Shown here one piece after another: positions 1 to 64,000 of a stretch of 64,000 bases of DNA. The notes beneath the pieces were generated by a model. The model was not told where the DNA came from. It worked only from the letters and a program-made list of their open reading frames with translations, and ran no database searches. This DNA is from Flavobacteriaceae bacterium (lineage in GTDB: Bacteria; Bacteroidota; Bacteroidia; Flavobacteriales; Flavobacteriaceae): the NCBI GenBank assembly GCA_024638165.1, contig JAHEKV010000001.1, positions 1-64,000 on the forward strand, read 5' to 3'. The translations under genes and the position numbers were made by a program. Position 1 is the first letter of the stretch. Each line of letters opens with the position of its first letter.

Positions 1-96
1 GCTGAAGAAGTAGCTGAGGCTCCTGTTGCTGAAGAAGCTGCTACTGAAGAAGCTCCAGCAGAAGAGTCTTCTGAAGAAGAGAAACCAGCTGAATAA
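1..96 (+). CDS. rpsP: 30S ribosomal protein S16, C-terminal end only (partial)
   Basis: Only the last 31 codons and the TAA stop lie in the window; the gene begins upstream. The visible part is an acidic tail made almost entirely of Ala, Glu, Pro and Ser, ending EEEKPAE. No S16 core is visible. The call rests on position: the gene directly in front of rimM is normally rpsP, and S16 of Bacteroidota often carries an Ala/Glu-rich C-terminal extension. The stop lies 8 bases before the rimM start, which fits co-transcription. The family assignment is an inference from context and tail composition, because the conserved core is outside the window. Confidence 0.72.
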   Translation, partial: AEEVAEAPVAEEAATEEAPAEESSEEEKPAE

Positions 97-104
97 TTGA
101 CGGT

Positions 105-632
105 ATGCGACTTGAGTCCTGCTACCAACTAGGACATATCGCATCAAAATTTAGCTTCAAGGGTGAGGTGCTTCTAAAACTAGACACCGATTATCCCGGT
201 GAATATCTTGAAATGGAATCAGTTTTTGTTCAATTAGAACATGAATTGGTTCCATTTTTTATTGAGCGTTCCCGTTGGCACAATGGATCGCTCAGAGTGA
301 AGTTTGAAGGAGTTGATTCTGAACTTCAAGCTACTGCACTTATTGGAAAATCGATTTATCGCCCGTTAGACGAGCTTCCTGAATTAGAAGAGGGACAGTA
401 TTATTATCACGAACTCATCGGGTTTGAAGTTATTGATACTTCTTTTGGTCATATCGGTGAATTAGTTGGGGTGAATGACAGTTCCACTCAAGCCATTTTT
501 ATTATTGATCATAATGGGAAAGAGGTCTTATTGCCAGCGGTAGACGAAATCATCAATACGATAGATAAAGGCCAAAAACGTATCTTGGTATCAGCGCCAA
601 ATGGCCTGATTGAACTTTATTTAGAGCCCTGA
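105..632 (+). CDS. rimM: 16S rRNA processing protein RimM
   Basis: RimM binds ribosomal protein S19 and assists maturation of the 30S head. The 175-residue length is usual. The N-terminal half (about 1-90) has the RimM beta-barrel pattern beginning CYQLGHIASKFSFKGEV, and a PRC-barrel domain starts near residue 98 at YYYHELIGFEV. The ATG at 105 lies 8 bases after the preceding ribosomal-protein stop, and trmN6 follows 2 bases after its own stop, so rpsP-rimM-trmN6 is probably one transcript. Pairing with rpsP is the classic arrangement for this family. Confidence 0.95.
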   Translation: MRLESCYQLGHIASKFSFKGEVLLKLDTDYPGEYLEMESVFVQLEHELVPFFIERSRWHNGSLRVKFEGVDSELQATALIGKSIYRPLDELPELEEGQYYYHELIGFEVIDTSFGHIGELVGVNDSSTQAIFIIDHNGKEVLLPAVDEIINTIDKGQKRILVSAPNGLIELYLEP

Positions 633-634
633 GG

Positions 635-1339
635 GTGTTTCGATTTAAACAATTTTCGATAGACGATAGTAATGTTGCGATGAAAATCGGGACCGATGGT
701 GTTTTGATCGGTGCCTGGTCTTCTGCACCTGATCCTAAAAAAATCTTAGACGTTGGTTGTGGTACTGGGCTTATTGCGCTTCAATTAGCCCAGCGTTTCT
801 CTTCGAGTCAAATCAAGGCTGTAGATATTGATAAGCGAGCCTGTAACGCTGCTCAAATGAATTTTCGTAATTCTCCCTGGTCTGAGCGGCTAGAGGTAGT
901 TAAGGGTGATTTTTCGAATCCGTCTTCGATCGTTGACGCTGACTTTGATTTAATTGTTTCGAACCCGCCTTATTTTCAAGGAGCTGAGACCTTAGAAGAC
1001 GCTAGAACTCTTGCTAGAAATTCGAATCATTTACCCTTGCAATTACTCATTCAGTCTTCGCACCGTTTATTGAAGGCCGAGGGGTTATTTTCTTTAATTC
1101 TCCCTTCAGATCGATTCTCTGAGGCACAAAAGGTTGCGTTTGAGGCAGGTTTTAAGATTCGAAAGTATTGTCTAGTTAAGGGTCGCTCAGATTTACCAGT
1201 GAAGCGGGTGATGTTAGAACTTCAAAAAACCACCTCTGCGATTGTAGCTGAGCGTGAAGAATTAGTGATCGAGATTGAAAGACATCTTTATACTGAAGAG
1301 TATCGTCATCTTACAGCACCGTTTTATTTGAATTTTTAG
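635..1339 (+). CDS. trmN6: tRNA1(Val) (adenine(37)-N6)-methyltransferase, TrmN6/YfiC family
   Basis: This is a class I SAM-dependent methyltransferase expected to form m6A37 in tRNA1(Val). The SAM-binding motif ILDVGCGTG is at residues 37-45, and the N6-adenine catalytic motif NPPY is at 110-113 (DLIVSNPPYFQG). The N-terminal KQFSIDDSNVAMKIGTDG is the signature of the TrmN6/YfiC group. The start is a GTG at 635, two bases after the rimM stop. The gene overlaps the 3' end of the convergent dnaE2 gene by 4 bases, the two stop codons sharing TTAG. Substrate assignment is by family. Confidence 0.88.
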   Translation: MFRFKQFSIDDSNVAMKIGTDGVLIGAWSSAPDPKKILDVGCGTGLIALQLAQRFSSSQIKAVDIDKRACNAAQMNFRNSPWSERLEVVKGDFSNPSSIVDADFDLIVSNPPYFQGAETLEDARTLARNSNHLPLQLLIQSSHRLLKAEGLFSLILPSDRFSEAQKVAFEAGFKIRKYCLVKGRSDLPVKRVMLELQKTTSAIVAEREELVIEIERHLYTEEYRHLTAPFYLNF

Positions 1340-4290
1340 AAAGAGGTGTTAGTTACGTATTCGCAGCGCTCCTTTCTTTTTACTTCAATACTTCTGAACC
1401 CGAATTCGGTACAGACTAATCCTTCGATGAAGTAGATTCCTTTGGATAGTACGGGATATTTTTGAGCTACTTCAGGAAACGAAGTGGTGTCAAAAACGAC
1501 ACCATTGATATCTAAGTAGGTGGCGAATTGCATGATCTTTCCGCTTTTTGTTCTCGTGTTTTTCACCGTAACTAGATACCCTAGTATTCGCACTGTCTTT
1601 CGATCATAGTACTCTAGCTGGTTAGCGGTAACACCGTGAATCGGAGTTTTTAAAAGTTCAAAAGTCATTGAAAGGGGAAATCCTAAAAGCTCCCAAAGTT
1701 CATAAGTTCTCTCAACTGCTGATTCTTTGAGGTGTGTCAGGCTAACTCCCTTTTGTTCTGATGCGAAAAGTTTGGGTTGAAAGTTTCTTTGTCTACTATT
1801 TTTTATACCTAACGCTTGCCATAATAGCGAGTGCTTATTTTCATTGGTGAAGCTGAAGGCTCCGGCTCGTATTAGAAGTTCTATCTGTGAACTACCTATG
1901 GGTACTCGATCAATAAAGTCGAATAGACTTTTGAACTCCCCCTGAGTTCTGGCCTCTACTATTTTTATAATGCTTCGTTCCTCTAATTCTTTAAGGGCTA
2001 TAAAGCCTAGGTATAACTCGTTTTTGATGATCGTGTGTTGAATATGACTCTTGTTGATACAAGGGGTGTGTACTCTTGCGCCTAGTCTAACCGCTTCTTT
2101 GAGATAGAATTCTATTGCGTAGAATCCTCCTCCATTATTGATTACAGCCGTGAGATATTCTAGCGGATAGTAAGCCCTAAGAAATAGGCTTTGATAGCTC
2201 TCAACAGCATAAGAAGCAGAGTGCCCCTTGGCAAAGGCGTAGCCAGCGAAACTTTCGATTTGTCTCCATACTTCACGCACTTCCTCTTCGCGATACCCTT
2301 TTTGATTGCCATTTTCGAAGAATTGCGCCTTGATACGATTAAATTCAGCCTTTGATCTTGATTTACCGCTCATTCCTCTGCGTAGTACATCGGCCTCAGC
2401 AAGGCTCAACCCTCCGTAGTAGTGTGCGACTTTGATGACATCTTCCTGATACACCATAACTCCATAGGTTTCGGGCATAATATTTAGAAGTACGGGGTTG
2501 GCTCTTTGGTGTACTTTTTCAGGGTTTTGATGCCTAAGGATGTATTCATTCATCATTCCGCTTTGAGAAACCCCTGGTCTAATGATTGAGCTGGCAGCAA
2601 CAAGGCTCAGGTAGTTGTTTACTTTAAGTTTTTGCAAAAGCATTCGCATAGCGGGAGATTCAATGTAGAAGCAACCCATGCAATCTCCAAGGGCTAACAG
2701 TTTATTGATAGTAGTGTCATTTTTAAAGGTCTCGATTTGATGAATGTCTACCTGTTTATTTTGATTCTGTTCGATGAGTTTTAGGGCATCAGCAATTTTT
2801 GATAGACCTCGTTGAGACAGGATGTCGAATTTGTGAAGCCTAGCGTCTTCAGCGATGTGCATATCAAGGTGTATGGTTCGAAACCCTTTGGGCGGAAAAA
2901 AGGTAGTAGCATAACAGTGTATAGGCTTTTCGGTAATAAGCATTCCTCCGGCATGTATACTGAAGTGATTGGGTAAGCCTTCAATAAATTGAGAATAGTG
3001 CAATACTAGTCTCTGAAGCTCATCACTCTCCTTGTTGCGACCTAGGGGTTTTGTATGAGCAACTAGTGCATCAATTTCTTCCTTAGAGAGTCCAAATACT
3101 TTCCCGATTTCTCTGATTACTGCTCTTTTTTGAAAGGTTACATACGCGCCCAGCAAACACACATTCGGATACCTCTCAAATAAATATTGAATCATTTGGT
3201 TTCGCTCTCGCCAAGAAAAATCAATATCAAAATCGGGAGGGCTACTTCGGTACTTGTTAATGAAACGCTCAAAGTAGAGATTGAGCTCGATAGGATCGAC
3301 ATCAGTAATGCGTAGGAGATAAGCCACGAGGCTGTTGGCTCCACTACCTCTTCCTACATAGAAAAACCCTCTTTTTCTAGCTTCTCTAGTGAGATCCCAG
3401 TTAATTAAGAAGTAGGTGGTAAACGATTTCTCACAGATCAATTGCAATTCTTTAGCTAGCCGTGCCTGTAGCTCTTTAGGTTTTTCGTTAGGATACCGGT
3501 ACGCTATGCCTTCTTGACATAAACGCCTGAGTAGCGATTCATCTTCTTTCTGGTTTTTTCCAAATAATTGTTGGTTTTCTGAAGGGAGTCTGGGATCAAA
3601 GGAATACCCAAATGAGCATTGCTTACTGAGTTTTGTAGTTTGCTCTAATAAAAAGTCAAGGTCGTTAACCGCTTTTTTTAATTCGTTTATATCGAGCATC
3701 TGATGATCGATATCCCCTTGTTCTTCGACGGCTAGTTTACTGAGTAATGTATTATTATCAATGGCTCTTAGAAGACGATGGGTATTAAAGTCTCTTTTAG
3801 ATCGAAAGCTAACAGGGCTAAGAAATACAAGGCGTTCTTTATTCTCAATAAGTTTACTAAATCGCAAGCGGTTGAGATCTTTGATCGATACCCCTATGTA
3901 ATGATTGGGAAGTGTGATTTGTAGATTTTCAATTTGCACTTGAGTAAAGGGGTAGATAAAGCTTACCTCGTCGAGATCTGGAGCGTATTTTGGATATCCT
4001 TTTTTTGAGGCTTGAATCTCTGATACGAATTGATTGAGATTATAGAAGCCTTGTGCACTTCTCGCGATTCCTACATAACCCTTCGAGTTTCTGTCGCGGC
4101 AGTCAATACCTACTATAGATGATATGTTTTTTTTCTGGCAGTATTTAACAAAGGATAATACAGCAGCACTGTTGTTGATATCGGTGAGTGCGGCGAAAGA
4201 ATAACCTTTAGCAATAGCCAGGTCGACGAGCTCTTCTTCTGAGATCGTTCCGTATCGTAGGCTGTAATAACTGTGACATTGTAGATACAT
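1336..4290 (-). CDS. dnaE2: error-prone DNA polymerase III alpha-type subunit (DnaE2/ImuC-like)
   Basis: This 984-residue C-family polymerase is much shorter than a replicative DnaE, which fits the DnaE2/ImuC class used in translesion synthesis. The N-terminal PHP domain (about 1-200) is degenerate: the usual TDH.N site reads TDINN at 36-40. Catalytic aspartates are intact: PPDFDIDF at 351-358 (D355, D357) and HKFDIL with D489. The fingers motif IHAGGMLIT is at 445-453. A clamp-binding-like motif QPKLF is at 838-842, followed by an OB-fold region (about 895-980). The start overlaps the dinB stop by one base (TAATG), so the two are translationally coupled. That it acts in mutagenic lesion bypass is inferred from length and partner. 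Confidence 0.85.
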   Translation of the reverse strand: MYLQCHSYYSLRYGTISEEELVDLAIAKGYSFAALTDINNSAAVLSFVKYCQKKNISSIVGIDCRDRNSKGYVGIARSAQGFYNLNQFVSEIQASKKGYPKYAPDLDEVSFIYPFTQVQIENLQITLPNHYIGVSIKDLNRLRFSKLIENKERLVFLSPVSFRSKRDFNTHRLLRAIDNNTLLSKLAVEEQGDIDHQMLDINELKKAVNDLDFLLEQTTKLSKQCSFGYSFDPRLPSENQQLFGKNQKEDESLLRRLCQEGIAYRYPNEKPKELQARLAKELQLICEKSFTTYFLINWDLTREARKRGFFYVGRGSGANSLVAYLLRITDVDPIELNLYFERFINKYRSSPPDFDIDFSWRERNQMIQYLFERYPNVCLLGAYVTFQKRAVIREIGKVFGLSKEEIDALVAHTKPLGRNKESDELQRLVLHYSQFIEGLPNHFSIHAGGMLITEKPIHCYATTFFPPKGFRTIHLDMHIAEDARLHKFDILSQRGLSKIADALKLIEQNQNKQVDIHQIETFKNDTTINKLLALGDCMGCFYIESPAMRMLLQKLKVNNYLSLVAASSIIRPGVSQSGMMNEYILRHQNPEKVHQRANPVLLNIMPETYGVMVYQEDVIKVAHYYGGLSLAEADVLRRGMSGKSRSKAEFNRIKAQFFENGNQKGYREEEVREVWRQIESFAGYAFAKGHSASYAVESYQSLFLRAYYPLEYLTAVINNGGGFYAIEFYLKEAVRLGARVHTPCINKSHIQHTIIKNELYLGFIALKELEERSIIKIVEARTQGEFKSLFDFIDRVPIGSSQIELLIRAGAFSFTNENKHSLLWQALGIKNSRQRNFQPKLFASEQKGVSLTHLKESAVERTYELWELLGFPLSMTFELLKTPIHGVTANQLEYYDRKTVRILGYLVTVKNTRTKSGKIMQFATYLDINGVVFDTTSFPEVAQKYPVLSKGIYFIEGLVCTEFGFRSIEVKRKERCEYVTNTSF

Positions 4291-5504
4291 TATTGCTTGC
4301 GGTGAGCGAGTACGATAGGGGCGTTTCCGTTAAATGGGTTTTCAATTCGTCCGATAGTTTTAGCACCTAGACTTGAGGCTCTGATAATACTTCGATCACC
4401 AAAACGCAGTCTCATTCTGTCTATGGCTTGATAGAGCTTAATCGCTGATTCGTTATCGTCAAATAGGTTGATCTGATAGTTCCCTCCTGCTAAGTGACTG
4501 AATTTGACTCCTATTAGTCGAACTCTTAGTCGTCGATTGTACAAAGCGTTGAATAGCTCTAATACTCTAGGAATTAACAAGTGATCTGCGCTAGTGTAGG
4601 GTATTTTTAACTGCCTGCTCTGAGTGTCGAAGTCGGCATACCTTATTTTAACGCTTACGCAAGAAGTTAACTTTTGCCCTCTTCTGAGCTGATAGGCGAG
4701 GTTCTCGGTCATTGCGATAAGTAATTCTCTCAAGAGAGTCATATCTATAGTGTCGTAGTCAAAGGTTCTTTCAGTAGAAATAGATTTTCTTTCATTGTAA
4801 GTGATTACAGGGCTGTGATCTATTCCTTGAGCTCTTCGCCAAATGATTCCTCCTGTTTTGCCTAGCGTTTGCAAAAGAAGCTCTTCGGGAAGCTTTTGAA
4901 GGTCGCTGACGATTCTAATGCCTAATCGCTGTAGCGTTAGACCTATTTTGTCACCTACCATTGGGATTTTTCGAATAGGGAGTGGGGCCAAAAATTGCTT
5001 CTCGTATCCTTGATCGATTTTAATTTGATTGTTGGGTTTTGCCTCGCCGGTGGCTACCTTAGAAACGACTTTGTTTATGGATAGCCCAAGCGATATCGGT
5101 AACCCACTTTCTCTAATGATCTTGGTTCTTAGTTCTGAGGCGAACTTATAAGTACCGAAAAACTGATCCATTCCACTTAGGTCTGCGTAGAATTCATCGA
5201 TACTGGCTTTCTCGAAAGCAGGTACCTCTGATTTGATAATTTCAGTGATGAGGTCTGAATATTTGGTGTAGGTGCCTGAATTACCTCTTAGCACGATAGC
5301 TTCTGGACAGAGTCTGCGAGCTAATTTCATAGGCATTCCTGAGTGTACGCCAAAAGCCCGTGTTTCATAGCTACAAGCAGCTACTACTCCGCGGTCACTG
5401 ATGCCACCGACTAGAAGAGGTCTCTTCTTAAGCTCGCTGTTGATGAGTCGCTCTACAGAGACGAAAAAACTGTCTAGATCTAGATGTAAGATACTTCGAT
5501 TCAC
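4290..5504 (-). CDS. dinB: Y-family DNA polymerase IV (DinB)
   Basis: This 404-residue translesion polymerase has its catalytic site intact: LDLDSFFVSVE (D9, with F13/F14 at the steric-gate position) and SIDEFYADL (D103, E104). That separates it from ImuB, the inactive Y-family partner of the actinobacterial and proteobacterial mutasome. The thumb region contains KIPMVGDKIG, the little-finger domain follows, and a canonical beta-clamp-binding motif QINLF sits at 344-348. The start is a GTG at 5504, needed to include the first catalytic Asp. A -7 box ends only 4 bases upstream of it, and two palindromes lie beyond. The gene is coupled to dnaE2 by a TAATG overlap. Confidence 0.93.
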   Translation of the reverse strand: MNRSILHLDLDSFFVSVERLINSELKKRPLLVGGISDRGVVAACSYETRAFGVHSGMPMKLARRLCPEAIVLRGNSGTYTKYSDLITEIIKSEVPAFEKASIDEFYADLSGMDQFFGTYKFASELRTKIIRESGLPISLGLSINKVVSKVATGEAKPNNQIKIDQGYEKQFLAPLPIRKIPMVGDKIGLTLQRLGIRIVSDLQKLPEELLLQTLGKTGGIIWRRAQGIDHSPVITYNERKSISTERTFDYDTIDMTLLRELLIAMTENLAYQLRRGQKLTSCVSVKIRYADFDTQSRQLKIPYTSADHLLIPRVLELFNALYNRRLRVRLIGVKFSHLAGGNYQINLFDDNESAIKLYQAIDRMRLRFGDRSIIRASSLGAKTIGRIENPFNGNAPIVLAHRKQ

Positions 5505-5508
5505 TATT

Positions 5509-5516
5509 CAAAATTA
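5509..5516 (-). promoter_or_regulatory. -7 promoter element of dinB-dnaE2 (TAATTTTG)
   Basis: On the minus strand the sequence TAATTTTG matches the Bacteroidota consensus TAnnTTTG exactly and ends 4 bases before the dinB GTG. No TTG/TTTG element is seen at the usual 17-21 base spacing. A transcript from here would start at or just inside the coding region and so be leaderless. Confidence 0.5.
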
Positions 5517-5517
5517 T

Positions 5518-5547
5518 GGAATTATTCCAATTATTAGGAAATATTCC
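5518..5547. promoter_or_regulatory. twin inverted repeats, candidate repressor operator for dinB-dnaE2
   Basis: Two 11-base palindromes occur in tandem: GGAATTATTCC (5518-5528, 5-base arms around one central base) and GGAAATATTCC (5537-5547, 4-base arms). Their centres are 19 bp apart, about two helical turns, so both would face the same side of the helix. They lie directly upstream of the dinB -7 box, where a repressor would block polymerase. A damage-responsive regulator would suit the genes, but none is encoded nearby. The repeats are seen in the sequence; the function is inferred. Confidence 0.5.
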
Positions 5548-5567
5548 TTTAATGAAGTTTTCAACAG

Positions 5568-5595
5568 TTGGATAAAAAAATTGCCCCTATATTTG
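5568..5595 (+). promoter_or_regulatory. promoter for the 5601-5687 RNA (TTG, 17 bp, TATATTTG)
   Basis: A TTG at 5568-5570 is followed after 17 bases by TATATTTG at 5588-5595, a full match to the Bacteroidota vegetative promoter. The expected start point is about 5601-5603. Transcription runs toward the nitroreductase gene, but a hairpin plus U tract lies in between. Confidence 0.6.
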
Positions 5596-5600
5596 TAGTG

Positions 5601-5687
5601 TTGTGTTGTGCAGGTAAAACTGCATCAAGTGTGGTATCCACAGTGATACTGACCTTTGAAAGGCTTTCCTTAGGGGAGGCTTTTTTT
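5601..5687 (+). ncRNA. candidate small structured RNA (about 87 nt) or attenuated leader
   Basis: Between the promoter at 5568-5595 and a U tract at 5681-5687 the sequence can form three hairpins. Hairpin 1 is 5606-5628 (UUGUGCAG paired to CUGCA-U-CAA around GUAAAA, one bulge). Hairpin 2 is 5630-5642 (UGUGG/CCACA with a three-base loop). Hairpin 3 is 5663-5680, the terminator stem. No reading frame with a convincing start fits inside. I do not recognise the family: it lacks the SRP RNA core and is too short for 6S RNA. It may be a free small RNA, or the regulated leader of the nitroreductase gene 45 bases downstream. Confidence 0.5.
5663..5687 (+). terminator. intrinsic terminator after the candidate small RNA
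   Basis: The arm GCTTTCC (5663-5669), a TTAG loop and the arm GGGAGGC (5674-5680) form a 7-bp stem with two G-U pairs, followed by seven T. A weaker competing hairpin, 5653-5663 (CCTT/AAGG), would use the base of this stem. Confidence 0.6.
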
Positions 5688-5700
5688 GTTTCTAGCCCAT

Positions 5701-5718
5701 TAGTACTTTTAGTACTTT
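5701..5718. repeat. two tandem copies of TAGTACTTT upstream of the nitroreductase gene
   Basis: The 9-mer TAGTACTTT occurs twice head to tail at 5701-5709 and 5710-5718, each copy containing the palindrome AGTACT. It lies 14 bases before the ATG at 5733. No exact -7 box is visible here, although TACTTTTA (5704-5711) differs from the consensus at one base. It may be an operator or an imperfect promoter. Confidence 0.4.
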
Positions 5719-5732
5719 AAAAAATATCGCTC

Positions 5733-6293
5733 ATGGAATTAAGTGAATTAATACGAACTCGAAGAAGTGTATACCCAGGATCTTATAACGACCGTCCTAT
5801 CGCTGACGAGCTTGTTGAAGAGATGCTTGAAGCGGCTCGATGGGCACCAACCCATAAAAAAACACAGCCTTGGCGATTTGTAGTTATTCGATCAGAGGCT
5901 CGCAACCGACTCGCTGATGCTATTGGTGAAGCCTATACTAAGACTGCTCAGAAGTTCAGTCAAATCACCCATGACAAGATGCGATCAAATGCGACAAAGT
6001 CTCAAGTAGCTATAGCCATTTGCATGAAGAGGGATCCGAAAGAATCGCTTCCTGAGTGGGAAGAAGTTGCTGCAGTAGCGATGGCTGTTCAGAACCTATG
6101 GCTTACTAGTCATGAAAAAGGAATTGGGGGTTACTGGAGTTCTCCAGGGGTTGTTAAGCATTTAGGAGATTTTCTTGAATTAGAAAAGGGAGAGCGTTGT
6201 TACGGACTGTTCTATATGGGCTATTACGATGAAAAGCCTGAAGACTCGGTGCGTTTATCGCTCGCTGAGGTCGTTCGCTACTTCGATCGCTAA
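5733..6293 (+). CDS. nitroreductase-family flavoprotein (FMN-dependent oxidoreductase)
   Basis: This 186-residue single-domain flavoenzyme is expected to use FMN and NAD(P)H to reduce nitro, quinone or other electron-poor substrates in the cytoplasm. The FMN-phosphate motif RTRRSVYPG is at residues 8-16, followed by EAARWAPTHKKTQPWRF, in which Pro-Trp-Arg packs by the flavin. The later GIGGYWSSPG segment is also typical. The length fits the compact YdjA-like subgroup. The natural substrate cannot be read from sequence. The ATG follows the candidate RNA terminator and the tandem repeat, so the gene may be controlled by read-through of that leader. ruvC follows 17 bases later. Confidence 0.85.
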   Translation: MELSELIRTRRSVYPGSYNDRPIADELVEEMLEAARWAPTHKKTQPWRFVVIRSEARNRLADAIGEAYTKTAQKFSQITHDKMRSNATKSQVAIAICMKRDPKESLPEWEEVAAVAMAVQNLWLTSHEKGIGGYWSSPGVVKHLGDFLELEKGERCYGLFYMGYYDEKPEDSVRLSLAEVVRYFDR

Positions 6294-6310
6294 ATCGTTA
6301 TCTTAGTAGT

Positions 6311-6862
6311 ATGTCCGCCTCTAAAATTATCTTGGGAGTAGATCCCGGAACCACCATTATGGGTTTTGGCCTTATTGAGGTGAATGGTTCTCAAATGAAA
6401 TTCTTGCAGATGAACGAGTTACGCCTTCAAAAGGTGAGTGATCCTTATTTGAAACTGCGTATGATCTATGAAAGAACCATCGAACTTATCGATACTTATC
6501 ATCCAGACGAGATGGCTTTAGAGGCGCCGTTCTTTGGTAAAAACGTACAGTCCATGCTCAAATTGGGTAGGGCTCAAGGCGTTGCGATGGCTGCTGGTCT
6601 TTCCCGTCAAATACCGGTAAGCGAATATTTACCAAAGAAAATTAAGATGGCTATCACTGGAAACGGTAATGCTTCGAAAGAGCAAGTGGCGAAGATGCTT
6701 CAGGGGATGTTTGCTTTAAAAGAACTCCCCAAAAATTTAGATGCCACCGATGGCTTAGCAGCTGCGGTTTGTCATTTTTATAACGCCGGTAAGCCTGAGT
6801 CGACTAAGGCTTATCATTCTTGGTCAAGTTTTGTTAGTCAGAATAAAGACCGAACCAGTTAA
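6311..6862 (+). CDS. ruvC: Holliday junction resolvase RuvC
   Basis: RuvC is the endonuclease that cuts Holliday junctions together with RuvAB. All four catalytic acidic residues are visible: D11 in ILGVDPGTT, E71 in ALEAPFFGKN, and D144 and D147 in LDATDGLAAAVCH. The length of 183 residues is normal. The stop overlaps the hemW start by one base (TAATG), indicating translational coupling. Its partners are also in this window but far away: ruvB at 57378 and ruvA at 63443. Confidence 0.97.
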   Translation: MSASKIILGVDPGTTIMGFGLIEVNGSQMKFLQMNELRLQKVSDPYLKLRMIYERTIELIDTYHPDEMALEAPFFGKNVQSMLKLGRAQGVAMAAGLSRQIPVSEYLPKKIKMAITGNGNASKEQVAKMLQGMFALKELPKNLDATDGLAAAVCHFYNAGKPESTKAYHSWSSFVSQNKDRTS

Positions 6863-8007
6863 TGGCCAGTTTCTACCTCCATGTCCCTTTTTGTCGACGC
6901 GCTTGTCATTATTGTGATTTTCACTTTTCGACAAAACTCGATTATATCGATCGAATGGTAATTGCGATGACCGAAGAAATGCGTCTCAGAAAAACAGATT
7001 GGCAAGAAGCTACTTTTAATACCCTTTACTTAGGAGGCGGAACCCCCTCGGTACTGAGTAAGCAGCAACTGTTAGTATTGAAAAACGCGGCTTTAGCCCA
7101 TTATTCTTTTACCTCTGATTTTGAATTTACCTTGGAGGTAAACCCAGAAGATGTGAACGAGGATCAAATAATGTCTTGGAAAGAGGCTGGTGTAAATAGA
7201 CTGAGCATTGGTCTTCAGTCTTTTGAAGATCGAGACTTGAAATTGATGAATCGAGCGCACAGCTCAGAAGATTCTTTGCGGTCTCTTCAGTTAGCTGTCA
7301 ATCATTTCGATAGAGTTTCTGTAGATGTTATTTATGGTATCCCAGGACAATCGGATGAATTGCTTCAAAATGGTATAAACAAGGTTGTAGCTATCGGAGC
7401 AACTCACGTTTCTGCCTATGCATTAACTGTGGAGCCCAAGACCGCCCTTGCGAGTTATATTGAAAAGGAATTGATTCCAGATATTGATGAGGAGCAGGCA
7501 GAAAGACAATTTCTTGTCGTTCTCGATACCTTAACCAGTAAAGGGTTTGAGCATTATGAAATTTCAAATTTTGCACTGCCAGGACACTATTCTGTGAATA
7601 ATAGTTCTTACTGGAAGGGTATTTCTTATGTAGGTATAGGTCCCTCTGCGCATGGTTTTGATGGTAAGAGTAGATATTGGAATATCGCCCAGAACCATAA
7701 GTATATGAATGCTATTGAAGGGGGAATATTGAATTTTGAGAGCGAAGAATTAACGATTAAAGATCGCTACAACGAATTCGTGATGACCTCGCTTCGAACC
7801 CAATGGGGGGTTAGTTACCAGGATCTCGAATCTGAATTTGGCACCCCTTATTTGAATTATTTCAAGATGATGATCACTCCATTTTTACTCGATGCACTAT
7901 TGTTTGAGGAGGAGGGAGTAATTAGAGCTACTCGAAAAGGTAAGTTTTTAATTGACGGTATAGCTAGTGAATTATTTATGGTTGAATTAAAGACGAATCG
8001 CACATGA
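6862..8007 (+). CDS. hemW: radical SAM heme chaperone HemW (coproporphyrinogen III oxidase-like)
   Basis: The N-terminus YLHVPFCRRACHYCDFHF carries the radical SAM CxxxCxxC cluster as C11, C15 and C18, with the HVPFC lead-in of the HemN/HemW family. The protein has 381 residues and lacks the longer N-terminus and extra cysteine of true HemN, so HemW is the better call: a heme-binding protein that delivers heme to respiratory enzymes. LYLGGGTPS and NRLSIGLQSF are further family motifs, and a HemN C-terminal domain follows about residue 290. It is coupled to ruvC by TAATG and overlaps the next gene by 4 bases. Confidence 0.92.
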   Translation: MASFYLHVPFCRRACHYCDFHFSTKLDYIDRMVIAMTEEMRLRKTDWQEATFNTLYLGGGTPSVLSKQQLLVLKNAALAHYSFTSDFEFTLEVNPEDVNEDQIMSWKEAGVNRLSIGLQSFEDRDLKLMNRAHSSEDSLRSLQLAVNHFDRVSVDVIYGIPGQSDELLQNGINKVVAIGATHVSAYALTVEPKTALASYIEKELIPDIDEEQAERQFLVVLDTLTSKGFEHYEISNFALPGHYSVNNSSYWKGISYVGIGPSAHGFDGKSRYWNIAQNHKYMNAIEGGILNFESEELTIKDRYNEFVMTSLRTQWGVSYQDLESEFGTPYLNYFKMMITPFLLDALLFEEEGVIRATRKGKFLIDGIASELFMVELKTNRT

Positions 8008-8729
8008 TAAGATTGACCATTGAAAAAGTGGAGTATGTATTTGATGAGACGCTTGGTATTGATTTGTCAAGAGCGGTAGGTAGTGGAGTAAACGCCTGGT
8101 ACATCGGGAGTCCTCAGATGGGCCCTTTAGAAGTTGGAGGAGCTGTTTATAGTGTGTCTTCAGGTGCTGCAGTGAATTTTGACCAGATTAATTTCGCTCC
8201 ACATGCCCATGGTACGCATACTGAAACATTTGGGCATATTGATGATAATCAGCTGCTGATTGAGGAATTGAGACTTCCTTTGTTTATACCGTGTAAACTT
8301 ATTCGTCCGAGTTTAGAAACCATAGACGGAGACCAGGTATTAACTGAGGAGGCATTAAATCGCTGCGATTATCAAGGAGTGAAGGCTTTAGTTGTTCGGT
8401 TAAATTCGAGTAAAGAATACCCGGTCAATTACGATCATACGAATTGGCCCTATCTCAGTGAATCGGCTACAAAGCGGCTCGTTGAAGCAGGGGTAGAGCA
8501 TTTAGTGCTTGATGTGCCCTCGATCGACAAGGAAAAGGATCAGGGAGCTCTTTTGTCGCATCGTGCTTTTTGGAAAGGATCAGAATCCACAAGAAGCTCG
8601 GCGACAATCACTGAATTTGCACAGATTCCGGCCGATTTATCTGCCGGTAGTTATTTACTTCAACTACAAGTGGCGCCCATTCTTAGTGATGCTGCGCCAA
8701 GTCGTCCGATTCTATTTAAGCCTCTTTAG
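8004..8729 (+). CDS. cyclase-family metal-dependent hydrolase (kynurenine formamidase-like)
   Basis: This 241-residue protein belongs to the cyclase/arylformamidase family of metal-dependent amide hydrolases. The metal-binding signature appears as the variant PHAHGTHTETFGHI (about residues 66-79), with H67, H72, E74 and H78 as likely ligands; the usual Asp is replaced by Glu. A second conserved segment, HLVLDVPSIDKEKDQG, is near residue 167. Family members hydrolyse N-formylkynurenine, cyclic amides or isatin; which one applies here is not decided by sequence, and no tryptophan-catabolism genes are adjacent. The start overlaps the hemW stop (ATGA). Its last 14 bases overlap the convergent peptidase gene. 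Confidence 0.75.
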   Translation: MIRLTIEKVEYVFDETLGIDLSRAVGSGVNAWYIGSPQMGPLEVGGAVYSVSSGAAVNFDQINFAPHAHGTHTETFGHIDDNQLLIEELRLPLFIPCKLIRPSLETIDGDQVLTEEALNRCDYQGVKALVVRLNSSKEYPVNYDHTNWPYLSESATKRLVEAGVEHLVLDVPSIDKEKDQGALLSHRAFWKGSESTRSSATITEFAQIPADLSAGSYLLQLQVAPILSDAAPSRPILFKPL

Positions 8730-10107
8730 ACAGTTCTGTATAGTACTTGAAGAAATAGGGGATCGTCTCAATTCCCTTGTAGTAATTGAATAGGCCATAA
8801 TGCTCATTCGGAGAATGGATGGCATCGCTATCTAACCCGAATCCCATCAGTACTGACTTTACACCTAAAACAGATTCAAATAAGGCTACGATCGGGATAC
8901 TTCCTCCTCCTCGCTGTGGAACCGGCTTTTTTTGAAACGTTGTCTCTAAGGCTTTTTCTGCTGCTAAATATCCGATACTATCAATAGGAGTAACGTAAGG
9001 TGTGCCCCCGTGATGTGGAGTTACTTTAACCTTAACTCCTACTGGAGCAATAGCCTCGAAATGCTCAGTGAATAGTCGAGTGATTTTATGATGGTCTTGG
9101 TCGGGTACTAGGCGCATGGATATTTTGGCATAGGCTTTAGACGGAAGAACCGTTTTCGCACCTTCACCAATGTATCCACCCCAGATTCCATTTACATCAA
9201 GAGTAGGTCGAATCGAGGCTCTTTCTGTAGTAGAGTACCCCTTTTCTCCATTGACCCCGTCAATTTCAAGATGTTGATTGTACTCTTCTTGATCAAAGGG
9301 TACTTCTGCCATCGCTGAGCGCTCTTCTGCACTGAGTTCAATCACCTTGTCGTAGAACCCAGGAATGGTAATTTTCCCTTGGTCGTCGTGAAGCGATGCG
9401 ATCATCTTGCTTAATGTGTTGATCGGATTCACTACTGCTCCACCATAAACTCCCGAGTGCAGATCGCGGTTAGGTCCTGTTACCTCTACTTCAACATAGC
9501 TTAATCCTCGAAGTCCTGTTTGAATGGAGGGGATGTCTCTACTAATCATCCCTGTATCTGAAATGAGAATGATGTCGCTGCTGAGTCGTTCCTTGTAAGT
9601 TTCTAAAAACTCGCCTAAGCTATCGCTACCCACTTCTTCTTCACCTTCAATCATGAACTTGACGTTACAAGGAAGTTCGTTCTCAGCAACCATAGCTTCA
9701 AACGCCTTCACGTGCATGTAAAACTGACCTTTATCGTCACAGGCGCCACGAGCGTAAATGGCTCCTTCAGGATGTAATGCTGACTTTTTGATCACCGGTT
9801 CGAAGGGTCCAGACTCCCAAAGTTCGATAGGGTCGGGTGGTTGCACATCGTAGTGGCCGTAGACCAGAATGGTCGGAAGGTTCTTGTCAATTATTTTCTC
9901 ACCGTAAACTACAGGATACCCTTTAGTAGCTATCACTTCACTGCTATCACAGCCGGCTTCTTTGAGTTTTTCGGCGGTAAAAGTTGCTGCTTGTAAAACC
10001 GCTTCTTTATAGGCAGGATCTGCACTTACCGAAGGTATTTTTAGTAATTCAATCAGCTCGTTTGTGAAGCGCTCCTTGTGGTTTTCAATGTAGTTATTCA
10101 GATTCAT
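8716..10107 (-). CDS. M20-family dipeptidase/carboxypeptidase
   Basis: This 463-residue zinc peptidase of family M20 resembles the cytosolic non-specific dipeptidase/PepV group. Metal and catalytic motifs are in order: VYGHYDVQPPDP (His/Asp ligands, about residue 86), ARGACDDKGQ (bridging Asp, about 119), EGEEEVGS (catalytic Glu and ligand, about 154), and a C-terminal DAIHSPNEHYGL supplying the last His. The lid/dimerisation domain begins around SGVYGG. There is no signal peptide, so it probably trims dipeptides in the cytoplasm. It is transcribed alone, convergent with and overlapping the cyclase-family gene by 14 bases. No terminator lies between the two. Confidence 0.88.
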   Translation of the reverse strand: MNLNNYIENHKERFTNELIELLKIPSVSADPAYKEAVLQAATFTAEKLKEAGCDSSEVIATKGYPVVYGEKIIDKNLPTILVYGHYDVQPPDPIELWESGPFEPVIKKSALHPEGAIYARGACDDKGQFYMHVKAFEAMVAENELPCNVKFMIEGEEEVGSDSLGEFLETYKERLSSDIILISDTGMISRDIPSIQTGLRGLSYVEVEVTGPNRDLHSGVYGGAVVNPINTLSKMIASLHDDQGKITIPGFYDKVIELSAEERSAMAEVPFDQEEYNQHLEIDGVNGEKGYSTTERASIRPTLDVNGIWGGYIGEGAKTVLPSKAYAKISMRLVPDQDHHKITRLFTEHFEAIAPVGVKVKVTPHHGGTPYVTPIDSIGYLAAEKALETTFQKKPVPQRGGGSIPIVALFESVLGVKSVLMGFGLDSDAIHSPNEHYGLFNYYKGIETIPYFFKYYTELSKEA

Positions 10108-10183
10108 TTTCGAGGTTCTTTAAAGTGGTACTAATTTACGAATAAGAATTTGCAAGAATTTTTAGGATTTTAAAAAATTAGGG

Positions 10184-10191
10184 TATATTTG
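10184..10191 (+). promoter_or_regulatory. -7 element of tRNA-Leu (TATATTTG)
   Basis: An exact TAnnTTTG match ends 24 bases before the mature tRNA 5' end. A weak TTTAG at 10160-10164 is at the correct distance (19 bases) for the -33 element. Confidence 0.55.
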
Positions 10192-10215
10192 CCGTCCTTA
10201 TTGGTGACGCCAATT

Positions 10216-10300
10216 GCGGATGTGATGGAATTGGTAGACATGCTAGACTTAGGATCTAGTGCCGCGAGGCGTGGGGGTTCGACTCCCTTCATCCGCACCA
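10216..10300 (+). tRNA. tRNA-Leu (UAG anticodon), CCA encoded
   Basis: This is an 85-nt class II tRNA. The acceptor stem pairs GCGGATG with CATCCGC. The anticodon stem CTAGA/TCTAG (10243-10247 with 10255-10259) encloses a 7-base loop with anticodon TAG at 10250-10252. A long variable arm forms GCC/GGC, the T arm contains GGTTCGACTC, and CCA is genomically encoded at 10298-10300. Anticodon UAG reads CUN leucine codons. It is a single-gene unit with its own promoter and terminator. Confidence 0.97.
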
Positions 10301-10330
10301 AAAAAAGCCGAGAAATTTCTCGGCTTTTTT
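10301..10330. terminator. bidirectional intrinsic terminator between tRNA-Leu and waaA
   Basis: A perfect 30-base palindrome is centred at 10315/10316, with core GCCGAGAAATTTCTCGGC flanked by A6 and T6. It can end the tRNA transcript on the plus strand and the convergent waaA transcript on the minus strand. Confidence 0.88.
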
Positions 10331-10342
10331 TATGCTTATTGG

Positions 10343-11566
10343 TTACAAGAATTTGCTGATCTCCTGGTAAACTTTATCACTGGCCCCTAAGTTTTGCTCA
10401 ATGAACTTTCTGTTTGCTTCTCCTTGAGATTGCAGTGCTCGAGCTTGTTTTGCTAGTGTTTGGATATAAATGTCGAGATCGCTTGATTGATTAATCGCTA
10501 TTACTCCACCTGCTTTAATCATTTGTACCACCTCAGGGAACTGATGGTAGTTGGGCCCGATCAAAACGGGTATACCGTAAACGGCAGCTTCGGGAACATT
10601 GTGAAGTCCTGTTTTAAATCCACCTCCAATAAAGGCCAGGTCAGCATACCTATAGACCGTACTTAATAAACCTACCGTGTCGAGAATTAGAACTCTGCGG
10701 TCAGATCGAAATTCTGATAGGGTATATCTGTTGACGGGCTCAGAAAACGTTGCGATGGTTTTTTGAGTGGTTATAGCATCTACTTTATGGGGAGCGACAA
10801 TAAAGCATACTTTAGAGTCGTCGAATTCTCGAAGCGACTGGGACAGTAGCTCATGTTCTTCTTTCCATGAGCTGCCAAAAACAACACATCTTCGCCCGGC
10901 AATGAAGGATTCTATCCCATCTAGAGATTTGTTTTCTAGGGCAATCTGTGCGACTCTATCAAAGCGAGTATCCCCGCAATAGTTGACCGGTAACTTCGGA
11001 TAAAAGGAATGTGTCACCGAAATAGATGACTCGTCTTGACATAGAATTTGGTTGAAACTCTCAAGCAATTGCTTACCTAAGCGGTACTTAAATAGCCATT
11101 GTTCTTTATAAAATCTCGCTGCTACCAAATAGGTGGGGCATCCGAATTTTTTTAACTCATTCAGATAGTTCGGCCAAAGTTCATATTTCACGAAGATGGT
11201 AATATCAGGCTTTAACCACTGAACCACTTTGTTAGCCTTTGATTTCGTGTCCCAAGGCAGGTAGAATACGAATTCAACTGGTGCTTTTTTTGCCGCATAT
11301 TCGTAGCCGGAGGGAGAGAAAAAGCTGAGGGCGATTTGCGCTTCAGTTTGTCGTTTCTTGATAGTATTAATAATAGGTAGAGCTTGCTCGTATTCCCCAA
11401 GGGATGCTACATGAATCCAAACGAGCTTTCCTTTTTTAGTGAAATTGGGCAACTGCTTTAAGCTATTTCTTTGCCCTTGGAGTTGTTTGCGAAGTTTTGA
11501 ATTAACTAAAGCAAACAGTGGAGATAAACTGCTAAAAAGGGATACAAGAATCTGATAAATCCACAT
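10343..11566 (-). CDS. waaA: 3-deoxy-D-manno-octulosonic acid (Kdo) transferase
   Basis: WaaA (KdtA) transfers Kdo from CMP-Kdo to the lipid A precursor at the inner membrane, the first step of LPS core assembly. Evidence is an N-terminal hydrophobic anchor (about 1-22), the GT30 signature WIHVASLGEYEQALPII (about 49-65) with the catalytic Glu, then FVKYELWPN, FGSSWKEEH (acceptor-domain loop) and FIGGGFKTGLHNVPEAA, the CMP-Kdo-binding region near residue 315. The 407-residue length is normal. It is a single gene, divergent from the aminotransferase-galE operon, and ends at a shared terminator with tRNA-Leu. It indicates an LPS-bearing outer membrane. Confidence 0.93.
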   Translation of the reverse strand: MWIYQILVSLFSSLSPLFALVNSKLRKQLQGQRNSLKQLPNFTKKGKLVWIHVASLGEYEQALPIINTIKKRQTEAQIALSFFSPSGYEYAAKKAPVEFVFYLPWDTKSKANKVVQWLKPDITIFVKYELWPNYLNELKKFGCPTYLVAARFYKEQWLFKYRLGKQLLESFNQILCQDESSISVTHSFYPKLPVNYCGDTRFDRVAQIALENKSLDGIESFIAGRRCVVFGSSWKEEHELLSQSLREFDDSKVCFIVAPHKVDAITTQKTIATFSEPVNRYTLSEFRSDRRVLILDTVGLLSTVYRYADLAFIGGGFKTGLHNVPEAAVYGIPVLIGPNYHQFPEVVQMIKAGGVIAINQSSDLDIYIQTLAKQARALQSQGEANRKFIEQNLGASDKVYQEISKFL

Positions 11567-11634
11567 GAAATTCTCTCAATTTTCGCTAAGGTACAACCTT
11601 TCGCTTAGGCCTGAATTAGTACCTTTATCACAAA

Positions 11635-11642
11635 TACTTTTG
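11635..11642 (+). promoter_or_regulatory. -7 element of the aminotransferase-galE operon (TACTTTTG)
   Basis: An exact TAnnTTTG match whose last base is only 7 bases before the ATG at 11650, so the transcript would begin at or within a base or two of the start codon (leaderless or nearly so). Confidence 0.5.
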
Positions 11643-11649
11643 TAACCGT

Positions 11650-12810
11650 ATGAAAAAAATTCAGATGGTTGATCTTCAGGCTCAACTAGAACCGATAAAA
11701 TCTGATGTGCTCAATCGATTTGAAACCATTCTTGAAGAAGCTAGTTTCATCAACGGAGGGGCCGTTGCTCAATTTCAGAAAGAACTTGAAACTTACCTTG
11801 GGGTGAAACATGTGATTCCCTGTGCGAACGGAACAGATGCCTTGCAAATCGCAATGATGGGGCTAGGGTTAAAACCAGGGGATGAGGTGATTACTGCTGA
11901 TTTTACATTTGCAGCGACTGTTGAGGTGATTGCTCTACTTGGGCTAACTCCGGTTCTAGTGGATGTTTATGAAGATGATTTTACCATTAATGTAGAAGCC
12001 GTTAGAGCTGCGATTACATCGAAAACCAAAGCAATAGTTCCCGTTCATCTTTTTGGCCAGTGTGCGAATATGGATGAGCTTATGGAGCTATCAAAAGAGC
12101 ACGATTTATTGGTTATTGAGGATAACGCCCAGGCAATAGGTGCAAAATACCATTCTAGGACAGGAGCACGACCGATGGCTGGTACCATAGGCCATGTCGG
12201 AGCCACTTCTTTCTTTCCTTCGAAGAATCTGGGAGCTTATGGTGATGGCGGAGCTTTATTTACGAACGATGATGATCTGGCTCACACCTTGCGAGGTATC
12301 GTAAACCACGGGATGTATCAAAGGTATCATCACGATGTTGTTGGTGTGAATTCTAGATTAGATAGCTTGCAGGCAGCGGTATTAAGTGCAAAACTTCCAC
12401 ACTTAGATGATTACAATCATCGAAGAAAAAATGCTGCTCGGGCTTATAACAAAGCGCTGTCGAAAACTCCATTTGTGAGTTTGCCGGTTACGGTAACCGA
12501 TTGTGGAGGTATTTGCGAGTCATGTACTTGTCACGTATTTCACCAATACACTTTAAAGATTTCTGGAGGTCATCGGGATGCTTTAGCTGCGCATTTAGCC
12601 GAGAAACAAATACCCCATGGAGTTTACTATCCGATTCCTCTGCACAAGCAGAAAGCATATAGCGATCAGCGTTACCGGGAAGAAGATTTTTCAGTGACTA
12701 ATCAAATCTCTGATGAGGTATTGTCGCTTCCGATGCATACCGAACTTACCGATGAGCAGATCGACTATATTACAACCACTATTCACCAATTTTTAAGCAA
12801 CAGAGGATGA
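11650..12810 (+). CDS. DegT/DnrJ/EryC1/StrS-family PLP-dependent sugar aminotransferase
   Basis: This 386-residue fold-type I aminotransferase is of the group that aminates nucleotide-linked keto sugars for surface polysaccharides. PLP-site motifs: CANGTDALQIAMMGLGL (about 56-72), VIEDNAQAIGA (Asp on the pyridine nitrogen) and SFFPSKNLGAYGDGG with the Schiff-base lysine K192. It is followed, with a 4-base overlap, by galE, which supports a role in cell-surface sugar synthesis. An unusual feature is a Cys cluster at residues 285-294 (C285, C289, C292, C294) just before HVFHQYTLK. The exact sugar substrate is not readable. Confidence 0.85.
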   Translation: MKKIQMVDLQAQLEPIKSDVLNRFETILEEASFINGGAVAQFQKELETYLGVKHVIPCANGTDALQIAMMGLGLKPGDEVITADFTFAATVEVIALLGLTPVLVDVYEDDFTINVEAVRAAITSKTKAIVPVHLFGQCANMDELMELSKEHDLLVIEDNAQAIGAKYHSRTGARPMAGTIGHVGATSFFPSKNLGAYGDGGALFTNDDDLAHTLRGIVNHGMYQRYHHDVVGVNSRLDSLQAAVLSAKLPHLDDYNHRRKNAARAYNKALSKTPFVSLPVTVTDCGGICESCTCHVFHQYTLKISGGHRDALAAHLAEKQIPHGVYYPIPLHKQKAYSDQRYREEDFSVTNQISDEVLSLPMHTELTDEQIDYITTTIHQFLSNRG

Positions 12811-13829
12811 AAATTTTAGTTACCGGAGGTTTAGGTTATATTGGTTCACATACTGTGGTGGCCTTATCTGAGGCCGGATATGAGGTGGTTATTGTAGATA
12901 ATCTTTCGAATACCAGAATTGAGGTTTTAGACGGTATTGAATCAATCATCGGTCGTCGTCCTACCTTTTACGAATTAGATTTAAGAAACGAATTGCATGT
13001 AGTCGAACTTTTCGACAAAGAACCGTCTATTGAGGGAGTGATCCATTTTGCTGCTTCAAAAGCGGTGGGGGAAAGCGTTGAAAATCCTTTGTTGTACTAC
13101 GAAAATAATCTCTCGGCTTTCATCTACTTATTGAAGCAATTAGCCGTAAAGCCGAAGTCGCATTTGATTTTTAGCTCGTCATGTACCGTTTATGGGCAGG
13201 CTGATGTGATGCCTATTACCGAAAAGGCGCCTATTAAAGTTGCTGAATCTCCATACGGAAATACGAAACAGATTGGAGAAGAGATTCTCAAAGACACGGT
13301 CAAAGTGAGTTCGGGGTTGGGAGCTATCGCACTTCGCTACTTCAACCCAATTGGGGCGCACGCCTCAGCTAAAATTGGTGAATTGCCACTAGGTGTTCCT
13401 CAGAATCTGGTTCCTTTTATTACTCAAACGGCTGCGGGTCTGCGAAAAGAGCTTGCGGTATTTGGTGATGATTATCCTACATCCGATGGAACTTGTATTC
13501 GAGATTACATTCACGTGGTAGATCTAGCAGAGGCCCACGTGGCCGCACTAACCCGGTTAGTTAAGGGAGAATCTACAAGTGATTACGAGGTTTTTAATCT
13601 CGGAACCGGCAAGGGTAGTTCAGTTTTAGAAGTGATTAAAAGTTTTGAAAAGGTGTCTGGATCCCAATTACCTTACCGAATTGCGGGGAGAAGAGAGGGT
13701 GATGTAATTCAAGCTTTTGCAGATACCGAAAAGGCAAATAGTGTGCTTGGCTGGAAGTCTAAATACAGCTTAGATGATGCGCTAGTTTCTGCCTGGGCCT
13801 GGGAGCGAAAACTCAGAAATTTAGACTAA
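12807..13829 (+). CDS. galE: UDP-glucose 4-epimerase
   Basis: This extended short-chain dehydrogenase of 340 residues interconverts UDP-glucose and UDP-galactose. The NAD-binding motif TGGLGYIGSH is at residues 6-15, the catalytic Ser/Thr region is IFSSSCTVYG, and the YxxxK pair is in SPYGNTKQIGEE. RYFNPIGAH and RDYIHVVDLAEAH are family markers. The start codon overlaps the end of the aminotransferase gene by 4 bases (ATGA), so they are coupled. An epimerase acting on GlcNAc/GalNAc derivatives cannot be excluded. Confidence 0.93.
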   Translation: MKILVTGGLGYIGSHTVVALSEAGYEVVIVDNLSNTRIEVLDGIESIIGRRPTFYELDLRNELHVVELFDKEPSIEGVIHFAASKAVGESVENPLLYYENNLSAFIYLLKQLAVKPKSHLIFSSSCTVYGQADVMPITEKAPIKVAESPYGNTKQIGEEILKDTVKVSSGLGAIALRYFNPIGAHASAKIGELPLGVPQNLVPFITQTAAGLRKELAVFGDDYPTSDGTCIRDYIHVVDLAEAHVAALTRLVKGESTSDYEVFNLGTGKGSSVLEVIKSFEKVSGSQLPYRIAGRREGDVIQAFADTEKANSVLGWKSKYSLDDALVSAWAWERKLRNLD

Positions 13830-13860
13830 CTTCATTCACTAACCTTAACCTTAATACTTC

Positions 13861-15138
13861 ATGAAGAACTGGATTTACCTCGCGCTTATTGCTTTTTCTA
13901 TTCAAGCGGTAAGTGCTCAAAAATATTACTTACAATGCGGCAATGTGTTTGATCCGACCTCAGAAAAATGGCAAAAGGAAAAAACGGTTGTTGTTGAAGG
14001 TAAGCGTATTACAGAAGTCTTGAATGGATTCGTAGATGCGACAGGTGACGATCAGAGTATTGATTTAAAAGAGTCGTGGGTGATGCCAGGGTTTATTGAT
14101 ATGCATGTGCATATTGAGTCAGAATCTAACCCTCGTGCATATCTCAATCGCTTCACTTTAAATGAAGCTGATATTGCATTTAGAGCTGCCGTTTACGCGA
14201 ATAAGACGTTGCTTGCTGGGTTTACTACCGTACGTGATTTAGGGGGTTCGGGAGTGAATATTGCCTTAAAGAATGCTGTTGAAGCCGGGCTTGTAGATGG
14301 TCCTCGTATTTTCACTACAGGAAAAACGATTGGCTCGACTGGTAGTCATGCTGATCCTACTTCTGGCGTACGTAAGGATCTAATGGGTGACCCAGGACCT
14401 GCAGAAGGTATCGTAAATAGCCCCGAAGATGCTCGTAAAGCGGTAAGACAGCGATACAAAGATGGCGCTAACACTATTAAAATCACTGCAACTGGTGGGG
14501 TGTTGAGTACAACAAAAAACGGCAAGAATGCCCACTTCACTATCGAAGAAATCAAAGAGATTGTGAGGACGGCCGAGGATTATGATTTTCTCACGGCAGC
14601 CCATGCCCATGGAGATGAAGGCATGCGCAGAGCAGTAGTTGCTGGTATTCATACTATAGAGCATGGAACCCTTATGAGTGAGGCTACCATGGACCTTATG
14701 ATTAAGCATGGCACTTATTTAGTGCCTACAATCACTGCAGGAAAACAGGTTTCAATCAATGCCGAGATTGAAGGTTACTATCCTCCCATGGTGGCTGCTA
14801 AGGCCAAAGAAATAGGTGGAAAACAATCGCAAGCTACTTTTGCCAAGGCCTATAAGAAAGGGGTTAAAATTGCTTTTGGAACGGATGCGGGTGTTTTTAA
14901 TCACGGGGAAAATGCCAGAGAGTTTTTCTACATGCATGAAGCTGGAATGCCTGTTAAGGAAGCATTGAAGGCAGCTACCCTAGTCAACGCAAGACTTTTA
15001 GGGATGGGAGACGAGTTAGGTCAGATTAAAGAAGGTTTTTTAGCGGATATCGTTGCTACCAAGGAGCATCCAGAAAAGAATGTGTTAGCGTTACAAAACG
15101 TTCATTTCGTAATGAGAGAAGGAAAACACGTTAAATAA
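13861..15138 (+). CDS. exported amidohydrolase (imidazolonepropionase/prolidase-like)
   Basis: This 425-residue metal-dependent hydrolase of the amidohydrolase superfamily begins with a Sec signal peptide (MKNWIYLALIAFSIQAVSAQ), so it acts outside the cytoplasm. Metal-binding motifs run MPGFIDMHVHIE (about 76-87), KITATGG with the bridging-lysine position, AHAHG, TIEHGTLM and AFGTDAGVF (last Asp). This subgroup includes exported peptidases that split Xaa-Pro or Xaa-Arg dipeptides and imidazolonepropionase-like proteins; the substrate is unknown. It lies 31 bases after galE with no clear promoter and may be transcribed with it. It has no C-terminal T9SS domain. Confidence 0.83.
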   Translation: MKNWIYLALIAFSIQAVSAQKYYLQCGNVFDPTSEKWQKEKTVVVEGKRITEVLNGFVDATGDDQSIDLKESWVMPGFIDMHVHIESESNPRAYLNRFTLNEADIAFRAAVYANKTLLAGFTTVRDLGGSGVNIALKNAVEAGLVDGPRIFTTGKTIGSTGSHADPTSGVRKDLMGDPGPAEGIVNSPEDARKAVRQRYKDGANTIKITATGGVLSTTKNGKNAHFTIEEIKEIVRTAEDYDFLTAAHAHGDEGMRRAVVAGIHTIEHGTLMSEATMDLMIKHGTYLVPTITAGKQVSINAEIEGYYPPMVAAKAKEIGGKQSQATFAKAYKKGVKIAFGTDAGVFNHGENAREFFYMHEAGMPVKEALKAATLVNARLLGMGDELGQIKEGFLADIVATKEHPEKNVLALQNVHFVMREGKHVK

Positions 15139-15158
15139 TTTCGAAAAGCCTTAAAATC

Positions 15159-15190
15159 TTCGTGTTAACCCACTAAACATTGTACTTTTG
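15159..15190 (+). promoter_or_regulatory. promoter of sucA-sucB-tatD-ansA
   Basis: TACTTTTG at 15183-15190 matches the -7 consensus exactly. TTCG at 15159-15162, with 20-base spacing, may serve as a weak -33 element. The expected start is about 15197, which leaves a short leader before the ATG at 15216. Confidence 0.5.
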
Positions 15191-15215
15191 TAGGTCGAAA
15201 TAGTTGACTGATTTC

Positions 15216-18017
15216 ATGGATAAATTTTCCTTTCTTAATGCGGCCCACACCACTTTGTTTGAGTCGCTTTATGAGCAATATCGAACTTCTCCAGACAGTG
15301 TGGAGCCTAGCTGGAAGGCATTCTTTCAAGGATTTGACTTCGGCGCAGAAAGCGTACTTGAAGATTGGGATCTCGAAGAACTTGCAGAGGGCCAGATAAG
15401 TAACGCTAAAAATGGAACTACTGCTGTCGTACCTGAATCGGTACAGAAAGAGTTTCAGGTAGTCAAGCTGATCAATGGTCATCGATCACGTGGACATTTA
15501 TTTACCAAGACCAACCCAGTTCGTGAGCGAAGAAAGTATACTCCTACTCTAGAGTTAGCTAATTTCGGATTGTCTGAATCAGACTTAGACACCACCTTTA
15601 ATGCCGGGGAAATTCTCGGAATTGGAGCCTCCTCACTGCGTTCAATCATCGATCATCTAGAACGTATTTATTGCGATTCTATCGGGGTGGAGTACATGTA
15701 CATCAGAACTCCTGAGCGTATTGAATGGATTCAAAACTATCTGAATCAAAATGACAACCGATCTCAATTTAGTCCTGAGAAGCAGCGTTATATTCTCGAA
15801 AAACTGAATCAAGCAGTTAGTTTCGAGAGTTTCTTACATACCAAATACGTCGGTCAAAAACGTTTCTCGCTAGAAGGAAATGAGTCCTTAATTCCTGCTT
15901 TAGATGCTATTATCGAGCATGCCGCAGATCAAGGGGTGAAGCAATTTGTTATGGGTATGGCCCACCGTGGTCGCCTTAACGTGCTGACCAATATTTTCGG
16001 GAAGTCACCAAAGGATATCTTTTCTGAATTTGATGGTAAAGACTATGAGGAAGCCATCTTTGATGGGGATGTAAAATATCACTTGGGATGGACTTCTAAA
16101 CGCGAAACCAACAATGGTCACATTGTAAATATGAATATCGCTCCAAACCCTTCACACCTTGAGACCGTAAATGGTATCGTTGAAGGAATCACTAGAGCGA
16201 AACAAGATAATGATCACCCGCTTAATCCTTCTGAGGTTTTACCCATTCTAATACACGGAGACGCTGCTGTAGCCGGACAAGGTGTCGTTTATGAGGTCGT
16301 TCAGATGGCCCGATTAGATGGGTACCAGACTGGAGGTACCATTCATATGGTGGTCAATAACCAAATCGGTTTTACTACCAACTATTTAGATGCACGTTCA
16401 TCTACCTATTGTACCGACGTGGCTAAAGTTACTTTGTCACCAGTACTTCATGTAAACGCAGATGATGTAGAGGCTGTGGTACATGCCTCCATCTTTGCGG
16501 TAGAATATCGAATGAGATACGCTCGTGATATTTTCATTGATTTATTGGGATATCGAAAGTATGGTCACAATGAGGGAGATGAGCCTAAGTTTACTCAGCC
16601 GTTGCTTTATAAGGCGATCGCTAAGCATAAAAACCCACGAGATATTTATGCGGAGCACCTGTTAGCTAGCGGAGTAATCGACTCCGACTATGTACGAGGA
16701 CTAGAGACTTCGTACAAGACGATGCTCGAAGAAGATTTGATCGATTCTCGTAAGATTGAGAAGACGGTAATTACGCCGTTTATGCAAGATGAATGGTCTG
16801 GTTTTTCAAAGCTCGCTACCTCTACAGAAATGATGGAGGCGATGGATACGAGTTATCCGATCGAGAAGCTAACCGCATTGGCTGAAAAAATCACAAGTAT
16901 CCCTTCAGATAAGAAGGCATTAAGAAAGATAGAGCGATTAATAGATGCTCGTAAAAAGATGTACTTCGAAGACAATAGCCTAGATTGGGCTATGGGGGAG
17001 CTTTTAGCGTATGCTTCACTGATTGAAGAGGGAAATAACATTCGACTTACTGGACAGGATGTGGAGCGAGGAACTTTCTCCCACCGCCATGCGGTAATCA
17101 AGACAGAATCGAACGAAGAAGAGGTTGTATTACTCAATCAGTTGGGAGAGCACCAAAACGGAAAACTTCACATTTATAACTCGCTACTTTCTGAGTATGC
17201 GGTTATGGCGTATGATTACGGTTATGCCATGTCTAGTCCGAAGACCTTGACGCTTTGGGAGGCTCAATTTGGAGACTTCTCTAACGGGGCGCAAATTGTT
17301 ATTGATCAATACTTGTCTTCGGCTGAAGATAAATGGAAGATGCAAAATGGATTAGTGCTACTTCTTCCTCATGGTTATGAGGGTCAAGGAGCCGAGCACT
17401 CCTCTGCTCGTATGGAGCGTTATCTGCAACTTTGTGCTAAGGATAATATGTATGTGGTTGATGTAACCACTCCTGCTAACCTTTTCCATGTTCTTCGAAG
17501 ACAGCAGAAGGCCTCATTCAGAAAACCTTTAGTCGTATTTACTCCTAAGAGCCTGCTTCGTCATCCGAAAGTAGTTTCAACGAAAGAAGAATTGGCTCAA
17601 GGTACGTTCATGCCTGTCATCACCGATCAGGATGTGAAGCCTAATAAAGCAAAAACATTGGTTCTTTGTACCGGTAAATTCTATTACGACTTATTGGCGT
17701 ACCGAGAGGAGACGGGAAGAGATGATGTGGCATTGGTTCGTTTAGAGCAATTGTTCCCGCTTCCTACCAAAGAGCTCGATGCGCTTTTAGAACAATATCA
17801 ATCGGTTGATGATGTGGTCTGGGCTCAAGAGGAACCCAGAAATATGGGTGCCTACGGACATCTATTGTTACATTATCCAGAAGCTCGCAACTTTAGAGTA
17901 GCGTCTCGAAGATTTTATGGAGCACCTGCAGCCGGTAGTGCAGTTCGTGCATCTCGACGCCACAAACAGGTAATCGAGTACGTATTTGATAAAACAAAAG
18001 ATAATTTCAACTTATAA
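15216..18017 (+). CDS. sucA: 2-oxoglutarate dehydrogenase E1 component
   Basis: E1 is the thiamine-diphosphate-dependent subunit that decarboxylates 2-oxoglutarate in the TCA cycle and loads succinyl onto the lipoyl group of E2. The start is placed at ATG 15216 (MDKFSFLNAAHTTLFESLYEQY, the usual Bacteroidota N-terminus) rather than at the in-frame TTG at 15204, giving 933 residues. Motifs are FVMGMAHRGRLNVLTN, HGDAAVAGQGVVYE (ThDP/Mg site) and MVVNNQIGFTT. The C-terminal transketolase-like part has LLLPHGYEGQGAEHSSAR. It is the first gene of an operon with sucB 15 bases downstream. Confidence 0.97.
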   Translation: MDKFSFLNAAHTTLFESLYEQYRTSPDSVEPSWKAFFQGFDFGAESVLEDWDLEELAEGQISNAKNGTTAVVPESVQKEFQVVKLINGHRSRGHLFTKTNPVRERRKYTPTLELANFGLSESDLDTTFNAGEILGIGASSLRSIIDHLERIYCDSIGVEYMYIRTPERIEWIQNYLNQNDNRSQFSPEKQRYILEKLNQAVSFESFLHTKYVGQKRFSLEGNESLIPALDAIIEHAADQGVKQFVMGMAHRGRLNVLTNIFGKSPKDIFSEFDGKDYEEAIFDGDVKYHLGWTSKRETNNGHIVNMNIAPNPSHLETVNGIVEGITRAKQDNDHPLNPSEVLPILIHGDAAVAGQGVVYEVVQMARLDGYQTGGTIHMVVNNQIGFTTNYLDARSSTYCTDVAKVTLSPVLHVNADDVEAVVHASIFAVEYRMRYARDIFIDLLGYRKYGHNEGDEPKFTQPLLYKAIAKHKNPRDIYAEHLLASGVIDSDYVRGLETSYKTMLEEDLIDSRKIEKTVITPFMQDEWSGFSKLATSTEMMEAMDTSYPIEKLTALAEKITSIPSDKKALRKIERLIDARKKMYFEDNSLDWAMGELLAYASLIEEGNNIRLTGQDVERGTFSHRHAVIKTESNEEEVVLLNQLGEHQNGKLHIYNSLLSEYAVMAYDYGYAMSSPKTLTLWEAQFGDFSNGAQIVIDQYLSSAEDKWKMQNGLVLLLPHGYEGQGAEHSSARMERYLQLCAKDNMYVVDVTTPANLFHVLRRQQKASFRKPLVVFTPKSLLRHPKVVSTKEELAQGTFMPVITDQDVKPNKAKTLVLCTGKFYYDLLAYREETGRDDVALVRLEQLFPLPTKELDALLEQYQSVDDVVWAQEEPRNMGAYGHLLLHYPEARNFRVASRRFYGAPAAGSAVRASRRHKQVIEYVFDKTKDNFNL

Positions 18018-18032
18018 CGATAAGTACATATC

Positions 18033-19253
18033 ATGATTCTAGAAATGAAAGTTCCCTCACCGGGAGAATCAATTACCGAAGTAGAAATCGCAACTTGGTT
18101 GGTTAGCGACGGTGATTACGTTGAAAAGGACCAGGCTATCGCTGAGGTAGATTCAGATAAAGCCACTTTAGAACTCCCAGCAGAAGCGAGTGGCATCATT
18201 ACTTTGAAAGCAGAAGAAGGTGACGCGGTTGCTGTTGGTCAAGTAGTGTGTTTGATCGACACATCGGCAGAGGCTCCTGAAGGAGGTTCTTCTAGTACTG
18301 CCAAAAGTGAGTCACCGGCACCTGCAGTTAAGGCTGAAACGCCTGCGGTTGCTCATTCAGAGAAGGCAACTTACGCAACAGGAACTCCTTCACCAGCGGC
18401 TGCAAAACTCATGAATGAAAAAGGGTTAACCGCTGATTCCATTTCGGGAACGGGAAGAGATGGAAGAATCACCAAAGAAGATGTATTAAATGCGACTCCT
18501 GCAATGGGAAGTTTTGCTCCGGGAGCAAACCGTTCAGAGACGAGAACCAAGCTCTCTATGCTTCGTCGTAAAGTGGCAGAACGATTAGTGTCGGCTAAGA
18601 ATGAAACGGCCATGCTTACTACCTTCAATGAAGTAGATATGAGCGCGGTCTTTGCCTTGAGAAAAGAGTATAAGGATGCGTTTAAGGATAAGCATGGGGT
18701 AGGACTAGGATTCATGTCTTTCTTTACTCTAGCTGTAATTAGAGCGCTGAAGCTTTTCCCAGCGGTGAATTCTATGATCGACGGAAAAGAAATGATCTCT
18801 TATGACTTCTGTGATATCAGTATTGCAGTCTCGGGACCTAAAGGTTTAATGGTTCCTGTAATTCGCAACGCGGAAGAATTGAGTTTTAGAGGTGTAGAAG
18901 AAGAGGTTAAGCGTTTGGCGCTTAGAGCTCGTGACGGCCTGATCACTGTTGATGAAATGACCGGAGGTACTTTTACCATTTCAAATGGTGGAGTATTTGG
19001 TTCAATGCTCAGTACACCAATTATCAACCCTCCACAAAGTGCGATTTTGGGTATGCATAATATCGTAGAACGCCCTGTCGTTAAAGATGGTGCGGTTGCC
19101 ATAGCTCCCATAATGTATTTAGCGCTTTCTTACGATCACCGAATTATCGATGGTAAAGAATCAGTTGGATTCCTCGTTGCTATAAAAGAAGCTATTGAAG
19201 ATCCTATTACTCATTTAATGGGTGAGGACGTGAAAAAAGCCCTTGAATTATAA
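18033..19253 (+). CDS. sucB: 2-oxoglutarate dehydrogenase E2, dihydrolipoamide succinyltransferase
   Basis: E2 is the core of the 2-oxoglutarate dehydrogenase complex; it transfers the succinyl group to CoA. It has a single lipoyl domain (1-76) with lipoylated K43 in VDSDKATLE, an Ala/Pro-rich linker, a peripheral-subunit-binding domain (about 117-152, [13 protein letters not shown]), and an acyltransferase domain ending in the active-site motif [15 protein letters not shown]. The 406-residue length is typical. The E3 subunit is not in the window. It abuts tatD with no intergenic base. Confidence 0.96.
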
Positions 19254-20027
19254 ATGAATCTTACCGATACGCACATTCATCTTTATGCCGATGATTTTGC
19301 GCATGATTTGCCTACTCTTGTAGCTGAGGCCGAAAAGCGGGGAGTCACCCGCTTTTTTTTGCCGGCTATTGATTCCGAATTCTCAGCAGCGATGGATCAG
19401 GTTGCTGAGGCTTATCCGGATCGGGTGCATTTAATGGCTGGATTACATCCGACACACGTCAAAGAAAATGTAGAAACTGAACTACAACATGTTAAGGAAC
19501 GTCTAGATACTATTGACGCTGTTGCAGTGGGTGAAATTGGCATTGATCTCTATTGGGACGATAGCTTCAAAGAGGCCCAAATTGATGCTTTTGAGAAGCA
19601 GATGGTCTGGGCGAGTGAGCGCAACTTGCCAATTGTTATTCATTGCCGTGATGCTTTTGATGAAGTATTCGAGTCTGTTGAGCGAATTAAGAAGCAAGGT
19701 CACACTGTTACTGGTATTTTACATTGCTTCACGGGTAATCTCGAACAGGCTAAGCATGCAATATCCCTCGGTCTTCACCTGGGGATTGGTGGTGTCGCTA
19801 CCTTTAAAAATGGTAAAATTGACACCTTTTTATCACAAATAAGTCTAGAACATATAGTGCTGGAGACCGATGGGCCTTATCTCGCTCCTGTTCCGCACAG
19901 AGGAAAGCGAAATGAACCTGCCTATCTCAGACTTATCGCTGATCGAGTAGCGGCTATTTATCAGATTTCAACCGAAGAATTAGCAAAAATCACCTCCTCG
20001 AATTCAGTTCGTATCTTTAAAAGGTAA
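19254..20027 (+). CDS. tatD: TatD-family metal-dependent deoxyribonuclease
   Basis: This 257-residue TIM-barrel hydrolase begins with the metal-binding TDTHIHLY (HxH, about 4-11). AVGEIGIDLYW provides the bridging Glu, VIHCRDAFDE and ILHCFTGNLEQA supply histidines, and LETDGPYLAPVPHRGKRNEP is the C-terminal signature with the last Asp. TatD proteins are cytoplasmic 3'-5' exonucleases linked to DNA repair and turnover; the biological role in this phylum is not established. The ATG directly follows the sucB stop, and the gene shares one base with the next gene, so it belongs to the sucAB operon. Confidence 0.92.
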   Translation: MNLTDTHIHLYADDFAHDLPTLVAEAEKRGVTRFFLPAIDSEFSAAMDQVAEAYPDRVHLMAGLHPTHVKENVETELQHVKERLDTIDAVAVGEIGIDLYWDDSFKEAQIDAFEKQMVWASERNLPIVIHCRDAFDEVFESVERIKKQGHTVTGILHCFTGNLEQAKHAISLGLHLGIGGVATFKNGKIDTFLSQISLEHIVLETDGPYLAPVPHRGKRNEPAYLRLIADRVAAIYQISTEELAKITSSNSVRIFKR

Positions 20028-21058
20028 TGAGACCAAAGATTTTATTAGTCTACACGGGCGGCACCATAGGAATGCGAAAGCACCCAGAGACGGGTAGTCT
20101 TGCACCGTTAAATTTCGATCGTTTATTAGACCGGGTAGGAGAGCTACGTCAATTAGATTGTGATATTCAACATGTTAGTGTTGCCGCACCTAAAGACAGT
20201 TCAGAAATAGAAGCGGTAGATTGGATCGAAATTCGAGATTTGATTCTCAACAATGAAACTGATTACGATGGATTTGTAGTTCTTCATGGATCGGATACCA
20301 TGAGTTACTCAGCCTCAGCCTTAAGTTTTTTGCTCTTAGGTTTAAATAAACCGGTCATTTTTACGGGGTCTCAATTGCCTATAGGGGATCTTAGAACCGA
20401 CGCGAAGGAGAATTTAATTACTTCTGTACAAATAGCCAGTCTCAGGACGGCTAATAATGAACCTGTACTAAAGGAAGTGGGATTGTATTTCGAATACAAA
20501 TTATATCGAGCGAATCGAAGTATCAAGTTAAGTGCTGAGCATTTCGAGGCTTTTAGTTCTCCAAATATGCAGCCCTTAATTACTGCTGGGGTACATCTTG
20601 ATTATGACACTCGAAATTTCATCAAAACAAAAGCTATTCCGGGTATTCGCGCACTAGCTCACATTCCTGCGTCTGTATACCTATTAAAGTTGCATCCGAA
20701 TATGTCCGAATGGGCTTTTCGCTTAGTTGAGCAAGCAGAGGGTATTAAAACCGTTGTACTTGAAACCTTTGGTGCAGGCAATGCTATGAAGTCTAAGGAG
20801 CTCGTTCGAATGCTTCAATTTTGTCAAGAGAAGGGGATTACTGTAATTAATTGTACCCAATGCGCTAAAGGCTCTGTCTCTATGGGTATGTATGAGGCAA
20901 GCAGCGATTTTAAAAAGTTTGGGGTTCTTGACGGAGGAGATATGACCACCGAAGCCACGCTTGCTAAGGCGATGGTTTTAGGTGCTCTAAATTTGGAGGT
21001 AGTAGATTTTAGAAAAACACTCATTTCTCCATTATGTGGTGAAATTTCTAGAAATTAA
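20027..21058 (+). CDS. ansA: type I (cytoplasmic) L-asparaginase
   Basis: This 343-residue enzyme deamidates asparagine to aspartate and ammonia. Active-site threonines lie in the two family signatures: VYTGGTIGM at residues 7-15 and GFVVLHGSDTMSYSASALSF near residue 85. FTGSQLPIGDLRTDAKEN follows, with the conserved Asp and Lys. There is no signal peptide, so this is the cytoplasmic type I form. It is the last gene of the sucA-sucB-tatD-ansA run and starts on the last base of the tatD stop. No obvious terminator follows in the 116 bases before exbB. Confidence 0.93.
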   Translation: MRPKILLVYTGGTIGMRKHPETGSLAPLNFDRLLDRVGELRQLDCDIQHVSVAAPKDSSEIEAVDWIEIRDLILNNETDYDGFVVLHGSDTMSYSASALSFLLLGLNKPVIFTGSQLPIGDLRTDAKENLITSVQIASLRTANNEPVLKEVGLYFEYKLYRANRSIKLSAEHFEAFSSPNMQPLITAGVHLDYDTRNFIKTKAIPGIRALAHIPASVYLLKLHPNMSEWAFRLVEQAEGIKTVVLETFGAGNAMKSKELVRMLQFCQEKGITVINCTQCAKGSVSMGMYEASSDFKKFGVLDGGDMTTEATLAKAMVLGALNLEVVDFRKTLISPLCGEISRN

Positions 21059-21174
21059 CGCATCCAATTTTTTTACGTCTGTTATTTTTTGTTTCTTGGT
21101 CACCGCTTCTAAAAAGAGCAATACATTATTTTTTATCTTTAACTCGTTAACTAACAAATTTTAAGTCAAAAAAA

Positions 21175-21903
21175 ATGAAAAAAATATCGTTGACCTTAGC
21201 TACTGCTGGAATGTTCATCTTAGGTTCAGCTTCAGCTTCTGCAGCTGTCCTACAAGAAGAGGCTGCTGCTTCTAAAGGATTTACTCAAGTACTTAAAGAG
21301 CAGTTTATTCAAGGAGGTCCTGCCTTCATGGGTATCGTACTTCTTTGTCTTATTTTAGGACTTGCTGTTGCCATCGAGCGTATCATTTACCTAAATATGG
21401 CTACCACTAACACTTCTGCACTAAAGGAGAGTGTTGAGGCGGCTTTAGCTTCAGGTGGAGTTGAAGAGGCAAAAAATGTTTGCCGTGAGACTGCTGGTCC
21501 TGTTGCTTCAATTTACTACCAAGGTTTAGAGCGTTCAGGCGAAGGTCTTGAGGCTGCTGAGAAAGCAGTTGTTTCTTACGGAGGTGTTCAAATGGGACAA
21601 CTAGAGAAAAATGTTTCTTGGTTATCACTTTTCATCGCTATCGCACCGATGCTTGGATTCATGGGTACGGTAATCGGTATGATTCAGGCCTTCCAAAAGA
21701 TTGCTGCTGTAGGTAACCTATCGGCTTCACTTATTGCAGGTGATATCCAGGTAGCACTTTTAACTACCGTATTCGGTCTTATTACTGCGATTATCCTTCA
21801 GATTTTCTACAACTACATTATTGCAAAAATTGATGCGATTGTAAATGATATGGAAGATTCTTCTATCTCATTAATCGACATGCTTGCCGCTTCTAAGAAG
21901 TAA
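21175..21903 (+). CDS. exbB: MotA/TolQ/ExbB proton-channel family protein
   Basis: This is an inner-membrane proton-channel subunit that, with ExbD, converts proton motive force into work for TonB-type transport. It has 242 residues: an N-terminal hydrophobic segment resembling a signal peptide (about 1-24), a membrane helix around 45-68 (GIVLLCLILGLAVAIERI), and a second pair of helices around 145-205 containing SLFIAIAPMLGFMGTVIGM and LLTTVFGLITAIILQ, the family's conserved pore region. It heads a four-gene run with a small membrane protein and two ExbD proteins. No TonB is adjacent. In this phylum such sets serve TonB-dependent uptake; a motility role is not supported here. Confidence 0.9.
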   Translation: MKKISLTLATAGMFILGSASASAAVLQEEAAASKGFTQVLKEQFIQGGPAFMGIVLLCLILGLAVAIERIIYLNMATTNTSALKESVEAALASGGVEEAKNVCRETAGPVASIYYQGLERSGEGLEAAEKAVVSYGGVQMGQLEKNVSWLSLFIAIAPMLGFMGTVIGMIQAFQKIAAVGNLSASLIAGDIQVALLTTVFGLITAIILQIFYNYIIAKIDAIVNDMEDSSISLIDMLAASKK

Positions 21904-21930
21904 TTTGTAGAACGTATAAAATCTTAAGTC

Positions 21931-22377
21931 ATGCAAAAAATCATTAAAATAGTTCTAATCGTCCTAGGGGTACTTTCAGCGATTCTATGGTACAGCCTAC
22001 CAGCTTCGGATATGCCGCCAAGCCAGGCGATTGAGAGCCTTCCAATGGATCTTATGTTTAAGATCGTATTCCTATTACTGTTAATTGCTACTGCTGCTTC
22101 TGTATTCTTTGGATTGAAGAAGACGTTTACTTCAGAAGGTGGTCTTAAGCGAGTTCTAAAAACTCTTGCTTTCGCAGGAGTGCTTACACTTGTCGGTTAC
22201 CTAACGGCAGGTGGAGAAGAAGCTGTTGTTGAGGCAGTTCAAACAGAAAGAGGATTAACTACAACCGTGGGTACGGTAAAAACTATTGGTACACTGCTAA
22301 ACATCTTCTTCGGAATGGTGCTTATCGCGATTGTACTTATGGTAATTCCTAGCCTAAAGCGTTTAACCGGAAGATAA
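21931..22377 (+). CDS. conserved four-helix membrane protein of unknown function in the exbB-exbD cluster
   Basis: This 148-residue protein has four predicted membrane segments, roughly 4-22, 43-62, 77-93 and 118-140, joined by short loops. A small acidic loop (GGEEAVVEAVQTERG) lies between the third and fourth helices. I recognise no named domain. Its place between exbB (28 bases upstream) and exbD (13 bases downstream) points to a role with the ExbB/ExbD proton channel, perhaps as an accessory or assembly subunit; this is inference from position only. The encoded composition matches its neighbours. Confidence 0.75.
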   Translation: MQKIIKIVLIVLGVLSAILWYSLPASDMPPSQAIESLPMDLMFKIVFLLLLIATAASVFFGLKKTFTSEGGLKRVLKTLAFAGVLTLVGYLTAGGEEAVVEAVQTERGLTTTVGTVKTIGTLLNIFFGMVLIAIVLMVIPSLKRLTGR

Positions 22378-22389
22378 AAATTCAGAGAT

Positions 22390-23010
22390 ATGCCAAGAAG
22401 AAAAGGAGCACCAGAGGTGAATGCCGGCTCTATGGCGGATATCGCATTCTTGCTACTCATCTTTTTCCTAGTAACTACTACTATTGAAACAGATGCTGGA
22501 CTCGACCGAATGCTTCCGCCGATTGAACCGCCCGATACCGATGTTGTAATTAAGCAAAAGAATATCTTCACCGTAAGTATCAATAAGTCTGGTCAACTTT
22601 TAGTTGAAGAAGAACTTATGAATCTCGAAGGTCTTAGAGATGCTGCTATTGCATTCTTAGATAATGGTGGAGCACCTGCAGGTTCACCAGAGTACTGTAA
22701 TTATTGTCAAGGAAAGCGTGATGCATCTTCATCAGATAATCCGCAAAAAGCGATTATCTCTTTGAAGAACGATCGTGAAACAGCCTACAAGACTTACATT
22801 ACTGTTCAAAATGAATTAGTTGGTGCTTATAATGACCTTAGAAACCGTGAGTCTCGACGTTTATACAACAGAGACTTTACAGAGATGGAGAGTGAATATC
22901 TAAATCCTGAAACCCCTACTAGTGTTCGTGACGAACTTAAAGAGAAGGTTCAGCGTATTCAAGAGCTATTCCCTCAAAAACTATCTGAGGCTGAAACGAG
23001 TAAAATTTAA
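22390..23010 (+). CDS. exbD: ExbD/TolR-family biopolymer transport protein (first copy)
   Basis: This 206-residue protein has a short cytoplasmic N-terminus, a single membrane helix and a periplasmic domain. The key sequence is NAGSMADIAFLLLIFFLVTT (about 12-31), where the conserved Asp of the ExbD/TolR helix (ADIAF) carries protons. The periplasmic part is longer than in classic ExbD (about 140 residues). It contains a CNYC pair (about 97-100) and a charged, probably helical segment rich in Arg and Glu (about 140-206). It works with the ExbB upstream and the second ExbD downstream. Confidence 0.88.
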   Translation: MPRRKGAPEVNAGSMADIAFLLLIFFLVTTTIETDAGLDRMLPPIEPPDTDVVIKQKNIFTVSINKSGQLLVEEELMNLEGLRDAAIAFLDNGGAPAGSPEYCNYCQGKRDASSSDNPQKAIISLKNDRETAYKTYITVQNELVGAYNDLRNRESRRLYNRDFTEMESEYLNPETPTSVRDELKEKVQRIQELFPQKLSEAETSKI

Positions 23011-23028
23011 TTTTAAGAATTAGAGATC

Positions 23029-23511
23029 ATGTCAAAATTTGCCAAGAAAAAAGACGGGGATTTGCCAGCGGTATCGACAGCTTCGCTTCCTGATATCGTA
23101 TTCATGCTACTCTTTTTCTTTATGACGGTAACTACAATGAAGGATAGCTCACTATTTGTAGAGAATGTTCTTCCTAATGCCGATCAGATTAAGAAACTCG
23201 AGAAAAAGGACCGTGTGATTTATATCTATGCTGGTAAGCCAACCCAAGAGTATGTAAAGACTTTTGGAGAGGAGCCTAAGATTCAGTTGAACGATAAGTT
23301 CGCGAATGTTAGTGAGGTAGGTTCTTATGTTTTAGCAGAAAGAGCTACTAAACCACAAGAACTTCAGAATGTACTTACAACAGCTCTAAAAGTTGATAAG
23401 AATGCCTCTATGGGTATTGTTATGGATATTAAGCAAGAGCTTAGAAAAGTAAATGCACTGAAAGTAAACTATACTACTTATGAGGGTAATGCCTTCAACA
23501 ATATTCAGTAG
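23029..23511 (+). CDS. exbD: ExbD/TolR-family biopolymer transport protein (second copy)
   Basis: This 160-residue second ExbD-type protein has a Lys-rich N-terminus, the membrane helix ASLPDIVFMLLFFFMTVTT (about 18-36) with the conserved proton-carrying Asp, and a periplasmic domain of about 120 residues. Two different ExbD proteins behind one ExbB is common in Bacteroidota and suggests a mixed ExbD pair in the complex. It is the last gene of the cluster. A strong terminator follows, shared with the convergent rpoN gene. Confidence 0.88.
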   Translation: MSKFAKKKDGDLPAVSTASLPDIVFMLLFFFMTVTTMKDSSLFVENVLPNADQIKKLEKKDRVIYIYAGKPTQEYVKTFGEEPKIQLNDKFANVSEVGSYVLAERATKPQELQNVLTTALKVDKNASMGIVMDIKQELRKVNALKVNYTTYEGNAFNNIQ

Positions 23512-23531
23512 AAAGTTTTCTGATAGTATTT

Positions 23532-23559
23532 AAAAAGGCCTCCATTGGGGGCCTTTTTT
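23532..23559. terminator. bidirectional intrinsic terminator between the exb cluster and rpoN
   Basis: The arms AAAAAGGCCTCC (23532-23543) and GGGGGCCTTTTT (23547-23558) form a 12-bp stem with a three-base loop, with T and A tracts on either side, so it can work in both directions. The rpoN stop codon is at 23561, immediately next to it. Confidence 0.85.
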
Positions 23560-23560
23560 A

Positions 23561-25006
23561 TTATAAGCTTTTTCTCAATCGGGCAACGGGTAGGTCGAGT
23601 TGCTCACGATATTTCGCAACAGTTCGTCGAGCTACCTTATATCCTTTTTCTTTCAGTAGCTTGCCTAATTTCTCATCGGTGAGGGGCTTACTTTTGTCTT
23701 CTGATTCGATCAGTTCTCTTAGAATCGATTTAATTTCTCTGGTGGATACGCTCTCACCCTCTTCATTCGTCATTGCCTCAGAGAAGTAACTTTTAACTAG
23801 TTGAGTCCCGTACGGAGTGTCTATGTACTTGCTGTTCGCTACCCGTGATATGGTTGAAATATCGAGATCTGTCAGCTCTGCAATATCTCTTAAAATCATC
23901 GGCTTTAAATCTCTTTCATCTCCACTTAAAAAGTAAGCCGTTTGGTAATTAACAATTGCCTGAAGGGTTACAATAAGGGTTTGTTGTCGTTGTCTTATCG
24001 CATCAATGAACCATTTCGCTGCATCTAATTTTTGTTTTACAAACTGTACGGCCTCCTTTTGCGCTGTATTACTGCCTCCTTGTTTATAGGTCTCAAAAAG
24101 TTCTTTATAAGAACGGGAGAGGTGAAGCTCTGGTGCATTTCTTGCGTTGAGTTGTAAGTCGATTTGATCGTCTTCAATCCCTAAAATAAAGTCGGGTACA
24201 ATTTGGCGGTTCATTCGAAGTCCTGTTGAAAAACCGCCTCCGGGTTTAGGATTAAGTCTTTCAATTTTTGAAATCGCTGTTTTTAAAGCGTCTTCTTCGA
24301 TTTTGTGCTTTTGTAGGATTTTGTCAAAATGCTTTTTAGAAAACAGGTCGAAACTTTCGACGATGATTTCGATAGCCAAATCACGCGAGGTACTTTTTGT
24401 TTGACGTTTTAATTGTAGGCTAAGGCATTCTGATATATCTCTTGCTCCGATTCCTGCTGGGTCTAGTTGTTGGACCGTAACAAGGGCCTCTTTAAGTTGG
24501 TCTTCATTTATGAATAGACCCACGCTAAATGCGAGGTCGTCGATAATATCTTCTAAAGGTCTTCGGAGGTAACCACTTTCATCGAGACTTCCGATCAGAT
24601 ATTCTGCGATTAGATATTGCTCAGGCTCCAGATTATAGGTGGATAGCTGCTCGATCAAATAGCCATAGAAGGTTTGCCCTGCAGCATAGGGTGTTTGATT
24701 TTCATCTTCAACTGGAGAACTTGATAGACTCGTTTTATAATCTGGGGTATCGTCATCACTAAGATACTCTTCAATGTTGATTTCCTCAGATTGATTTTCT
24801 TCGGTCGATTCAAATTCGTCATTTGTTTCGATTTCGAAGGGGTCTTCAGATTCTTCCTTGCCTGTTTCTAAGGCAGGGTTTTCTTCAATCTCTTGCTTAA
24901 TACGTTCCTCAAATGCTTGAGTGGGCAGCTGAATTAACTTCATCAGCTGAATCTGCTGTGGTGACAGCTTTTGACTTAGCTTTAATTGAAGGTGCTGCTT
25001 TAACAT
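23561..25006 (-). CDS. rpoN: RNA polymerase sigma-54 factor
   Basis: Sigma-54 directs RNA polymerase to -24/-12 promoters that need enhancer-binding activators. The 481-residue protein has region I at the N-terminus (LKLSQKLSPQQIQLMKLIQLP, Gln/Leu-rich), an acidic region II (about 45-95), the core-binding domain, and the C-terminal RpoN box as ARRTVAKYRE near residue 460. It starts 3 bases after the asnS stop and is probably co-transcribed with it. No enhancer-binding protein is encoded in the window, and I did not identify a -24/-12 promoter. Confidence 0.96.
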   Translation of the reverse strand: MLKQHLQLKLSQKLSPQQIQLMKLIQLPTQAFEERIKQEIEENPALETGKEESEDPFEIETNDEFESTEENQSEEINIEEYLSDDDTPDYKTSLSSSPVEDENQTPYAAGQTFYGYLIEQLSTYNLEPEQYLIAEYLIGSLDESGYLRRPLEDIIDDLAFSVGLFINEDQLKEALVTVQQLDPAGIGARDISECLSLQLKRQTKSTSRDLAIEIIVESFDLFSKKHFDKILQKHKIEEDALKTAISKIERLNPKPGGGFSTGLRMNRQIVPDFILGIEDDQIDLQLNARNAPELHLSRSYKELFETYKQGGSNTAQKEAVQFVKQKLDAAKWFIDAIRQRQQTLIVTLQAIVNYQTAYFLSGDERDLKPMILRDIAELTDLDISTISRVANSKYIDTPYGTQLVKSYFSEAMTNEEGESVSTREIKSILRELIESEDKSKPLTDEKLGKLLKEKGYKVARRTVAKYREQLDLPVARLRKSL

Positions 25007-25009
25007 GTG

Positions 25010-26443
25010 CTAAAATTCTGCGTTCTGGGGTGTGCGTGGGTAAGGTATTACATCGCGGATATTTCCCATACCCGTTGCAAATAATACGAGTCTTTCGAAT
25101 CCGAGACCAAAACCGCTGTGAACCGCTGATCCAAAGCGTCTTAGATCAAGATACCAATAGAGCTCTTCTTCATCGATACCCAAAACTTCCATTTTCTTTT
25201 TCAGAACATCTAGGCGTTCTTCACGTTGTGATCCACCAACGATCTCTCCAATGCCCGGGAAAAGTACATCCATTGCTCTTACTGTCTTCTCATCGTCATT
25301 TAAACGCATGTAGAAGGCTTTGATGTTGGCTGGGTAATTATAAAGGATTACAGGTGCATTAAAATGCTTTTCAACAAGGTATCTTTCGTGTTCACTCTGC
25401 AAATCGATACCCCATTCATCAACAGGGTATTGAAAACGCTTCTTTTTATTGGCTTTAGAGTTTCTTAGAACGTCAATGGCTTCAGTGTAACTTACTCTCT
25501 TGAATTCATTATCAACTACAAAACGAAGTTTTTCGATAAGAGGCATTGGGCTTCTCTCGTTCTGAGGTTTGGTTTTTTCTTCGTCTAATAATCTGTTTTC
25601 AAGAAATTCGAGGTCTTCTTTACAGTGTTCGAGTACATAAGAAATGGTGTACTTAATAAAGTCTTCTGCGAGTTCCATATTGTCTTCGAGATCGTAAAAG
25701 GCCATTTCTGGTTCGATCATCCAGAACTCCGCGAGGTGTCTTGAAGTATTTGAATTCTCTGCCCTAAAGGTTGGACCGAAGGTGTATATTTTACCCAGCC
25801 CCATGGCATAGGTTTCTCCTTCAAGTTGTCCAGACACCGTTAGATTCGTTTCTTTTCCGAAAAAGTCTTCCTTGTGGTCGATATTTCCTTCTTCGTTTAA
25901 AGGTGGATTCTTTGGGTCCAGGGTGGAAACCCTGAACATTTCCCCAGCCCCTTCAGCATCTGATCCGGTAATAATTGGGGTGTGCATGTAGAAGAATCCT
26001 TGCTCGTTAAAATATTGATGAACGGCAAATGCTAGTTTCGAACGAACGCGCATAATTGCGGAAAAGGTGTTCGTTCTGATACGTAGGTGAGCTTTCTCAC
26101 GAAGAAATTCTAAACTATGTTTCTTCGGCTGAATAGGGTATTGATTAGGATCAGAGGATCCTAGAAGTTCGATTGTCGCTACTTGCACCTCAACGTTTTG
26201 ACCCTTTCCTTGACTTTCCTCTAACTTACCGGTTATTTTTAAGCATGCCCCAGTATTAATTTCTCTTAGAAGTTTTTCCTCGGTATTTTCAAAATCAATA
26301 ACACACTGAAGGTTTCGTAAAGTCGAACCATCGTTAATGGCTATAAAGCGATTGCTTCTAAAGGTTCTTACCCATCCCATTACAATCACCTCATTTCCTA
26401 TTTGAGGGTCTTCAAGTAGTGATTTGATCGTTGCTGTCTTCAT
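25010..26443 (-). CDS. asnS: asparaginyl-tRNA synthetase
   Basis: This class IIb aminoacyl-tRNA synthetase of 477 residues charges tRNA-Asn. The N-terminal OB-fold anticodon-binding domain is about 1-105 (VMGWVRTFRSNRFIAINDGS). Class II motifs follow: motif 2 as TFGPTFRAENSNTSRHLAEFWMIEPE (written here as the two parts TFGPTFRAENSNTSRHL and AEFWMIEPE) and motif 3 as GFGLGFERLVLFATGM near the C-terminus. RFGSAVHSGFG just before motif 3 is typical of AsnRS. It is followed by rpoN on the same strand, an arrangement common in this phylum. Confidence 0.96.
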   Translation of the reverse strand: MKTATIKSLLEDPQIGNEVIVMGWVRTFRSNRFIAINDGSTLRNLQCVIDFENTEEKLLREINTGACLKITGKLEESQGKGQNVEVQVATIELLGSSDPNQYPIQPKKHSLEFLREKAHLRIRTNTFSAIMRVRSKLAFAVHQYFNEQGFFYMHTPIITGSDAEGAGEMFRVSTLDPKNPPLNEEGNIDHKEDFFGKETNLTVSGQLEGETYAMGLGKIYTFGPTFRAENSNTSRHLAEFWMIEPEMAFYDLEDNMELAEDFIKYTISYVLEHCKEDLEFLENRLLDEEKTKPQNERSPMPLIEKLRFVVDNEFKRVSYTEAIDVLRNSKANKKKRFQYPVDEWGIDLQSEHERYLVEKHFNAPVILYNYPANIKAFYMRLNDDEKTVRAMDVLFPGIGEIVGGSQREERLDVLKKKMEVLGIDEEELYWYLDLRRFGSAVHSGFGLGFERLVLFATGMGNIRDVIPYPRTPQNAEF

Positions 26444-26488
26444 TTGCTGATTTCTATATAGTAAAGATACTTGTTCTAAGGGGGACCT

Positions 26489-28882
26489 CTAAGCTTCTGT
26501 CTCTACATCTTTCGGTAGAATGTCGATTTTAGGTTGCTTAAGTACTCGGTTATTCGCGATATTTCTTTCTAACGAAAGTAAAAGACATGGTAATAAAACA
26601 AGATTAGCAAGCATAGCGAATAAGAGGGTAGCAGATATTAATCCTCCTAAGGCCTTTGTTCCTCCGTAATTACTGATCATGAATACCGAGAATCCGAAAA
26701 ATAATACAATCGAGGTATAGAACATGCTTACCCCAGTTTCTTTAAGTGCGGCGTAAACTGATTTCTTGATTTGCCAATTATTTTGAACCAACTCTTGTCG
26801 ATATTTTGCCAAGAAGTGTATCGTGTCATCGACCGAAATTCCGAATGCAATACTGAAAATAAGAATGGTAGAGGGTTTTATGGGAACCCCAATGAATCCC
26901 ATTATACCGGCGGTAATAATTAGCGGCAATAGATTGGGAACTAGAGAAATGATAATCATTTGGAAAGACCTAAAGAGATAGGCCATAAGCAGTGAGATTA
27001 ATACTACCGCGAGAAATAAGGAAAGTACCAAATTGTTTACCAGGTATCGCGTGCCCTTCAAGTAGAGTAGCGCCTTTCCTGTAAGCGCCACATCATACCG
27101 TTCTTTTGGGAAGATTTTTTCTATGGATTTATTCAAATCTTCTTCAATTTCTTCCATGCGACTCGTCTTTACGTCTTTCATCATGAGTGAAAGTCGTATG
27201 CGTCTTTTTTCACTATCCACCATTGAGCTCGTCAGATCTGCCTCGCCGCTTAAAGCGGTATTTGCAGCATCTAGGATGAAATTACGCTCTTGTCTTGTGG
27301 GTAATTGGTAATATTTTCGAAGTCCCTTGTAATAAGCCTGTTTCGCATATTTGAAGAGGTTGCTGATCGATAGGGGAGTCGATAGTTCAGGGTTTTCTCC
27401 AATTTCTTCAGACAGCTTTTCAACTCTAGATAGAGTAGCCCCTGATAGGGCACCATTTTCTCTTCCGGTATCTACCAGTATCTCTACTGGTAAGATTCCA
27501 TTAAAGTCTTTTTCATAGAAGAGAATGTCTTCGTAAAAATCTGTGTTTTTAGGAAGGTCTTCGATTCGGCTACCTGTTATTTCAATCTGATAAATACCAA
27601 TGATACTCAAGACGAGTAAAACCACTGAGGTGATGTAAACGGTAATTCGATGCTCTCGAACAATATTTTCCATGGTTTTTACAAAAAGGTCGATCCACGG
27701 AGTATTTAAGTGCTGCAAGTGTTTGTTTTTAGGCAGCGACATGTAGCTATAAATGATAGGAATAATTAATAGGGACAGTATGAATATTCCAATGATATTT
27801 ATCGAAGCTACAATTCCGAATTCTCGCAGCAGGCTGCTGCTTAATATGATAAAGGTGGCGAATCCTGAGGCTGTAGTTAGATTGGTCATTAGGGTTGCGT
27901 TCCCTACTTTAGAGATCACACGGATGAGTGATCGTGCCTGATTCCCATGCTTTTTTACTTCCTGCTGATATTTATTTATGAGAAAAATACAGTTGGGGAT
28001 TCCGATTACAATGATTAGAGGAGGTATCAGTGCCGTTAAGATGGTTATTTCGAAGCCTAATAAACCGATAATACCAAACGACCAACTTACTCCAATTAGA
28101 ACAACCACCATGGATATGAAGGTCGCTCTGTAACTTCGGAAGAAAAAGAAAAAAATAAGAGCGGTGACCAGTAGCGCTCCGATGACAAACAGAATCATTT
28201 CCTTCTTTAGAGTTTCTGCATTTCTAGTTTTGATATAAGGCATACCAGAAATTTTCGCATCGGCTCCAGAAGCTCTCTCAAAGTTCTCTACAAGACTTTT
28301 GAACTCATTGAGAATGAACTCACTTCGAACCTTGGTATTGACCACATCGGGGTCCATGAACGCGATGGTACGAATGGCTCTACTATTCGGATCGTAAATA
28401 AGGTTTTCGTAGAAAGGGAGACGTTCAAATAAATGGTAGAGTTTAGATTTGGCATTCTCGTCACTGAGCGCTTCTCTTGGATTAAATGCCTGCGCTTCGA
28501 GCTGATTACCCAAACGAACGATTTCTTCAATATTGTCTAAGGAAACGACAGAAACAATTTCAGGGGCAGCCTCTAGTTGTTTACTAAGTCTATTCCATGC
28601 GTTAAAGGAATTGGCTGTAAATAGATCTCTGCCTTCTACCGCAATTAATATAGCATTGTCTTCTGCACCGAACACGTCGGTGAATTGAGTGTATTTGATA
28701 ATCTCTGGGTGGTCGGTGGGTAGTACCGAAGTTTCCTCATTAGAGAATTTGACATGTCTCCATTGAGAAACAAAAAATGCCGTGAGTAGTACTAAACCAG
28801 CAATCCACCAAACGCGATTTCTCAAAATGATTCGCGCCACAAAAGGCCAAAAGCCTTCAAAAAATGTTGCTAGTTTCCCCAT
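26489..28882 (-). CDS. RND/MMPL superfamily membrane exporter
   Basis: This 797-residue polytopic protein has the internal duplication of RND transporters: helix 1 near residue 20, a large periplasmic loop (about 45-210), a five-helix block (about 215-380), helix 7 near 412, a second periplasmic loop (about 440-625), and a final block (about 630-775). The last block contains FGISVDDTIHFLAKYRQE, the conserved Asp pair of the MMPL/hydrophobe subgroup. These proteins export lipids or hydrophobic compounds; the substrate here is unknown. It begins 6 bases after frr, with no adaptor or outer-membrane partner nearby, which argues against a classic tripartite efflux pump. Confidence 0.85.
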   Translation of the reverse strand: MGKLATFFEGFWPFVARIILRNRVWWIAGLVLLTAFFVSQWRHVKFSNEETSVLPTDHPEIIKYTQFTDVFGAEDNAILIAVEGRDLFTANSFNAWNRLSKQLEAAPEIVSVVSLDNIEEIVRLGNQLEAQAFNPREALSDENAKSKLYHLFERLPFYENLIYDPNSRAIRTIAFMDPDVVNTKVRSEFILNEFKSLVENFERASGADAKISGMPYIKTRNAETLKKEMILFVIGALLVTALIFFFFFRSYRATFISMVVVLIGVSWSFGIIGLLGFEITILTALIPPLIIVIGIPNCIFLINKYQQEVKKHGNQARSLIRVISKVGNATLMTNLTTASGFATFIILSSSLLREFGIVASINIIGIFILSLLIIPIIYSYMSLPKNKHLQHLNTPWIDLFVKTMENIVREHRITVYITSVVLLVLSIIGIYQIEITGSRIEDLPKNTDFYEDILFYEKDFNGILPVEILVDTGRENGALSGATLSRVEKLSEEIGENPELSTPLSISNLFKYAKQAYYKGLRKYYQLPTRQERNFILDAANTALSGEADLTSSMVDSEKRRIRLSLMMKDVKTSRMEEIEEDLNKSIEKIFPKERYDVALTGKALLYLKGTRYLVNNLVLSLFLAVVLISLLMAYLFRSFQMIIISLVPNLLPLIITAGIMGFIGVPIKPSTILIFSIAFGISVDDTIHFLAKYRQELVQNNWQIKKSVYAALKETGVSMFYTSIVLFFGFSVFMISNYGGTKALGGLISATLLFAMLANLVLLPCLLLSLERNIANNRVLKQPKIDILPKDVETEA

Positions 28883-28888
28883 GTTGGG

Positions 28889-29443
28889 TTATACCTTCAT
28901 GATCTCTGCCTCTTTCACGCTAAGAGCGCTTTCGACCTTCGCAATAAACTTGTCAGTCAGTTCTTGAACATCAGACTCGGCGTTTTTTAGTAGATCTTCA
29001 GAGATTTCAATCTTCTTTAATTCTTTATTGGCTTCTTGACGTGCAGAGCGGATACCGATTTTTGCATCTTCTGACTCTGCTTTCGCCTGTTTAGCGAGGT
29101 CTCTCCGACGCTCCTCAGTTAGTGGAGGAACATTTATGATGATAATGTCTCCATTGTTCATCGGGTTGAACCCTAAATTCGAATTGATAATCGATTTTTC
29201 AATCTCACCGAGTAGGTTTTTCTCCCAAGGTTGAACAACTAGAGTTCTTGCGTCTGGGGTATTGACATTCGCTACCTGTGATAGAGGAGTTTGAGCTCCA
29301 TAATAGTCAACAGTGACTGAAGAAAGCATTACAGGGTTGGCTTTACCAGCTCTAATTTTGACAAATGCTTTTTCAAGGTGAGTGATAGAGGCAGTCATTT
29401 GTTCTTCTGCCATATCTAAAATCATCTGTATCTCTTCGTTCAT
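28889..29443 (-). CDS. frr: ribosome recycling factor
   Basis: RRF splits post-termination ribosomes with EF-G. I place the start at ATG 29443 (MNEEIQMILDMAEEQM), giving 184 residues, the normal RRF length. A longer in-frame start at 29479 would add 12 residues and overlap pyrH by 32 bases. Motifs are the coiled three-helix-bundle segments HLEKAFVKIRAGKANP, LVVQPWEKNLLGEIEKSI and PPLTEERRRDLAKQAK. It follows pyrH by 4 bases, the standard pyrH-frr pairing. Confidence 0.96.
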   Translation of the reverse strand: MNEEIQMILDMAEEQMTASITHLEKAFVKIRAGKANPVMLSSVTVDYYGAQTPLSQVANVNTPDARTLVVQPWEKNLLGEIEKSIINSNLGFNPMNNGDIIIINVPPLTEERRRDLAKQAKAESEDAKIGIRSARQEANKELKKIEISEDLLKNAESDVQELTDKFIAKVESALSVKEAEIMKV

Positions 29444-29447
29444 AGTC

Positions 29448-30155
29448 TTATAAATTAACAACGGTACCCACGTCTTCACCGGTGACTACCTTCATTAGAT
29501 TTCCTTCCTTATTCATGTCAAAAACAACGATTGGGAGCTCATTTTCTTGACTCAGTGTGAAAGCGGTGGTATCCATCACTTTCAGACCTTTTCTCAAAAC
29601 ATCCTCAAATGTTATTTCGTTATATCGTGTTGCATTCTGGTCTTTCTCCGGATCAGCACTGTAGATACCGTCAACTCGGGTTCCTTTCAGAATTACATCT
29701 GCTTTAATTTCAATAGCTCTCAATACCGCAGCTGAATCGGTTGTAAAGTAAGGGTTTCCTGTGCCACCACCGAAAATCACCACTCTTCCTTTTTCAAGGT
29801 GACGCATGGCTCTTCTGCGAATGAACGGTTCTGCAACCTCATCGATTTTGATGGCTGTTTGAACACGTGTTTCAATCCCTTCGTTTTCTAGACTACTCTG
29901 TAAAGCGAGTGCATTGATCACTGTCGCTAGCATTCCCATGTGATCCCCTTGTACACGGTCAACTCCTTTGCTCGAACCTGATAGGCCTCTGAAGATATTA
30001 CCCCCACCGATGACGATGGCAACCTCAACCCCTTTGTCTACGACGGCTTTGATTTCTTCTGCGTATTCTTTTAAACGGTCAGGGTCAATACCGTATTGCT
30101 GGTTCCCCATCAGAGCTTCTCCGCTCAATTTTAGTAGGATTCTTTGGTAGCGCAT
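29448..30155 (-). CDS. pyrH: UMP kinase
   Basis: PyrH phosphorylates UMP to UDP in pyrimidine synthesis. The 235-residue amino-acid-kinase fold begins [13 protein letters not shown] (about 4-16), followed by [13 protein letters not shown] and the nucleotide-binding [16 protein letters not shown] (about 129-144). It is followed by frr. Upstream, the terminator hairpin at 30188-30216 separates it from tsf, so in this genome the usual rpsB-tsf-pyrH-frr series is split into at least two transcripts or joined by read-through. Confidence 0.96.
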
Positions 30156-30187
30156 GAGTACAAGATTCTAGCGGCTAAAATAAACAA

Positions 30188-30216
30188 AAAAGCCATCCTT
30201 ATTTAGGATGGCTTTT
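30188..30216 (-). terminator. intrinsic terminator downstream of tsf
   Basis: On the minus strand the arms AAAAGCCATCCT (30216-30205) and AGGATGGCTTTT (30199-30188) form a 12-bp stem with a five-base loop, followed by a T-rich tract. It lies 20 bases after the tsf stop. Confidence 0.85.
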
Positions 30217-30236
30217 GCTTTATCGGTGAATTAGGA

Positions 30237-31061
30237 TTATCCTAATGCTACGCGTTTAAAACCAGTAACCGTTAATGAAGAGTCAACTGATTTTACATAA
30301 GCAGCTACACTCTGCTTGTTATCCTTGATAAAATCTTGGTTTACTAGGGTGTTATCCTTGAAGAATCTACCTAATTTACCTTTAGCGATTTTCTCTAGCA
30401 TCTCCTCTGGTTTACCTTCTTGACGAAGTTGATCTTTAGCGATTTCGATTTCTTTATCGATCGTTTCTTGATCTACGCCAGCTTCATCAAGGGCTACAGG
30501 ATTCATAGCCGCTGCTTGCATTGCTACATTTTTAGCAGCCTCTTCAGCACCTTCTGCATTTGCAGATAGACCAACAATTGTAGCGATTTTGTTACCAGCG
30601 TGGATGTAAGAACCGATGAAAGGAGCTTCTAAAGTTTCGTAGCTTCCAATTTCTAGTTTCTCACCAATTACACCAGTTTGCTCGATTAGCTTGTCGGCAA
30701 CGGTTAGTGCTCCCATAGAAGAAGCAAGAAGTTCTTCTTTTGAGTTCGTGTTTAAGGCAATCGCTGCGATTTCATTTGCTAAATCTACAAACGAATCATT
30801 TTTAGCAACGAAGTCTGTTTCGCAGTTAAGAGTGATGGCAACAGCCTTGTTCTTAGCGTCGTTAACTAATGCGATAGCGGCACCTTCAGTTGATTCGCGA
30901 TCAGCGCGGTTAGCAGCAACTTTTTGTCCTTTTTTACGAAGGATTTCAATCGCTTTATCAAAATCACCTTCAGCTTCAACTAGGGCTTTTTTACAGTCCA
31001 TCATTCCAGCTCCGGTAGTTTTACGCAGTTGATTTACGTCTGCAGCAGAAATTTTGCTCAT
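30237..31061 (-). CDS. tsf: translation elongation factor Ts
   Basis: EF-Ts is the nucleotide-exchange factor of EF-Tu. The N-terminal UBA-like domain (about 5-45) contains VNQLRKTTGAGMMDCKKAL, and the core contains ITLNCETDFVAKND, both hallmark sequences. The length of 274 residues is typical of Bacteroidota. It is downstream of rpsB with a gap of 76 bases and ends at a strong terminator. Confidence 0.97.
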   Translation of the reverse strand: MSKISAADVNQLRKTTGAGMMDCKKALVEAEGDFDKAIEILRKKGQKVAANRADRESTEGAAIALVNDAKNKAVAITLNCETDFVAKNDSFVDLANEIAAIALNTNSKEELLASSMGALTVADKLIEQTGVIGEKLEIGSYETLEAPFIGSYIHAGNKIATIVGLSANAEGAEEAAKNVAMQAAAMNPVALDEAGVDQETIDKEIEIAKDQLRQEGKPEEMLEKIAKGKLGRFFKDNTLVNQDFIKDNKQSVAAYVKSVDSSLTVTGFKRVALG

Positions 31062-31137
31062 TTCAATTTTATTAAAGATGGGAGGTGAATATCAATCGAA
31101 TTACCTGGCCCAAGGTTAAGATAATGTTGTACTTAAA

Positions 31138-31932
31138 TTATTTTTTGTCTTCAGTTGCCTCTGTATCTTTTCCAGCTTCTTCAAGAACAGCTGCATTCGT
31201 GATTTCAGCTTCTAAATCACCTTCGCTTTTGTCTTGCTTTTCAGCTTTACGAGCGTTTAAACCTTCAGCAATCGCCTCAGTAGTTGAAGCCATAATTACC
31301 TCGATAGATTTTCCAGCATCATCATTCGCAGGGATTACGAAATCGATCGGTCTAGGGTCGCAGTTGGTATCTACCATCGCGAAGATTGGAATGTTCAGTT
31401 TAAGAGCTTCTTTAACCGCGATGTGTTCACGCATTACGTCAACTACGAATAGAGCTCCTGGTAGACGTGTCATGTCAGCAATAGAACCTAAGTTCTTCTC
31501 TAGCTTAGCACGTAAACGATCTACTTGAAGTCTTTCTTTCTTAGAAAGCGTATTGAATGTACCGTCTTTTTTCATTCGATCGATAGCACTCATTTTCTTA
31601 ACTGCTTTACGGATAGTAACGAAGTTAGTTAGCATACCGCCTGGCCAACGCTCAGTGATATATGGCATACCTACTGCACCTGCTTTTTCGGCAACGATGC
31701 CTTTGGCTTGTTTTTTTGTAGCTACGAAAAGAATTTTACGACCTGAAGCAGCAATTTTCTTTAGGGCTTCGTTAGCCTCTTCTAGCTTGGCAGCAGTTTT
31801 GTAAAGGTTGATTACGTGAATCCCATTGCGCTCCATGTAGATGTAAGGAGCCATGTTTGGATTCCATTTGCGGGTAAGGTGTCCAAAGTGTACACCAGCA
31901 TCTAAAAGATGTTTAACGTCAGTTTTTGACAT
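31138..31932 (-). CDS. rpsB: 30S ribosomal protein S2
   Basis: S2 begins VKHLLDAGVHFGHLTRKWNPNM, the family signature, and contains GMPYITERWPGGMLTNF and PGALFVVDVMREHIAVKEA. The core ends near residue 225 and is followed by an acidic tail of about 35 residues rich in Glu, Asp and Lys (ending DTEATEDKK). This is like the tail on S16 at the start of the window. It forms the rpsB-tsf pair. A terminator hairpin separates it from rpsI upstream. Confidence 0.97.
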   Translation of the reverse strand: MSKTDVKHLLDAGVHFGHLTRKWNPNMAPYIYMERNGIHVINLYKTAAKLEEANEALKKIAASGRKILFVATKKQAKGIVAEKAGAVGMPYITERWPGGMLTNFVTIRKAVKKMSAIDRMKKDGTFNTLSKKERLQVDRLRAKLEKNLGSIADMTRLPGALFVVDVMREHIAVKEALKLNIPIFAMVDTNCDPRPIDFVIPANDDAGKSIEVIMASTTEAIAEGLNARKAEKQDKSEGDLEAEITNAAVLEEAGKDTEATEDKK

Positions 31933-32036
31933 GATTACATTTAGTTTACGTTCTGATTTAGCAATAATTCAGTGGTTGAAAATTTTCGCGCCTGAACCAT
32001 TTAGATGCTAAACTAAACAGGGTTATACAAAAAAAT

Positions 32037-32060
32037 AAAAAGGAACAAATGTTCCTTTTT
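32037..32060 (-). terminator. intrinsic terminator downstream of rpsI
   Basis: On the minus strand the stem AAAAAGGAAC/GTTCCTTTTT has a four-base loop and is followed by a long T-rich stretch. It lies 4 bases past the rpsI stop codon and separates rplM-rpsI from rpsB-tsf. Confidence 0.85.
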
Positions 32061-32064
32061 GGTA

Positions 32065-32451
32065 TTAACGTTTCGAGAATTGGAATTTCTTTCTCGCTTT
32101 CTTTTGTCCGAATTTCTTTCTTTCTACCATTCTTGGGTCTCTAGTTAGAAGCCCTTCTGGTTTAAGAGAAGCTCTGAACTCTGTATCAATTTCACATAGC
32201 GCTCTAGAAATTGCTAAACGAACTGCCTCAGCTTGACCGGTGATTCCACCTCCGAATACGTTTACTTTAACGTCGTATTTACCAACAGTTTCGGTAAGTT
32301 CAAATGGCTGATTCACTTTATACTGAAGTGGAGCAGTTGAAAAATAGTTTTCTAGGTCGCGCTTGTTAACCGTTACTTTACCAGAACCTTCGCTAAGATA
32401 AACTCTAGCAACAGCGGTTTTTCTTCTTCCAATCTTGTGTACTACTGACAT
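32065..32451 (-). CDS. rpsI: 30S ribosomal protein S9
   Basis: S9 has 128 residues. The start [20 protein letters not shown] and the C-terminal basic tail ([14 protein letters not shown]), which reaches the P-site tRNA, are diagnostic, and [21 protein letters not shown] is the conserved middle. It follows rplM by 6 bases, the invariant L13-S9 pair. Confidence 0.98.
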
Positions 32452-32457
32452 GTACTA

Positions 32458-32913
32458 CTATTTAAGGTCGTTAAGATTAATTGGTGTTGGCTTCTGAGCT
32501 TCTTGACCGTGCTCGCTGCCAGCATATACTCTAAGGTTTCTGAATAATTCAGCACCTAATTTGTTCTTTGGAAGCATTCCTTTTACAGCGTTTTCAATGA
32601 TACGCTCTGGATGCTTAACAAATAGTTCTTTGGTAGTTACTGAACGCTGACCTCCTGGGTAACCAGTATGTCTTAAGTACTCCTTATCCGTTGCTTTATT
32701 ACCTTTTAACACTACTTTTTCAGCATTGATAATCACAACGTTATCACCACAATCTACGTGAGGGGTGAAATCGGTTTTGTACTTACCACGAATGATTTTA
32801 GCTACTTTAGAAGCTAGACGACCTAAAACTTCGCCTTCTGCATCTACTAAAACCCACTGTTTATTGACGGTCGACGCGTTTGCCGAAATCGTCTTGTAAC
32901 TTAATGTATCCAC
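32458..32913 (-). CDS. rplM: 50S ribosomal protein L13
   Basis: L13 has 151 residues. It contains [40 protein letters not shown] and the motif [12 protein letters not shown]. The start is a GTG at 32913 ([12 protein letters not shown], the usual N-terminus in flavobacteria). A canonical promoter lies about 45 bases upstream, and the leader can fold into either of two overlapping hairpins, so this pair may be under autogenous control, as in other bacteria. Confidence 0.98.
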
Positions 32914-32929
32914 TACTTTAAACTATTTA

Positions 32930-32952
32930 ATATCTGATCGTTAGATATAACG
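32930..32952 (-). promoter_or_regulatory. rplM-rpsI leader with two overlapping hairpins
   Basis: The leader of about 38 nt contains ATATCT/AGATAT (32930-32935 with 32943-32948, 7-base loop) and, overlapping it, CGTTA/TAACG (32939-32943 with 32948-32952). The two cannot form fully at the same time. This could be a ribosomal-protein control element. The pairings are seen in the sequence; regulation is inferred. Confidence 0.4.
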
Positions 32953-32957
32953 GGCTG

Positions 32958-32988
32958 CAAATGTACAATTATTCAATAGATTTCCAAA
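32958..32988 (-). promoter_or_regulatory. promoter of rplM-rpsI (TTTG, 19 bp, TACATTTG)
   Basis: On the minus strand TTTG (32988-32985) is followed after exactly 19 bases by TACATTTG (32965-32958), the textbook Bacteroidota promoter. The expected start is near 32951. Confidence 0.75.
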
Positions 32989-33016
32989 TACTTGAAACTA
33001 AGATTTTTTAGTACGC

Positions 33017-35788
33017 TTAATGCGCCTCTAACCAGTTGGTTCCCCATCCGATATCTACTTTTAATTGAACGGGTAGTTTGAAGGCGTTTTCCATTCGCTC
33101 TGTTATCAGTTGTTTCAATGCCTCAACCTCGGTTTTATGTGCGTCGAAAACCAATTCATCATGCACCTGCAATAACATTTTACTCTTCATTTTTTTCTCC
33201 TGTAATTCGGCATGAATGTCAATCATTGCTTTTTTTATGATATCTGCCGCTGAACCTTGAATAGGGGCATTGATGGCATTTCGTTCGGCTGCTGATCGTA
33301 CAATGGCATTGGAAGATTGAATTCCAGCTAAATATCTTTTTCTACCCATAACAGTGCTTACATAACCTTCTTCTCTTGCATGCGCAACTTGATCGGCAAT
33401 GAACGAGGTGAGTTTTGGGTAAGTTTTGTAGTATAATTCAATGAGTTCCTTTGATTCGCTTCTAGAAAGATTCGTTTGATTGCTCAACCCGAATGCAGAT
33501 ACTCCATATAAAATTCCGAAGTTGACAGTCTTGGCTTGACTTCGTTGTTCTCTAGTAACTGCATCGATAGCAACGTTAAAGACTCTTGAGGCTGTATCGG
33601 CATGAATATCTTGATTGGATTCAAATGCCGCCATCATCGTGTCTTCTTCGCTGAGGGCCGCTATGATTCGGAGTTCAATTTGGGAATAATCAGCTGCCAG
33701 TAAAATATGATCCTCATCTTTAGCGATAAACGCCTGTCTGATTCTTCGCCCTTGTGCGGTACGTATGGGGATGTTTTGCAGGTTAGGATTCACACTACTC
33801 AGCCTACCCGTAGCGGCTACCGTTTGCATGAATTTTGTGTGAACTCTTAGAGTGTTCGGGTTAACCTGTTGGGGGAGCGCATCGACATAGGTGCTTTTTA
33901 GTTTTGTTAAGCTTCGATAGGCTAAAATATCTTTGGCGATTTGATGCTCTTTTGCTAATTCGGTGAGTATATCTTCTCCGGTAGCGTACTGTCCGGTTTT
34001 GGTCTTTTTAGGTTTTTTTGAGAGTTGAAGATTTTCGAATAATACGATTCCGAGTTGTTTGGGGGATCCAATATTAAAGGTCTCTCCGGCTTGCTCGTAG
34101 ATCTGATTCTCGAGCTTCTCAATTTGACTTGAAAATTCAGAATTCAGTTCAGATAAATAGGGGGTGTCTAGACGAATTCCATTGAGTTCCATCTTCGCTA
34201 ACACTCGAAGCAGTGGAATTTCGATTTCTTCAAAAAGTACTTTTAAGTTATCCTTCTGAAGCTCCAACTTAAAATGATGGTAGAGTTGTAATCCGATATC
34301 TGCGTCTTCGCACAAGACTTTGATTTTAGTTTCTTCAGGCCATTCGCTAAAGGTTCCTTTCGGTTGTAACTCTAATCTTTTTCCTAAATACGTTTCGCTC
34401 AGAACTCTTCGATCATGCCTCATGTCGGGGTTTATCAGGTAATGGGCTAGCAAAGTGTCGAAAAGAGCCCCATTTAAATCGATGCCTTCGCGAATGAGAC
34501 TTTTCAGTACTGTTTTTAATTCCTGACCAATGAATTTTTTGTCGGATGCGAAAATCGATCGAAGCTTTTCTAATTTAAGTTCTCGCTCCTCTGACAGATC
34601 GAGATAGTACCCTTTCTGTGACTCCCACGAGAATCCGATCGCTATGATTTGAGGTTCGAACCCGTCGATATCATCGTAAGAAAAGCTCAAGCTGATCTCT
34701 TTTTTGGTCTCTAAAACTTGAATGAATCGACTAAAAGTTCCGGGGCTATTGATTACTTGATAAAAGGATGCCTCAGTCGGTACCTTCGACTCATCTGAAG
34801 CTTGATTGGTGTCGAAAAGAGAAAATTGACCTGAACCTGGAACAGCCGTTTTTTCTTCTTTGACGGGTGCTGAGGTATTTTCTTCATTTGAGCCGCTCTT
34901 TGAGAAAGTTTTGATAAACTGGTCTTTCATTCGACGAAACTCGAGTACCTCAAAGAGTTCGGTGACCTTTTCAATATCTGGTTCAGATAGTTCAAAGCTT
35001 GTTGGGTCAAACTGTACCTTACAATCGATCTTGATCGTCGCTAACTCTTTTGATAGCAACCCAAGTTCTGCATTCTCCTCAATCCGTTCTTTAAGTTTTC
35101 CTTTTAATTCGTGGGTATTCTTAAGTAGATTTTCTAAACTACCATACTGGTCGATCAGTTTCTTTGCAGTTTTATCTCCCACTCCAGGAAAACCAGGGAT
35201 ATTGTCACTGGCGTCACCCATCATGCCGAGATAGTCGATCACTTGCTTGGGTTCTTTCACGCCGAATCGTTCTTGAATCTCTGGTATGCCCCAGATTTCA
35301 ATATCACCTCCTCCTCGCGCAGGGCGATACATGAAAATATTTTCACTTACCAGTTGTCCAAAGTCTTTGTCTGGAGTAACCATGTAAACCTTAAAATCTT
35401 CTTTCTCGGCCTGTTTTGAAAGGGTGCCTATTAAATCATCTGCCTCGTAGCCCTCCTTTACAATGACTGGAATGTGCATCGCCTTTAGAAGGGCCTCGAT
35501 ATGTGGAACGGCAAATTTGATGGCTTCAGGGGTACTTTCTCTATTTGCCTTGTAGTCTTTGAATAATTCAGTTCTTTCTACACTGCCGCCTTTGTCAAAA
35601 CAAACCGCCAAGTATTCTGGGTTTTCTTTTCGAATCAGGTCAAGAAGGGAATTCATGAAGCCCATAACGGCTGAGGTATCTTCACCCTTTGAATTGATTC
35701 GAGGGTTTTTAATCAGGGCGTAGTAACCTCTAAATATTAGTGCGTAAGCATCGACGAGAAATAAACGTTTGTTGGGTGTATTCGACAT
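33017..35788 (-). CDS. polA: DNA polymerase I
   Basis: This is an A-family polymerase of 923 residues for Okazaki-fragment processing and repair synthesis. The N-terminal 5'-3' exonuclease (1-290) has LFLVDAYALIFRGYYAL, GYEADDLIGTL and MMGDASDNIPG. The polymerase domain has motif A DYSQIELRIIAAL, motif B RSQAKTVNFGILYG and motif C QVHDELVFDA. The central 3'-5' exonuclease domain looks inactive: the DxE site reads SFSYD (about 368-372) and the later Asp is missing (GQELKTV, 421-427). The linker carries a clamp-binding-like QFSLF at 321-325. It is divergent from the metallophosphoesterase gene. Confidence 0.96.
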   Translation of the reverse strand: MSNTPNKRLFLVDAYALIFRGYYALIKNPRINSKGEDTSAVMGFMNSLLDLIRKENPEYLAVCFDKGGSVERTELFKDYKANRESTPEAIKFAVPHIEALLKAMHIPVIVKEGYEADDLIGTLSKQAEKEDFKVYMVTPDKDFGQLVSENIFMYRPARGGGDIEIWGIPEIQERFGVKEPKQVIDYLGMMGDASDNIPGFPGVGDKTAKKLIDQYGSLENLLKNTHELKGKLKERIEENAELGLLSKELATIKIDCKVQFDPTSFELSEPDIEKVTELFEVLEFRRMKDQFIKTFSKSGSNEENTSAPVKEEKTAVPGSGQFSLFDTNQASDESKVPTEASFYQVINSPGTFSRFIQVLETKKEISLSFSYDDIDGFEPQIIAIGFSWESQKGYYLDLSEERELKLEKLRSIFASDKKFIGQELKTVLKSLIREGIDLNGALFDTLLAHYLINPDMRHDRRVLSETYLGKRLELQPKGTFSEWPEETKIKVLCEDADIGLQLYHHFKLELQKDNLKVLFEEIEIPLLRVLAKMELNGIRLDTPYLSELNSEFSSQIEKLENQIYEQAGETFNIGSPKQLGIVLFENLQLSKKPKKTKTGQYATGEDILTELAKEHQIAKDILAYRSLTKLKSTYVDALPQQVNPNTLRVHTKFMQTVAATGRLSSVNPNLQNIPIRTAQGRRIRQAFIAKDEDHILLAADYSQIELRIIAALSEEDTMMAAFESNQDIHADTASRVFNVAIDAVTREQRSQAKTVNFGILYGVSAFGLSNQTNLSRSESKELIELYYKTYPKLTSFIADQVAHAREEGYVSTVMGRKRYLAGIQSSNAIVRSAAERNAINAPIQGSAADIIKKAMIDIHAELQEKKMKSKMLLQVHDELVFDAHKTEVEALKQLITERMENAFKLPVQLKVDIGWGTNWLEAH

Positions 35789-35855
35789 GTTTTACTGAAA
35801 TAAAAACGAGAAAGCAAGATAACCGATTTTAATGGTAACCGGCCTCTTTTAGCAG

Positions 35856-35863
35856 TATTTTTG
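35856..35863 (+). promoter_or_regulatory. -7 element of the metallophosphoesterase gene (TATTTTTG)
   Basis: An exact TAnnTTTG match. It overlaps the in-frame TTG at 35861, so that codon cannot be the translation start; the ATG at 35882 is then preceded by a leader of about 12 bases. Confidence 0.55.
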
Positions 35864-35881
35864 CCAAACACAATATCGTAC

Positions 35882-37096
35882 ATGGGCTATTTTGCATTTG
35901 TTTTTACGACCCTTTATCTAGGGCTTTCGATCTATCTTTTTTATCACTTGAGGAGGATGAAAATCTCAAAGGGCTTGTTCTGGTCCTTGGTTGTATTTTT
36001 TATGAGTAGTTTTTTGTTAGGAGCTGCTGCTAGTTGGATAGAAATACCACTTTCAAAGGTGACAGAATCATGGTTTAGGGCTTTCGTATTTGCTTGTTTT
36101 GTAGCTCTTTTAATGAGTACCCCGATTTTCTTTTTACGAGATCTAGTTAGTGCGGTTAAAAAAGGATATATCCGACTCACTTCTAAGGAAGAGACTTCGA
36201 CGAAAGCCTTTCGGTCGCGCCGAGATTTCTTGTCTTCTGCAGCCGTTACAGTAGGAGCAGTACCGTTTACCTCCTTACTTGCGGGTATTGGTGGCAAATA
36301 CAACTATAAAATTCACAATTACGAATTGACCTTCTCCAACCTTCCCAAAGCTTTTGACGGCTTTAAGGTGGTACAGCTATCTGATTTGCACCTAGGAAGC
36401 TTTGATGATTTAGATGCGGTTGCTGAAGGTTTAGATTTGGTCAATGTGCAGCGACCTGACTTGTTGTTGTTTACTGGTGATATGGTTAATAATAAATCCT
36501 ACGAAGCCGACCCTTTCATTTCAATGCTCGGTAAGCTTAAGGCTCCGTATGGTAAATTCAGTGTTTTGGGGAATCATGATTACGCTACTTACAATGATGA
36601 TTTCGATTCTGAACAGGCGCGTGCAGATGTTGAGCGTTTGATCGGTCTTCAGGAGCAGATGGGTTTTAGAAACTTGAGAAATGAATCGATTAAAATCACT
36701 TCTGGGGATGATTATTTTCAACTTGTTGGGGTAGAGAACTGGGGAACTGGGCGTTTTTTAAAGGCCGGTGATTTGAATAGAGCTTCGAAGGGATTGAATC
36801 CAGATGTGTTTACGCTACTTATGTCTCATGATCCATCCCATTGGGAAGCTGAGGTAATTGGTCACAACCATCGTTTCGATTTAACGCTCAGCGGACATAC
36901 TCATGGATTTCAATATGGTATCGAAGTAGCAGGTTTACAGTGGAGTCCTTCTAAATTTCGTTATCCACAGTGGGCGGGTATGTATGAAAAGAATGAACGT
37001 CTAATAAATGTCAATAGAGGTTTTGGATTTTTAGGTTATCCAGGGAGGTTTGGAATATGGCCTGAGATTACCGTAATTACCTTAAAATCTGCGTAG
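35882..37096 (+). CDS. membrane-anchored metallophosphoesterase with internal twin-arginine segment
   Basis: This 404-residue protein has three membrane helices (about 2-22, 33-54, 66-90), then a cytoplasmic loop ending RSRRDFLSSAAVTVGAVPF, a twin-arginine-like motif leading into a fourth hydrophobic segment. A YkuE/YaeI-like calcineurin-type phosphoesterase domain follows: VVQLSDLHLGSFD, LLFTGDMVNN, VLGNHDYATY and LTLSGHTHGFQYG hold all the metal ligands. Charge distribution places the domain outside the cytoplasm. The start at ATG 35882 is chosen because the upstream TTG lies inside a -7 promoter box. The substrate is unknown; relatives cleave lipid pyrophosphates such as UDP-diacylglucosamine or phosphodiesters. 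Confidence 0.85.
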   Translation: MGYFAFVFTTLYLGLSIYLFYHLRRMKISKGLFWSLVVFFMSSFLLGAAASWIEIPLSKVTESWFRAFVFACFVALLMSTPIFFLRDLVSAVKKGYIRLTSKEETSTKAFRSRRDFLSSAAVTVGAVPFTSLLAGIGGKYNYKIHNYELTFSNLPKAFDGFKVVQLSDLHLGSFDDLDAVAEGLDLVNVQRPDLLLFTGDMVNNKSYEADPFISMLGKLKAPYGKFSVLGNHDYATYNDDFDSEQARADVERLIGLQEQMGFRNLRNESIKITSGDDYFQLVGVENWGTGRFLKAGDLNRASKGLNPDVFTLLMSHDPSHWEAEVIGHNHRFDLTLSGHTHGFQYGIEVAGLQWSPSKFRYPQWAGMYEKNERLINVNRGFGFLGYPGRFGIWPEITVITLKSA

Positions 37097-37149
37097 AAGA
37101 ATATTAGAATTTGCAATTTTACTAACTTGCAACTCCAATTAAACCTGAT

Positions 37150-37446
37150 ATGTCAAAATTTGGCGAGCTTATAGACCTTAGTGTCCCGGTGTTATTTAAC
37201 TTCTATGCAGAGTGGAACGACGATTCTGTTGCCATGACTCCCGTGCTCAACGATGTTGCAGCCGCATCGGGTGACCGCGCAAAGGTGATTAAAATTGATG
37301 TCGACAAGAATCAAGAATTAGCTCAAGCGCTTCGCATTAAAAGTTTACCTACCCTAGTTATTTACAAACAAGGTGAAATGGTGTGGCGACAGAGCGGAGA
37401 GTTAGATGCTAACACGCTTCTTGGTATTCTAAACGAATACGTTTAA
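37150..37446 (+). CDS. thioredoxin-fold protein lacking active-site cysteines
   Basis: This 98-residue single thioredoxin domain has the usual pattern VLFNFYAEWNDDSVAMTPVL, but the WCGPC active site reads WNDDS (about 22-26) and the protein has no cysteine at all. The cis-proline loop SLPTLVIYKQGE (about 72-83) and the final helix are kept, so the fold is probably intact while thiol-disulfide exchange is impossible. It has no signal peptide. It probably acts as a binding or scaffold protein rather than a reductase; its partner is unknown. Its stop codon overlaps that of the convergent DUF2723 gene by 4 bases (TTAA). Confidence 0.83.
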   Translation: MSKFGELIDLSVPVLFNFYAEWNDDSVAMTPVLNDVAAASGDRAKVIKIDVDKNQELAQALRIKSLPTLVIYKQGEMVWRQSGELDANTLLGILNEYV

Positions 37447-40400
37447 TTCACTAAATATTCTCCAGAGCTTTCAAGTACTTCTATTAGCTGCTCTAATTGA
37501 GTATTAAATTCGTCGGTATACGGATCGATGAATTCGTTATCTCCCATATCGCTTGATATATCGATCACTCTTCTGCAAGCTTCTAAGTCTCTGTATATTT
37601 CCTCGATTCTGAGGTAACTTTCGTCAGCATCTAGACTCGCATAATACCTTAGGCGATCTAAGTAGATGGCCAGTAGTTCTTTACTCAGTTTCTGTGCCTT
37701 TTCGTCTTTTTGAATACTGTAGTATCCTTGAATAAAAGGTTCGACGAATGTATAGAATTTAAAGGTCTTAAGAGGCATTTTAGTTACACCTAGGTCTAAT
37801 ACTTCTTCTGCCATTTCAAGGCGATCCTCAACAATGAGTTGCTCGGCTAATCGTGCAAGATTACTTCTAAAGGTGATTCCTTGCGCTCGGGTTTGAGTGT
37901 CAATATAAATCGATTCATCCTCGCTGTTTCCCCAATCCCAGCTCATAACGATGTCATACATGAGTTGGCTGTCTATTCGTCCAATATCGAACCCTCCGTT
38001 GTCAGGTGTAAGTATAGGTACGAGTTTGAACACTAAGCCATCGAGCTGAAGATAATCTTTCATGTATAGGTATTCGGCAGAATCTAAACTTCCGCCAGAG
38101 AAATAGATGGGTCTTGACCAATCATTGGTGTTTAAGATATCTAGCATTAGTAACCGGTTCTTTGCAAGAGCCGACTGTGGAAGATCGATATCGATATAGT
38201 CGACGATAAGCTCTGAGTCCTGAGGCTTAACGATGCCGCTTTTGATAACCGCTTCCTTATTAACGGGTACTCTGATTTTATGGGTCGGATAATAAACAAT
38301 ATCTAACTGCTCAGGTTCGAATTGGCTAAGATCTGCTCCTTGCTTTTCTAGGAGGTAGCTGATTTTTGTTTCTTTTCGACCACTGCTTACCCAATCCATG
38401 AAATCAGCAAGTAACCAGCGCTCCTCTTGAATTTCAGGGACAGGTTGATAATACAGTAAATCTCTTGTTCCGTAGCGATACTTTTGGTGCGTTAGTTTGG
38501 ATGGAATAGGACTGCTTTCATACGCCTGACGCTTCATTTGGTCGATGTACCAGTCAGTCGCTAAAAGGCTTGAGTTTACGATACGAACATCGGTACGATA
38601 ACCTTCAATTTCTTGCAGATACCATAGAGGGAAGGTGTCATTGTCTCCGATAGTAAAAAGCAGCGCATCTTTATTCTCTACACAAGAGTCTAAGTAGGCT
38701 TTTGCAGTAGCTCGTGCAGTATAGCGATTAGATCGATCGTGATCATCCCAATTTTCAAATGCCATTAGTAGGGGGATGAGAAGGAGAAGACTTCCTAATG
38801 CTAACTGTTTTTGCGGTTGTTGTATAATATCTTTAAGCCTCTCGAAGACGGCATAAGCTCCAAGGCCAATCCATACAGAGAAAATGAAGAATGATCCAAC
38901 GAGCGAATAATCTCTTTCTCGAGGTTGAAATAGGGTTGGATTCGTGTAGAATTGAATGGCTAAACCGGTAAACACAAAGAAAACCAGTAGTGACCAAAAA
39001 GATTTCCAGTCCCGTTTAGCGTGAAAATAGGCTCCGATTAATCCTAGAATTAAGGGTAGAAAGTAATAAGTATTTCGAGCTTTATTTTCTTTTAAATCTT
39101 TAGGCAGATCGTTTTGATTACCTAGGCGAATACTATCAATAAATGGAATTCCACTCAACCATTCACCTTGTGCATTGAAACGCCCCTGTTCGTCAGAGGC
39201 TCTTCCAGTGAAATTCCACATAAAATACCTCCAATACATATAACCAAACTGAAAATCGAATAGGTAAGTAAGGTTTTGTGCAATCGTCGGAGGTTTAATC
39301 TCTATATAGTCAGAGAAGTTCTTCAAGAAGTCGAGGTATTGCGCTGTTTCAATTTCTCCTTGAGCACTTCTCGTTTTAAATTCATTAACTGCTTTTCTCA
39401 GTTCGGTATTACCTAGGTATTCGGGTCTTATAGAAAAGTCTAATCGACCGTAAAATTTCATGTAGTTTTCGGCCGAAGATGGGCTCCACATTCTAGGGAG
39501 AAGGCCAATGTGATTTGGATTGGGTCCTTGAATAGCCCCTTTGTAATTGTTTACAATTTCATAGCGACCCAATTTGTGATTCTTTTCGTATTTCGGTTTT
39601 CCGTCTTGATCTGGGCCAGCTTCAGCGAAATAATCGGAGTAGTATGAACCATAAAAAGGACTTTCTGGGGCTGGATATTGCTCGCGGTTATAATAAGCCA
39701 GAAGCGCTCGAGCATCTTCAGGATTATTCTCATTAACCACCGTACCCGCATTAGCTCGTATAGGTAGCATTAGCCAAGTAGAAAGACCTAGAAAGAAAAA
39801 GAATACACTATGTGTGAGTAAAGACCAGATTGGATTACTCGCTTTATTCGAGCGCTTAATGGCGTATAGGAATGCGGCAGTTAAAACAATACCGAGGAAA
39901 ATACTTCCTGAGTTAAAGGGTAATCCTATACTGTTTACCATGAAGATTTCTACCGCACCAAATAGTCTCAATATATAAGTAAGGGAAAATTTAAATACCA
40001 AAAATAGAAGGGCTACCACGCTGACATGAGCGACGATAAAGTTTTTAACCGTAATCTGATGATACTTCTTGAAATAGTAGAGTAGACCAATCGATGGAAT
40101 CGCTAGGAATCCCATGAATTGAATTCCAAAGACCAATCCGACAACGAAACTTATAAACAACACCCATCGATCCGCTTTATCGTCTTTGAGTTCATCGGTC
40201 CATCGAATTCCTAAATAAAGTAGGAGTGCCATCATGAGACTTGCCATGGCATAAACTTCAGTTTCAACGGCGTTAAACCAAAAGCTGTCGGAGAAACAAA
40301 GGGCGAGTGCTCCGATTGTGCTCGCTGTTACCAGTTTTAATTCTTCAGCGGATGTTTCAGAATTTCCGATAATTCTTCGAATTAATCGATGAATGATTTG

Positions 40401-40694
40401 ATAGGTAAGTAAAATGGTGAGTGCACTAGAAAACACGGAGACAGAGTTCACCATAAGTGCTATCTTCTCTGGATCACCAAAGGTGAAAAGCGCGGCAAAT
40501 GCTCCAATAATTTGAAAAAGGGGGGCTCCAGGGGGGTGACCTACCTGTAATTTTGCAGAAGTAGCGATGTATTCTCCAGCATCCCAAAAGCTAACAGTGG
40601 GTTCAACGGTAAGCCCATAAGTTAAAAGAGCAACTGTAAATACTAGCCATGCACCAATATTTTGATAACTCATTTTCTTTATTATTTCCCTCAT
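37443..40694 (-). CDS. DUF2723 family large membrane protein (GT117-type, putative O-mannosyltransferase fold)
   Basis: This 1083-residue protein starts with YGLTVEPTVSFWDAGEYIA and LQVGHPPGAPLFQIIGAF, the signature of the Bacteroidota DUF2723 family, whose layout resembles GT-C glycosyltransferases: about 12 membrane helices in residues 10-320 and 545-680, then a soluble domain (about 690-1083) ending in a helical, TPR-like region. The Asp/Glu pair in WDAGEY sits where GT-C enzymes keep a catalytic acid. The function is untested as far as I know; a role in protein or lipid glycosylation is inferred from fold. A second in-frame ATG at 40673 (MSYQNIGAW) is an equally good start. Confidence 0.85.
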   Translation of the reverse strand: MREIIKKMSYQNIGAWLVFTVALLTYGLTVEPTVSFWDAGEYIATSAKLQVGHPPGAPLFQIIGAFAALFTFGDPEKIALMVNSVSVFSSALTILLTYQIIHRLIRRIIGNSETSAEELKLVTASTIGALALCFSDSFWFNAVETEVYAMASLMMALLLYLGIRWTDELKDDKADRWVLFISFVVGLVFGIQFMGFLAIPSIGLLYYFKKYHQITVKNFIVAHVSVVALLFLVFKFSLTYILRLFGAVEIFMVNSIGLPFNSGSIFLGIVLTAAFLYAIKRSNKASNPIWSLLTHSVFFFFLGLSTWLMLPIRANAGTVVNENNPEDARALLAYYNREQYPAPESPFYGSYYSDYFAEAGPDQDGKPKYEKNHKLGRYEIVNNYKGAIQGPNPNHIGLLPRMWSPSSAENYMKFYGRLDFSIRPEYLGNTELRKAVNEFKTRSAQGEIETAQYLDFLKNFSDYIEIKPPTIAQNLTYLFDFQFGYMYWRYFMWNFTGRASDEQGRFNAQGEWLSGIPFIDSIRLGNQNDLPKDLKENKARNTYYFLPLILGLIGAYFHAKRDWKSFWSLLVFFVFTGLAIQFYTNPTLFQPRERDYSLVGSFFIFSVWIGLGAYAVFERLKDIIQQPQKQLALGSLLLLIPLLMAFENWDDHDRSNRYTARATAKAYLDSCVENKDALLFTIGDNDTFPLWYLQEIEGYRTDVRIVNSSLLATDWYIDQMKRQAYESSPIPSKLTHQKYRYGTRDLLYYQPVPEIQEERWLLADFMDWVSSGRKETKISYLLEKQGADLSQFEPEQLDIVYYPTHKIRVPVNKEAVIKSGIVKPQDSELIVDYIDIDLPQSALAKNRLLMLDILNTNDWSRPIYFSGGSLDSAEYLYMKDYLQLDGLVFKLVPILTPDNGGFDIGRIDSQLMYDIVMSWDWGNSEDESIYIDTQTRAQGITFRSNLARLAEQLIVEDRLEMAEEVLDLGVTKMPLKTFKFYTFVEPFIQGYYSIQKDEKAQKLSKELLAIYLDRLRYYASLDADESYLRIEEIYRDLEACRRVIDISSDMGDNEFIDPYTDEFNTQLEQLIEVLESSGEYLVN

Positions 40695-40739
40695 TGTAAA
40701 AATCTTTTTGGAGCGAAGACGAAATTACCATTTTTAATT

Positions 40740-40769
40740 TTTGCTAATTCTAAGAATATTCTAAATTTG
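40740..40769 (+). promoter_or_regulatory. promoter of tRNA-Gln and probably rimP-nusA-infB
   Basis: TTTG at 40740-40743, an 18-base spacer, and TAAATTTG at 40762-40769. The expected start is about 40776, 11 bases before the mature tRNA end. No other promoter is visible before rimP. Confidence 0.65.
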
Positions 40770-40786
40770 CACCCTCGATTGAGTCT

Positions 40787-40861
40787 TGGCCTATGGTGTA
40801 ATTGGTAACACAGCTGATTTTGGTTCAGTCGTTCAAGGTTCGAGTCCTTGTAGGCCAACCA
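40787..40861 (+). tRNA. tRNA-Gln (UUG anticodon), CCA encoded
   Basis: This is a 75-nt tRNA. The acceptor stem TGGCCTA pairs with TAGGCCA. The anticodon stem GCTGA/TCAGT encloses the loop TTTTGGT with anticodon TTG at 40820-40822, the T loop is GGTTCGAGTCC, and CCA is at 40859-40861. It is directly upstream of rimP-nusA-infB, the place occupied by metY in Escherichia coli. Confidence 0.97.
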
Positions 40862-40867
40862 ACTTTC

Positions 40868-40884
40868 TTCAAGCTTAGCTTGAA
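40868..40884 (+). other. small hairpin just downstream of tRNA-Gln
   Basis: TTCAAGC, a TTA loop and GCTTGAA form a 7-bp stem starting 7 bases after the tRNA CCA. There is no T tract, so it is more likely a processing signal or spacer structure than a terminator. Confidence 0.4.
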
Positions 40885-40903
40885 CGTTTAGTACAAAGAC
40901 ATG

Positions 40904-40929
40904 AAGAGGGGACATTAGTCCCCTCTTTT
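40904..40929 (+). terminator. terminator or attenuator hairpin between tRNA-Gln and rimP
   Basis: AAGAGGGGAC, an ATTA loop and GTCCCCTCTT form a 10-bp stem followed by a short T run. It ends about 10 bases before the rimP ATG and leaves no room for another promoter, so the downstream operon must depend on read-through. Confidence 0.75.
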
Positions 40930-40939
40930 ATTAGGTAGT

Positions 40940-41404
40940 ATGGAATTTAAAGAACAAGTATTAACGCTTCTAAATCAGGCTTTTGAGAAAAGGCCAGATC
41001 TTTTTTTGATCGATTTTTCGATGGATGCAAAGAGTCACATTGAAATTATAATCGATGGGGATAAAGGGGTAAGTATTAATGACTGTGTAGAGATTTCTAG
41101 AGCTATCGAGCATCAATTAGATCGTGAAGTTCATGACTTTTCGTTGAGCGTTCAGTCTTCTGGGGCTACCGCGCCACTTAAGTTGGCACGTCAATATCCG
41201 CAGCATAAAGGTAGAACGTTGAAAGTGAAATCTGAAGGTGCTGAAGTTAAAGGAAAACTTATCGAGGTAACCGATAAAGCAATTACCTTAGAATGGAGCG
41301 AAAGAGTTCCTAAAGAGGTAGGTAAAGGAAAACAAACAGTGGTTCGAAAAGAAACCATTGCTTATAATATTATTGATCAAGCACAAATTGTGTTAACGTT
41401 TTAA
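40940..41404 (+). CDS. rimP: ribosome maturation factor RimP
   Basis: RimP assists early 30S assembly. The 154-residue protein has the N-terminal alpha/beta domain with the motif HIEIIIDGDKGVSINDCVEISRAIE (given here as HIEIIIDGDKGVSIND then CVEISRAIE), followed by VQSSGATAPLKLARQYPQHKGR, split across the domain junction, and a C-terminal Sm-like domain (LKVKSEGAEVKGKLIEV). It is the first protein gene of the conserved rimP-nusA-infB operon, 10 bases after the terminator-like hairpin and 9 bases before nusA. Confidence 0.94.
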   Translation: MEFKEQVLTLLNQAFEKRPDLFLIDFSMDAKSHIEIIIDGDKGVSINDCVEISRAIEHQLDREVHDFSLSVQSSGATAPLKLARQYPQHKGRTLKVKSEGAEVKGKLIEVTDKAITLEWSERVPKEVGKGKQTVVRKETIAYNIIDQAQIVLTF

Positions 41405-41413
41405 TCGCTAATT

Positions 41414-42646
41414 ATGGAGAATTTAGCACTTATTGAGTCGTTTTCTGAATTCAAGGACGACAAGTTTATCGACAGAGTAACCCTCATGGCTATTCTTGAA
41501 GAAGTGTTCAGAAATGCTTTAAAAAGAAAGTTTGGTTCGGATGATAACTTCGACATCATTATTAACCCAGACAAAGGTGACTTAGAGATTTGGAGAAACC
41601 GAATCGTAGTTGAGGACGATATGGTTGAGGATGAAAACGAGCAGATTTCATTGTCTGAAGCTCGTAAAATCGAACCTGACTTTGAGGTAGGTGAGGATGT
41701 TTCAGAAGAGGTGAAGCTTATCGATCTTGGAAGACGTTCAATCTTAGCACTACGACAAAACTTAGTTGCAAAGATTCAAGAGCACGATAATACCACGATC
41801 TATAAACAATTCAAGGATCTTGAAGGTGAGATTTACACTGCTGAGGTACACCATATTCGCCATAAAGCGGTAATCTTACTAGATGATGAAGGAAATGAGA
41901 TCATTCTTCCGAAGGATCGTCAAATTCCTTCTGACTTCTTTAGAAAAGGCGATAATGTTCGCGGAATTATCGAGAGCGTTGAGCTTAAAGGGGTAAAACC
42001 TGCGATTATTTTATCTAGAACTTCTCCTAAGTTCCTAGAGCAGCTCTTTAATCAGGAGATTCCTGAGGTTTTCGATGGCTTGATTACCATTAAAAAAGTG
42101 GTTCGTATCCCTGGAGAAAAGGCAAAAGTAGCTGTAGATTCGTATGACGATCGTATTGATCCAGTAGGAGCATGTGTAGGAATGAAGGGTTCTCGTATTC
42201 ACGGTATTGTAAGAGAGCTAGGAAATGAGAACATCGATGTAATTAATTGGACGAATAACAAACAGCTCCTTGTAACACGTTCATTAAGCCCAGCTCGTGT
42301 AAGTTCGGTTAAGCTGAATGATGAAGATATGACTGCTCAGGTTTATTTAAAGCCTGAAGAAGTTTCTAAAGCAATCGGACGAAGTGGACATAATATTCGA
42401 CTAGCGGGTCAACTGACCGGTTATGAAATCGATGTATTTAGAGAAGGTGTTGAGGAAGATGTCGAGTTGACTGAGTTCTCTGACGAAATCGATGCATGGA
42501 TTATTCAAGAATTCAAGAAGATTGGTCTAGATACAGCTAGAAGTGTTTTAGAACTAGACATTGAGGATCTTATAAAACGCACTGACCTTGAAGAGGAGAC
42601 TGTTCAAGAAGTTGTTAAAATACTAAAAGCAGAGTTTGAGGACTAA
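41414..42646 (+). CDS. nusA: transcription termination/antitermination factor NusA
   Basis: NusA binds RNA polymerase and modulates pausing, termination and antitermination. The 410-residue protein has the N-terminal domain (about 1-125), the S1 domain (about 132-200, GEIYTAEVHHIRHKAVIL), and two KH domains (about 205-345) with VGACVGMKGSRIHGIVREL and KAIGRSGHNIRLAGQLTGY. A short C-terminal helical region follows. It lacks the two acidic repeats of the enterobacterial protein, as expected outside Proteobacteria. Because a terminator-like hairpin stands in front of this operon, NusA could regulate its own synthesis. Confidence 0.96.
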   Translation: MENLALIESFSEFKDDKFIDRVTLMAILEEVFRNALKRKFGSDDNFDIIINPDKGDLEIWRNRIVVEDDMVEDENEQISLSEARKIEPDFEVGEDVSEEVKLIDLGRRSILALRQNLVAKIQEHDNTTIYKQFKDLEGEIYTAEVHHIRHKAVILLDDEGNEIILPKDRQIPSDFFRKGDNVRGIIESVELKGVKPAIILSRTSPKFLEQLFNQEIPEVFDGLITIKKVVRIPGEKAKVAVDSYDDRIDPVGACVGMKGSRIHGIVRELGNENIDVINWTNNKQLLVTRSLSPARVSSVKLNDEDMTAQVYLKPEEVSKAIGRSGHNIRLAGQLTGYEIDVFREGVEEDVELTEFSDEIDAWIIQEFKKIGLDTARSVLELDIEDLIKRTDLEEETVQEVVKILKAEFED

Positions 42647-42651
42647 CCTCT

Positions 42652-42659
42652 TATATTTG
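42652..42659 (+). promoter_or_regulatory. possible internal promoter for infB (TATATTTG)
   Basis: An exact -7 consensus lies in the 48-base gap between nusA and infB, 35 bases before the ATG. The nearest TTTG (42635-42638) is only 13 bases upstream, shorter than usual, so the -33 part is doubtful. Confidence 0.4.
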
Positions 42660-42694
42660 TAAACCTGACCCCTAAAAAGGTAATAGCATAATTT

Positions 42695-45355
42695 ATGTCT
42701 GAAGAAAAGACCATTAGAATTAATAAAGTACTCCGAGAACTTAATATTTCTCTCGATCGTGCTGTGGAGCATTTGAAAGAGAAGGGACATGAGATCGAAG
42801 CTCGTCCTACTACCAAAATTAGTACTGTGGAGTACCAAGTTTTGCTTGATGAGTTTCAGACCGATATGTCTAAAAAAGTTGCTTCTATTGAGGTAGGAGA
42901 AGAGAAAAGAAAAGAAAAAGAAGCGCTGCTTCAGCAAATTGAAAAAGAGCAGGAGGAGAAGAAGGCAATTAAAGAGAAGGAGCCGACTGTCATTAAAGGA
43001 AAAGCCACGCTTTCTGGTCCTAAAACGGTAGGTAAGATTGATTTAAACCCTAAGGAAGAGGTAGTCGCTGAACCTGAGAAGGCACAAGAAAAGGAACAAG
43101 AGCCTGTTGTAGAAGAGGTTAAAGAGCCTGCAAAAGAAGAGCAGCCGGTCGAGGTGAAGCAAGCTGCAACAGCCGAAGCACCAAAAAAAGAAGAGGTTAA
43201 AGAAGAAAATACTGCTGCAGAACCAGAGAGTGATCAAATTAAAACCCAATACAAGACCTTGTCGGGTCCTAAAATCGTTGGTGCTAAGATTGATCTGACT
43301 CAATTTGAAAAGAAAAAGAAGCCTGCAGTGTCAAATGCTGAGAATGATCGTAAGCGTAAGCGTAAGAGAATTGTTAGCGATAAGAATGCACCCAAAGGCG
43401 GAAATAAAAGAGGTGGAAGAAACCAACCTCAAGTTCAACGTGCCGAACCCACTGAAGAAGAGGTTCAAAGACAGGTTCGCGAAACTTTAGAAAAGCTTCA
43501 AGGGAAGTCTTCTAAAGGCAAAGGGGCGCGTTACAGAAAAGAAAAGAGAGATCTTCACGAGCAACAAAGAGAGCGCGAGCAAGAACAGCAAGAGCTTGAG
43601 AGCAAGGTTCTTAAAGTGACAGAGTTTGTTACTGTTAATGAAGTTGCTACTATGATGGACGTGTCTTCAACCCAGGTGATTTCTGCATGTATGTCGTTAG
43701 GAATCATGGTTACCATGAATCAGAGATTAGATGCTGAAACCTTAACGATTGTTGCTGATGAGTTTGGCTATGAGGTTGATTTCATGCAAGCGGAGCTTGA
43801 GGAGACAGTAATTGAGGAAATCACAGATGCCGAAGACGATCTTCAAGCGAGAGCGCCGATTGTTACGGTTATGGGTCACGTAGATCACGGTAAAACCTCG
43901 TTACTTGATCATATTAGAAAAGAGAATGTAATCGCTGGTGAGAGTGGGGGTATTACTCAACACATCGGTGCTTACGGTGTAACTCTTGAAAGCGGTCAGA
44001 AAATATCGTTTTTAGATACTCCTGGTCACGAAGCCTTTACGGCGATGCGTGCTAGAGGTGCACAGGTTACTGATATCGCAATCATTGTTGTTGCGGCGGA
44101 TGATGACATCATGCCTCAGACGAAAGAAGCGATTGCCCACGCGCAAGCCGCTGGAGTACCGATGGTATTTGCGATTAACAAAATAGACCGTCCAACAGCT
44201 AATCCAGATAAAATTAAAGAAGGTCTTGCTGCCATGAATCTCTTGGTAGAGGACTGGGGTGGTAAAATTCAATCTCATGACATTTCTGCTAAAACAGGTC
44301 AGGGAGTGAATGAGCTTCTCGAAAAGGTTCTCCTAGAGGCTGAACTTTTAGAACTGAAGGCTAATCCTGATCGCGAGGCTACGGGTACCGTGGTTGAGGC
44401 TTTCCTAGATAAGGGTAGAGGTTATGTGTCTACCGTACTTGTCCAAAATGGAACCCTCCGAATTGGAGATTATGTTCTTGCAGGAACCTCAAGTGGTAAA
44501 ATACGTGCCATGCAGGATGAGCGTGGAAAAGATATCAAGGAAGCAGGTCCTGCTACACCGATATCTATCTTAGGACTCGATGGAGCTCCTCAAGCTGGTG
44601 ATCGTTTTAATGTATTGAAGGATGAGCGTGAAGCAAAGCAAATTGCTCAGAAACGATCTCAATTACAGAGAGAGCAAAGTGTTCGAGCTCAACGTCAGCT
44701 TACCTTAGATGAGATTGGTAGACGTATTGCAGTAGGAGATTTCCAAGAACTTAATATCATCCTTAAAGGTGACGTAGATGGTTCGGTAGAGGCTTTAACC
44801 GATTCGTTCCAGAAACTTTCAACCGAGGAAATTCAAGTCAATATCATCCACAAAGGTGTTGGTGCCATTACTGAGTCTGATGTGTTACTTGCCAGTGCTT
44901 CATCAGCGGTAGTGATCGGATTTAACGTTCGCCCCATGGCAAATGCTCGTACAGTTGCAGAGAAGGAAGAAGTTGATATCCGCACCTACTCAATTATCTA
45001 CGATGCTATCGATGATATCAAGAAAGCCATGGAGGGCATGTTGAGTCCTGAAATGAAAGAAGAAGTCACCGGTACTGCAGAAATCCGTGAAACCTTTAAG
45101 ATTTCTAAGATTGGAACCATCGCAGGTTGTATGGTTCTTTCAGGAAAAATATTTAGAAACTCTAAGATTCGTGTTATACGCGATGGTGTTGTAGCCTTCG
45201 ATGGTGAGCTTGCTTCGCTTAAACGATTCAAAGACGACGTTAAAGAGGTTTCAAAGGGATATGATTGTGGTCTTCAAGTGAAAAATTACAATGATATCAG
45301 AGTCGACGACCAGATCGAAGCTTACCAGGAGGTAGCTGTACAGAAGAAACTTTAA
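42695..45355 (+). CDS. infB: translation initiation factor IF-2
   Basis: This 886-residue GTPase brings initiator tRNA to the 30S subunit. It has a short N-terminal helical domain (1-60), a long charged low-complexity region (about 65-310), a second IF2N-like domain ([20 protein letters not shown], near 310), then the G domain with [17 protein letters not shown] (G1), DTPGHEAF (G3) and NKIDRP (G4), and the C-terminal domains II-IV. The low-complexity region holds two copies of the motif LSGPK.VG.KIDL (near residues 106 and 189). It closes the rimP-nusA-infB operon. Its stop overlaps that of the convergent SPOR-like gene by 4 bases. Confidence 0.97.
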
Positions 45356-45759
45356 TTGTTTTTTCCGGGTTCTAATATCATGATCCCTCTAAAATAAGGA
45401 CGAAGCCTCTTTGAGGCTTTTTCTGTTTCTAGACGTGTTCTAAAGTGTTCTAAGCGAAGACGATAGGTAGGCGAATTGAAAGAGAGTTTTAGTGGATGTT
45501 TTTGGTGAAAGGTCGTATCCTCAGCAAACAGAGTGTTATAGCGTTCTTTTAATTTCTCCATCTCGGCAAGGGATCCAAATCCTAGTTGAATCTGGTAGTC
45601 GCCCTTTTCAACCTTCAATAGTCTATAAATATCACTCAATTGTGAGATACTGACCTCGCTGGGCGCGATAGAGTCTAAACCGAATTCTTTCGATTGGGAG
45701 TAACCGATCGATATAGATAAAAGGCTAATAATAAGACCGTTATAAAGGTTGTTTTTCAT
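45352..45759 (-). CDS. small exported SPOR-like domain protein
   Basis: This 135-residue protein has an N-terminal signal peptide ([17 protein letters not shown]). The rest (about 55-130) shows the two-repeat pattern of SPOR domains: [20 protein letters not shown] then [24 protein letters not shown] domains bind denuded septal peptidoglycan. There is no membrane anchor besides the signal peptide, so it should be a free periplasmic protein. The domain call is by pattern and moderately certain. An exact -7 box lies about 80 bases upstream on the minus strand (45838-45845). Confidence 0.7.
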
Positions 45760-45837
45760 TATTTAGTTGCTGTTTGCTTTATTGCCTTCGCAAGGTAATC
45801 AATTCCTGTAGGACAAAACCTTTATTTAGAACGATTA

Positions 45838-45845
45838 CAAATTAC
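45838..45845 (-). promoter_or_regulatory. -7 element of the SPOR-like gene (TAATTTTG)
   Basis: An exact TAnnTTTG match on the minus strand with a predicted leader of about 75 bases. No good -33 partner is visible. It lies back to back with the actA promoter. Confidence 0.35.
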
Positions 45846-45870
45846 AAGAACCTCAAACTTAACTTTTTTA

Positions 45871-45888
45871 ATACTCCCTTCAGTATTA
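45871..45888. promoter_or_regulatory. inverted repeat inside the actA promoter, candidate operator
   Basis: AATACT (45871-45876) and AGTATT (45883-45888) form a perfect 6-base inverted repeat with a 6-base spacer, lying between the -33 region and the -7 box of the respiratory operon. A dimeric regulator could bind here. Confidence 0.4.
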
Positions 45889-45895
45889 TTTTTGT
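45888..45895 (+). promoter_or_regulatory. -7 element of the act-cox operon (TATTTTTG)
   Basis: An exact TAnnTTTG match, 59 bases before the actA ATG. A T-rich stretch at 45865-45870, 17 bases upstream, may serve as the -33 element. This is the only promoter I see for the eight-gene respiratory run. Confidence 0.55.
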
Positions 45896-45954
45896 GGCAA
45901 TTTGAGACGATTATGCCGTTGATAAAAACGGTAATTTTTGCATAACTAAGTTAT

Positions 45955-47268
45955 ATGAAAGGATTTCCTAACCTCCTAAAACATGCACTGCTCTCATTAG
46001 TGCTTGTTGTTAGTGCTACTTCTCTCTCTTTTGGGCAAGATGGTGGTGACCCAGCAAAGGGTAAGCAATTGTTCAATCAAAATTGTGCTGCTTGTCACGC
46101 GCTCAACCGCAAAATGACAGGTCCTGCTTTAGCAAACGTTGAATCTCGACTTGCTGAAGATGAAGGTCTTGATCGTGAATGGTTGTATGCGTGGATTAAA
46201 AACAGTTCTGGGGTTATTAATTCTGGAGACGATTACGCTAATCGTATCTACAACGAATACAATAAAGCGGCAATGACTGCTTTTCCTACCTTATCGAATG
46301 AGGATATTGATAATATCTTAGCTTACACGGCTGCTCCACCTCCGGCACCCGTTGTTCCTGCTGCTACTGCTGCCGCAGCATCCTCCTCATCAGAAGGAAA
46401 CGGTGCAAACAGCGATTTAGTTCTTGCGGTTCTATCGTTTGTCTTGCTGGTTCTCGTAGCCATGCTTGTTTTAGTTAATCGAACACTTCGTCAAATTGCT
46501 GTTGCTAATGGTATTGATGTTGAAAAGGAGAAAGTGCAACGTTTACCGCTATGGAAGGCTTTTGCGCAAAATCAATTTTTGGTATTCGTTTCGGTTGTAA
46601 TTCTTCTTCTAAGCAGCGCTTATTTTGCCTATGCGTACATGATGCAGGTAGGTATTGATCAAGGATACGCTCCAGTTCAACCCATCCATTATTCACATAA
46701 GATTCACGCTGGTGATAATAAAATTGAATGTACGTACTGCCACAGTTCTGCAAGAGTTTCTAAACATTCGGGAATTCCTTCTTTGAATGTATGTATGAAT
46801 TGTCACAAGTCGATCTATGAGTACACGGGTAATCCTGAAGGTCCTTCAGCTGAAGATTTAGCAAATGGTTACACGAATGAATTCTACACAGGAGAGATTA
46901 AGAAGCTTTATAAGGCAGTAGGTTGGGATGAAGAAAACCAACGTTACACAGGAGAAAGTTATCCTGTAGAGTGGGTTCGTATACACAATCTTCCAGACTT
47001 TGTTTACTTCAATCACTCTCAGCACTACAGTGTTGCAGGTGTTGAATGTCAAACTTGTCACGGTCCTGTTGAGGAGATGGAAGTAATGTATCAATATGCA
47101 CCGCTTACTATGGGATGGTGTATTAATTGTCACCGTGAAACTAACGTACAACTTACTTCGAATCCTTATTACGAAAAGATTCACGAAGAATTGTCTAAAA
47201 AATATGGGGTCGATGAGCTAACCGCAGCTCAAATGGGTGGCCTTGAATGTGGTAAGTGCCACTATTAA
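45955..47268 (+). CDS. actA: alternative complex III subunit ActA, multiheme cytochrome c
   Basis: ActA is the periplasmic multiheme electron-transfer subunit of the quinol:cytochrome c/oxidase oxidoreductase ACIII. The 437-residue protein has a signal peptide (1-28), an N-terminal monoheme cytochrome c domain (CAACH at 44-48), a membrane helix (about 158-175) and a second near 205-225, then a pentaheme domain with CxxCH at 259, 280, 365, 389 and 432. That gives six heme sites: the usual ActA five plus one from the fused N-terminal domain. It heads the operon, with actB 18 bases downstream. Confidence 0.93.
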   Translation: MKGFPNLLKHALLSLVLVVSATSLSFGQDGGDPAKGKQLFNQNCAACHALNRKMTGPALANVESRLAEDEGLDREWLYAWIKNSSGVINSGDDYANRIYNEYNKAAMTAFPTLSNEDIDNILAYTAAPPPAPVVPAATAAAASSSSEGNGANSDLVLAVLSFVLLVLVAMLVLVNRTLRQIAVANGIDVEKEKVQRLPLWKAFAQNQFLVFVSVVILLLSSAYFAYAYMMQVGIDQGYAPVQPIHYSHKIHAGDNKIECTYCHSSARVSKHSGIPSLNVCMNCHKSIYEYTGNPEGPSAEDLANGYTNEFYTGEIKKLYKAVGWDEENQRYTGESYPVEWVRIHNLPDFVYFNHSQHYSVAGVECQTCHGPVEEMEVMYQYAPLTMGWCINCHRETNVQLTSNPYYEKIHEELSKKYGVDELTAAQMGGLECGKCHY

Positions 47269-47286
47269 TCTGGAATTCTACAATTT

Positions 47287-50200
47287 ATGGCATCACATAA
47301 ACAATACTGGAAAAGTGAAGCGGAGCTTAAAAACGACCCTGTGGTTGAACAATTAGCTCAAAACGAATTCACCGAAACGTTACCTGTAAATGATTTCTTT
47401 GAACAAGAATCATCATTGAAGGATTCTCAATCATCACGTAGAGACTTTCTTAAGTTTTTAGGTTTTAGTACTGCAGCTGCAACACTTGCCGCTTGCGAAG
47501 GACCTGTTAAGAAATCGATTCCTTACGTTATTCAGCCAGACGAAATCGTGCCTGGTGTTGCGAATTATTACGCAACAACAATAGCGGATGGTTATGACTT
47601 CGCAAGTGTCTTAGTAAAGACCCGTGAAGGTCGTCCTATTAAGATTGAGAATAATGATCGTGCTACTCTTTTCGGAGGGGCTAATGCTCGCGTTCAAGCA
47701 TCTGTATTAAATCTTTACGATAAGAATCGATTACAGGGTCCTGAGGCTTCTGGATCTGCAATTTCTTGGAGTGATTTAGACGCAGCTGTTATTGCAAGAT
47801 TAGAAAGCGCGAAGAGTTCTGGAAAAAAAGTGGTAATTCTTTCAGGTACTAAGGCCAGTCCCTCATACCTAAAGGCCGTTGAAGCTTTAAAAGCGAAGTA
47901 TTCTAATGTTGAGTACCATACGTATGATACTGTTTCATCGGCTTCTGCTTTAGATGCCTTTGAACAAGCCTATGGCGAAAGAGCCTTGGCTGATTATAAC
48001 CTTTCTTCTGCGGATATCATCGTCTCGTTTGACGCTGACTTCCTGGGTGATTGGCAAGGGGGTGGTTATTCTAAAGGATATGCAAAAAATCGTGTGCCAC
48101 ATCACGGACACATGTCGCATCATGTTCAATTAGAGTCTAATATGACTTTAAGTGGTGCTAATGCTGATAAACGTATACCACTAACGACGGTAGAGCAAAA
48201 GAGAGCACTTGCGGCATTATATAATGCGCTTAAAGGTGTTTCTGCATCAGAATCAAGTACAGCGATCTCTGGCCATGTTAACACAATGGCTCAAAAACTT
48301 AAAGCTGCCGGTTCTAAAGCGGTTGTTCTTTGTGGTATTAATGATAAGGATGCACAACTGATCACGCTAGCTATTAATGAATTGCTGAAAAGTGATGCAT
48401 TTGATGTTACTCAGCCTAAATACACTCGTTCAGCTTCAGCTTCTGTTCTTGAAGATATTATAGCTGCCGCCAACAAAAATGAAGTTGCAGCTATCTTAAT
48501 CGATGGGGTTAACCCACTATATAGTTCGCCTAATGCAGAAGCTTTTTCTGCTGCCTTAGGGCAAATAGGTTTTTCTGTAACCTCTTCTTTCTCATCAACT
48601 GAAACTGCAGCTGCTTCTACTTTTGTTGCTGCTACTTCTCATTACCTTGAATCGTGGGGTGACGTTGAGATTAAGAAAGGTCACTATGGAATTACTCAGC
48701 CGGTGATTCGAAATCTTTTTGACACTCGTCAATTTGAGCAATCATTACTAGTTTGGGCAGGAGTTTCTGAAACCTATCACGATTTCATTCAAAAGAATTG
48801 GAGAAGTACTGTTCTAAAAGGTAGTTCATGGAGTCAAGCGGTTCAAGATGGTGTTTTCTATAGCGCTTCTAATAGCTCGCGTAACTTCGGAATCAGCGAA
48901 GGTGACTTACAACTGTCTTCGAATAAACTTTCTTCTTCATCTTCAAATGGGGTTGAATTAGTGCTTTATACAAAAACCGGAATGGGTGACGGTCAAATGG
49001 CCAACAACCCTTGGTTACAAGAATTCCCAGATCCAATTTCAAGAGCATCTTGGGATAACTACCTGACGATCTCTAAGGCTGATGCATTAGCCTACGGTTT
49101 TGAAAATGTAAATGTTGCCAATGGTGGTCTTGACGGAAGCTATGCTACGCTAAAGGTTGGTGATGTAACTTTAAATAGAGTTCCTGTTCTTATTCAGCCT
49201 GGTCAGGCGAAGGGTACGGTCGGTTTAGCGCTAGGTTACGGACGTAAATCAGGTATTCAGGAAGAAATGCAAACCGGAGTGAATGCTTATTCACTGTACC
49301 TTGGTCAATCTAAAGTACAATCGGTTACTATAGAAAAGGAACGTGGAATGCACGAATTTGCATGCGTTCAGTTGCATAAAACCTTAATGGGGCGTGGTGA
49401 TATTATCAAAGAGACTACCCTAGAGGATTTTGTTAATAAGCCTTCAGAAGAATGGAACCCTACTCCAATGGTATCTTTAGATCACCAAGAAGTTCCAGCA
49501 ACTTCTGTAGATCTTTGGGAATCATTTGATCGCACCGTAGGTCATCATTTTAATCTATCGATTGATCTAAATGCATGTACAGGATGTGGTGCTTGTGTTA
49601 TTGCATGCCACGCCGAAAATAATGTACCAGTTGTTGGTAAACATGAAATAAGAGTATCAAGAGATATGCACTGGTTGCGTATTGATCGATATTATTCTTC
49701 GGAGGAAACTTTTGCTCAGGATACTGAGAAGAAAGAGAACTTAGATGGATTGTTTGGTGATAACGGTAGTCTAAGTGGATTTGGATCTATGGAAGATCCT
49801 TCAGAAAATCCTCAAGTAGCCTTCCAGCCAGTAATGTGTCAGCACTGTAATCATGCTCCTTGTGAGACCGTATGTCCTGTTGCTGCTACTTCACACTCGC
49901 GTCAAGGTCAAAACCATATGGCATACAACCGTTGTATTGGTACAAGATATTGTGCAAACAACTGTCCTTATAAGGTTCGTCGCTTTAACTGGTTCTTATA
50001 CAACCAAAATGATGAATTTGATTTCCACATGAACAATGATCTTGGTCGTATGGTTCTTAACCCAGATGTGAATGTTCGTTCTAGAGGGGTGATGGAAAAA
50101 TGCTCAATGTGTATCCAACGTACCCAGAAGACTATTCTGGATGCTAAAGCTGAAGGACGATCAATTAAGGATGGTGAATTCCAGACGGCTTGTTCTGCTG

Positions 50201-50361
50201 CTTGTGATACAGGTGCTTTAGTGTTTGGTGATATTAACGACAAAGAAAGTCGTGTTGCTAAACTTAAAGAGAATGAGCGCATGTATCATCTATTAGAGCA
50301 TGTAGGTACTCAGCCTAATGTGTTCTACCATGTCAAAGTAAGAAATACCGAAAAGGCCTAA
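47287..50361 (+). CDS. actB: alternative complex III subunit ActB, iron-sulfur/molybdopterin-like
   Basis: This 1024-residue peripheral subunit on the periplasmic face has a twin-arginine motif SSRRDFLKFLGFSTAAATL (about 54-72) followed by AACEG, a likely lipobox. ActB1 (about 75-690) resembles molybdopterin oxidoreductases but ACIII carries no molybdenum there. ActB2 (about 745-1024) is a ferredoxin-like domain with four Cys clusters: CTGCGACVIACH, CQHCNHAPCETVCP, CIGTRYCANNCP and CSMCIQRT with a later CSAACDTGA, for three [4Fe-4S] and one [3Fe-4S] centre. The 1000-residue fusion is normal in Bacteroidota. Confidence 0.94.
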   Translation: MASHKQYWKSEAELKNDPVVEQLAQNEFTETLPVNDFFEQESSLKDSQSSRRDFLKFLGFSTAAATLAACEGPVKKSIPYVIQPDEIVPGVANYYATTIADGYDFASVLVKTREGRPIKIENNDRATLFGGANARVQASVLNLYDKNRLQGPEASGSAISWSDLDAAVIARLESAKSSGKKVVILSGTKASPSYLKAVEALKAKYSNVEYHTYDTVSSASALDAFEQAYGERALADYNLSSADIIVSFDADFLGDWQGGGYSKGYAKNRVPHHGHMSHHVQLESNMTLSGANADKRIPLTTVEQKRALAALYNALKGVSASESSTAISGHVNTMAQKLKAAGSKAVVLCGINDKDAQLITLAINELLKSDAFDVTQPKYTRSASASVLEDIIAAANKNEVAAILIDGVNPLYSSPNAEAFSAALGQIGFSVTSSFSSTETAAASTFVAATSHYLESWGDVEIKKGHYGITQPVIRNLFDTRQFEQSLLVWAGVSETYHDFIQKNWRSTVLKGSSWSQAVQDGVFYSASNSSRNFGISEGDLQLSSNKLSSSSSNGVELVLYTKTGMGDGQMANNPWLQEFPDPISRASWDNYLTISKADALAYGFENVNVANGGLDGSYATLKVGDVTLNRVPVLIQPGQAKGTVGLALGYGRKSGIQEEMQTGVNAYSLYLGQSKVQSVTIEKERGMHEFACVQLHKTLMGRGDIIKETTLEDFVNKPSEEWNPTPMVSLDHQEVPATSVDLWESFDRTVGHHFNLSIDLNACTGCGACVIACHAENNVPVVGKHEIRVSRDMHWLRIDRYYSSEETFAQDTEKKENLDGLFGDNGSLSGFGSMEDPSENPQVAFQPVMCQHCNHAPCETVCPVAATSHSRQGQNHMAYNRCIGTRYCANNCPYKVRRFNWFLYNQNDEFDFHMNNDLGRMVLNPDVNVRSRGVMEKCSMCIQRTQKTILDAKAEGRSIKDGEFQTACSAACDTGALVFGDINDKESRVAKLKENERMYHLLEHVGTQPNVFYHVKVRNTEKA

Positions 50362-50382
50362 TCATTAATAATACAATCTATT

Positions 50383-51852
50383 ATGGCATCGCATTATGAA
50401 GCTCCGATACGTAAACCACTTGTAACTGGCTCGAAAAGTTACAGTGATGTATCGAATGATATTGCTCGACCTGTTGAGGGAAAGGCAAATAAACAATGGT
50501 GGATCGTTTTCTCCATTGCACTTGTAGCCTTTTTATGGGGTTTAGGATCGATTATTTACACCGTAGCTACTGGTATTGGTGTTTGGGGTCTTAACAAGAC
50601 AGTAAACTGGGCTTGGGATATTACCAACTTCGTTTGGTGGGTAGGTATTGGTCACGCGGGAACCCTTATTTCTGCCGTACTTCTTCTTTTTAGACAGAAG
50701 TGGCGTATGGCTATTAACCGTTCGGCTGAGGCGATGACTATTTTCTCGGTAGTTCAAGCAGGTTTATTCCCAATTATTCACATGGGTAGACCTTGGTTAG
50801 CTTTCTGGGTGCTCCCAATTCCTAACCAATACGGATCACTATGGGTGAACTTTAATTCACCTCTATTGTGGGACGTATTTGCGATTTCAACTTATTTATC
50901 GGTTTCTCTTGTATTCTGGTGGACAGGGTTACTTCCTGACTTCGCAATGATTAGAGACCGCGCCGTTCGTCCATTCCAAAAGAAAATCTATAGTCTTTTA
51001 AGCTTCGGATGGACAGGTAGAGCTAAAGATTGGCAGCGTTTTGAAGAGGTTTCTTTAGTACTTGCAGGTCTTGCAACTCCACTGGTACTATCGGTACACA
51101 CCATTGTATCATTTGACTTTGCTACTTCGGTAATTCCGGGATGGCATACCACGATTTTCCCACCTTACTTCGTAGCAGGTGCGATTTTCTCTGGATTTGC
51201 GATGGTAAATACGCTACTGATCATCATGCGAAAAGTAGTAGGCTTTGAAGACTATATTACACTTCAGCATATTGAACTTATGAACATTGTAATCATGATT
51301 ACGGGTTCGATTGTGGGTTGTGCTTACATCACCGAGCTTTTCATTGCTTGGTACTCGGGAGTGGAGTATGAGCAATACGCCTTCTTAAATCGCGCTACAG
51401 GACCTTACGCTTGGGCTTATTGGTCAATGATGACTTGTAATGTGTTCTCTCCACAGTTCATGTGGTTTAAAAAATTAAGAACCAGTATTATGTTCTCGTT
51501 CTTTATTTCAATTGTGGTAAATATCGGTATGTGGTTCGAGCGTTTCGTGATTATCGTTACCTCTCTTCACCGTGATTATCTTCCGTCATCATGGACGATG
51601 TTCTCACCAACTTTTGTTGATATTGGAATATTCATTGGAACGATTGGTTTCTTCTTTGTATTATTCCTTCTTTACTCAAGAACCTTCCCGGTAATTGCGC
51701 AGGCAGAGGTTAAGTCTATCTTGAAGTCATCTGCAGATAACTACAAGGCACTTAGAGCTGAAGGGAAGCCTTTATATGAAATGCCTCCTAGAGGTAAAGT
51801 AACCACTTACGAAGTGGAAGAATCTAACACTAACTCAACCACCGATCACTAA
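50383..51852 (+). CDS. actC: alternative complex III subunit ActC, NrfD-like quinol-binding membrane protein
   Basis: This 489-residue NrfD/PsrC-family protein has about ten membrane helices and is expected to hold the quinol-oxidation site of ACIII. Typical segments are WDITNFVWWVGIGHAGTLIS near residue 76, the IIHMGRPWLAFW turn near 128 and a large conserved loop with PGWHTTIFPPYFVAGAIFSG. It is placed between actB and actD in the standard order, with one base before actD. Confidence 0.94.
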   Translation: MASHYEAPIRKPLVTGSKSYSDVSNDIARPVEGKANKQWWIVFSIALVAFLWGLGSIIYTVATGIGVWGLNKTVNWAWDITNFVWWVGIGHAGTLISAVLLLFRQKWRMAINRSAEAMTIFSVVQAGLFPIIHMGRPWLAFWVLPIPNQYGSLWVNFNSPLLWDVFAISTYLSVSLVFWWTGLLPDFAMIRDRAVRPFQKKIYSLLSFGWTGRAKDWQRFEEVSLVLAGLATPLVLSVHTIVSFDFATSVIPGWHTTIFPPYFVAGAIFSGFAMVNTLLIIMRKVVGFEDYITLQHIELMNIVIMITGSIVGCAYITELFIAWYSGVEYEQYAFLNRATGPYAWAYWSMMTCNVFSPQFMWFKKLRTSIMFSFFISIVVNIGMWFERFVIIVTSLHRDYLPSSWTMFSPTFVDIGIFIGTIGFFFVLFLLYSRTFPVIAQAEVKSILKSSADNYKALRAEGKPLYEMPPRGKVTTYEVEESNTNSTTDH

Positions 51853-51853
51853 T

Positions 51854-52378
51854 ATGGCATCAAAAGTTTTTAGAGCGCTTTATACGGACGACGACATTCT
51901 GATGAATGCTGTCAAGCAGGTTCGTGGCCAAAAGTATCATATCGAAGAGGTATACACTCCTTTTCCAGTACACGGGCTAGATAAAGCCTTAGGTCTTGAA
52001 GATAGTCGTATTTCTATGGCTGCCTTCCTATACGGAGTACTAGGTTTAACTGTAGCGGTGACCATGATGAATTACATTATGATCGAAGACTGGCCCCAGG
52101 ATATCGGAGGTAAACCAAGTTTTACTTTTTTACAGAATTTACCAGCATTCATACCGGTGATGTTTGAAATGACCGTTTTCTTTGCTGCTCACCTTATGGT
52201 AATTACCTTTTACTTGAGAAGTCGTATGTGGCCTTTCAAGAAAGCTGAAAACCCGAATCCTAGAACGACTAGCGATATCTTCTTGATGGAGGTAGCTGTT
52301 AAATCAGAACAGGAAGAGGCATTAACCGAACTTTTACTTGATACCGGAGCCATTGAGGTTCAGGTTCCTAAAGCTTAA
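51854..52378 (+). CDS. actD: alternative complex III subunit ActD (DUF3341)
   Basis: This 174-residue inner-membrane subunit has an N-terminal cytoplasmic domain (1-55) with YHIEEVYTPFPVHGLDKALG, the DUF3341 signature, two membrane helices (about 56-78 and 96-118) and a short C-terminal tail. In solved ACIII structures ActD binds ActC and has no cofactor. One base separates it from actC and three from actE. Confidence 0.92.
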   Translation: MASKVFRALYTDDDILMNAVKQVRGQKYHIEEVYTPFPVHGLDKALGLEDSRISMAAFLYGVLGLTVAVTMMNYIMIEDWPQDIGGKPSFTFLQNLPAFIPVMFEMTVFFAAHLMVITFYLRSRMWPFKKAENPNPRTTSDIFLMEVAVKSEQEEALTELLLDTGAIEVQVPKA

Positions 52379-52381
52379 TAC

Positions 52382-52945
52382 ATGAAGTCAGTTTTATCTA
52401 AAATTACGCTCGTAGCGCTAGCTTTTACTGCAGTGTCTTGCTTCGATAAGAGCAAGCCTAATTTTCAATATTTCCCGAACATGTATGAGTCAGTGGGTTA
52501 TGAAACTTACAGTGAAGCATCCATTCTTCCTGAGAATACTGCAGCGCTTTTACCTGCTGAAGGAACGGTTCCTAGAGGTTGGTTGCCCTACGAATTTGAC
52601 AATACCCTTGAAGGTAAGGAACTTGCTAGAGCAGACAAAAGCCCACTTCTTTCTGAAAACAGAGAAAGTGATCTTGCTAAGGGCAAAGAACTTTACAATG
52701 TGTACTGTGCTATTTGCCACGGAACCAAAGGTGATGGTCAAGGTACTCTTGTAAAACGCGAGAAAATTTTAGGGGTACCTACTTATGCAGATGCCGCTCG
52801 TAATATTACTATCGGAAGCACCTATCACACCATTTATTACGGTCTTAATTCAATGGGTTCTTATGCAGCTCAATTAAGCAGTGAAGAAGAGATATGGCAG
52901 ATTTCTGCTTATGTAATGGAATTAAAAAAGGACCTAACTAAATAA
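52382..52945 (+). CDS. actE: alternative complex III subunit ActE, monoheme cytochrome c lipoprotein
   Basis: This 187-residue monoheme cytochrome c has a lipoprotein signal (LVALAFTAVSC, lipobox Cys at about 20), so it is anchored to the membrane by lipid. The heme site CAICH is near residue 110 (YCAICHGTKGDGQG), and the axial methionine is probably in the later LNSMGSYAAQL. ActE carries electrons toward the terminal oxidase, whose subunits are encoded just downstream. Confidence 0.93.
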   Translation: MKSVLSKITLVALAFTAVSCFDKSKPNFQYFPNMYESVGYETYSEASILPENTAALLPAEGTVPRGWLPYEFDNTLEGKELARADKSPLLSENRESDLAKGKELYNVYCAICHGTKGDGQGTLVKREKILGVPTYADAARNITIGSTYHTIYYGLNSMGSYAAQLSSEEEIWQISAYVMELKKDLTK

Positions 52946-52955
52946 GTAAATTAGT

Positions 52956-54365
52956 ATGTATCAGTTTTCACAACGATTTAAGATAACTACCCTTATACTT
53001 ATGGGGTTAGGGCTTTTAGGCCTAGGTTATGGTTTTATGAGTGCCCCTTCAACTATTGAAGAGGCTAAAGCTATGATGGCATCTCATGAAGGCGGCCATG
53101 GTGAAGAACATGGAAGTGCTGACCATCCGACATTAGCTGAAGCTCATCATGGAAGTGCAGAAGGACATCATGGGTCTAACGCAGAAGCTTCGCATTCTGA
53201 AGATCATAGTGATTCAATGAACCACGATACTCATGTAGCTGCAGCTGAAGACCACGGTTCGTCACATGACCAGCATGTTTTAGACCAAATGAAAAACAGA
53301 CCTTGGTCTGCTTTTTATGTAAGTGCATTATTCTCGTTCCTTATTGCTCTAGGAGTTTTGGCTTTTTACGCGATTAACCGCGCGGCACAAGCGGGCTGGT
53401 CTCCACTATTATTTAGAGTTATGGAGGGGATCACTTCGTATCTTATCCCTGGAGGTATCATTCTATTTGCATTCTTTGTTTTATCTGGTTTGCATATGAA
53501 TCACCTGTTCGTTTGGATGGATGCTGATGTGGTGGCTCACGATCAACTCATTCAAAACAAGAGCGGGTATTTAAATACTCCTTTTTTCCTTGTTCGTGCA
53601 GCTATTTATATCGGAGGATGGATTGCTTACAGACAATACTCTAGAAAACTTTCACTAGCAGAGGAGACTGCTTCAGACCATAAGCCGTTTGTTACAAACT
53701 TCAGGTTAGCGGCTGGTTTCTTAGCTTTCTTCTTGGTGTCTGAGTCAATGATGTCTTGGGATTGGATTATGAGTGTTGATCCGCACTGGTTTAGTACACT
53801 ATTCGGATGGTATGTATTCGCTAGTTTCTTTGTTTCAGGGATCACTGTAATTGCCTTATTTACCCTTTACTTGAAGTCTAAAGGACTACTTGAGTCAGTG
53901 AACAATTCACACATTCATGATCTTGCAAAGTTCATGTTCGGTATTAGTATCTTCTGGACTTACTTATGGTTTAGCCAGTTCATGCTGATTTGGTATGCCG
54001 ATATCCCTGAGGAGGTAACTTATTATGTGATGCGATTTGAGGCCTACAAGGTTCCTTTCTTAGGTATGTTGGTTCTTAACTTTATTTTCCCACTATTAGT
54101 GATTATGAGAAGTGATTATAAACGTATTCCTTGGTTTGTTCAGACTGTGGGTATTTTTATTCTTACGGGTCACTACTTTGATTTTTATAATATGATTATG
54201 CCAGGTACTGTTGGAGCCCATTGGTCTTTCGGTATTCCTGAATTAGGTGGAGTTTTATTCTTTACTGGATTGTTTCTTTACGCAGTGGCTACCGCCCTTA
54301 CTAAAGTAGCTGTTGAGCCTAAAGGAAATGCACTTTTAGAAGAGAGTAAACATTTTCACTATTAA
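52956..54365 (+). CDS. actF: alternative complex III subunit ActF, with a His-rich insertion
   Basis: This 469-residue NrfD-like membrane subunit is the second quinone-type module of ACIII, with about ten helices in residues 10-30 and 115-460. Between helix 1 and helix 2 lies an extra segment, residues 44-107, with 15 histidines plus many Asp, Glu and Ser (for example HHGSAEGHHGSNAEASHSED). I do not recall this insertion as a core feature of ActF; it looks like a soluble metal-binding or buffering loop. The rest matches the family (SWDWIMSVDPHWFSTLFGWY). It ends 21 bases before coxB. Confidence 0.92.
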   Translation: MYQFSQRFKITTLILMGLGLLGLGYGFMSAPSTIEEAKAMMASHEGGHGEEHGSADHPTLAEAHHGSAEGHHGSNAEASHSEDHSDSMNHDTHVAAAEDHGSSHDQHVLDQMKNRPWSAFYVSALFSFLIALGVLAFYAINRAAQAGWSPLLFRVMEGITSYLIPGGIILFAFFVLSGLHMNHLFVWMDADVVAHDQLIQNKSGYLNTPFFLVRAAIYIGGWIAYRQYSRKLSLAEETASDHKPFVTNFRLAAGFLAFFLVSESMMSWDWIMSVDPHWFSTLFGWYVFASFFVSGITVIALFTLYLKSKGLLESVNNSHIHDLAKFMFGISIFWTYLWFSQFMLIWYADIPEEVTYYVMRFEAYKVPFLGMLVLNFIFPLLVIMRSDYKRIPWFVQTVGIFILTGHYFDFYNMIMPGTVGAHWSFGIPELGGVLFFTGLFLYAVATALTKVAVEPKGNALLEESKHFHY

Positions 54366-54386
54366 TAACGACGTTAGATAATAAAC

Positions 54387-55454
54387 ATGACAACACCATT
54401 AATTCTAGCAGTTCTAGTTCTTGTTGCTATTGCAGTTTGGCAGTTAGCCAAGATTTTTGAATTATCGCAATTATCAACAGGTAAAAAATCAGATGCAACC
54501 ATTGCAAACGATGACGACAACAAGTACAATGGTTACTTGCTTTTCGCTTTCCTAGTTTTCATCTACGGAATTACCATTTTCAGTTTCTCTAAGTATGGAA
54601 AAATGGTTCTGCCGATGCCTGCTTCAGAACACGGGGTCGATTATGATCGTTTGATGTGGATTTCCTTTGCGATTATCTTCATAGTTCAGACCATCACTCA
54701 GTTTTTACTTCATTATTTCGGATATAAATACCGTGGTGAGAAAGGTAAAAAGGCCCTCTTTTATGCCGACAATGATAAGCTAGAGCTAATCTGGACTATT
54801 ATTCCGGTTATTACCCTTGCTGCACTTATTCTTTATGGTCTTTATTCATGGACTAATATTATGGACATCAACGAGGAGGGGGACCCTTTAGTTGTGGAGC
54901 TTTACGCTCAACAATTTAACTGGACCGCTCGTTACGGGGGTGAGGATAATGTTCTTGGAGATGCCAGTGCACGACTTATTGATATTGATAAGGCGAACAT
55001 CTTAGGTATTGATGAATCTGATCCAAACGCAGTAGACGATATCATTGTTAAAGAATTGCACTTACCTGTAGGGCGTAAGGTTAATTTCTATATGCGTTCT
55101 CAGGATGTGCTTCACTCAGCTTATATGCCACATTTTAGAGCACAGATGAACTGTGTTCCGGGTATGGTTACCCAGTTTTCGTTCACTCCTACAGTGACTA
55201 CTGAAGAGATGCGTTTGCAACCTGAAATCATTGATAAGGTGAAGAGAACGAATAAAATTCGTGCTGAACGTGCAGCAGCTGGTGAGGAGAACAGCGATCC
55301 TTGGGAATTTGATTATGTTCTTCTATGTAATAAGATTTGTGGTAAGTCGCATTACAACATGCAGATGAAAATTATTGTAGAGTCAGAAAAAGATTTTCAG
55401 AAGTGGCTAGACTCTCAAAAAACCTTTGGTGAAACTGTTATCGCAGTTCCCTAA
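54387..55454 (+). CDS. coxB: cytochrome c oxidase subunit II
   Basis: CoxB carries the CuA centre that receives electrons from cytochrome c or ACIII. The 355-residue protein has four predicted membrane helices (about 3-22, 48-70, 92-112, 132-152); only the last two correspond to the classic pair. The cupredoxin domain has VVELYAQQFNWTARYGG, the His ligand in DVLHSAYMPHFRAQMN, and the CuA loop CNKICGKSHYNM, in which the usual Glu is Lys. There is no fused cytochrome c domain. Its place directly after actF fits an ACIII-oxidase supercomplex. Confidence 0.95.
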   Translation: MTTPLILAVLVLVAIAVWQLAKIFELSQLSTGKKSDATIANDDDNKYNGYLLFAFLVFIYGITIFSFSKYGKMVLPMPASEHGVDYDRLMWISFAIIFIVQTITQFLLHYFGYKYRGEKGKKALFYADNDKLELIWTIIPVITLAALILYGLYSWTNIMDINEEGDPLVVELYAQQFNWTARYGGEDNVLGDASARLIDIDKANILGIDESDPNAVDDIIVKELHLPVGRKVNFYMRSQDVLHSAYMPHFRAQMNCVPGMVTQFSFTPTVTTEEMRLQPEIIDKVKRTNKIRAERAAAGEENSDPWEFDYVLLCNKICGKSHYNMQMKIIVESEKDFQKWLDSQKTFGETVIAVP

Positions 55455-55500
55455 ATTTGTAACGAAAAAGAAAATTTAAAAGTTTAAATAAGGTAGTATT

Positions 55501-57291
55501 ATGGCTCACGAGGCAGAACACCATCACAAAGAAACCTTTATCACCAAGTATATTTTTAGCCAGGATCACAAGATGATCGCTAAGCAATACTTGATCACTG
55601 GATTAATTATGGGTTTCATTGGAATCGCAATGTCCCTTTTATTCCGTATGCAATTAGCATGGCCAGGAGAAGCTTCTCCTGTTTTTAAAGCGCTTCTAGG
55701 TAAGTGGGCGCCTGACGGAGTGATGGACGCTGATATTTATCTAGCGTTAGTAACGATTCACGGTACCATCATGGTATTCTTCGTACTTACCGCTGGTTTA
55801 AGTGGTACGTTCTCGAACCTACTTATTCCACTGCAGATCGGTGCCCGAGATATGGCATCTGGGTTCCTTAATATGGTTTCTTACTGGTTATTCTTTATTT
55901 CTTGTGCAATCATGTTAGGATCCTTGTTTGCTGAGGCTGGTCCAGCGGCTGCAGGGTGGACAGTTTACCCACCACTTTCAGCGCTGCCTCAAGCTCAGCC
56001 TGGTTCAGGTCTAGGAATGACGCTCTGGTTAGTTTCAATGGCTATTTTCATTGCTTCTTCTCTTTTAGGTTCACTGAATTACATTGTAACGGTTCTTAAC
56101 CTAAGAACTAAAGGGATGACCATGACTCGTCTTCCACTTACGATTTGGGCATTCTTTGTAACTGCTATTATTGGGGTTGTTTCTTTCCCAGTACTACTTT
56201 CCGCTGCACTATTACTACTCATGGACCGTAGTTTTGGAACCTCTTTCTTCCTTTCGGATATTTTTATTCAAGGAGAGGTGCTGCACTACCAAGGTGGTTC
56301 ACCAGTACTTTATGAGCACCTTTTCTGGTTCTTAGGTCACCCGGAAGTTTATATTGTATTATTACCTGCCTTAGGTATTACTTCAGAGGTAATGTCTACG
56401 AACGCTCGTAAACCGATCTTCGGATACCGTGCGATGATCGCATCTATTTTAGGTATTGCTTTCCTTTCTACGATTGTATGGGGTCACCACATGTTCATTT
56501 CAGGAATGAACCCTTTCCTTGGTTCAGTATTTACCTTTACTACGCTTCTTATTGCTATTCCATCAGCAGTTAAGGCATTCAACTATATTACCACTCTTTG
56601 GAAGGGTAATCTTCAGTTGAATCCCGGTATGCTATTTTCAATTGGTTTAGTATCTACTTTCATTACGGGTGGTCTTACCGGAATTATCTTAGGGGATAGT
56701 ACACTTGATATTAATGTTCACGATACTTATTTTGTAGTTGCTCACTTCCACTTAGTGATGGGTATTTCCGCTCTTTATGGTCTATTTGCAGGGGTATACC
56801 ACTGGTTCCCTAAAATGTTCCAGGGACGAATGATGAACAAGAATTTAGGTTATATCCATTTTTGGGTAACAGCGGTTGCTTCTTACGGAGTATTCTTTCC
56901 GATGCACTTCGTAGGTATGGCAGGGGTTCCCAGAAGATATTATCAAAATACAGCATTCCCAATGTTTGATGAGTTAACAGATGTTCAAATCTTAATGACT
57001 GTCTTTGCACTTATCGCGGCAGCAGCTCAATTGGTATTTGTATATAACTTCATCTACAGTATCTTCTATGGTAAGAAAGGCTCACAAAACCCATGGAAAT
57101 CAAATACTTTAGAGTGGACGACTCCATTAGAGCATATCCACGGGAACTGGCCAGGTGCTATTCCTGAAGTTCACCGTTGGTCTTATGACTACAGTAAAAC
57201 CTACGAGGATGGTTCGTATATCATCGAAGGACAGGATTTCGTTCCTCAGCATATTCCAATGCAACCTAACGAAGAAGAATTGAATCACTAA
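55501..57291 (+). CDS. coxA: cytochrome c oxidase subunit I
   Basis: This is the catalytic heme-copper subunit, 596 residues with 12 or more helices. Ligand motifs: HGTIMVFF (low-spin heme His), [18 protein letters not shown] (CuB His with the cross-linked Tyr), VWGHHMF (CuB histidines) and [14 protein letters not shown] (two heme ligands). It carries the K-channel Tyr-His pair of A-type oxidases. An N-terminal HEAEHHHKE stretch is His-rich. Subunits III and IV are not in the window. It is the last gene of the act-cox run; a strong terminator follows. Confidence 0.97.
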
Positions 57292-57315
57292 GATCAACTC
57301 GTTTTTATATAAAGG

Positions 57316-57342
57316 AAGCCCTGCAGATGCAGGGCTTTTTTT
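57316..57342 (+). terminator. intrinsic terminator of the act-cox operon
   Basis: AAGCCCTGCA and TGCAGGGCTT form a 10-bp stem around GA (in practice a six-base loop) followed by seven T. It ends the eight-gene respiratory transcript 25 bases after coxA. Confidence 0.88.
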
Positions 57343-57377
57343 ATGAGGATTGCCTACCTTTAAATAAAGCTTTGAAT

Positions 57378-58403
57378 ATGAATGAGAACTTAGATGCTAC
57401 CGGAGCGCATTTCGGTAAAGAAGAGTTTGATGTTGAGCGCGCTCTGAGGCCTAAGGGCTTTGATGATTTTGCGGGTCAGGATGCCGTTCTGGAGAATCTG
57501 AAAATCTTCGTAGAGGCTGCTAATCTTCGAGATGAGGCACTTGACCATACTTTACTTCATGGTCCTCCAGGGCTAGGAAAGACTACTCTTGCTCATATTT
57601 TAGCGAATGAGTTAGAGGTGAATATTAAAATCACCTCGGGTCCCGTTTTAGATAAGCCCGGTGATTTGGCAGGCCTTCTTACCAATTTAGAGGAGCGAGA
57701 TGTGCTTTTTATCGATGAGATTCATCGCTTGAGTCCGGTAGTAGAGGAGTATCTATATTCTGCTATGGAAGATTATAAGATCGACATCATGATTGAAACA
57801 GGGCCAAATGCTCGCTCTGTTCAGATTCATTTAAAGCCATTTACCTTAATTGGAGCTACCACTCGTTCAGGTCTGTTAACCGCCCCTATGCGCGCTCGAT
57901 TTGGTATTCAGTCTCGTCTCTCGTATTACAGCACAGAGTTATTATCTACGATTGCCTTACGCAGTGCTGAAATTTTACGTGTCCCTATGAATGAAAGTGC
58001 TGCTATTGAGATTGCGGGAAGAAGTAGGGGGACTCCAAGAATTTGTAATGCTTTATTGCGTCGTGTTCGGGATTTTGCACAGATTAAAGGAAATGGAACC
58101 ATCGATTTAGAGATTGCTCGATTTGGGTTAAAGGCACTCAATGTAGATGCTCATGGTCTAGATGAGATGGATAATAAAATTCTATCCACACTTATTGATA
58201 AGTTTGGTGGAGGTCCTGTAGGTATTAATACTCTAGCTACTGCAGTATCAGAAAACCCTGAAACGCTAGAAGAAGTGTATGAGCCCTTCTTGATTCAGCA
58301 AGGATTTTTGGTTAGAACTCCGAGAGGGAGAGAGGCGACACCTTTAGCGTATTCACATTTAGGAAGGACCAAATCTTCAAGCCAGAAAGGACTTTTTGAA
58401 TAA
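57378..58403 (+). CDS. ruvB: Holliday junction branch-migration helicase RuvB
   Basis: RuvB is the AAA+ motor that drives branch migration with RuvA. The start is set at ATG 57378 ([12 protein letters not shown]), giving 341 residues; a longer frame from 57327 begins inside the terminator stem and is rejected. Motifs are Walker [16 protein letters not shown], Walker [13 protein letters not shown], sensor [18 protein letters not shown] and the arginine region [18 protein letters not shown], with a winged-helix C-terminus. queG follows after 2 bases. Confidence 0.97.
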
Positions 58404-58405
58404 GG

Positions 58406-59347
58406 ATGCAAAAGGATGAGAAACTACATAGACGTTCTGTTTTTCTAAAGGAGGCGGCTCAGCGTCACGGGTTTCTATCTTCTGGTATTGCAAAGGCTGG
58501 GTTTCTTGAAGAAGATGCTCCTCGATTAGAGTCTTGGTTAAATAAGGGTTATCACGGTCAGATGACCTACATGGAACGCAATTTTGATAAGCGATTGGAT
58601 CCCACCAAGCTTGTTCCGGGAGCAAAATCGGTTATTTCACTATTATTTAATTATTATCCGTCTGAAACGGTCGCGTTTAAACAAGATCAGTTTAAGATTT
58701 CTAAGTATGCCTATGGTAAAGACTATCATGAGGTAATTAAGAAGAAATTGCAGGCCCTATTTTATGATTTACAGCAAGAACTCGGTGCGATTGAAGGACG
58801 TGTTTTTGTTGACTCTGCTCCAATATTAGAAAAGTCTTGGGCGCAAAAATCTGGTCTTGGATGGGTCGCTAAAAACGCTAATCTAATTAGTAAGCAAAAG
58901 GGCTCTTTTTTTTTCTTGGCTGAAATCATTCTCGATTTAGAGTTTGAGTATGACCATCCGGTAACCACAGATCACTGTGGAAGTTGTACGGCCTGTATAG
59001 ATGCGTGCCCTACGCAGGCTATTGTCGCTCCTAATGTAGTTGATGGGTCTAGGTGTATTTCATACTTCACCATAGAGCTAAAAGAAGCTATTCCGGCCAG
59101 TTTTAAAGGCCTTTTCGATGATTGGGCATTTGGTTGTGATACTTGTCAAGATGTTTGCCCATGGAATCGTTTTTCGAAAAGTCATAGTGAGCCGTTATTT
59201 GATCCAAACTCCGAACTTTTAGCCTTAAGCGCCAACGACTGGATTGAAATGACTGAGGAAACCTTTTCAAGAGTGTTCAAAAAATCTGCGGTGAAGCGTA
59301 CCAAGCACGCGGGATTAAAAAGAAACATCGACTTTTTGAAAAAGTAG
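58406..59347 (+). CDS. queG: epoxyqueuosine reductase
   Basis: QueG is the cobalamin-dependent iron-sulfur enzyme that makes the last step of queuosine in tRNA (epoxyqueuosine to queuosine). The 313-residue protein has the N-terminal cobalamin-binding region with [30 protein letters not shown] and [20 protein letters not shown], then two [4Fe-4S] clusters: [16 protein letters not shown] and [13 protein letters not shown]. It is co-transcribed with ruvB by spacing (2 bases). Activity requires cobalamin, so the organism must make or import it. Confidence 0.95.
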
Positions 59348-59374
59348 CTATATTCATGGACTAAACGTACAACC

Positions 59375-61093
59375 ATGAATCAATTAAGCACTCTCGATAT
59401 TGGAGTTATTGTAGTCTACCTCATAGGTATCGTTATCTATGGAATTTCTAAATCGAAAAGAGAAAGTTCAGAGGACTATTTCTTAGGAGGAAGAACAATG
59501 ACTTGGCCAATTGTCGGAATTGCTCTTTTCTCTGCAAACATCTCTAGCTCTACGTTAGTGGGTTTAGCCTCTGATGGTTTTCAGACCAATATTAATGTCT
59601 ACAATTATGAGTGGTATGCTGTAATTGTCTTGATCATATTTTCGGTTTTCTTCTTGCCGTTTTACTTAAAATCAGGAGTGTATACCATGCCTGAATTTTT
59701 AGAGCGTCGTTTTGATAAGCGTTCTAGATATTATTTTTCATTAATTACCGTCATTGGTAACGTAATGGTGGATACCGCTGCTGCACTGTATGTGGGTTCG
59801 ATTGTTTTGAAATTACTTTTTCCCGAGTACAGCTCGACAACGATTATTATTCTCTTAGCAATCGCAGCTGCAGCTTACACCATTCCTGGAGGTCTTAACT
59901 CTGTAATTCAAACCGAAGTAATTCAGGCGATCCTTTTAATTATAGGGTCTTGTTTAATCACCTACTTTGCTTTTGATCAATTAGGTGGAGGTTGGTCAGC
60001 CATGATGGATGGTCTTGACGGAATGCTATCTGCAGGTCAAATAGACTTTGGAGATCGAGCCGCAAATGGCGCCTATATACCTGAGACCGCTACAGATGTA
60101 TTTAGCGTTGTTCGTCCTGCGAATGATGAGTTTATGCCCTGGTGGGGATTAATTTCGGGAGTTGCTCTTTTAGGATTTTATTTCTGGGCAAATAACCAGT
60201 TTATGGTTCAGCGAGTTCTTGGGGCTAAAGATTTACATCACGGTCGTATGGGAGCGCTCTTTGCAGGGTTTCTTAAACTACCTGTGATTTTCATTATGAT
60301 TGTTCCTGGTGTTTTAGCTTTATTACTTTTTAATGATTTAGATATTAGTGGACTTAATTATCCGCTAGCTAGTGGAGAGATGTGTGCTTCACTGACTGAT
60401 TGTCCGAACCTTACTTACCCAGTATTACTATTCCAGCTATTACCAACAGGAGTTCTAGGTTTAGTGGTAGCAGGATTATTGGCTGCAATGATGTCTTCAG
60501 TATCAGCTACTTTTAATTCGGCTTCAACGCTAATTACCATGGACTTTGTAAAGCAATTCAAGCCTGAGTTAGATGGTAAGCAACTAGTACGAGTAGGCCA
60601 GATCACAACATTAGTTTTAGTGGTGTTAGCCTCGATGTGGGTGCCTTTTATTGAAAAGGTAAGCGATTCCCTATGGGGTTATCTTCAACTAGTGATTGCA
60701 TTTACCTCACCACCTGTGGTGGCGACGTTTATTTTAGGTCTTTTCTGGAAGAAATCAAACGCGAACGGCGCATTTTCAAGTTTAATGGTCGGAGGTGCCT
60801 TTGCTGTATTTATGATTCTTTCAGCATCGTTTGATTGGTCTCCATATATTAACGATCTACATTTTCTAGCGAAAGCCAATGTATTATTTGTGATCGCTGT
60901 AGTGGTTAACGTTGTAGTCAGTCTAACTTCTGGCAAAGTAGATGAGGAAAAAGTTGCTGAGTATACCTATAAGCGATCCTTCTATAACGAAGAGACGGAG
61001 CAACTGAAAGGGCTTCCTTGGTATAAAAACTACCGTACATTATCAGTTATCTTACTTATAATCACCGCGATTTTTGTCGGAATGTTCTGGTAG
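59375..61093 (+). CDS. sodium:solute symporter family (SSS) transporter
   Basis: This 572-residue polytopic membrane protein has about 14 helices. The N-terminus has DYFLGGRTMTWPIVGIALFSANISSS (given as DYFLGGRTMTWPIVGIAL and FSANISSS), the SSS sugar-transporter signature with the sodium-site Ser residues, and YTIPGGLNSVIQTEVIQ further on. It resembles the SGLT-type branch (sugars such as glucose, galactose or sialic acid), but the substrate cannot be read. It lies 27 bases after queG without a clear promoter. Confidence 0.88.
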   Translation: MNQLSTLDIGVIVVYLIGIVIYGISKSKRESSEDYFLGGRTMTWPIVGIALFSANISSSTLVGLASDGFQTNINVYNYEWYAVIVLIIFSVFFLPFYLKSGVYTMPEFLERRFDKRSRYYFSLITVIGNVMVDTAAALYVGSIVLKLLFPEYSSTTIIILLAIAAAAYTIPGGLNSVIQTEVIQAILLIIGSCLITYFAFDQLGGGWSAMMDGLDGMLSAGQIDFGDRAANGAYIPETATDVFSVVRPANDEFMPWWGLISGVALLGFYFWANNQFMVQRVLGAKDLHHGRMGALFAGFLKLPVIFIMIVPGVLALLLFNDLDISGLNYPLASGEMCASLTDCPNLTYPVLLFQLLPTGVLGLVVAGLLAAMMSSVSATFNSASTLITMDFVKQFKPELDGKQLVRVGQITTLVLVVLASMWVPFIEKVSDSLWGYLQLVIAFTSPPVVATFILGLFWKKSNANGAFSSLMVGGAFAVFMILSASFDWSPYINDLHFLAKANVLFVIAVVVNVVVSLTSGKVDEEKVAEYTYKRSFYNEETEQLKGLPWYKNYRTLSVILLIITAIFVGMFW

Positions 61094-61115
61094 ATAACAA
61101 TTCTGTTTTGACGGC

Positions 61116-61132
61116 ATTCCCAGGGAGGGAAT
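61116..61132. promoter_or_regulatory. inverted repeat in the maeB promoter, candidate operator
   Basis: ATTCCC (61116-61121) and GGGAAT (61127-61132) form a perfect 6-base inverted repeat with a 5-base spacer, just upstream of the -7 box, covering the -35 to -19 region. Confidence 0.4.
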
Positions 61133-61136
61133 CACG

Positions 61137-61144
61137 TATCTTTG
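61137..61144 (+). promoter_or_regulatory. -7 element of maeB-ruvA (TATCTTTG)
   Basis: An exact TAnnTTTG match 18 bases before the maeB ATG. The nearest TTTG (61107-61110) is 26 bases upstream, longer than usual, which would fit a promoter helped or blocked by a regulator at the inverted repeat. Confidence 0.5.
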
Positions 61145-61162
61145 ATATACAATTAGACTGAA

Positions 61163-63436
61163 ATGAGAAACTCAAGACAGCGAAGAGAATCGCTCGTATA
61201 TCACGCAAAACCACAGCCGGGTAAGATTAAGATTGTTCCGACTAAGCCATACCAAACACAGAGAGATTTAGCCATTGCTTACTCTCCTGGGGTAGCTGAG
61301 CCTTGTTTAGAAATCGCAGAAACTCCAACAGACGCGTACAAGTATACCGCTAAGGGAAATATTGTTGCGGTTATTTCAAATGGTACTGCCGTACTTGGTT
61401 TAGGTGATATCGGTCCATTGGCTTCAAAGCCTGTGATGGAGGGTAAATGTGTACTCTTTAAAATTTTTGCAGATATCGATGGTATGGATATCGAGGTGGA
61501 TACTACCGATGTCGATGAGTTTGTAGAGACAGTGAAGCGTATTGCTCCAACTTTTGGAGGAATCAATCTTGAAGATATTAAGGCGCCAGAGGCCTTTGAG
61601 ATCGAACGTAGGTTGAAAGAGGAATTAGATATCCCAGTCATGCACGATGACCAGCATGGTACTGCGATTATTTCAGCTGCTGCACTAATCAATGCGCTTG
61701 AATTGGCTGAAAAGAATATCGAGGATGTTCGAATTGTCGTAAGTGGGGCAGGTGCAGCTGCAGTTTCTTGTACTAAACTATACAAAGCCTTCGGGGCTTC
61801 TGCAGAGAACATTATCATGCTCGATAGTAAAGGGGTGATTCGTAAGGGTCGCGAAAATTTAAGCCCTTCAAAAGAGGAATTTGCAACTGCGATTGATGTT
61901 CACACCCTTGAAGATGCGATGGTGAATGCAGACGTTTTTATCGGTCTGTCGATTGCCGATATTGTCACTCCAGAGATGCTTCAATCGATGGCAGCCAACC
62001 CTATTGTATTTGCTATGGCGAATCCAAATCCAGAGATTAATTATGATTTGGCCATTCGCACTCGTGAGGATATTATTATGGCTACCGGTCGTTCAGATCA
62101 TCCTAATCAAGTAAATAATGTCTTAGGATTCCCTTTCATTTTCAGGGGAGCCTTAGATGTTCGCGCTACTAAGATTAATGAAGAAATGAAGATGGCGGCG
62201 GTTCGCGCTCTAGCTGATTTGGCAAAAGAACCGGTACCAGAGCAGGTTAATATTACTTATGATATTACTCGTTTGGCTTTCGGTAGAGAGTATATCATTC
62301 CAAAACCTTTTGACCCCAGACTTATTTCTAAAATCCCGGTGGAGGTGGCTAAGGCAGCAATCGCTTCGGGGGTTGCTCAAATTGAAATTATCGATTGGGA
62401 GAAATATGAGGAGGAACTTATGGCGCGCTCGGGTAATGACAATAAATTTATTCGATCACTTCATGATAAGGCTAAATTGAACCCTAAGCGTGTGGTTTTT
62501 GCCGAAGCAGATCAGATTGATGTGCTAAAAGCTGCTCAGTTTGTTTCTGATGAAGGTATGGCTTATCCTATTCTTCTTGGAGATAAAGAGGTAATTGAGA
62601 GCCTTAAAGAGGAATTAGAGTTTGATACTGAGGTTCCAATTATTGATCCATCTGATGATGATCAACAAGCTCGCCGGGACGAATTCGCCAAGCTCTTATG
62701 GAGTCGAGGGGAACGCGATGGGGTGCAGAGATACAGTGCAGGTGTTCGAATGATGCATAGAAACTATTTCGGTCCTATGATGGTTCTTTCGGGAGAAGCA
62801 GATGCAATGATATCGGGGTATTCTCGCTCATTCCCTAAAGTGTTGCTTCCAGTATTAGAAACGGTGGGTAGAGGCCCTGGAATCAAGAGAGCGGCCACGA
62901 TGAATATCATGATGACTCCGCGAGGACCACTATTCTTAGCGGATACCGCAATAAATGTTAATCCTACAGCCGAAGAGTTAGCTGAGATCGCAGTGATGAC
63001 GGCAAGAGAGGTTCGTTCTTTCGGATACGAACCTGTAATGGCAATGCTATCTTATTCGAACTATGGTTCTTCAAGTAAACCAGAAGCCAGAAAGGTAAAG
63101 AACGCGGTCAAAATCTTACATAGAGATCATCCAGATTTGATTGTTGATGGAGAGATTCAAGCAGATTTTGCACTAAATCCTGAGATGGGTTCCCAAACCT
63201 TCCCATTTTCAAAGCTGTCTAATCGAAAAGTCAATACCTTAATATTTCCTAACCTTGATTCTGCCAATATCACCTACAAGCTGATGAAAGAGCTGCACAG
63301 TGTAAAATCAATTGGCCCTGTCATGTTAGGTTTAGACAAACCAATTCATATACTACAGTTAGGGGCTAGTGTTGAGGAAATCATCAACATGACCTCTATT
63401 GCAGTAACCGACGTACAGCGCGCAACAAAAAAATAA
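61163..63436 (+). CDS. maeB: NADP-dependent malic enzyme fused to a phosphotransacetylase-like domain
   Basis: MaeB decarboxylates malate to pyruvate with NADPH formation. The 757-residue protein has the malic-enzyme domain (about 1-425) with LAIAYSPGVAEPCLEIA, FADIDGMDIEVDT, INLEDIKAPEAFEIER (metal site), MHDDQHGTAIISAAAL and the dinucleotide fold VVSGAGAAAVSC. The C-terminal domain (about 430-757) resembles phosphate acetyltransferase (VVFAEADQIDVLKAAQF) and in known MaeB proteins is regulatory, responding to acetyl-CoA. This fusion is standard for the multidomain MaeB class. ruvA follows after 6 bases. Confidence 0.95.
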   Translation: MRNSRQRRESLVYHAKPQPGKIKIVPTKPYQTQRDLAIAYSPGVAEPCLEIAETPTDAYKYTAKGNIVAVISNGTAVLGLGDIGPLASKPVMEGKCVLFKIFADIDGMDIEVDTTDVDEFVETVKRIAPTFGGINLEDIKAPEAFEIERRLKEELDIPVMHDDQHGTAIISAAALINALELAEKNIEDVRIVVSGAGAAAVSCTKLYKAFGASAENIIMLDSKGVIRKGRENLSPSKEEFATAIDVHTLEDAMVNADVFIGLSIADIVTPEMLQSMAANPIVFAMANPNPEINYDLAIRTREDIIMATGRSDHPNQVNNVLGFPFIFRGALDVRATKINEEMKMAAVRALADLAKEPVPEQVNITYDITRLAFGREYIIPKPFDPRLISKIPVEVAKAAIASGVAQIEIIDWEKYEEELMARSGNDNKFIRSLHDKAKLNPKRVVFAEADQIDVLKAAQFVSDEGMAYPILLGDKEVIESLKEELEFDTEVPIIDPSDDDQQARRDEFAKLLWSRGERDGVQRYSAGVRMMHRNYFGPMMVLSGEADAMISGYSRSFPKVLLPVLETVGRGPGIKRAATMNIMMTPRGPLFLADTAINVNPTAEELAEIAVMTAREVRSFGYEPVMAMLSYSNYGSSSKPEARKVKNAVKILHRDHPDLIVDGEIQADFALNPEMGSQTFPFSKLSNRKVNTLIFPNLDSANITYKLMKELHSVKSIGPVMLGLDKPIHILQLGASVEEIINMTSIAVTDVQRATKK

Positions 63437-63442
63437 ACGATT

Positions 63443-64000
63443 ATGATTAGCCACCTCAGAGGTCGAATGATAGAAAAAACTCCCACTCATGTGATTCTTG
63501 AGTGTAATGGGGTAGGTTATCATCTCGAGGTGTCCCTTCATACCTTTTCTGGGTTGAGTTCAGAAGAGGAGCAGCTTTTGTATACTCATCTCCAAATCAA
63601 GGAGGATAGCCATACGCTTTTCGGATTTCTATCTGAATTTGAACGTGCAGTATTTCGATTACTTATTTCGGTGAGTGGAGTGGGGGCGGCGACGGCTAGA
63701 ACGATGCTTTCATCGTTAAGTCCTTCTGATGTAGTTGGTGCAATTGCATCTGAGCAAGTAGCCATTGTGCAGTCAGTTAAAGGAATCGGGGCAAAGACAG
63801 CTCAACGCATGATTTTAGAATTAAAAGATAAGGTCTTAGCACTAGAGGGCGCCGAAGATGTGGTCGCGAGTGCATCGGTGAAAGGACAAAATGGAGAAGA
63901 AGCAATAGCCGCTTTAGAAGTACTTGGCTTTACTCGAAAATCGGTTCAGAAAATTGTCGATAAGCTATTGACAGCAGACTCACAGATGAGCGTCGAAGAT
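63443..64000 (+). CDS. ruvA: Holliday junction DNA-binding protein RuvA (partial, 3' end outside window)
   Basis: RuvA binds the four-way junction and loads RuvB. The first 186 residues are present. The N-terminal OB domain is MISHLRGRMIEKTPTHVILE through about 63, the two helix-hairpin-helix motifs follow (LLISVSGVGAATARTML and VKGIGAKTAQRMILELKDK), and the flexible linker and most of the RuvB-binding domain III are also visible (AIAALEVLGFTRKSVQKIV). RuvA is normally 190-200 residues, so only about ten codons are missing. The ATG at 63443 is 6 bases after maeB, so they are probably co-transcribed. Confidence 0.95.
   Translation, partial: MISHLRGRMIEKTPTHVILECNGVGYHLEVSLHTFSGLSSEEEQLLYTHLQIKEDSHTLFGFLSEFERAVFRLLISVSGVGAATARTMLSSLSPSDVVGAIASEQVAIVQSVKGIGAKTAQRMILELKDKVLALEGAEDVVASASVKGQNGEEAIAALEVLGFTRKSVQKIVDKLLTADSQMSVED

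Follow-up and report, generated by a model that had tools for sequence, protein, structure and literature searches.

A putative sRNA locus and its promoter

The stretch of DNA analysed here (the window; 64,000 nt of a Flavobacteriaceae genome) carries, between a Y-family polymerase gene and a nitroreductase gene, a promoter followed by a short segment that is predicted to specify a small RNA (sRNA). This arrangement holds within the genus, gene names having been assigned by eye. The features on which the following sections draw are listed below.

5568 to 5570, plus strand: −33 element TTG of the promoter, with a 17-nt spacer to the −7 box; TCG in the relatives L002 and L003
5588 to 5595, plus strand: −7 box TATATTTG (TAnnTTTG, Bacteroidota sigma-A type); the box is also found in homologous copies
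5600 to 5690, plus strand: predicted sRNA gene of ~91 nt with a predicted +1 at 5600, from homologues and the covariance models R1 and R2
5600 to 5609, plus strand: pairing block 1, the putative 5′-terminal seed GUUGUGUUGU, with its complement ACAACACAAC in the genome's own pnp leader (G000:C38, ~72 nt before the ATG)
5608 to 5625, plus strand: hairpin 1 (GUGCAG...CUGCAU), from the predicted fold; the sequence depends on lineage and the hairpin re-forms
5626 to 5658, plus strand: hairpin 2 (core at 5631 to 5650), from the predicted fold and double changes in core pairs
5627 to 5636, plus strand: pairing block 2, AAGUGUGGUA, with the exact complement UACCACACUU in the genome's own pnp leader
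5651 to 5661, plus strand: pairing block 3, GACCUUUGAAA, predicted to pair with the leader sequence UUUCAUUGGUC, here with two U-U mismatches
5658 to 5687, plus strand: intrinsic terminator hairpin and T tract, from the predicted fold and covariation

The promoter reported in the preliminary description, TTG-17-TATATTTG, is present at 5568 to 5595. Relatives L002 and L003, the two closest, have TCG in place of the −33 TTG and retain the −7 box. According to a passage of PMC9723704, flavobacterial promoters have the TAnnTTTG box between −12 and −5, and the predicted +1 is therefore 5600, one base from the start near 5601 that had been proposed. Position 5600 is also the first base of the conserved block GTTGTGTTG, four bases past the −7 box. 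The predicted 5′ nonamer of the transcript, GUUGUGUUG, is nearly invariant across homologues; the middle of the RNA varies freely in length and sequence among them, with its hairpins retained. No start-to-stop open reading frame of ≥60 amino acids overlaps 5600 to 5690, so that protein-coding potential is absent by that test, as had been claimed.

Secondary structure and covariation

Positions 5601 to 5690 are predicted to fold into three hairpins at −29.4 kcal/mol. Compared with 200 dinucleotide shuffles, of which 6 reach an equal or better energy, the z score is −2.4. The last is a terminator-like stem at 5658 to 5685, followed by a T run, and the description of 5600 to 5690 as three hairpins ending in T7 was borne out. 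The middle region gave z < −1 in all 113 distinct copies (mean z of −4.3, mononucleotide shuffles). In the terminator stem, double changes that keep the pair occur in 5 of 12 pairs (23 cells, compared with 4.3 after shuffling, in an alignment fitted to that stem). The hairpin 2 core shows pair-keeping double changes in 6 of 6 pairs among 15 promoter-type RNAs; as an alignment control, the structure slid by one column gave 33 double-changed cells against 31 for the true register, with 70.3% against 79.2% of cells paired. Hairpin 1 aligned poorly in the same 15-RNA alignment (58.5% paired), and some lineages (L012, L013, and L025) have a single middle hairpin. The preliminary description had named a lack of conservation or covariation as grounds for rejecting its claim; homologues and covarying hairpins were found, and the claim was not refuted on those grounds.

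A short hairpin had also been proposed to compete with the terminator stem. The candidate sequence, CCTTTGAAAGG, is present at 5653 to 5663 in the window, but the hairpin is not conserved, because relatives outside the genus mostly carry CCAATGAAAGG or similar at that place.

Distribution within the Flavobacteriaceae

DNA searches of 59 relatives recovered the sRNA segment in all 10 genomes of the same genus (G001 to G010) and in four other genera (G011, G018, G021, and G028). With an E-value limit of 1, a covariance model of the terminator stem only (R1) matched 239 of the 249 genomes searched from the GTDB family Flavobacteriaceae (f1), a figure that is an upper bound because weak matches proved to be chance matches or plain terminators. 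On inspection, L015 (inside a gene), L016, L018, and L020 to L022 were rejected on those grounds, as were L063, L068, L076, L084, and L086, which are plain gene terminators (at least five of 40 further stretches inspected). Each of the 30 top R1 loci from the 249 family genomes has GTTGTGTTG at the predicted start. A more sensitive setting (R2), applied to 32 family genomes picked for a weak R1 match or to fill gaps, found no convincing sRNA in nine of them (best E values of 0.03 to 0.35). A scan of named genomes by sequence pattern yielded at least 119 stretches, mostly from Flavobacteriaceae (such as Flavobacterium, Zobellia, Maribacter, Kordia, Myroides, and Winogradskyella).

Of 216 genomes drawn at the level of the order, 39 matched at E values up to 0.005, 34 of them from f1 and five from other families. 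The latter, with seven matched places (E values of 0.001 to 0.004) in the five genomes, were rejected as distant homologues, since these places resemble terminators of other genes. Pattern matches also occur in metagenome-assembled genomes labelled Parvularcula, Nitrotoga, Pseudomonadales, Saprospiraceae, Rhizobium, and Chryseobacterium (L121, L122, L133, L137, L148, and L159), which are possibly misbinned flavobacterial contigs. A second copy in the window genome was sought with R1 at E values up to 10, which returned ten places; five of the nine others were inspected (L220 to L225, without L226) and, by eye, are terminators or gene ends.

The preliminary description recognized no known RNA class, and the scan against Rfam agrees. 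No Rfam 15 family (6S-Flavo, Flavo-1, SRP, TPP, cobalamin, and others) matched at its gathering cutoff in the window, the only matches up to an E value of 10, beside tRNA, being subthreshold. In 13 relatives searched up to an E value of 0.5, only tRNAs and two subthreshold Phe_leader matches were returned; Phe_leader was rejected, with, for example, 18.9 bits against a cutoff of 55. In the open-access literature searched, neither this RNA nor any sRNA linked to the pnp leader of a flavobacterium was found described. Judged by its sequence matches, the putative sRNA family is widespread in the Flavobacteriaceae and previously undescribed in Rfam 15 or in the open-access literature found.

Gene neighborhood and two modes of transcription

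In other genera, the sRNA lies behind an ndh-like gene or a tRNA-Asp (gene names by eye), and nitroreductase is its neighbor only in the window's genus among the loci whose neighbors were inspected. Strict-pattern matches within 219 loci numbered 123 copies (118 loci had a match, and some loci overlap). A TAnnTTT[GA] box ends 2 to 6 nt upstream of 66 of the 123, with no tRNA within 150 nt; 40 copies are boxless and follow a tRNA-Asp(GTC) of the same strand at a distance of 8 to 69 nt; the remaining 17 show neither feature, and some of these are at the end of a contig or follow a 3′ fragment of tRNA-Asp; and no copy has both. By distinct sequence, the promoter box is found in 58 of 113. The tRNA-Asp-linked form of the predicted sRNA is probably released by processing, since the conserved sequence begins at the same base in both forms.

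The sRNA is duplicated at L092 (positions 1026 and 7860), L098 (1081 and 5867), and L066 (1095 and 4693) and is present in three copies at L069. At L092 and L098, the second copy lies behind a 3′ fragment of tRNA-Asp, as if islands integrated at tRNA-Asp were carrying the sRNA, and a 124-amino-acid reading frame beside the first copy at L092 resembles, by eye, a truncated integrase N terminus. In the window, two palindromes, GGAATTATTCC and GGAAATATTCC, lie 8 nt apart at 5518 to 5547, before the Y-family polymerase gene (4290 to 5504, minus strand), which precedes a second, DnaE-like polymerase gene (1336 to 4290, minus strand; names by eye). Similar palindrome pairs occur in the relatives L004 and L007 to L011; the pair is a candidate SOS operator.

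The pnp leader as predicted target

The exact complement of the sRNA 5′ end GUUGUGUUG is CAACACAAC. The window genome holds five further CAACACAAC sites; of the four inspected, three lie inside reading frames and one lies ~72 nt before the ATG of pnp, the gene for polynucleotide phosphorylase (PNPase). The sRNA (G000:C50:5600) and pnp (G000:C38:5593) are on separate contigs. CAACACAAC also occurs in frame at the 3′ ends of smpB-like genes in G005 (L234) and G001 (L245), which may be a minor second target or a codon coincidence, and a passage of PMC5395568 has it inside a questionable CRISPR repeat of F. indicum.

pnp was detected in 240 of 249 family genomes. Among 69 leaders with a resolved start (of 70, chosen for strong pnp matches or a known sRNA rather than at random), 65 have CAACACAAC within 200 nt of the pnp ATG, compared with 0.64 expected and a maximum of 3 in 100 rounds of dinucleotide shuffling. 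Another 21 family genomes were chosen mostly for a weak or absent sRNA match; the site is present in 11 of these (including G091, and G170 at both of its pnp genes) and missing from the pnp leader in nine (G215, G236, G213, G219, G217, G256, G248, G240, and G113), and in G197 the leader runs off the contig. Of 18 named genomes, each picked because it carries the sRNA, 17 have the site; the exception is Avrilella dinanensis, for which the pnp start was not resolved. Three genomes (G120, G178, and G279) retain the leader site without a convincing sRNA match. In other families of the order, CAACACAAC was present in none of eight pnp leaders.

Rfam gave no match to the pnp leader itself at nine flavobacterial pnp loci, six of which have the known S15-Flavobacteria leader at a position further upstream. 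Of 30 leaders inspected (e.g., L257 to L286), most have the hexamer GUUUAA after the 3′ arm of their hairpin.

Three pairing blocks and their co-evolution

Complementarity between sRNA and leader extends over three blocks, measured in genomes selected by strong pnp or sRNA matches rather than at random. In block 1, 83 of 92 leaders contain at least 9 nt of exact complement, counted from the first base of the sRNA of the same genome (shuffled 0.93, maximum of 3 in 30 rounds), and in the other nine the complement is shorter than 9 nt. Block 3 is a linker, typically ACCAAUGAAA, matched to the leader arm UUUCAUUGGU: all 10 of 10 pairs, G-U allowed, form in 58 of 92 (shuffled 0.6, maximum of 2), at least 9 in 87 (shuffled 8.35, maximum of 13), and at least 8 in all 92 (shuffled 47.75). 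The arm is on the correct (colinear) side of the seed site in 90 of 92. Two block 3 mismatches are found in the window genome and in G004, G010, G232, and G217.

Block 2 is lineage specific and pairs with the CA-rich leader loop. A perfect 10-nt match (AAGTGTGGTA/TACCACACTT) is shared by the window genome with G004 and G010, which are nearly identical to it. The match is 9 nt long in G227, Patiriisocius (G474), and Dokdonia (G463) and 8 nt long in G019, G072, G163, G199, and G476, among others; G006 has only 3 nt. Over 72 nonredundant genomes, the mean longest complement was 5.76 nt for a genome's own leader against 4.86 nt (standard deviation of 0.10) for permuted leaders; 0 of 1,000 permutations reached the observed value (z of 8.6, with relatedness ignored). 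The identity and reverse controls showed no excess (z of 1.0 and 0.3). The complement-only control did (z of 3.2; 0 of 1,000 reached it), because CA-rich loops are nearly symmetric.

Changes in the sRNA are paired with changes in the leader in G217 (GTTGTGTGTTG/CAACACACAAC) and G215 (GTTGTGA/TCACAAC), whose sRNA matches are weak (E values of 0.015 and 0.009), and in G006 (ATCAGTGAAA/TTTTATTGAT) and G163 (CCAATGGAA/TTCCATTGG). In G006, a member of the window's own genus, a C-G pair has become U-A.

The seed sites of both partners are predicted to be accessible, with mean unpaired probabilities of 0.87 for the first nine bases of the sRNA and 0.93 for the leader site. For the window genome's sRNA from 5600, the minimum-energy fold pairs most of the first nine bases and the centroid leaves them free. 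The predicted gain on cofolding this sRNA with its pnp leader is −21.0 kcal/mol. Over 91 genomes, the median gain was −14.2 kcal/mol and all 91 gained at least 5 kcal/mol, whereas the same sRNAs with a random control leader gave a median of −4.8 kcal/mol and 45 of 91 gained as much. The control leaders came from nine genomes, eight of other families and one (G240) of the same family, and the pnp start used to extract the G036 leader was misplaced. The duplex energy of the 5′ 14 nt of the sRNA against the leader ranked within the best 1% in 36 of 91 genomes and within 5% in 63 of 91, a modest result against shuffles; being a weak test, it was replaced by the counts of exact complements. The putative sRNA is thus found with a conserved, predicted-accessible seed complementary to an unlinked mRNA and with compensatory changes.

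The favored reading and its alternatives

The locus is very probably a gene for a free-standing noncoding RNA of ~91 nt, a trans-encoded antisense RNA dedicated to pnp. Conservation, structure, complementarity, and co-evolution are established here; production of the RNA, its pairing in the cell, and an effect of that pairing on PNPase output are inferred. The preliminary description left a choice between a free-standing sRNA and a riboswitch or attenuator. The former is favored by the predicted promoter and terminator, by the covarying hairpins, and by the unrelated neighborhoods in which the RNA occurs, including those behind tRNA-Asp. The latter, in which the segment would act in cis on the nitroreductase gene (5733 to 6293), draws on proximity: 45 nt separate the T tract from the start of that gene, and the inspected members of the genus share the synteny. 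However, homologues in other genera follow an ndh-like gene or tRNA-Asp, the linkage to nitroreductase is confined to the genus among inspected loci, the antiterminator hairpin CCTTTGAAAGG is replaced by CCAATGAAAGG or similar in most relatives listed, and no conserved core of a ligand-binding type was seen. We regard control of nitroreductase in cis as scarcely credible, and on present evidence the gene next door is not the target of the putative sRNA.

Two further readings concern the match to the leader. In the first, the locus would be mainly a terminator preceded by a 5′ motif, or else the trailer of tRNA-Asp, and its match to the leader would mark a protein-binding site common to both RNAs rather than base pairing. 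The terminator stem is indeed the most conserved structured part, and the 40 trailer copies fit such an origin, but the sRNA and leader motifs are reverse complements and not copies of each other, block 2 has an excess in the pairing orientation that its identity and reverse controls lack, and double changes that keep the sRNA and the leader paired occur; this explanation is very unlikely. Somewhat less remote, yet still improbable, is that the sRNA is genuine and the pnp leader serves as a sponge that binds the sRNA and either clears it or hands it to PNPase for degradation, the real targets being other mRNAs. The CAACACAAC sites repeated in the leader loop, e.g., two separate exact copies in each of G211, G257, and G249, would suit a sponge, and in other bacteria PNPase degrades sRNAs not bound by Hfq, according to part of PMC4003864. 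Against it stand the few other CAACACAAC sites in the window genome, mostly inside reading frames where inspected, and the additional match of blocks 2 and 3 to the pnp leader. The 5′ end of the sRNA also changes together with the leader (G217 and G215), which would be hard given many other targets.

Proposed mechanism and significance

An antisense RNA dedicated to pnp would act as follows. The free 5′ end GUUGUGUUG would land on CAACACAAC in the single-stranded, CA-rich loop of the pnp-leader hairpin. The middle segment and the pre-terminator linker (GACC..UGAAA) would then pair colinearly with the rest of the loop and the 5′ arm UUUCAUUGGUC. Block 3 resembles the leader's own 3′ arm (GACCAAU) and would replace that arm, so that the leader hairpin CAUUGGUC...GACCAAU would be opened from the loop. 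We favor a feedback circuit as the outcome: PNPase may erode the sRNA, and the sRNA may set pnp translation or mRNA decay. That the sRNA sequence and the start of the pnp mRNA have evolved together suggests control of PNPase by the RNA. Since the pairing would lie ~36 to 120 nt upstream of the ATG, the effect on translation is not obvious. Repression of pnp has about an even chance of being the outcome, stabilization or activation is a substantial though lesser prospect, and a leader that acts mainly as a sponge of the sRNA seems doubtful.

More speculatively, a single-target antisense RNA may provide in trans, throughout the family, a strand made in cis in the pnp leader of Escherichia coli. 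The sRNA would then be a sensor of PNPase activity, because PNPase itself destroys RNA: at low PNPase, the sRNA would accumulate and pnp would be reset. As the sRNA would be cut from a tRNA-Asp trailer in many lineages, PNPase synthesis would be tied in those to tRNA output. We consider this wider scheme conceivable, although its being wrong is the better guess.

Control by RNA is still poorly charted in Bacteroidota other than Bacteroides. If the proposal is true, a lock-and-key co-evolution over three blocks would be unusual for an unlinked sRNA. From sequence alone, the analysis yields a candidate sRNA family, its likely 5′ end, its putative target, and the predicted paired bases with their natural compensatory variants, across common marine and soil bacteria. 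Posttranscriptional control of PNPase, a central RNA-decay enzyme, is thereby made directly testable in laboratory strains such as Flavobacterium johnsoniae, and a comparison of copies that have a private promoter with those in a tRNA-Asp trailer can serve as a natural experiment in the gain or loss of promoters by sRNA genes.

Relationship to known systems

The sRNA SraG of E. coli and Yersinia is encoded in the rpsO-pnp intergenic region opposite pnp. In contrast, the present sRNA gene is on a different contig from pnp and in a different phylum; the sequences were compared only through Rfam as a whole. By the title of Fontaine et al. 2016, SraG is reportedly linked to PNPase homeostasis, a tie that the sRNA proposed here would share. 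In Y. pseudotuberculosis, SraG appeared to raise PNPase, in the portion of PMC3832800 that treats it. The autocontrol of E. coli pnp differs in the source of the second strand, which here would come in trans from the sRNA. In E. coli, it comes from the same leader. That control, by RNase III and PNPase, works through a double-stranded leader (RNase III passage of PMC9032294). Actino-pnp (RF01688) is given in a section of PMC2864571 as a conserved, cis-regulatory structure named for pnp and present in Actinomycetales only; unlike the proposed sRNA it acts in cis, and the pnp leaders at the nine flavobacterial loci had no Rfam match.

Among Bacteroidota sRNAs, to which FopS and GibS also belong, FopS of Bacteroides thetaiotaomicron has a single-stranded 5′ stretch with a seed, then a Rho-independent terminator, and sigma-ABfr promoters (part of PMC11697453). 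The same part of the source describes FopS as multicopy, with mRNAs of polysaccharide utilization loci (PULs) as targets together with RbpB; the target and the linkage to tRNA-Asp set the present sRNA apart. With the models in the Rfam copy used, neither a FopS nor a GibS match was returned up to an E value of 10 in the window. Rfp18 of Flavobacterium psychrophilum, compared here by description only, is likewise flavobacterial and strongly structured. A passage of PMC9723704 reports that it is conserved in its genus and acts on metalloprotease mRNAs, with pairing predicted in its third stem-loop.
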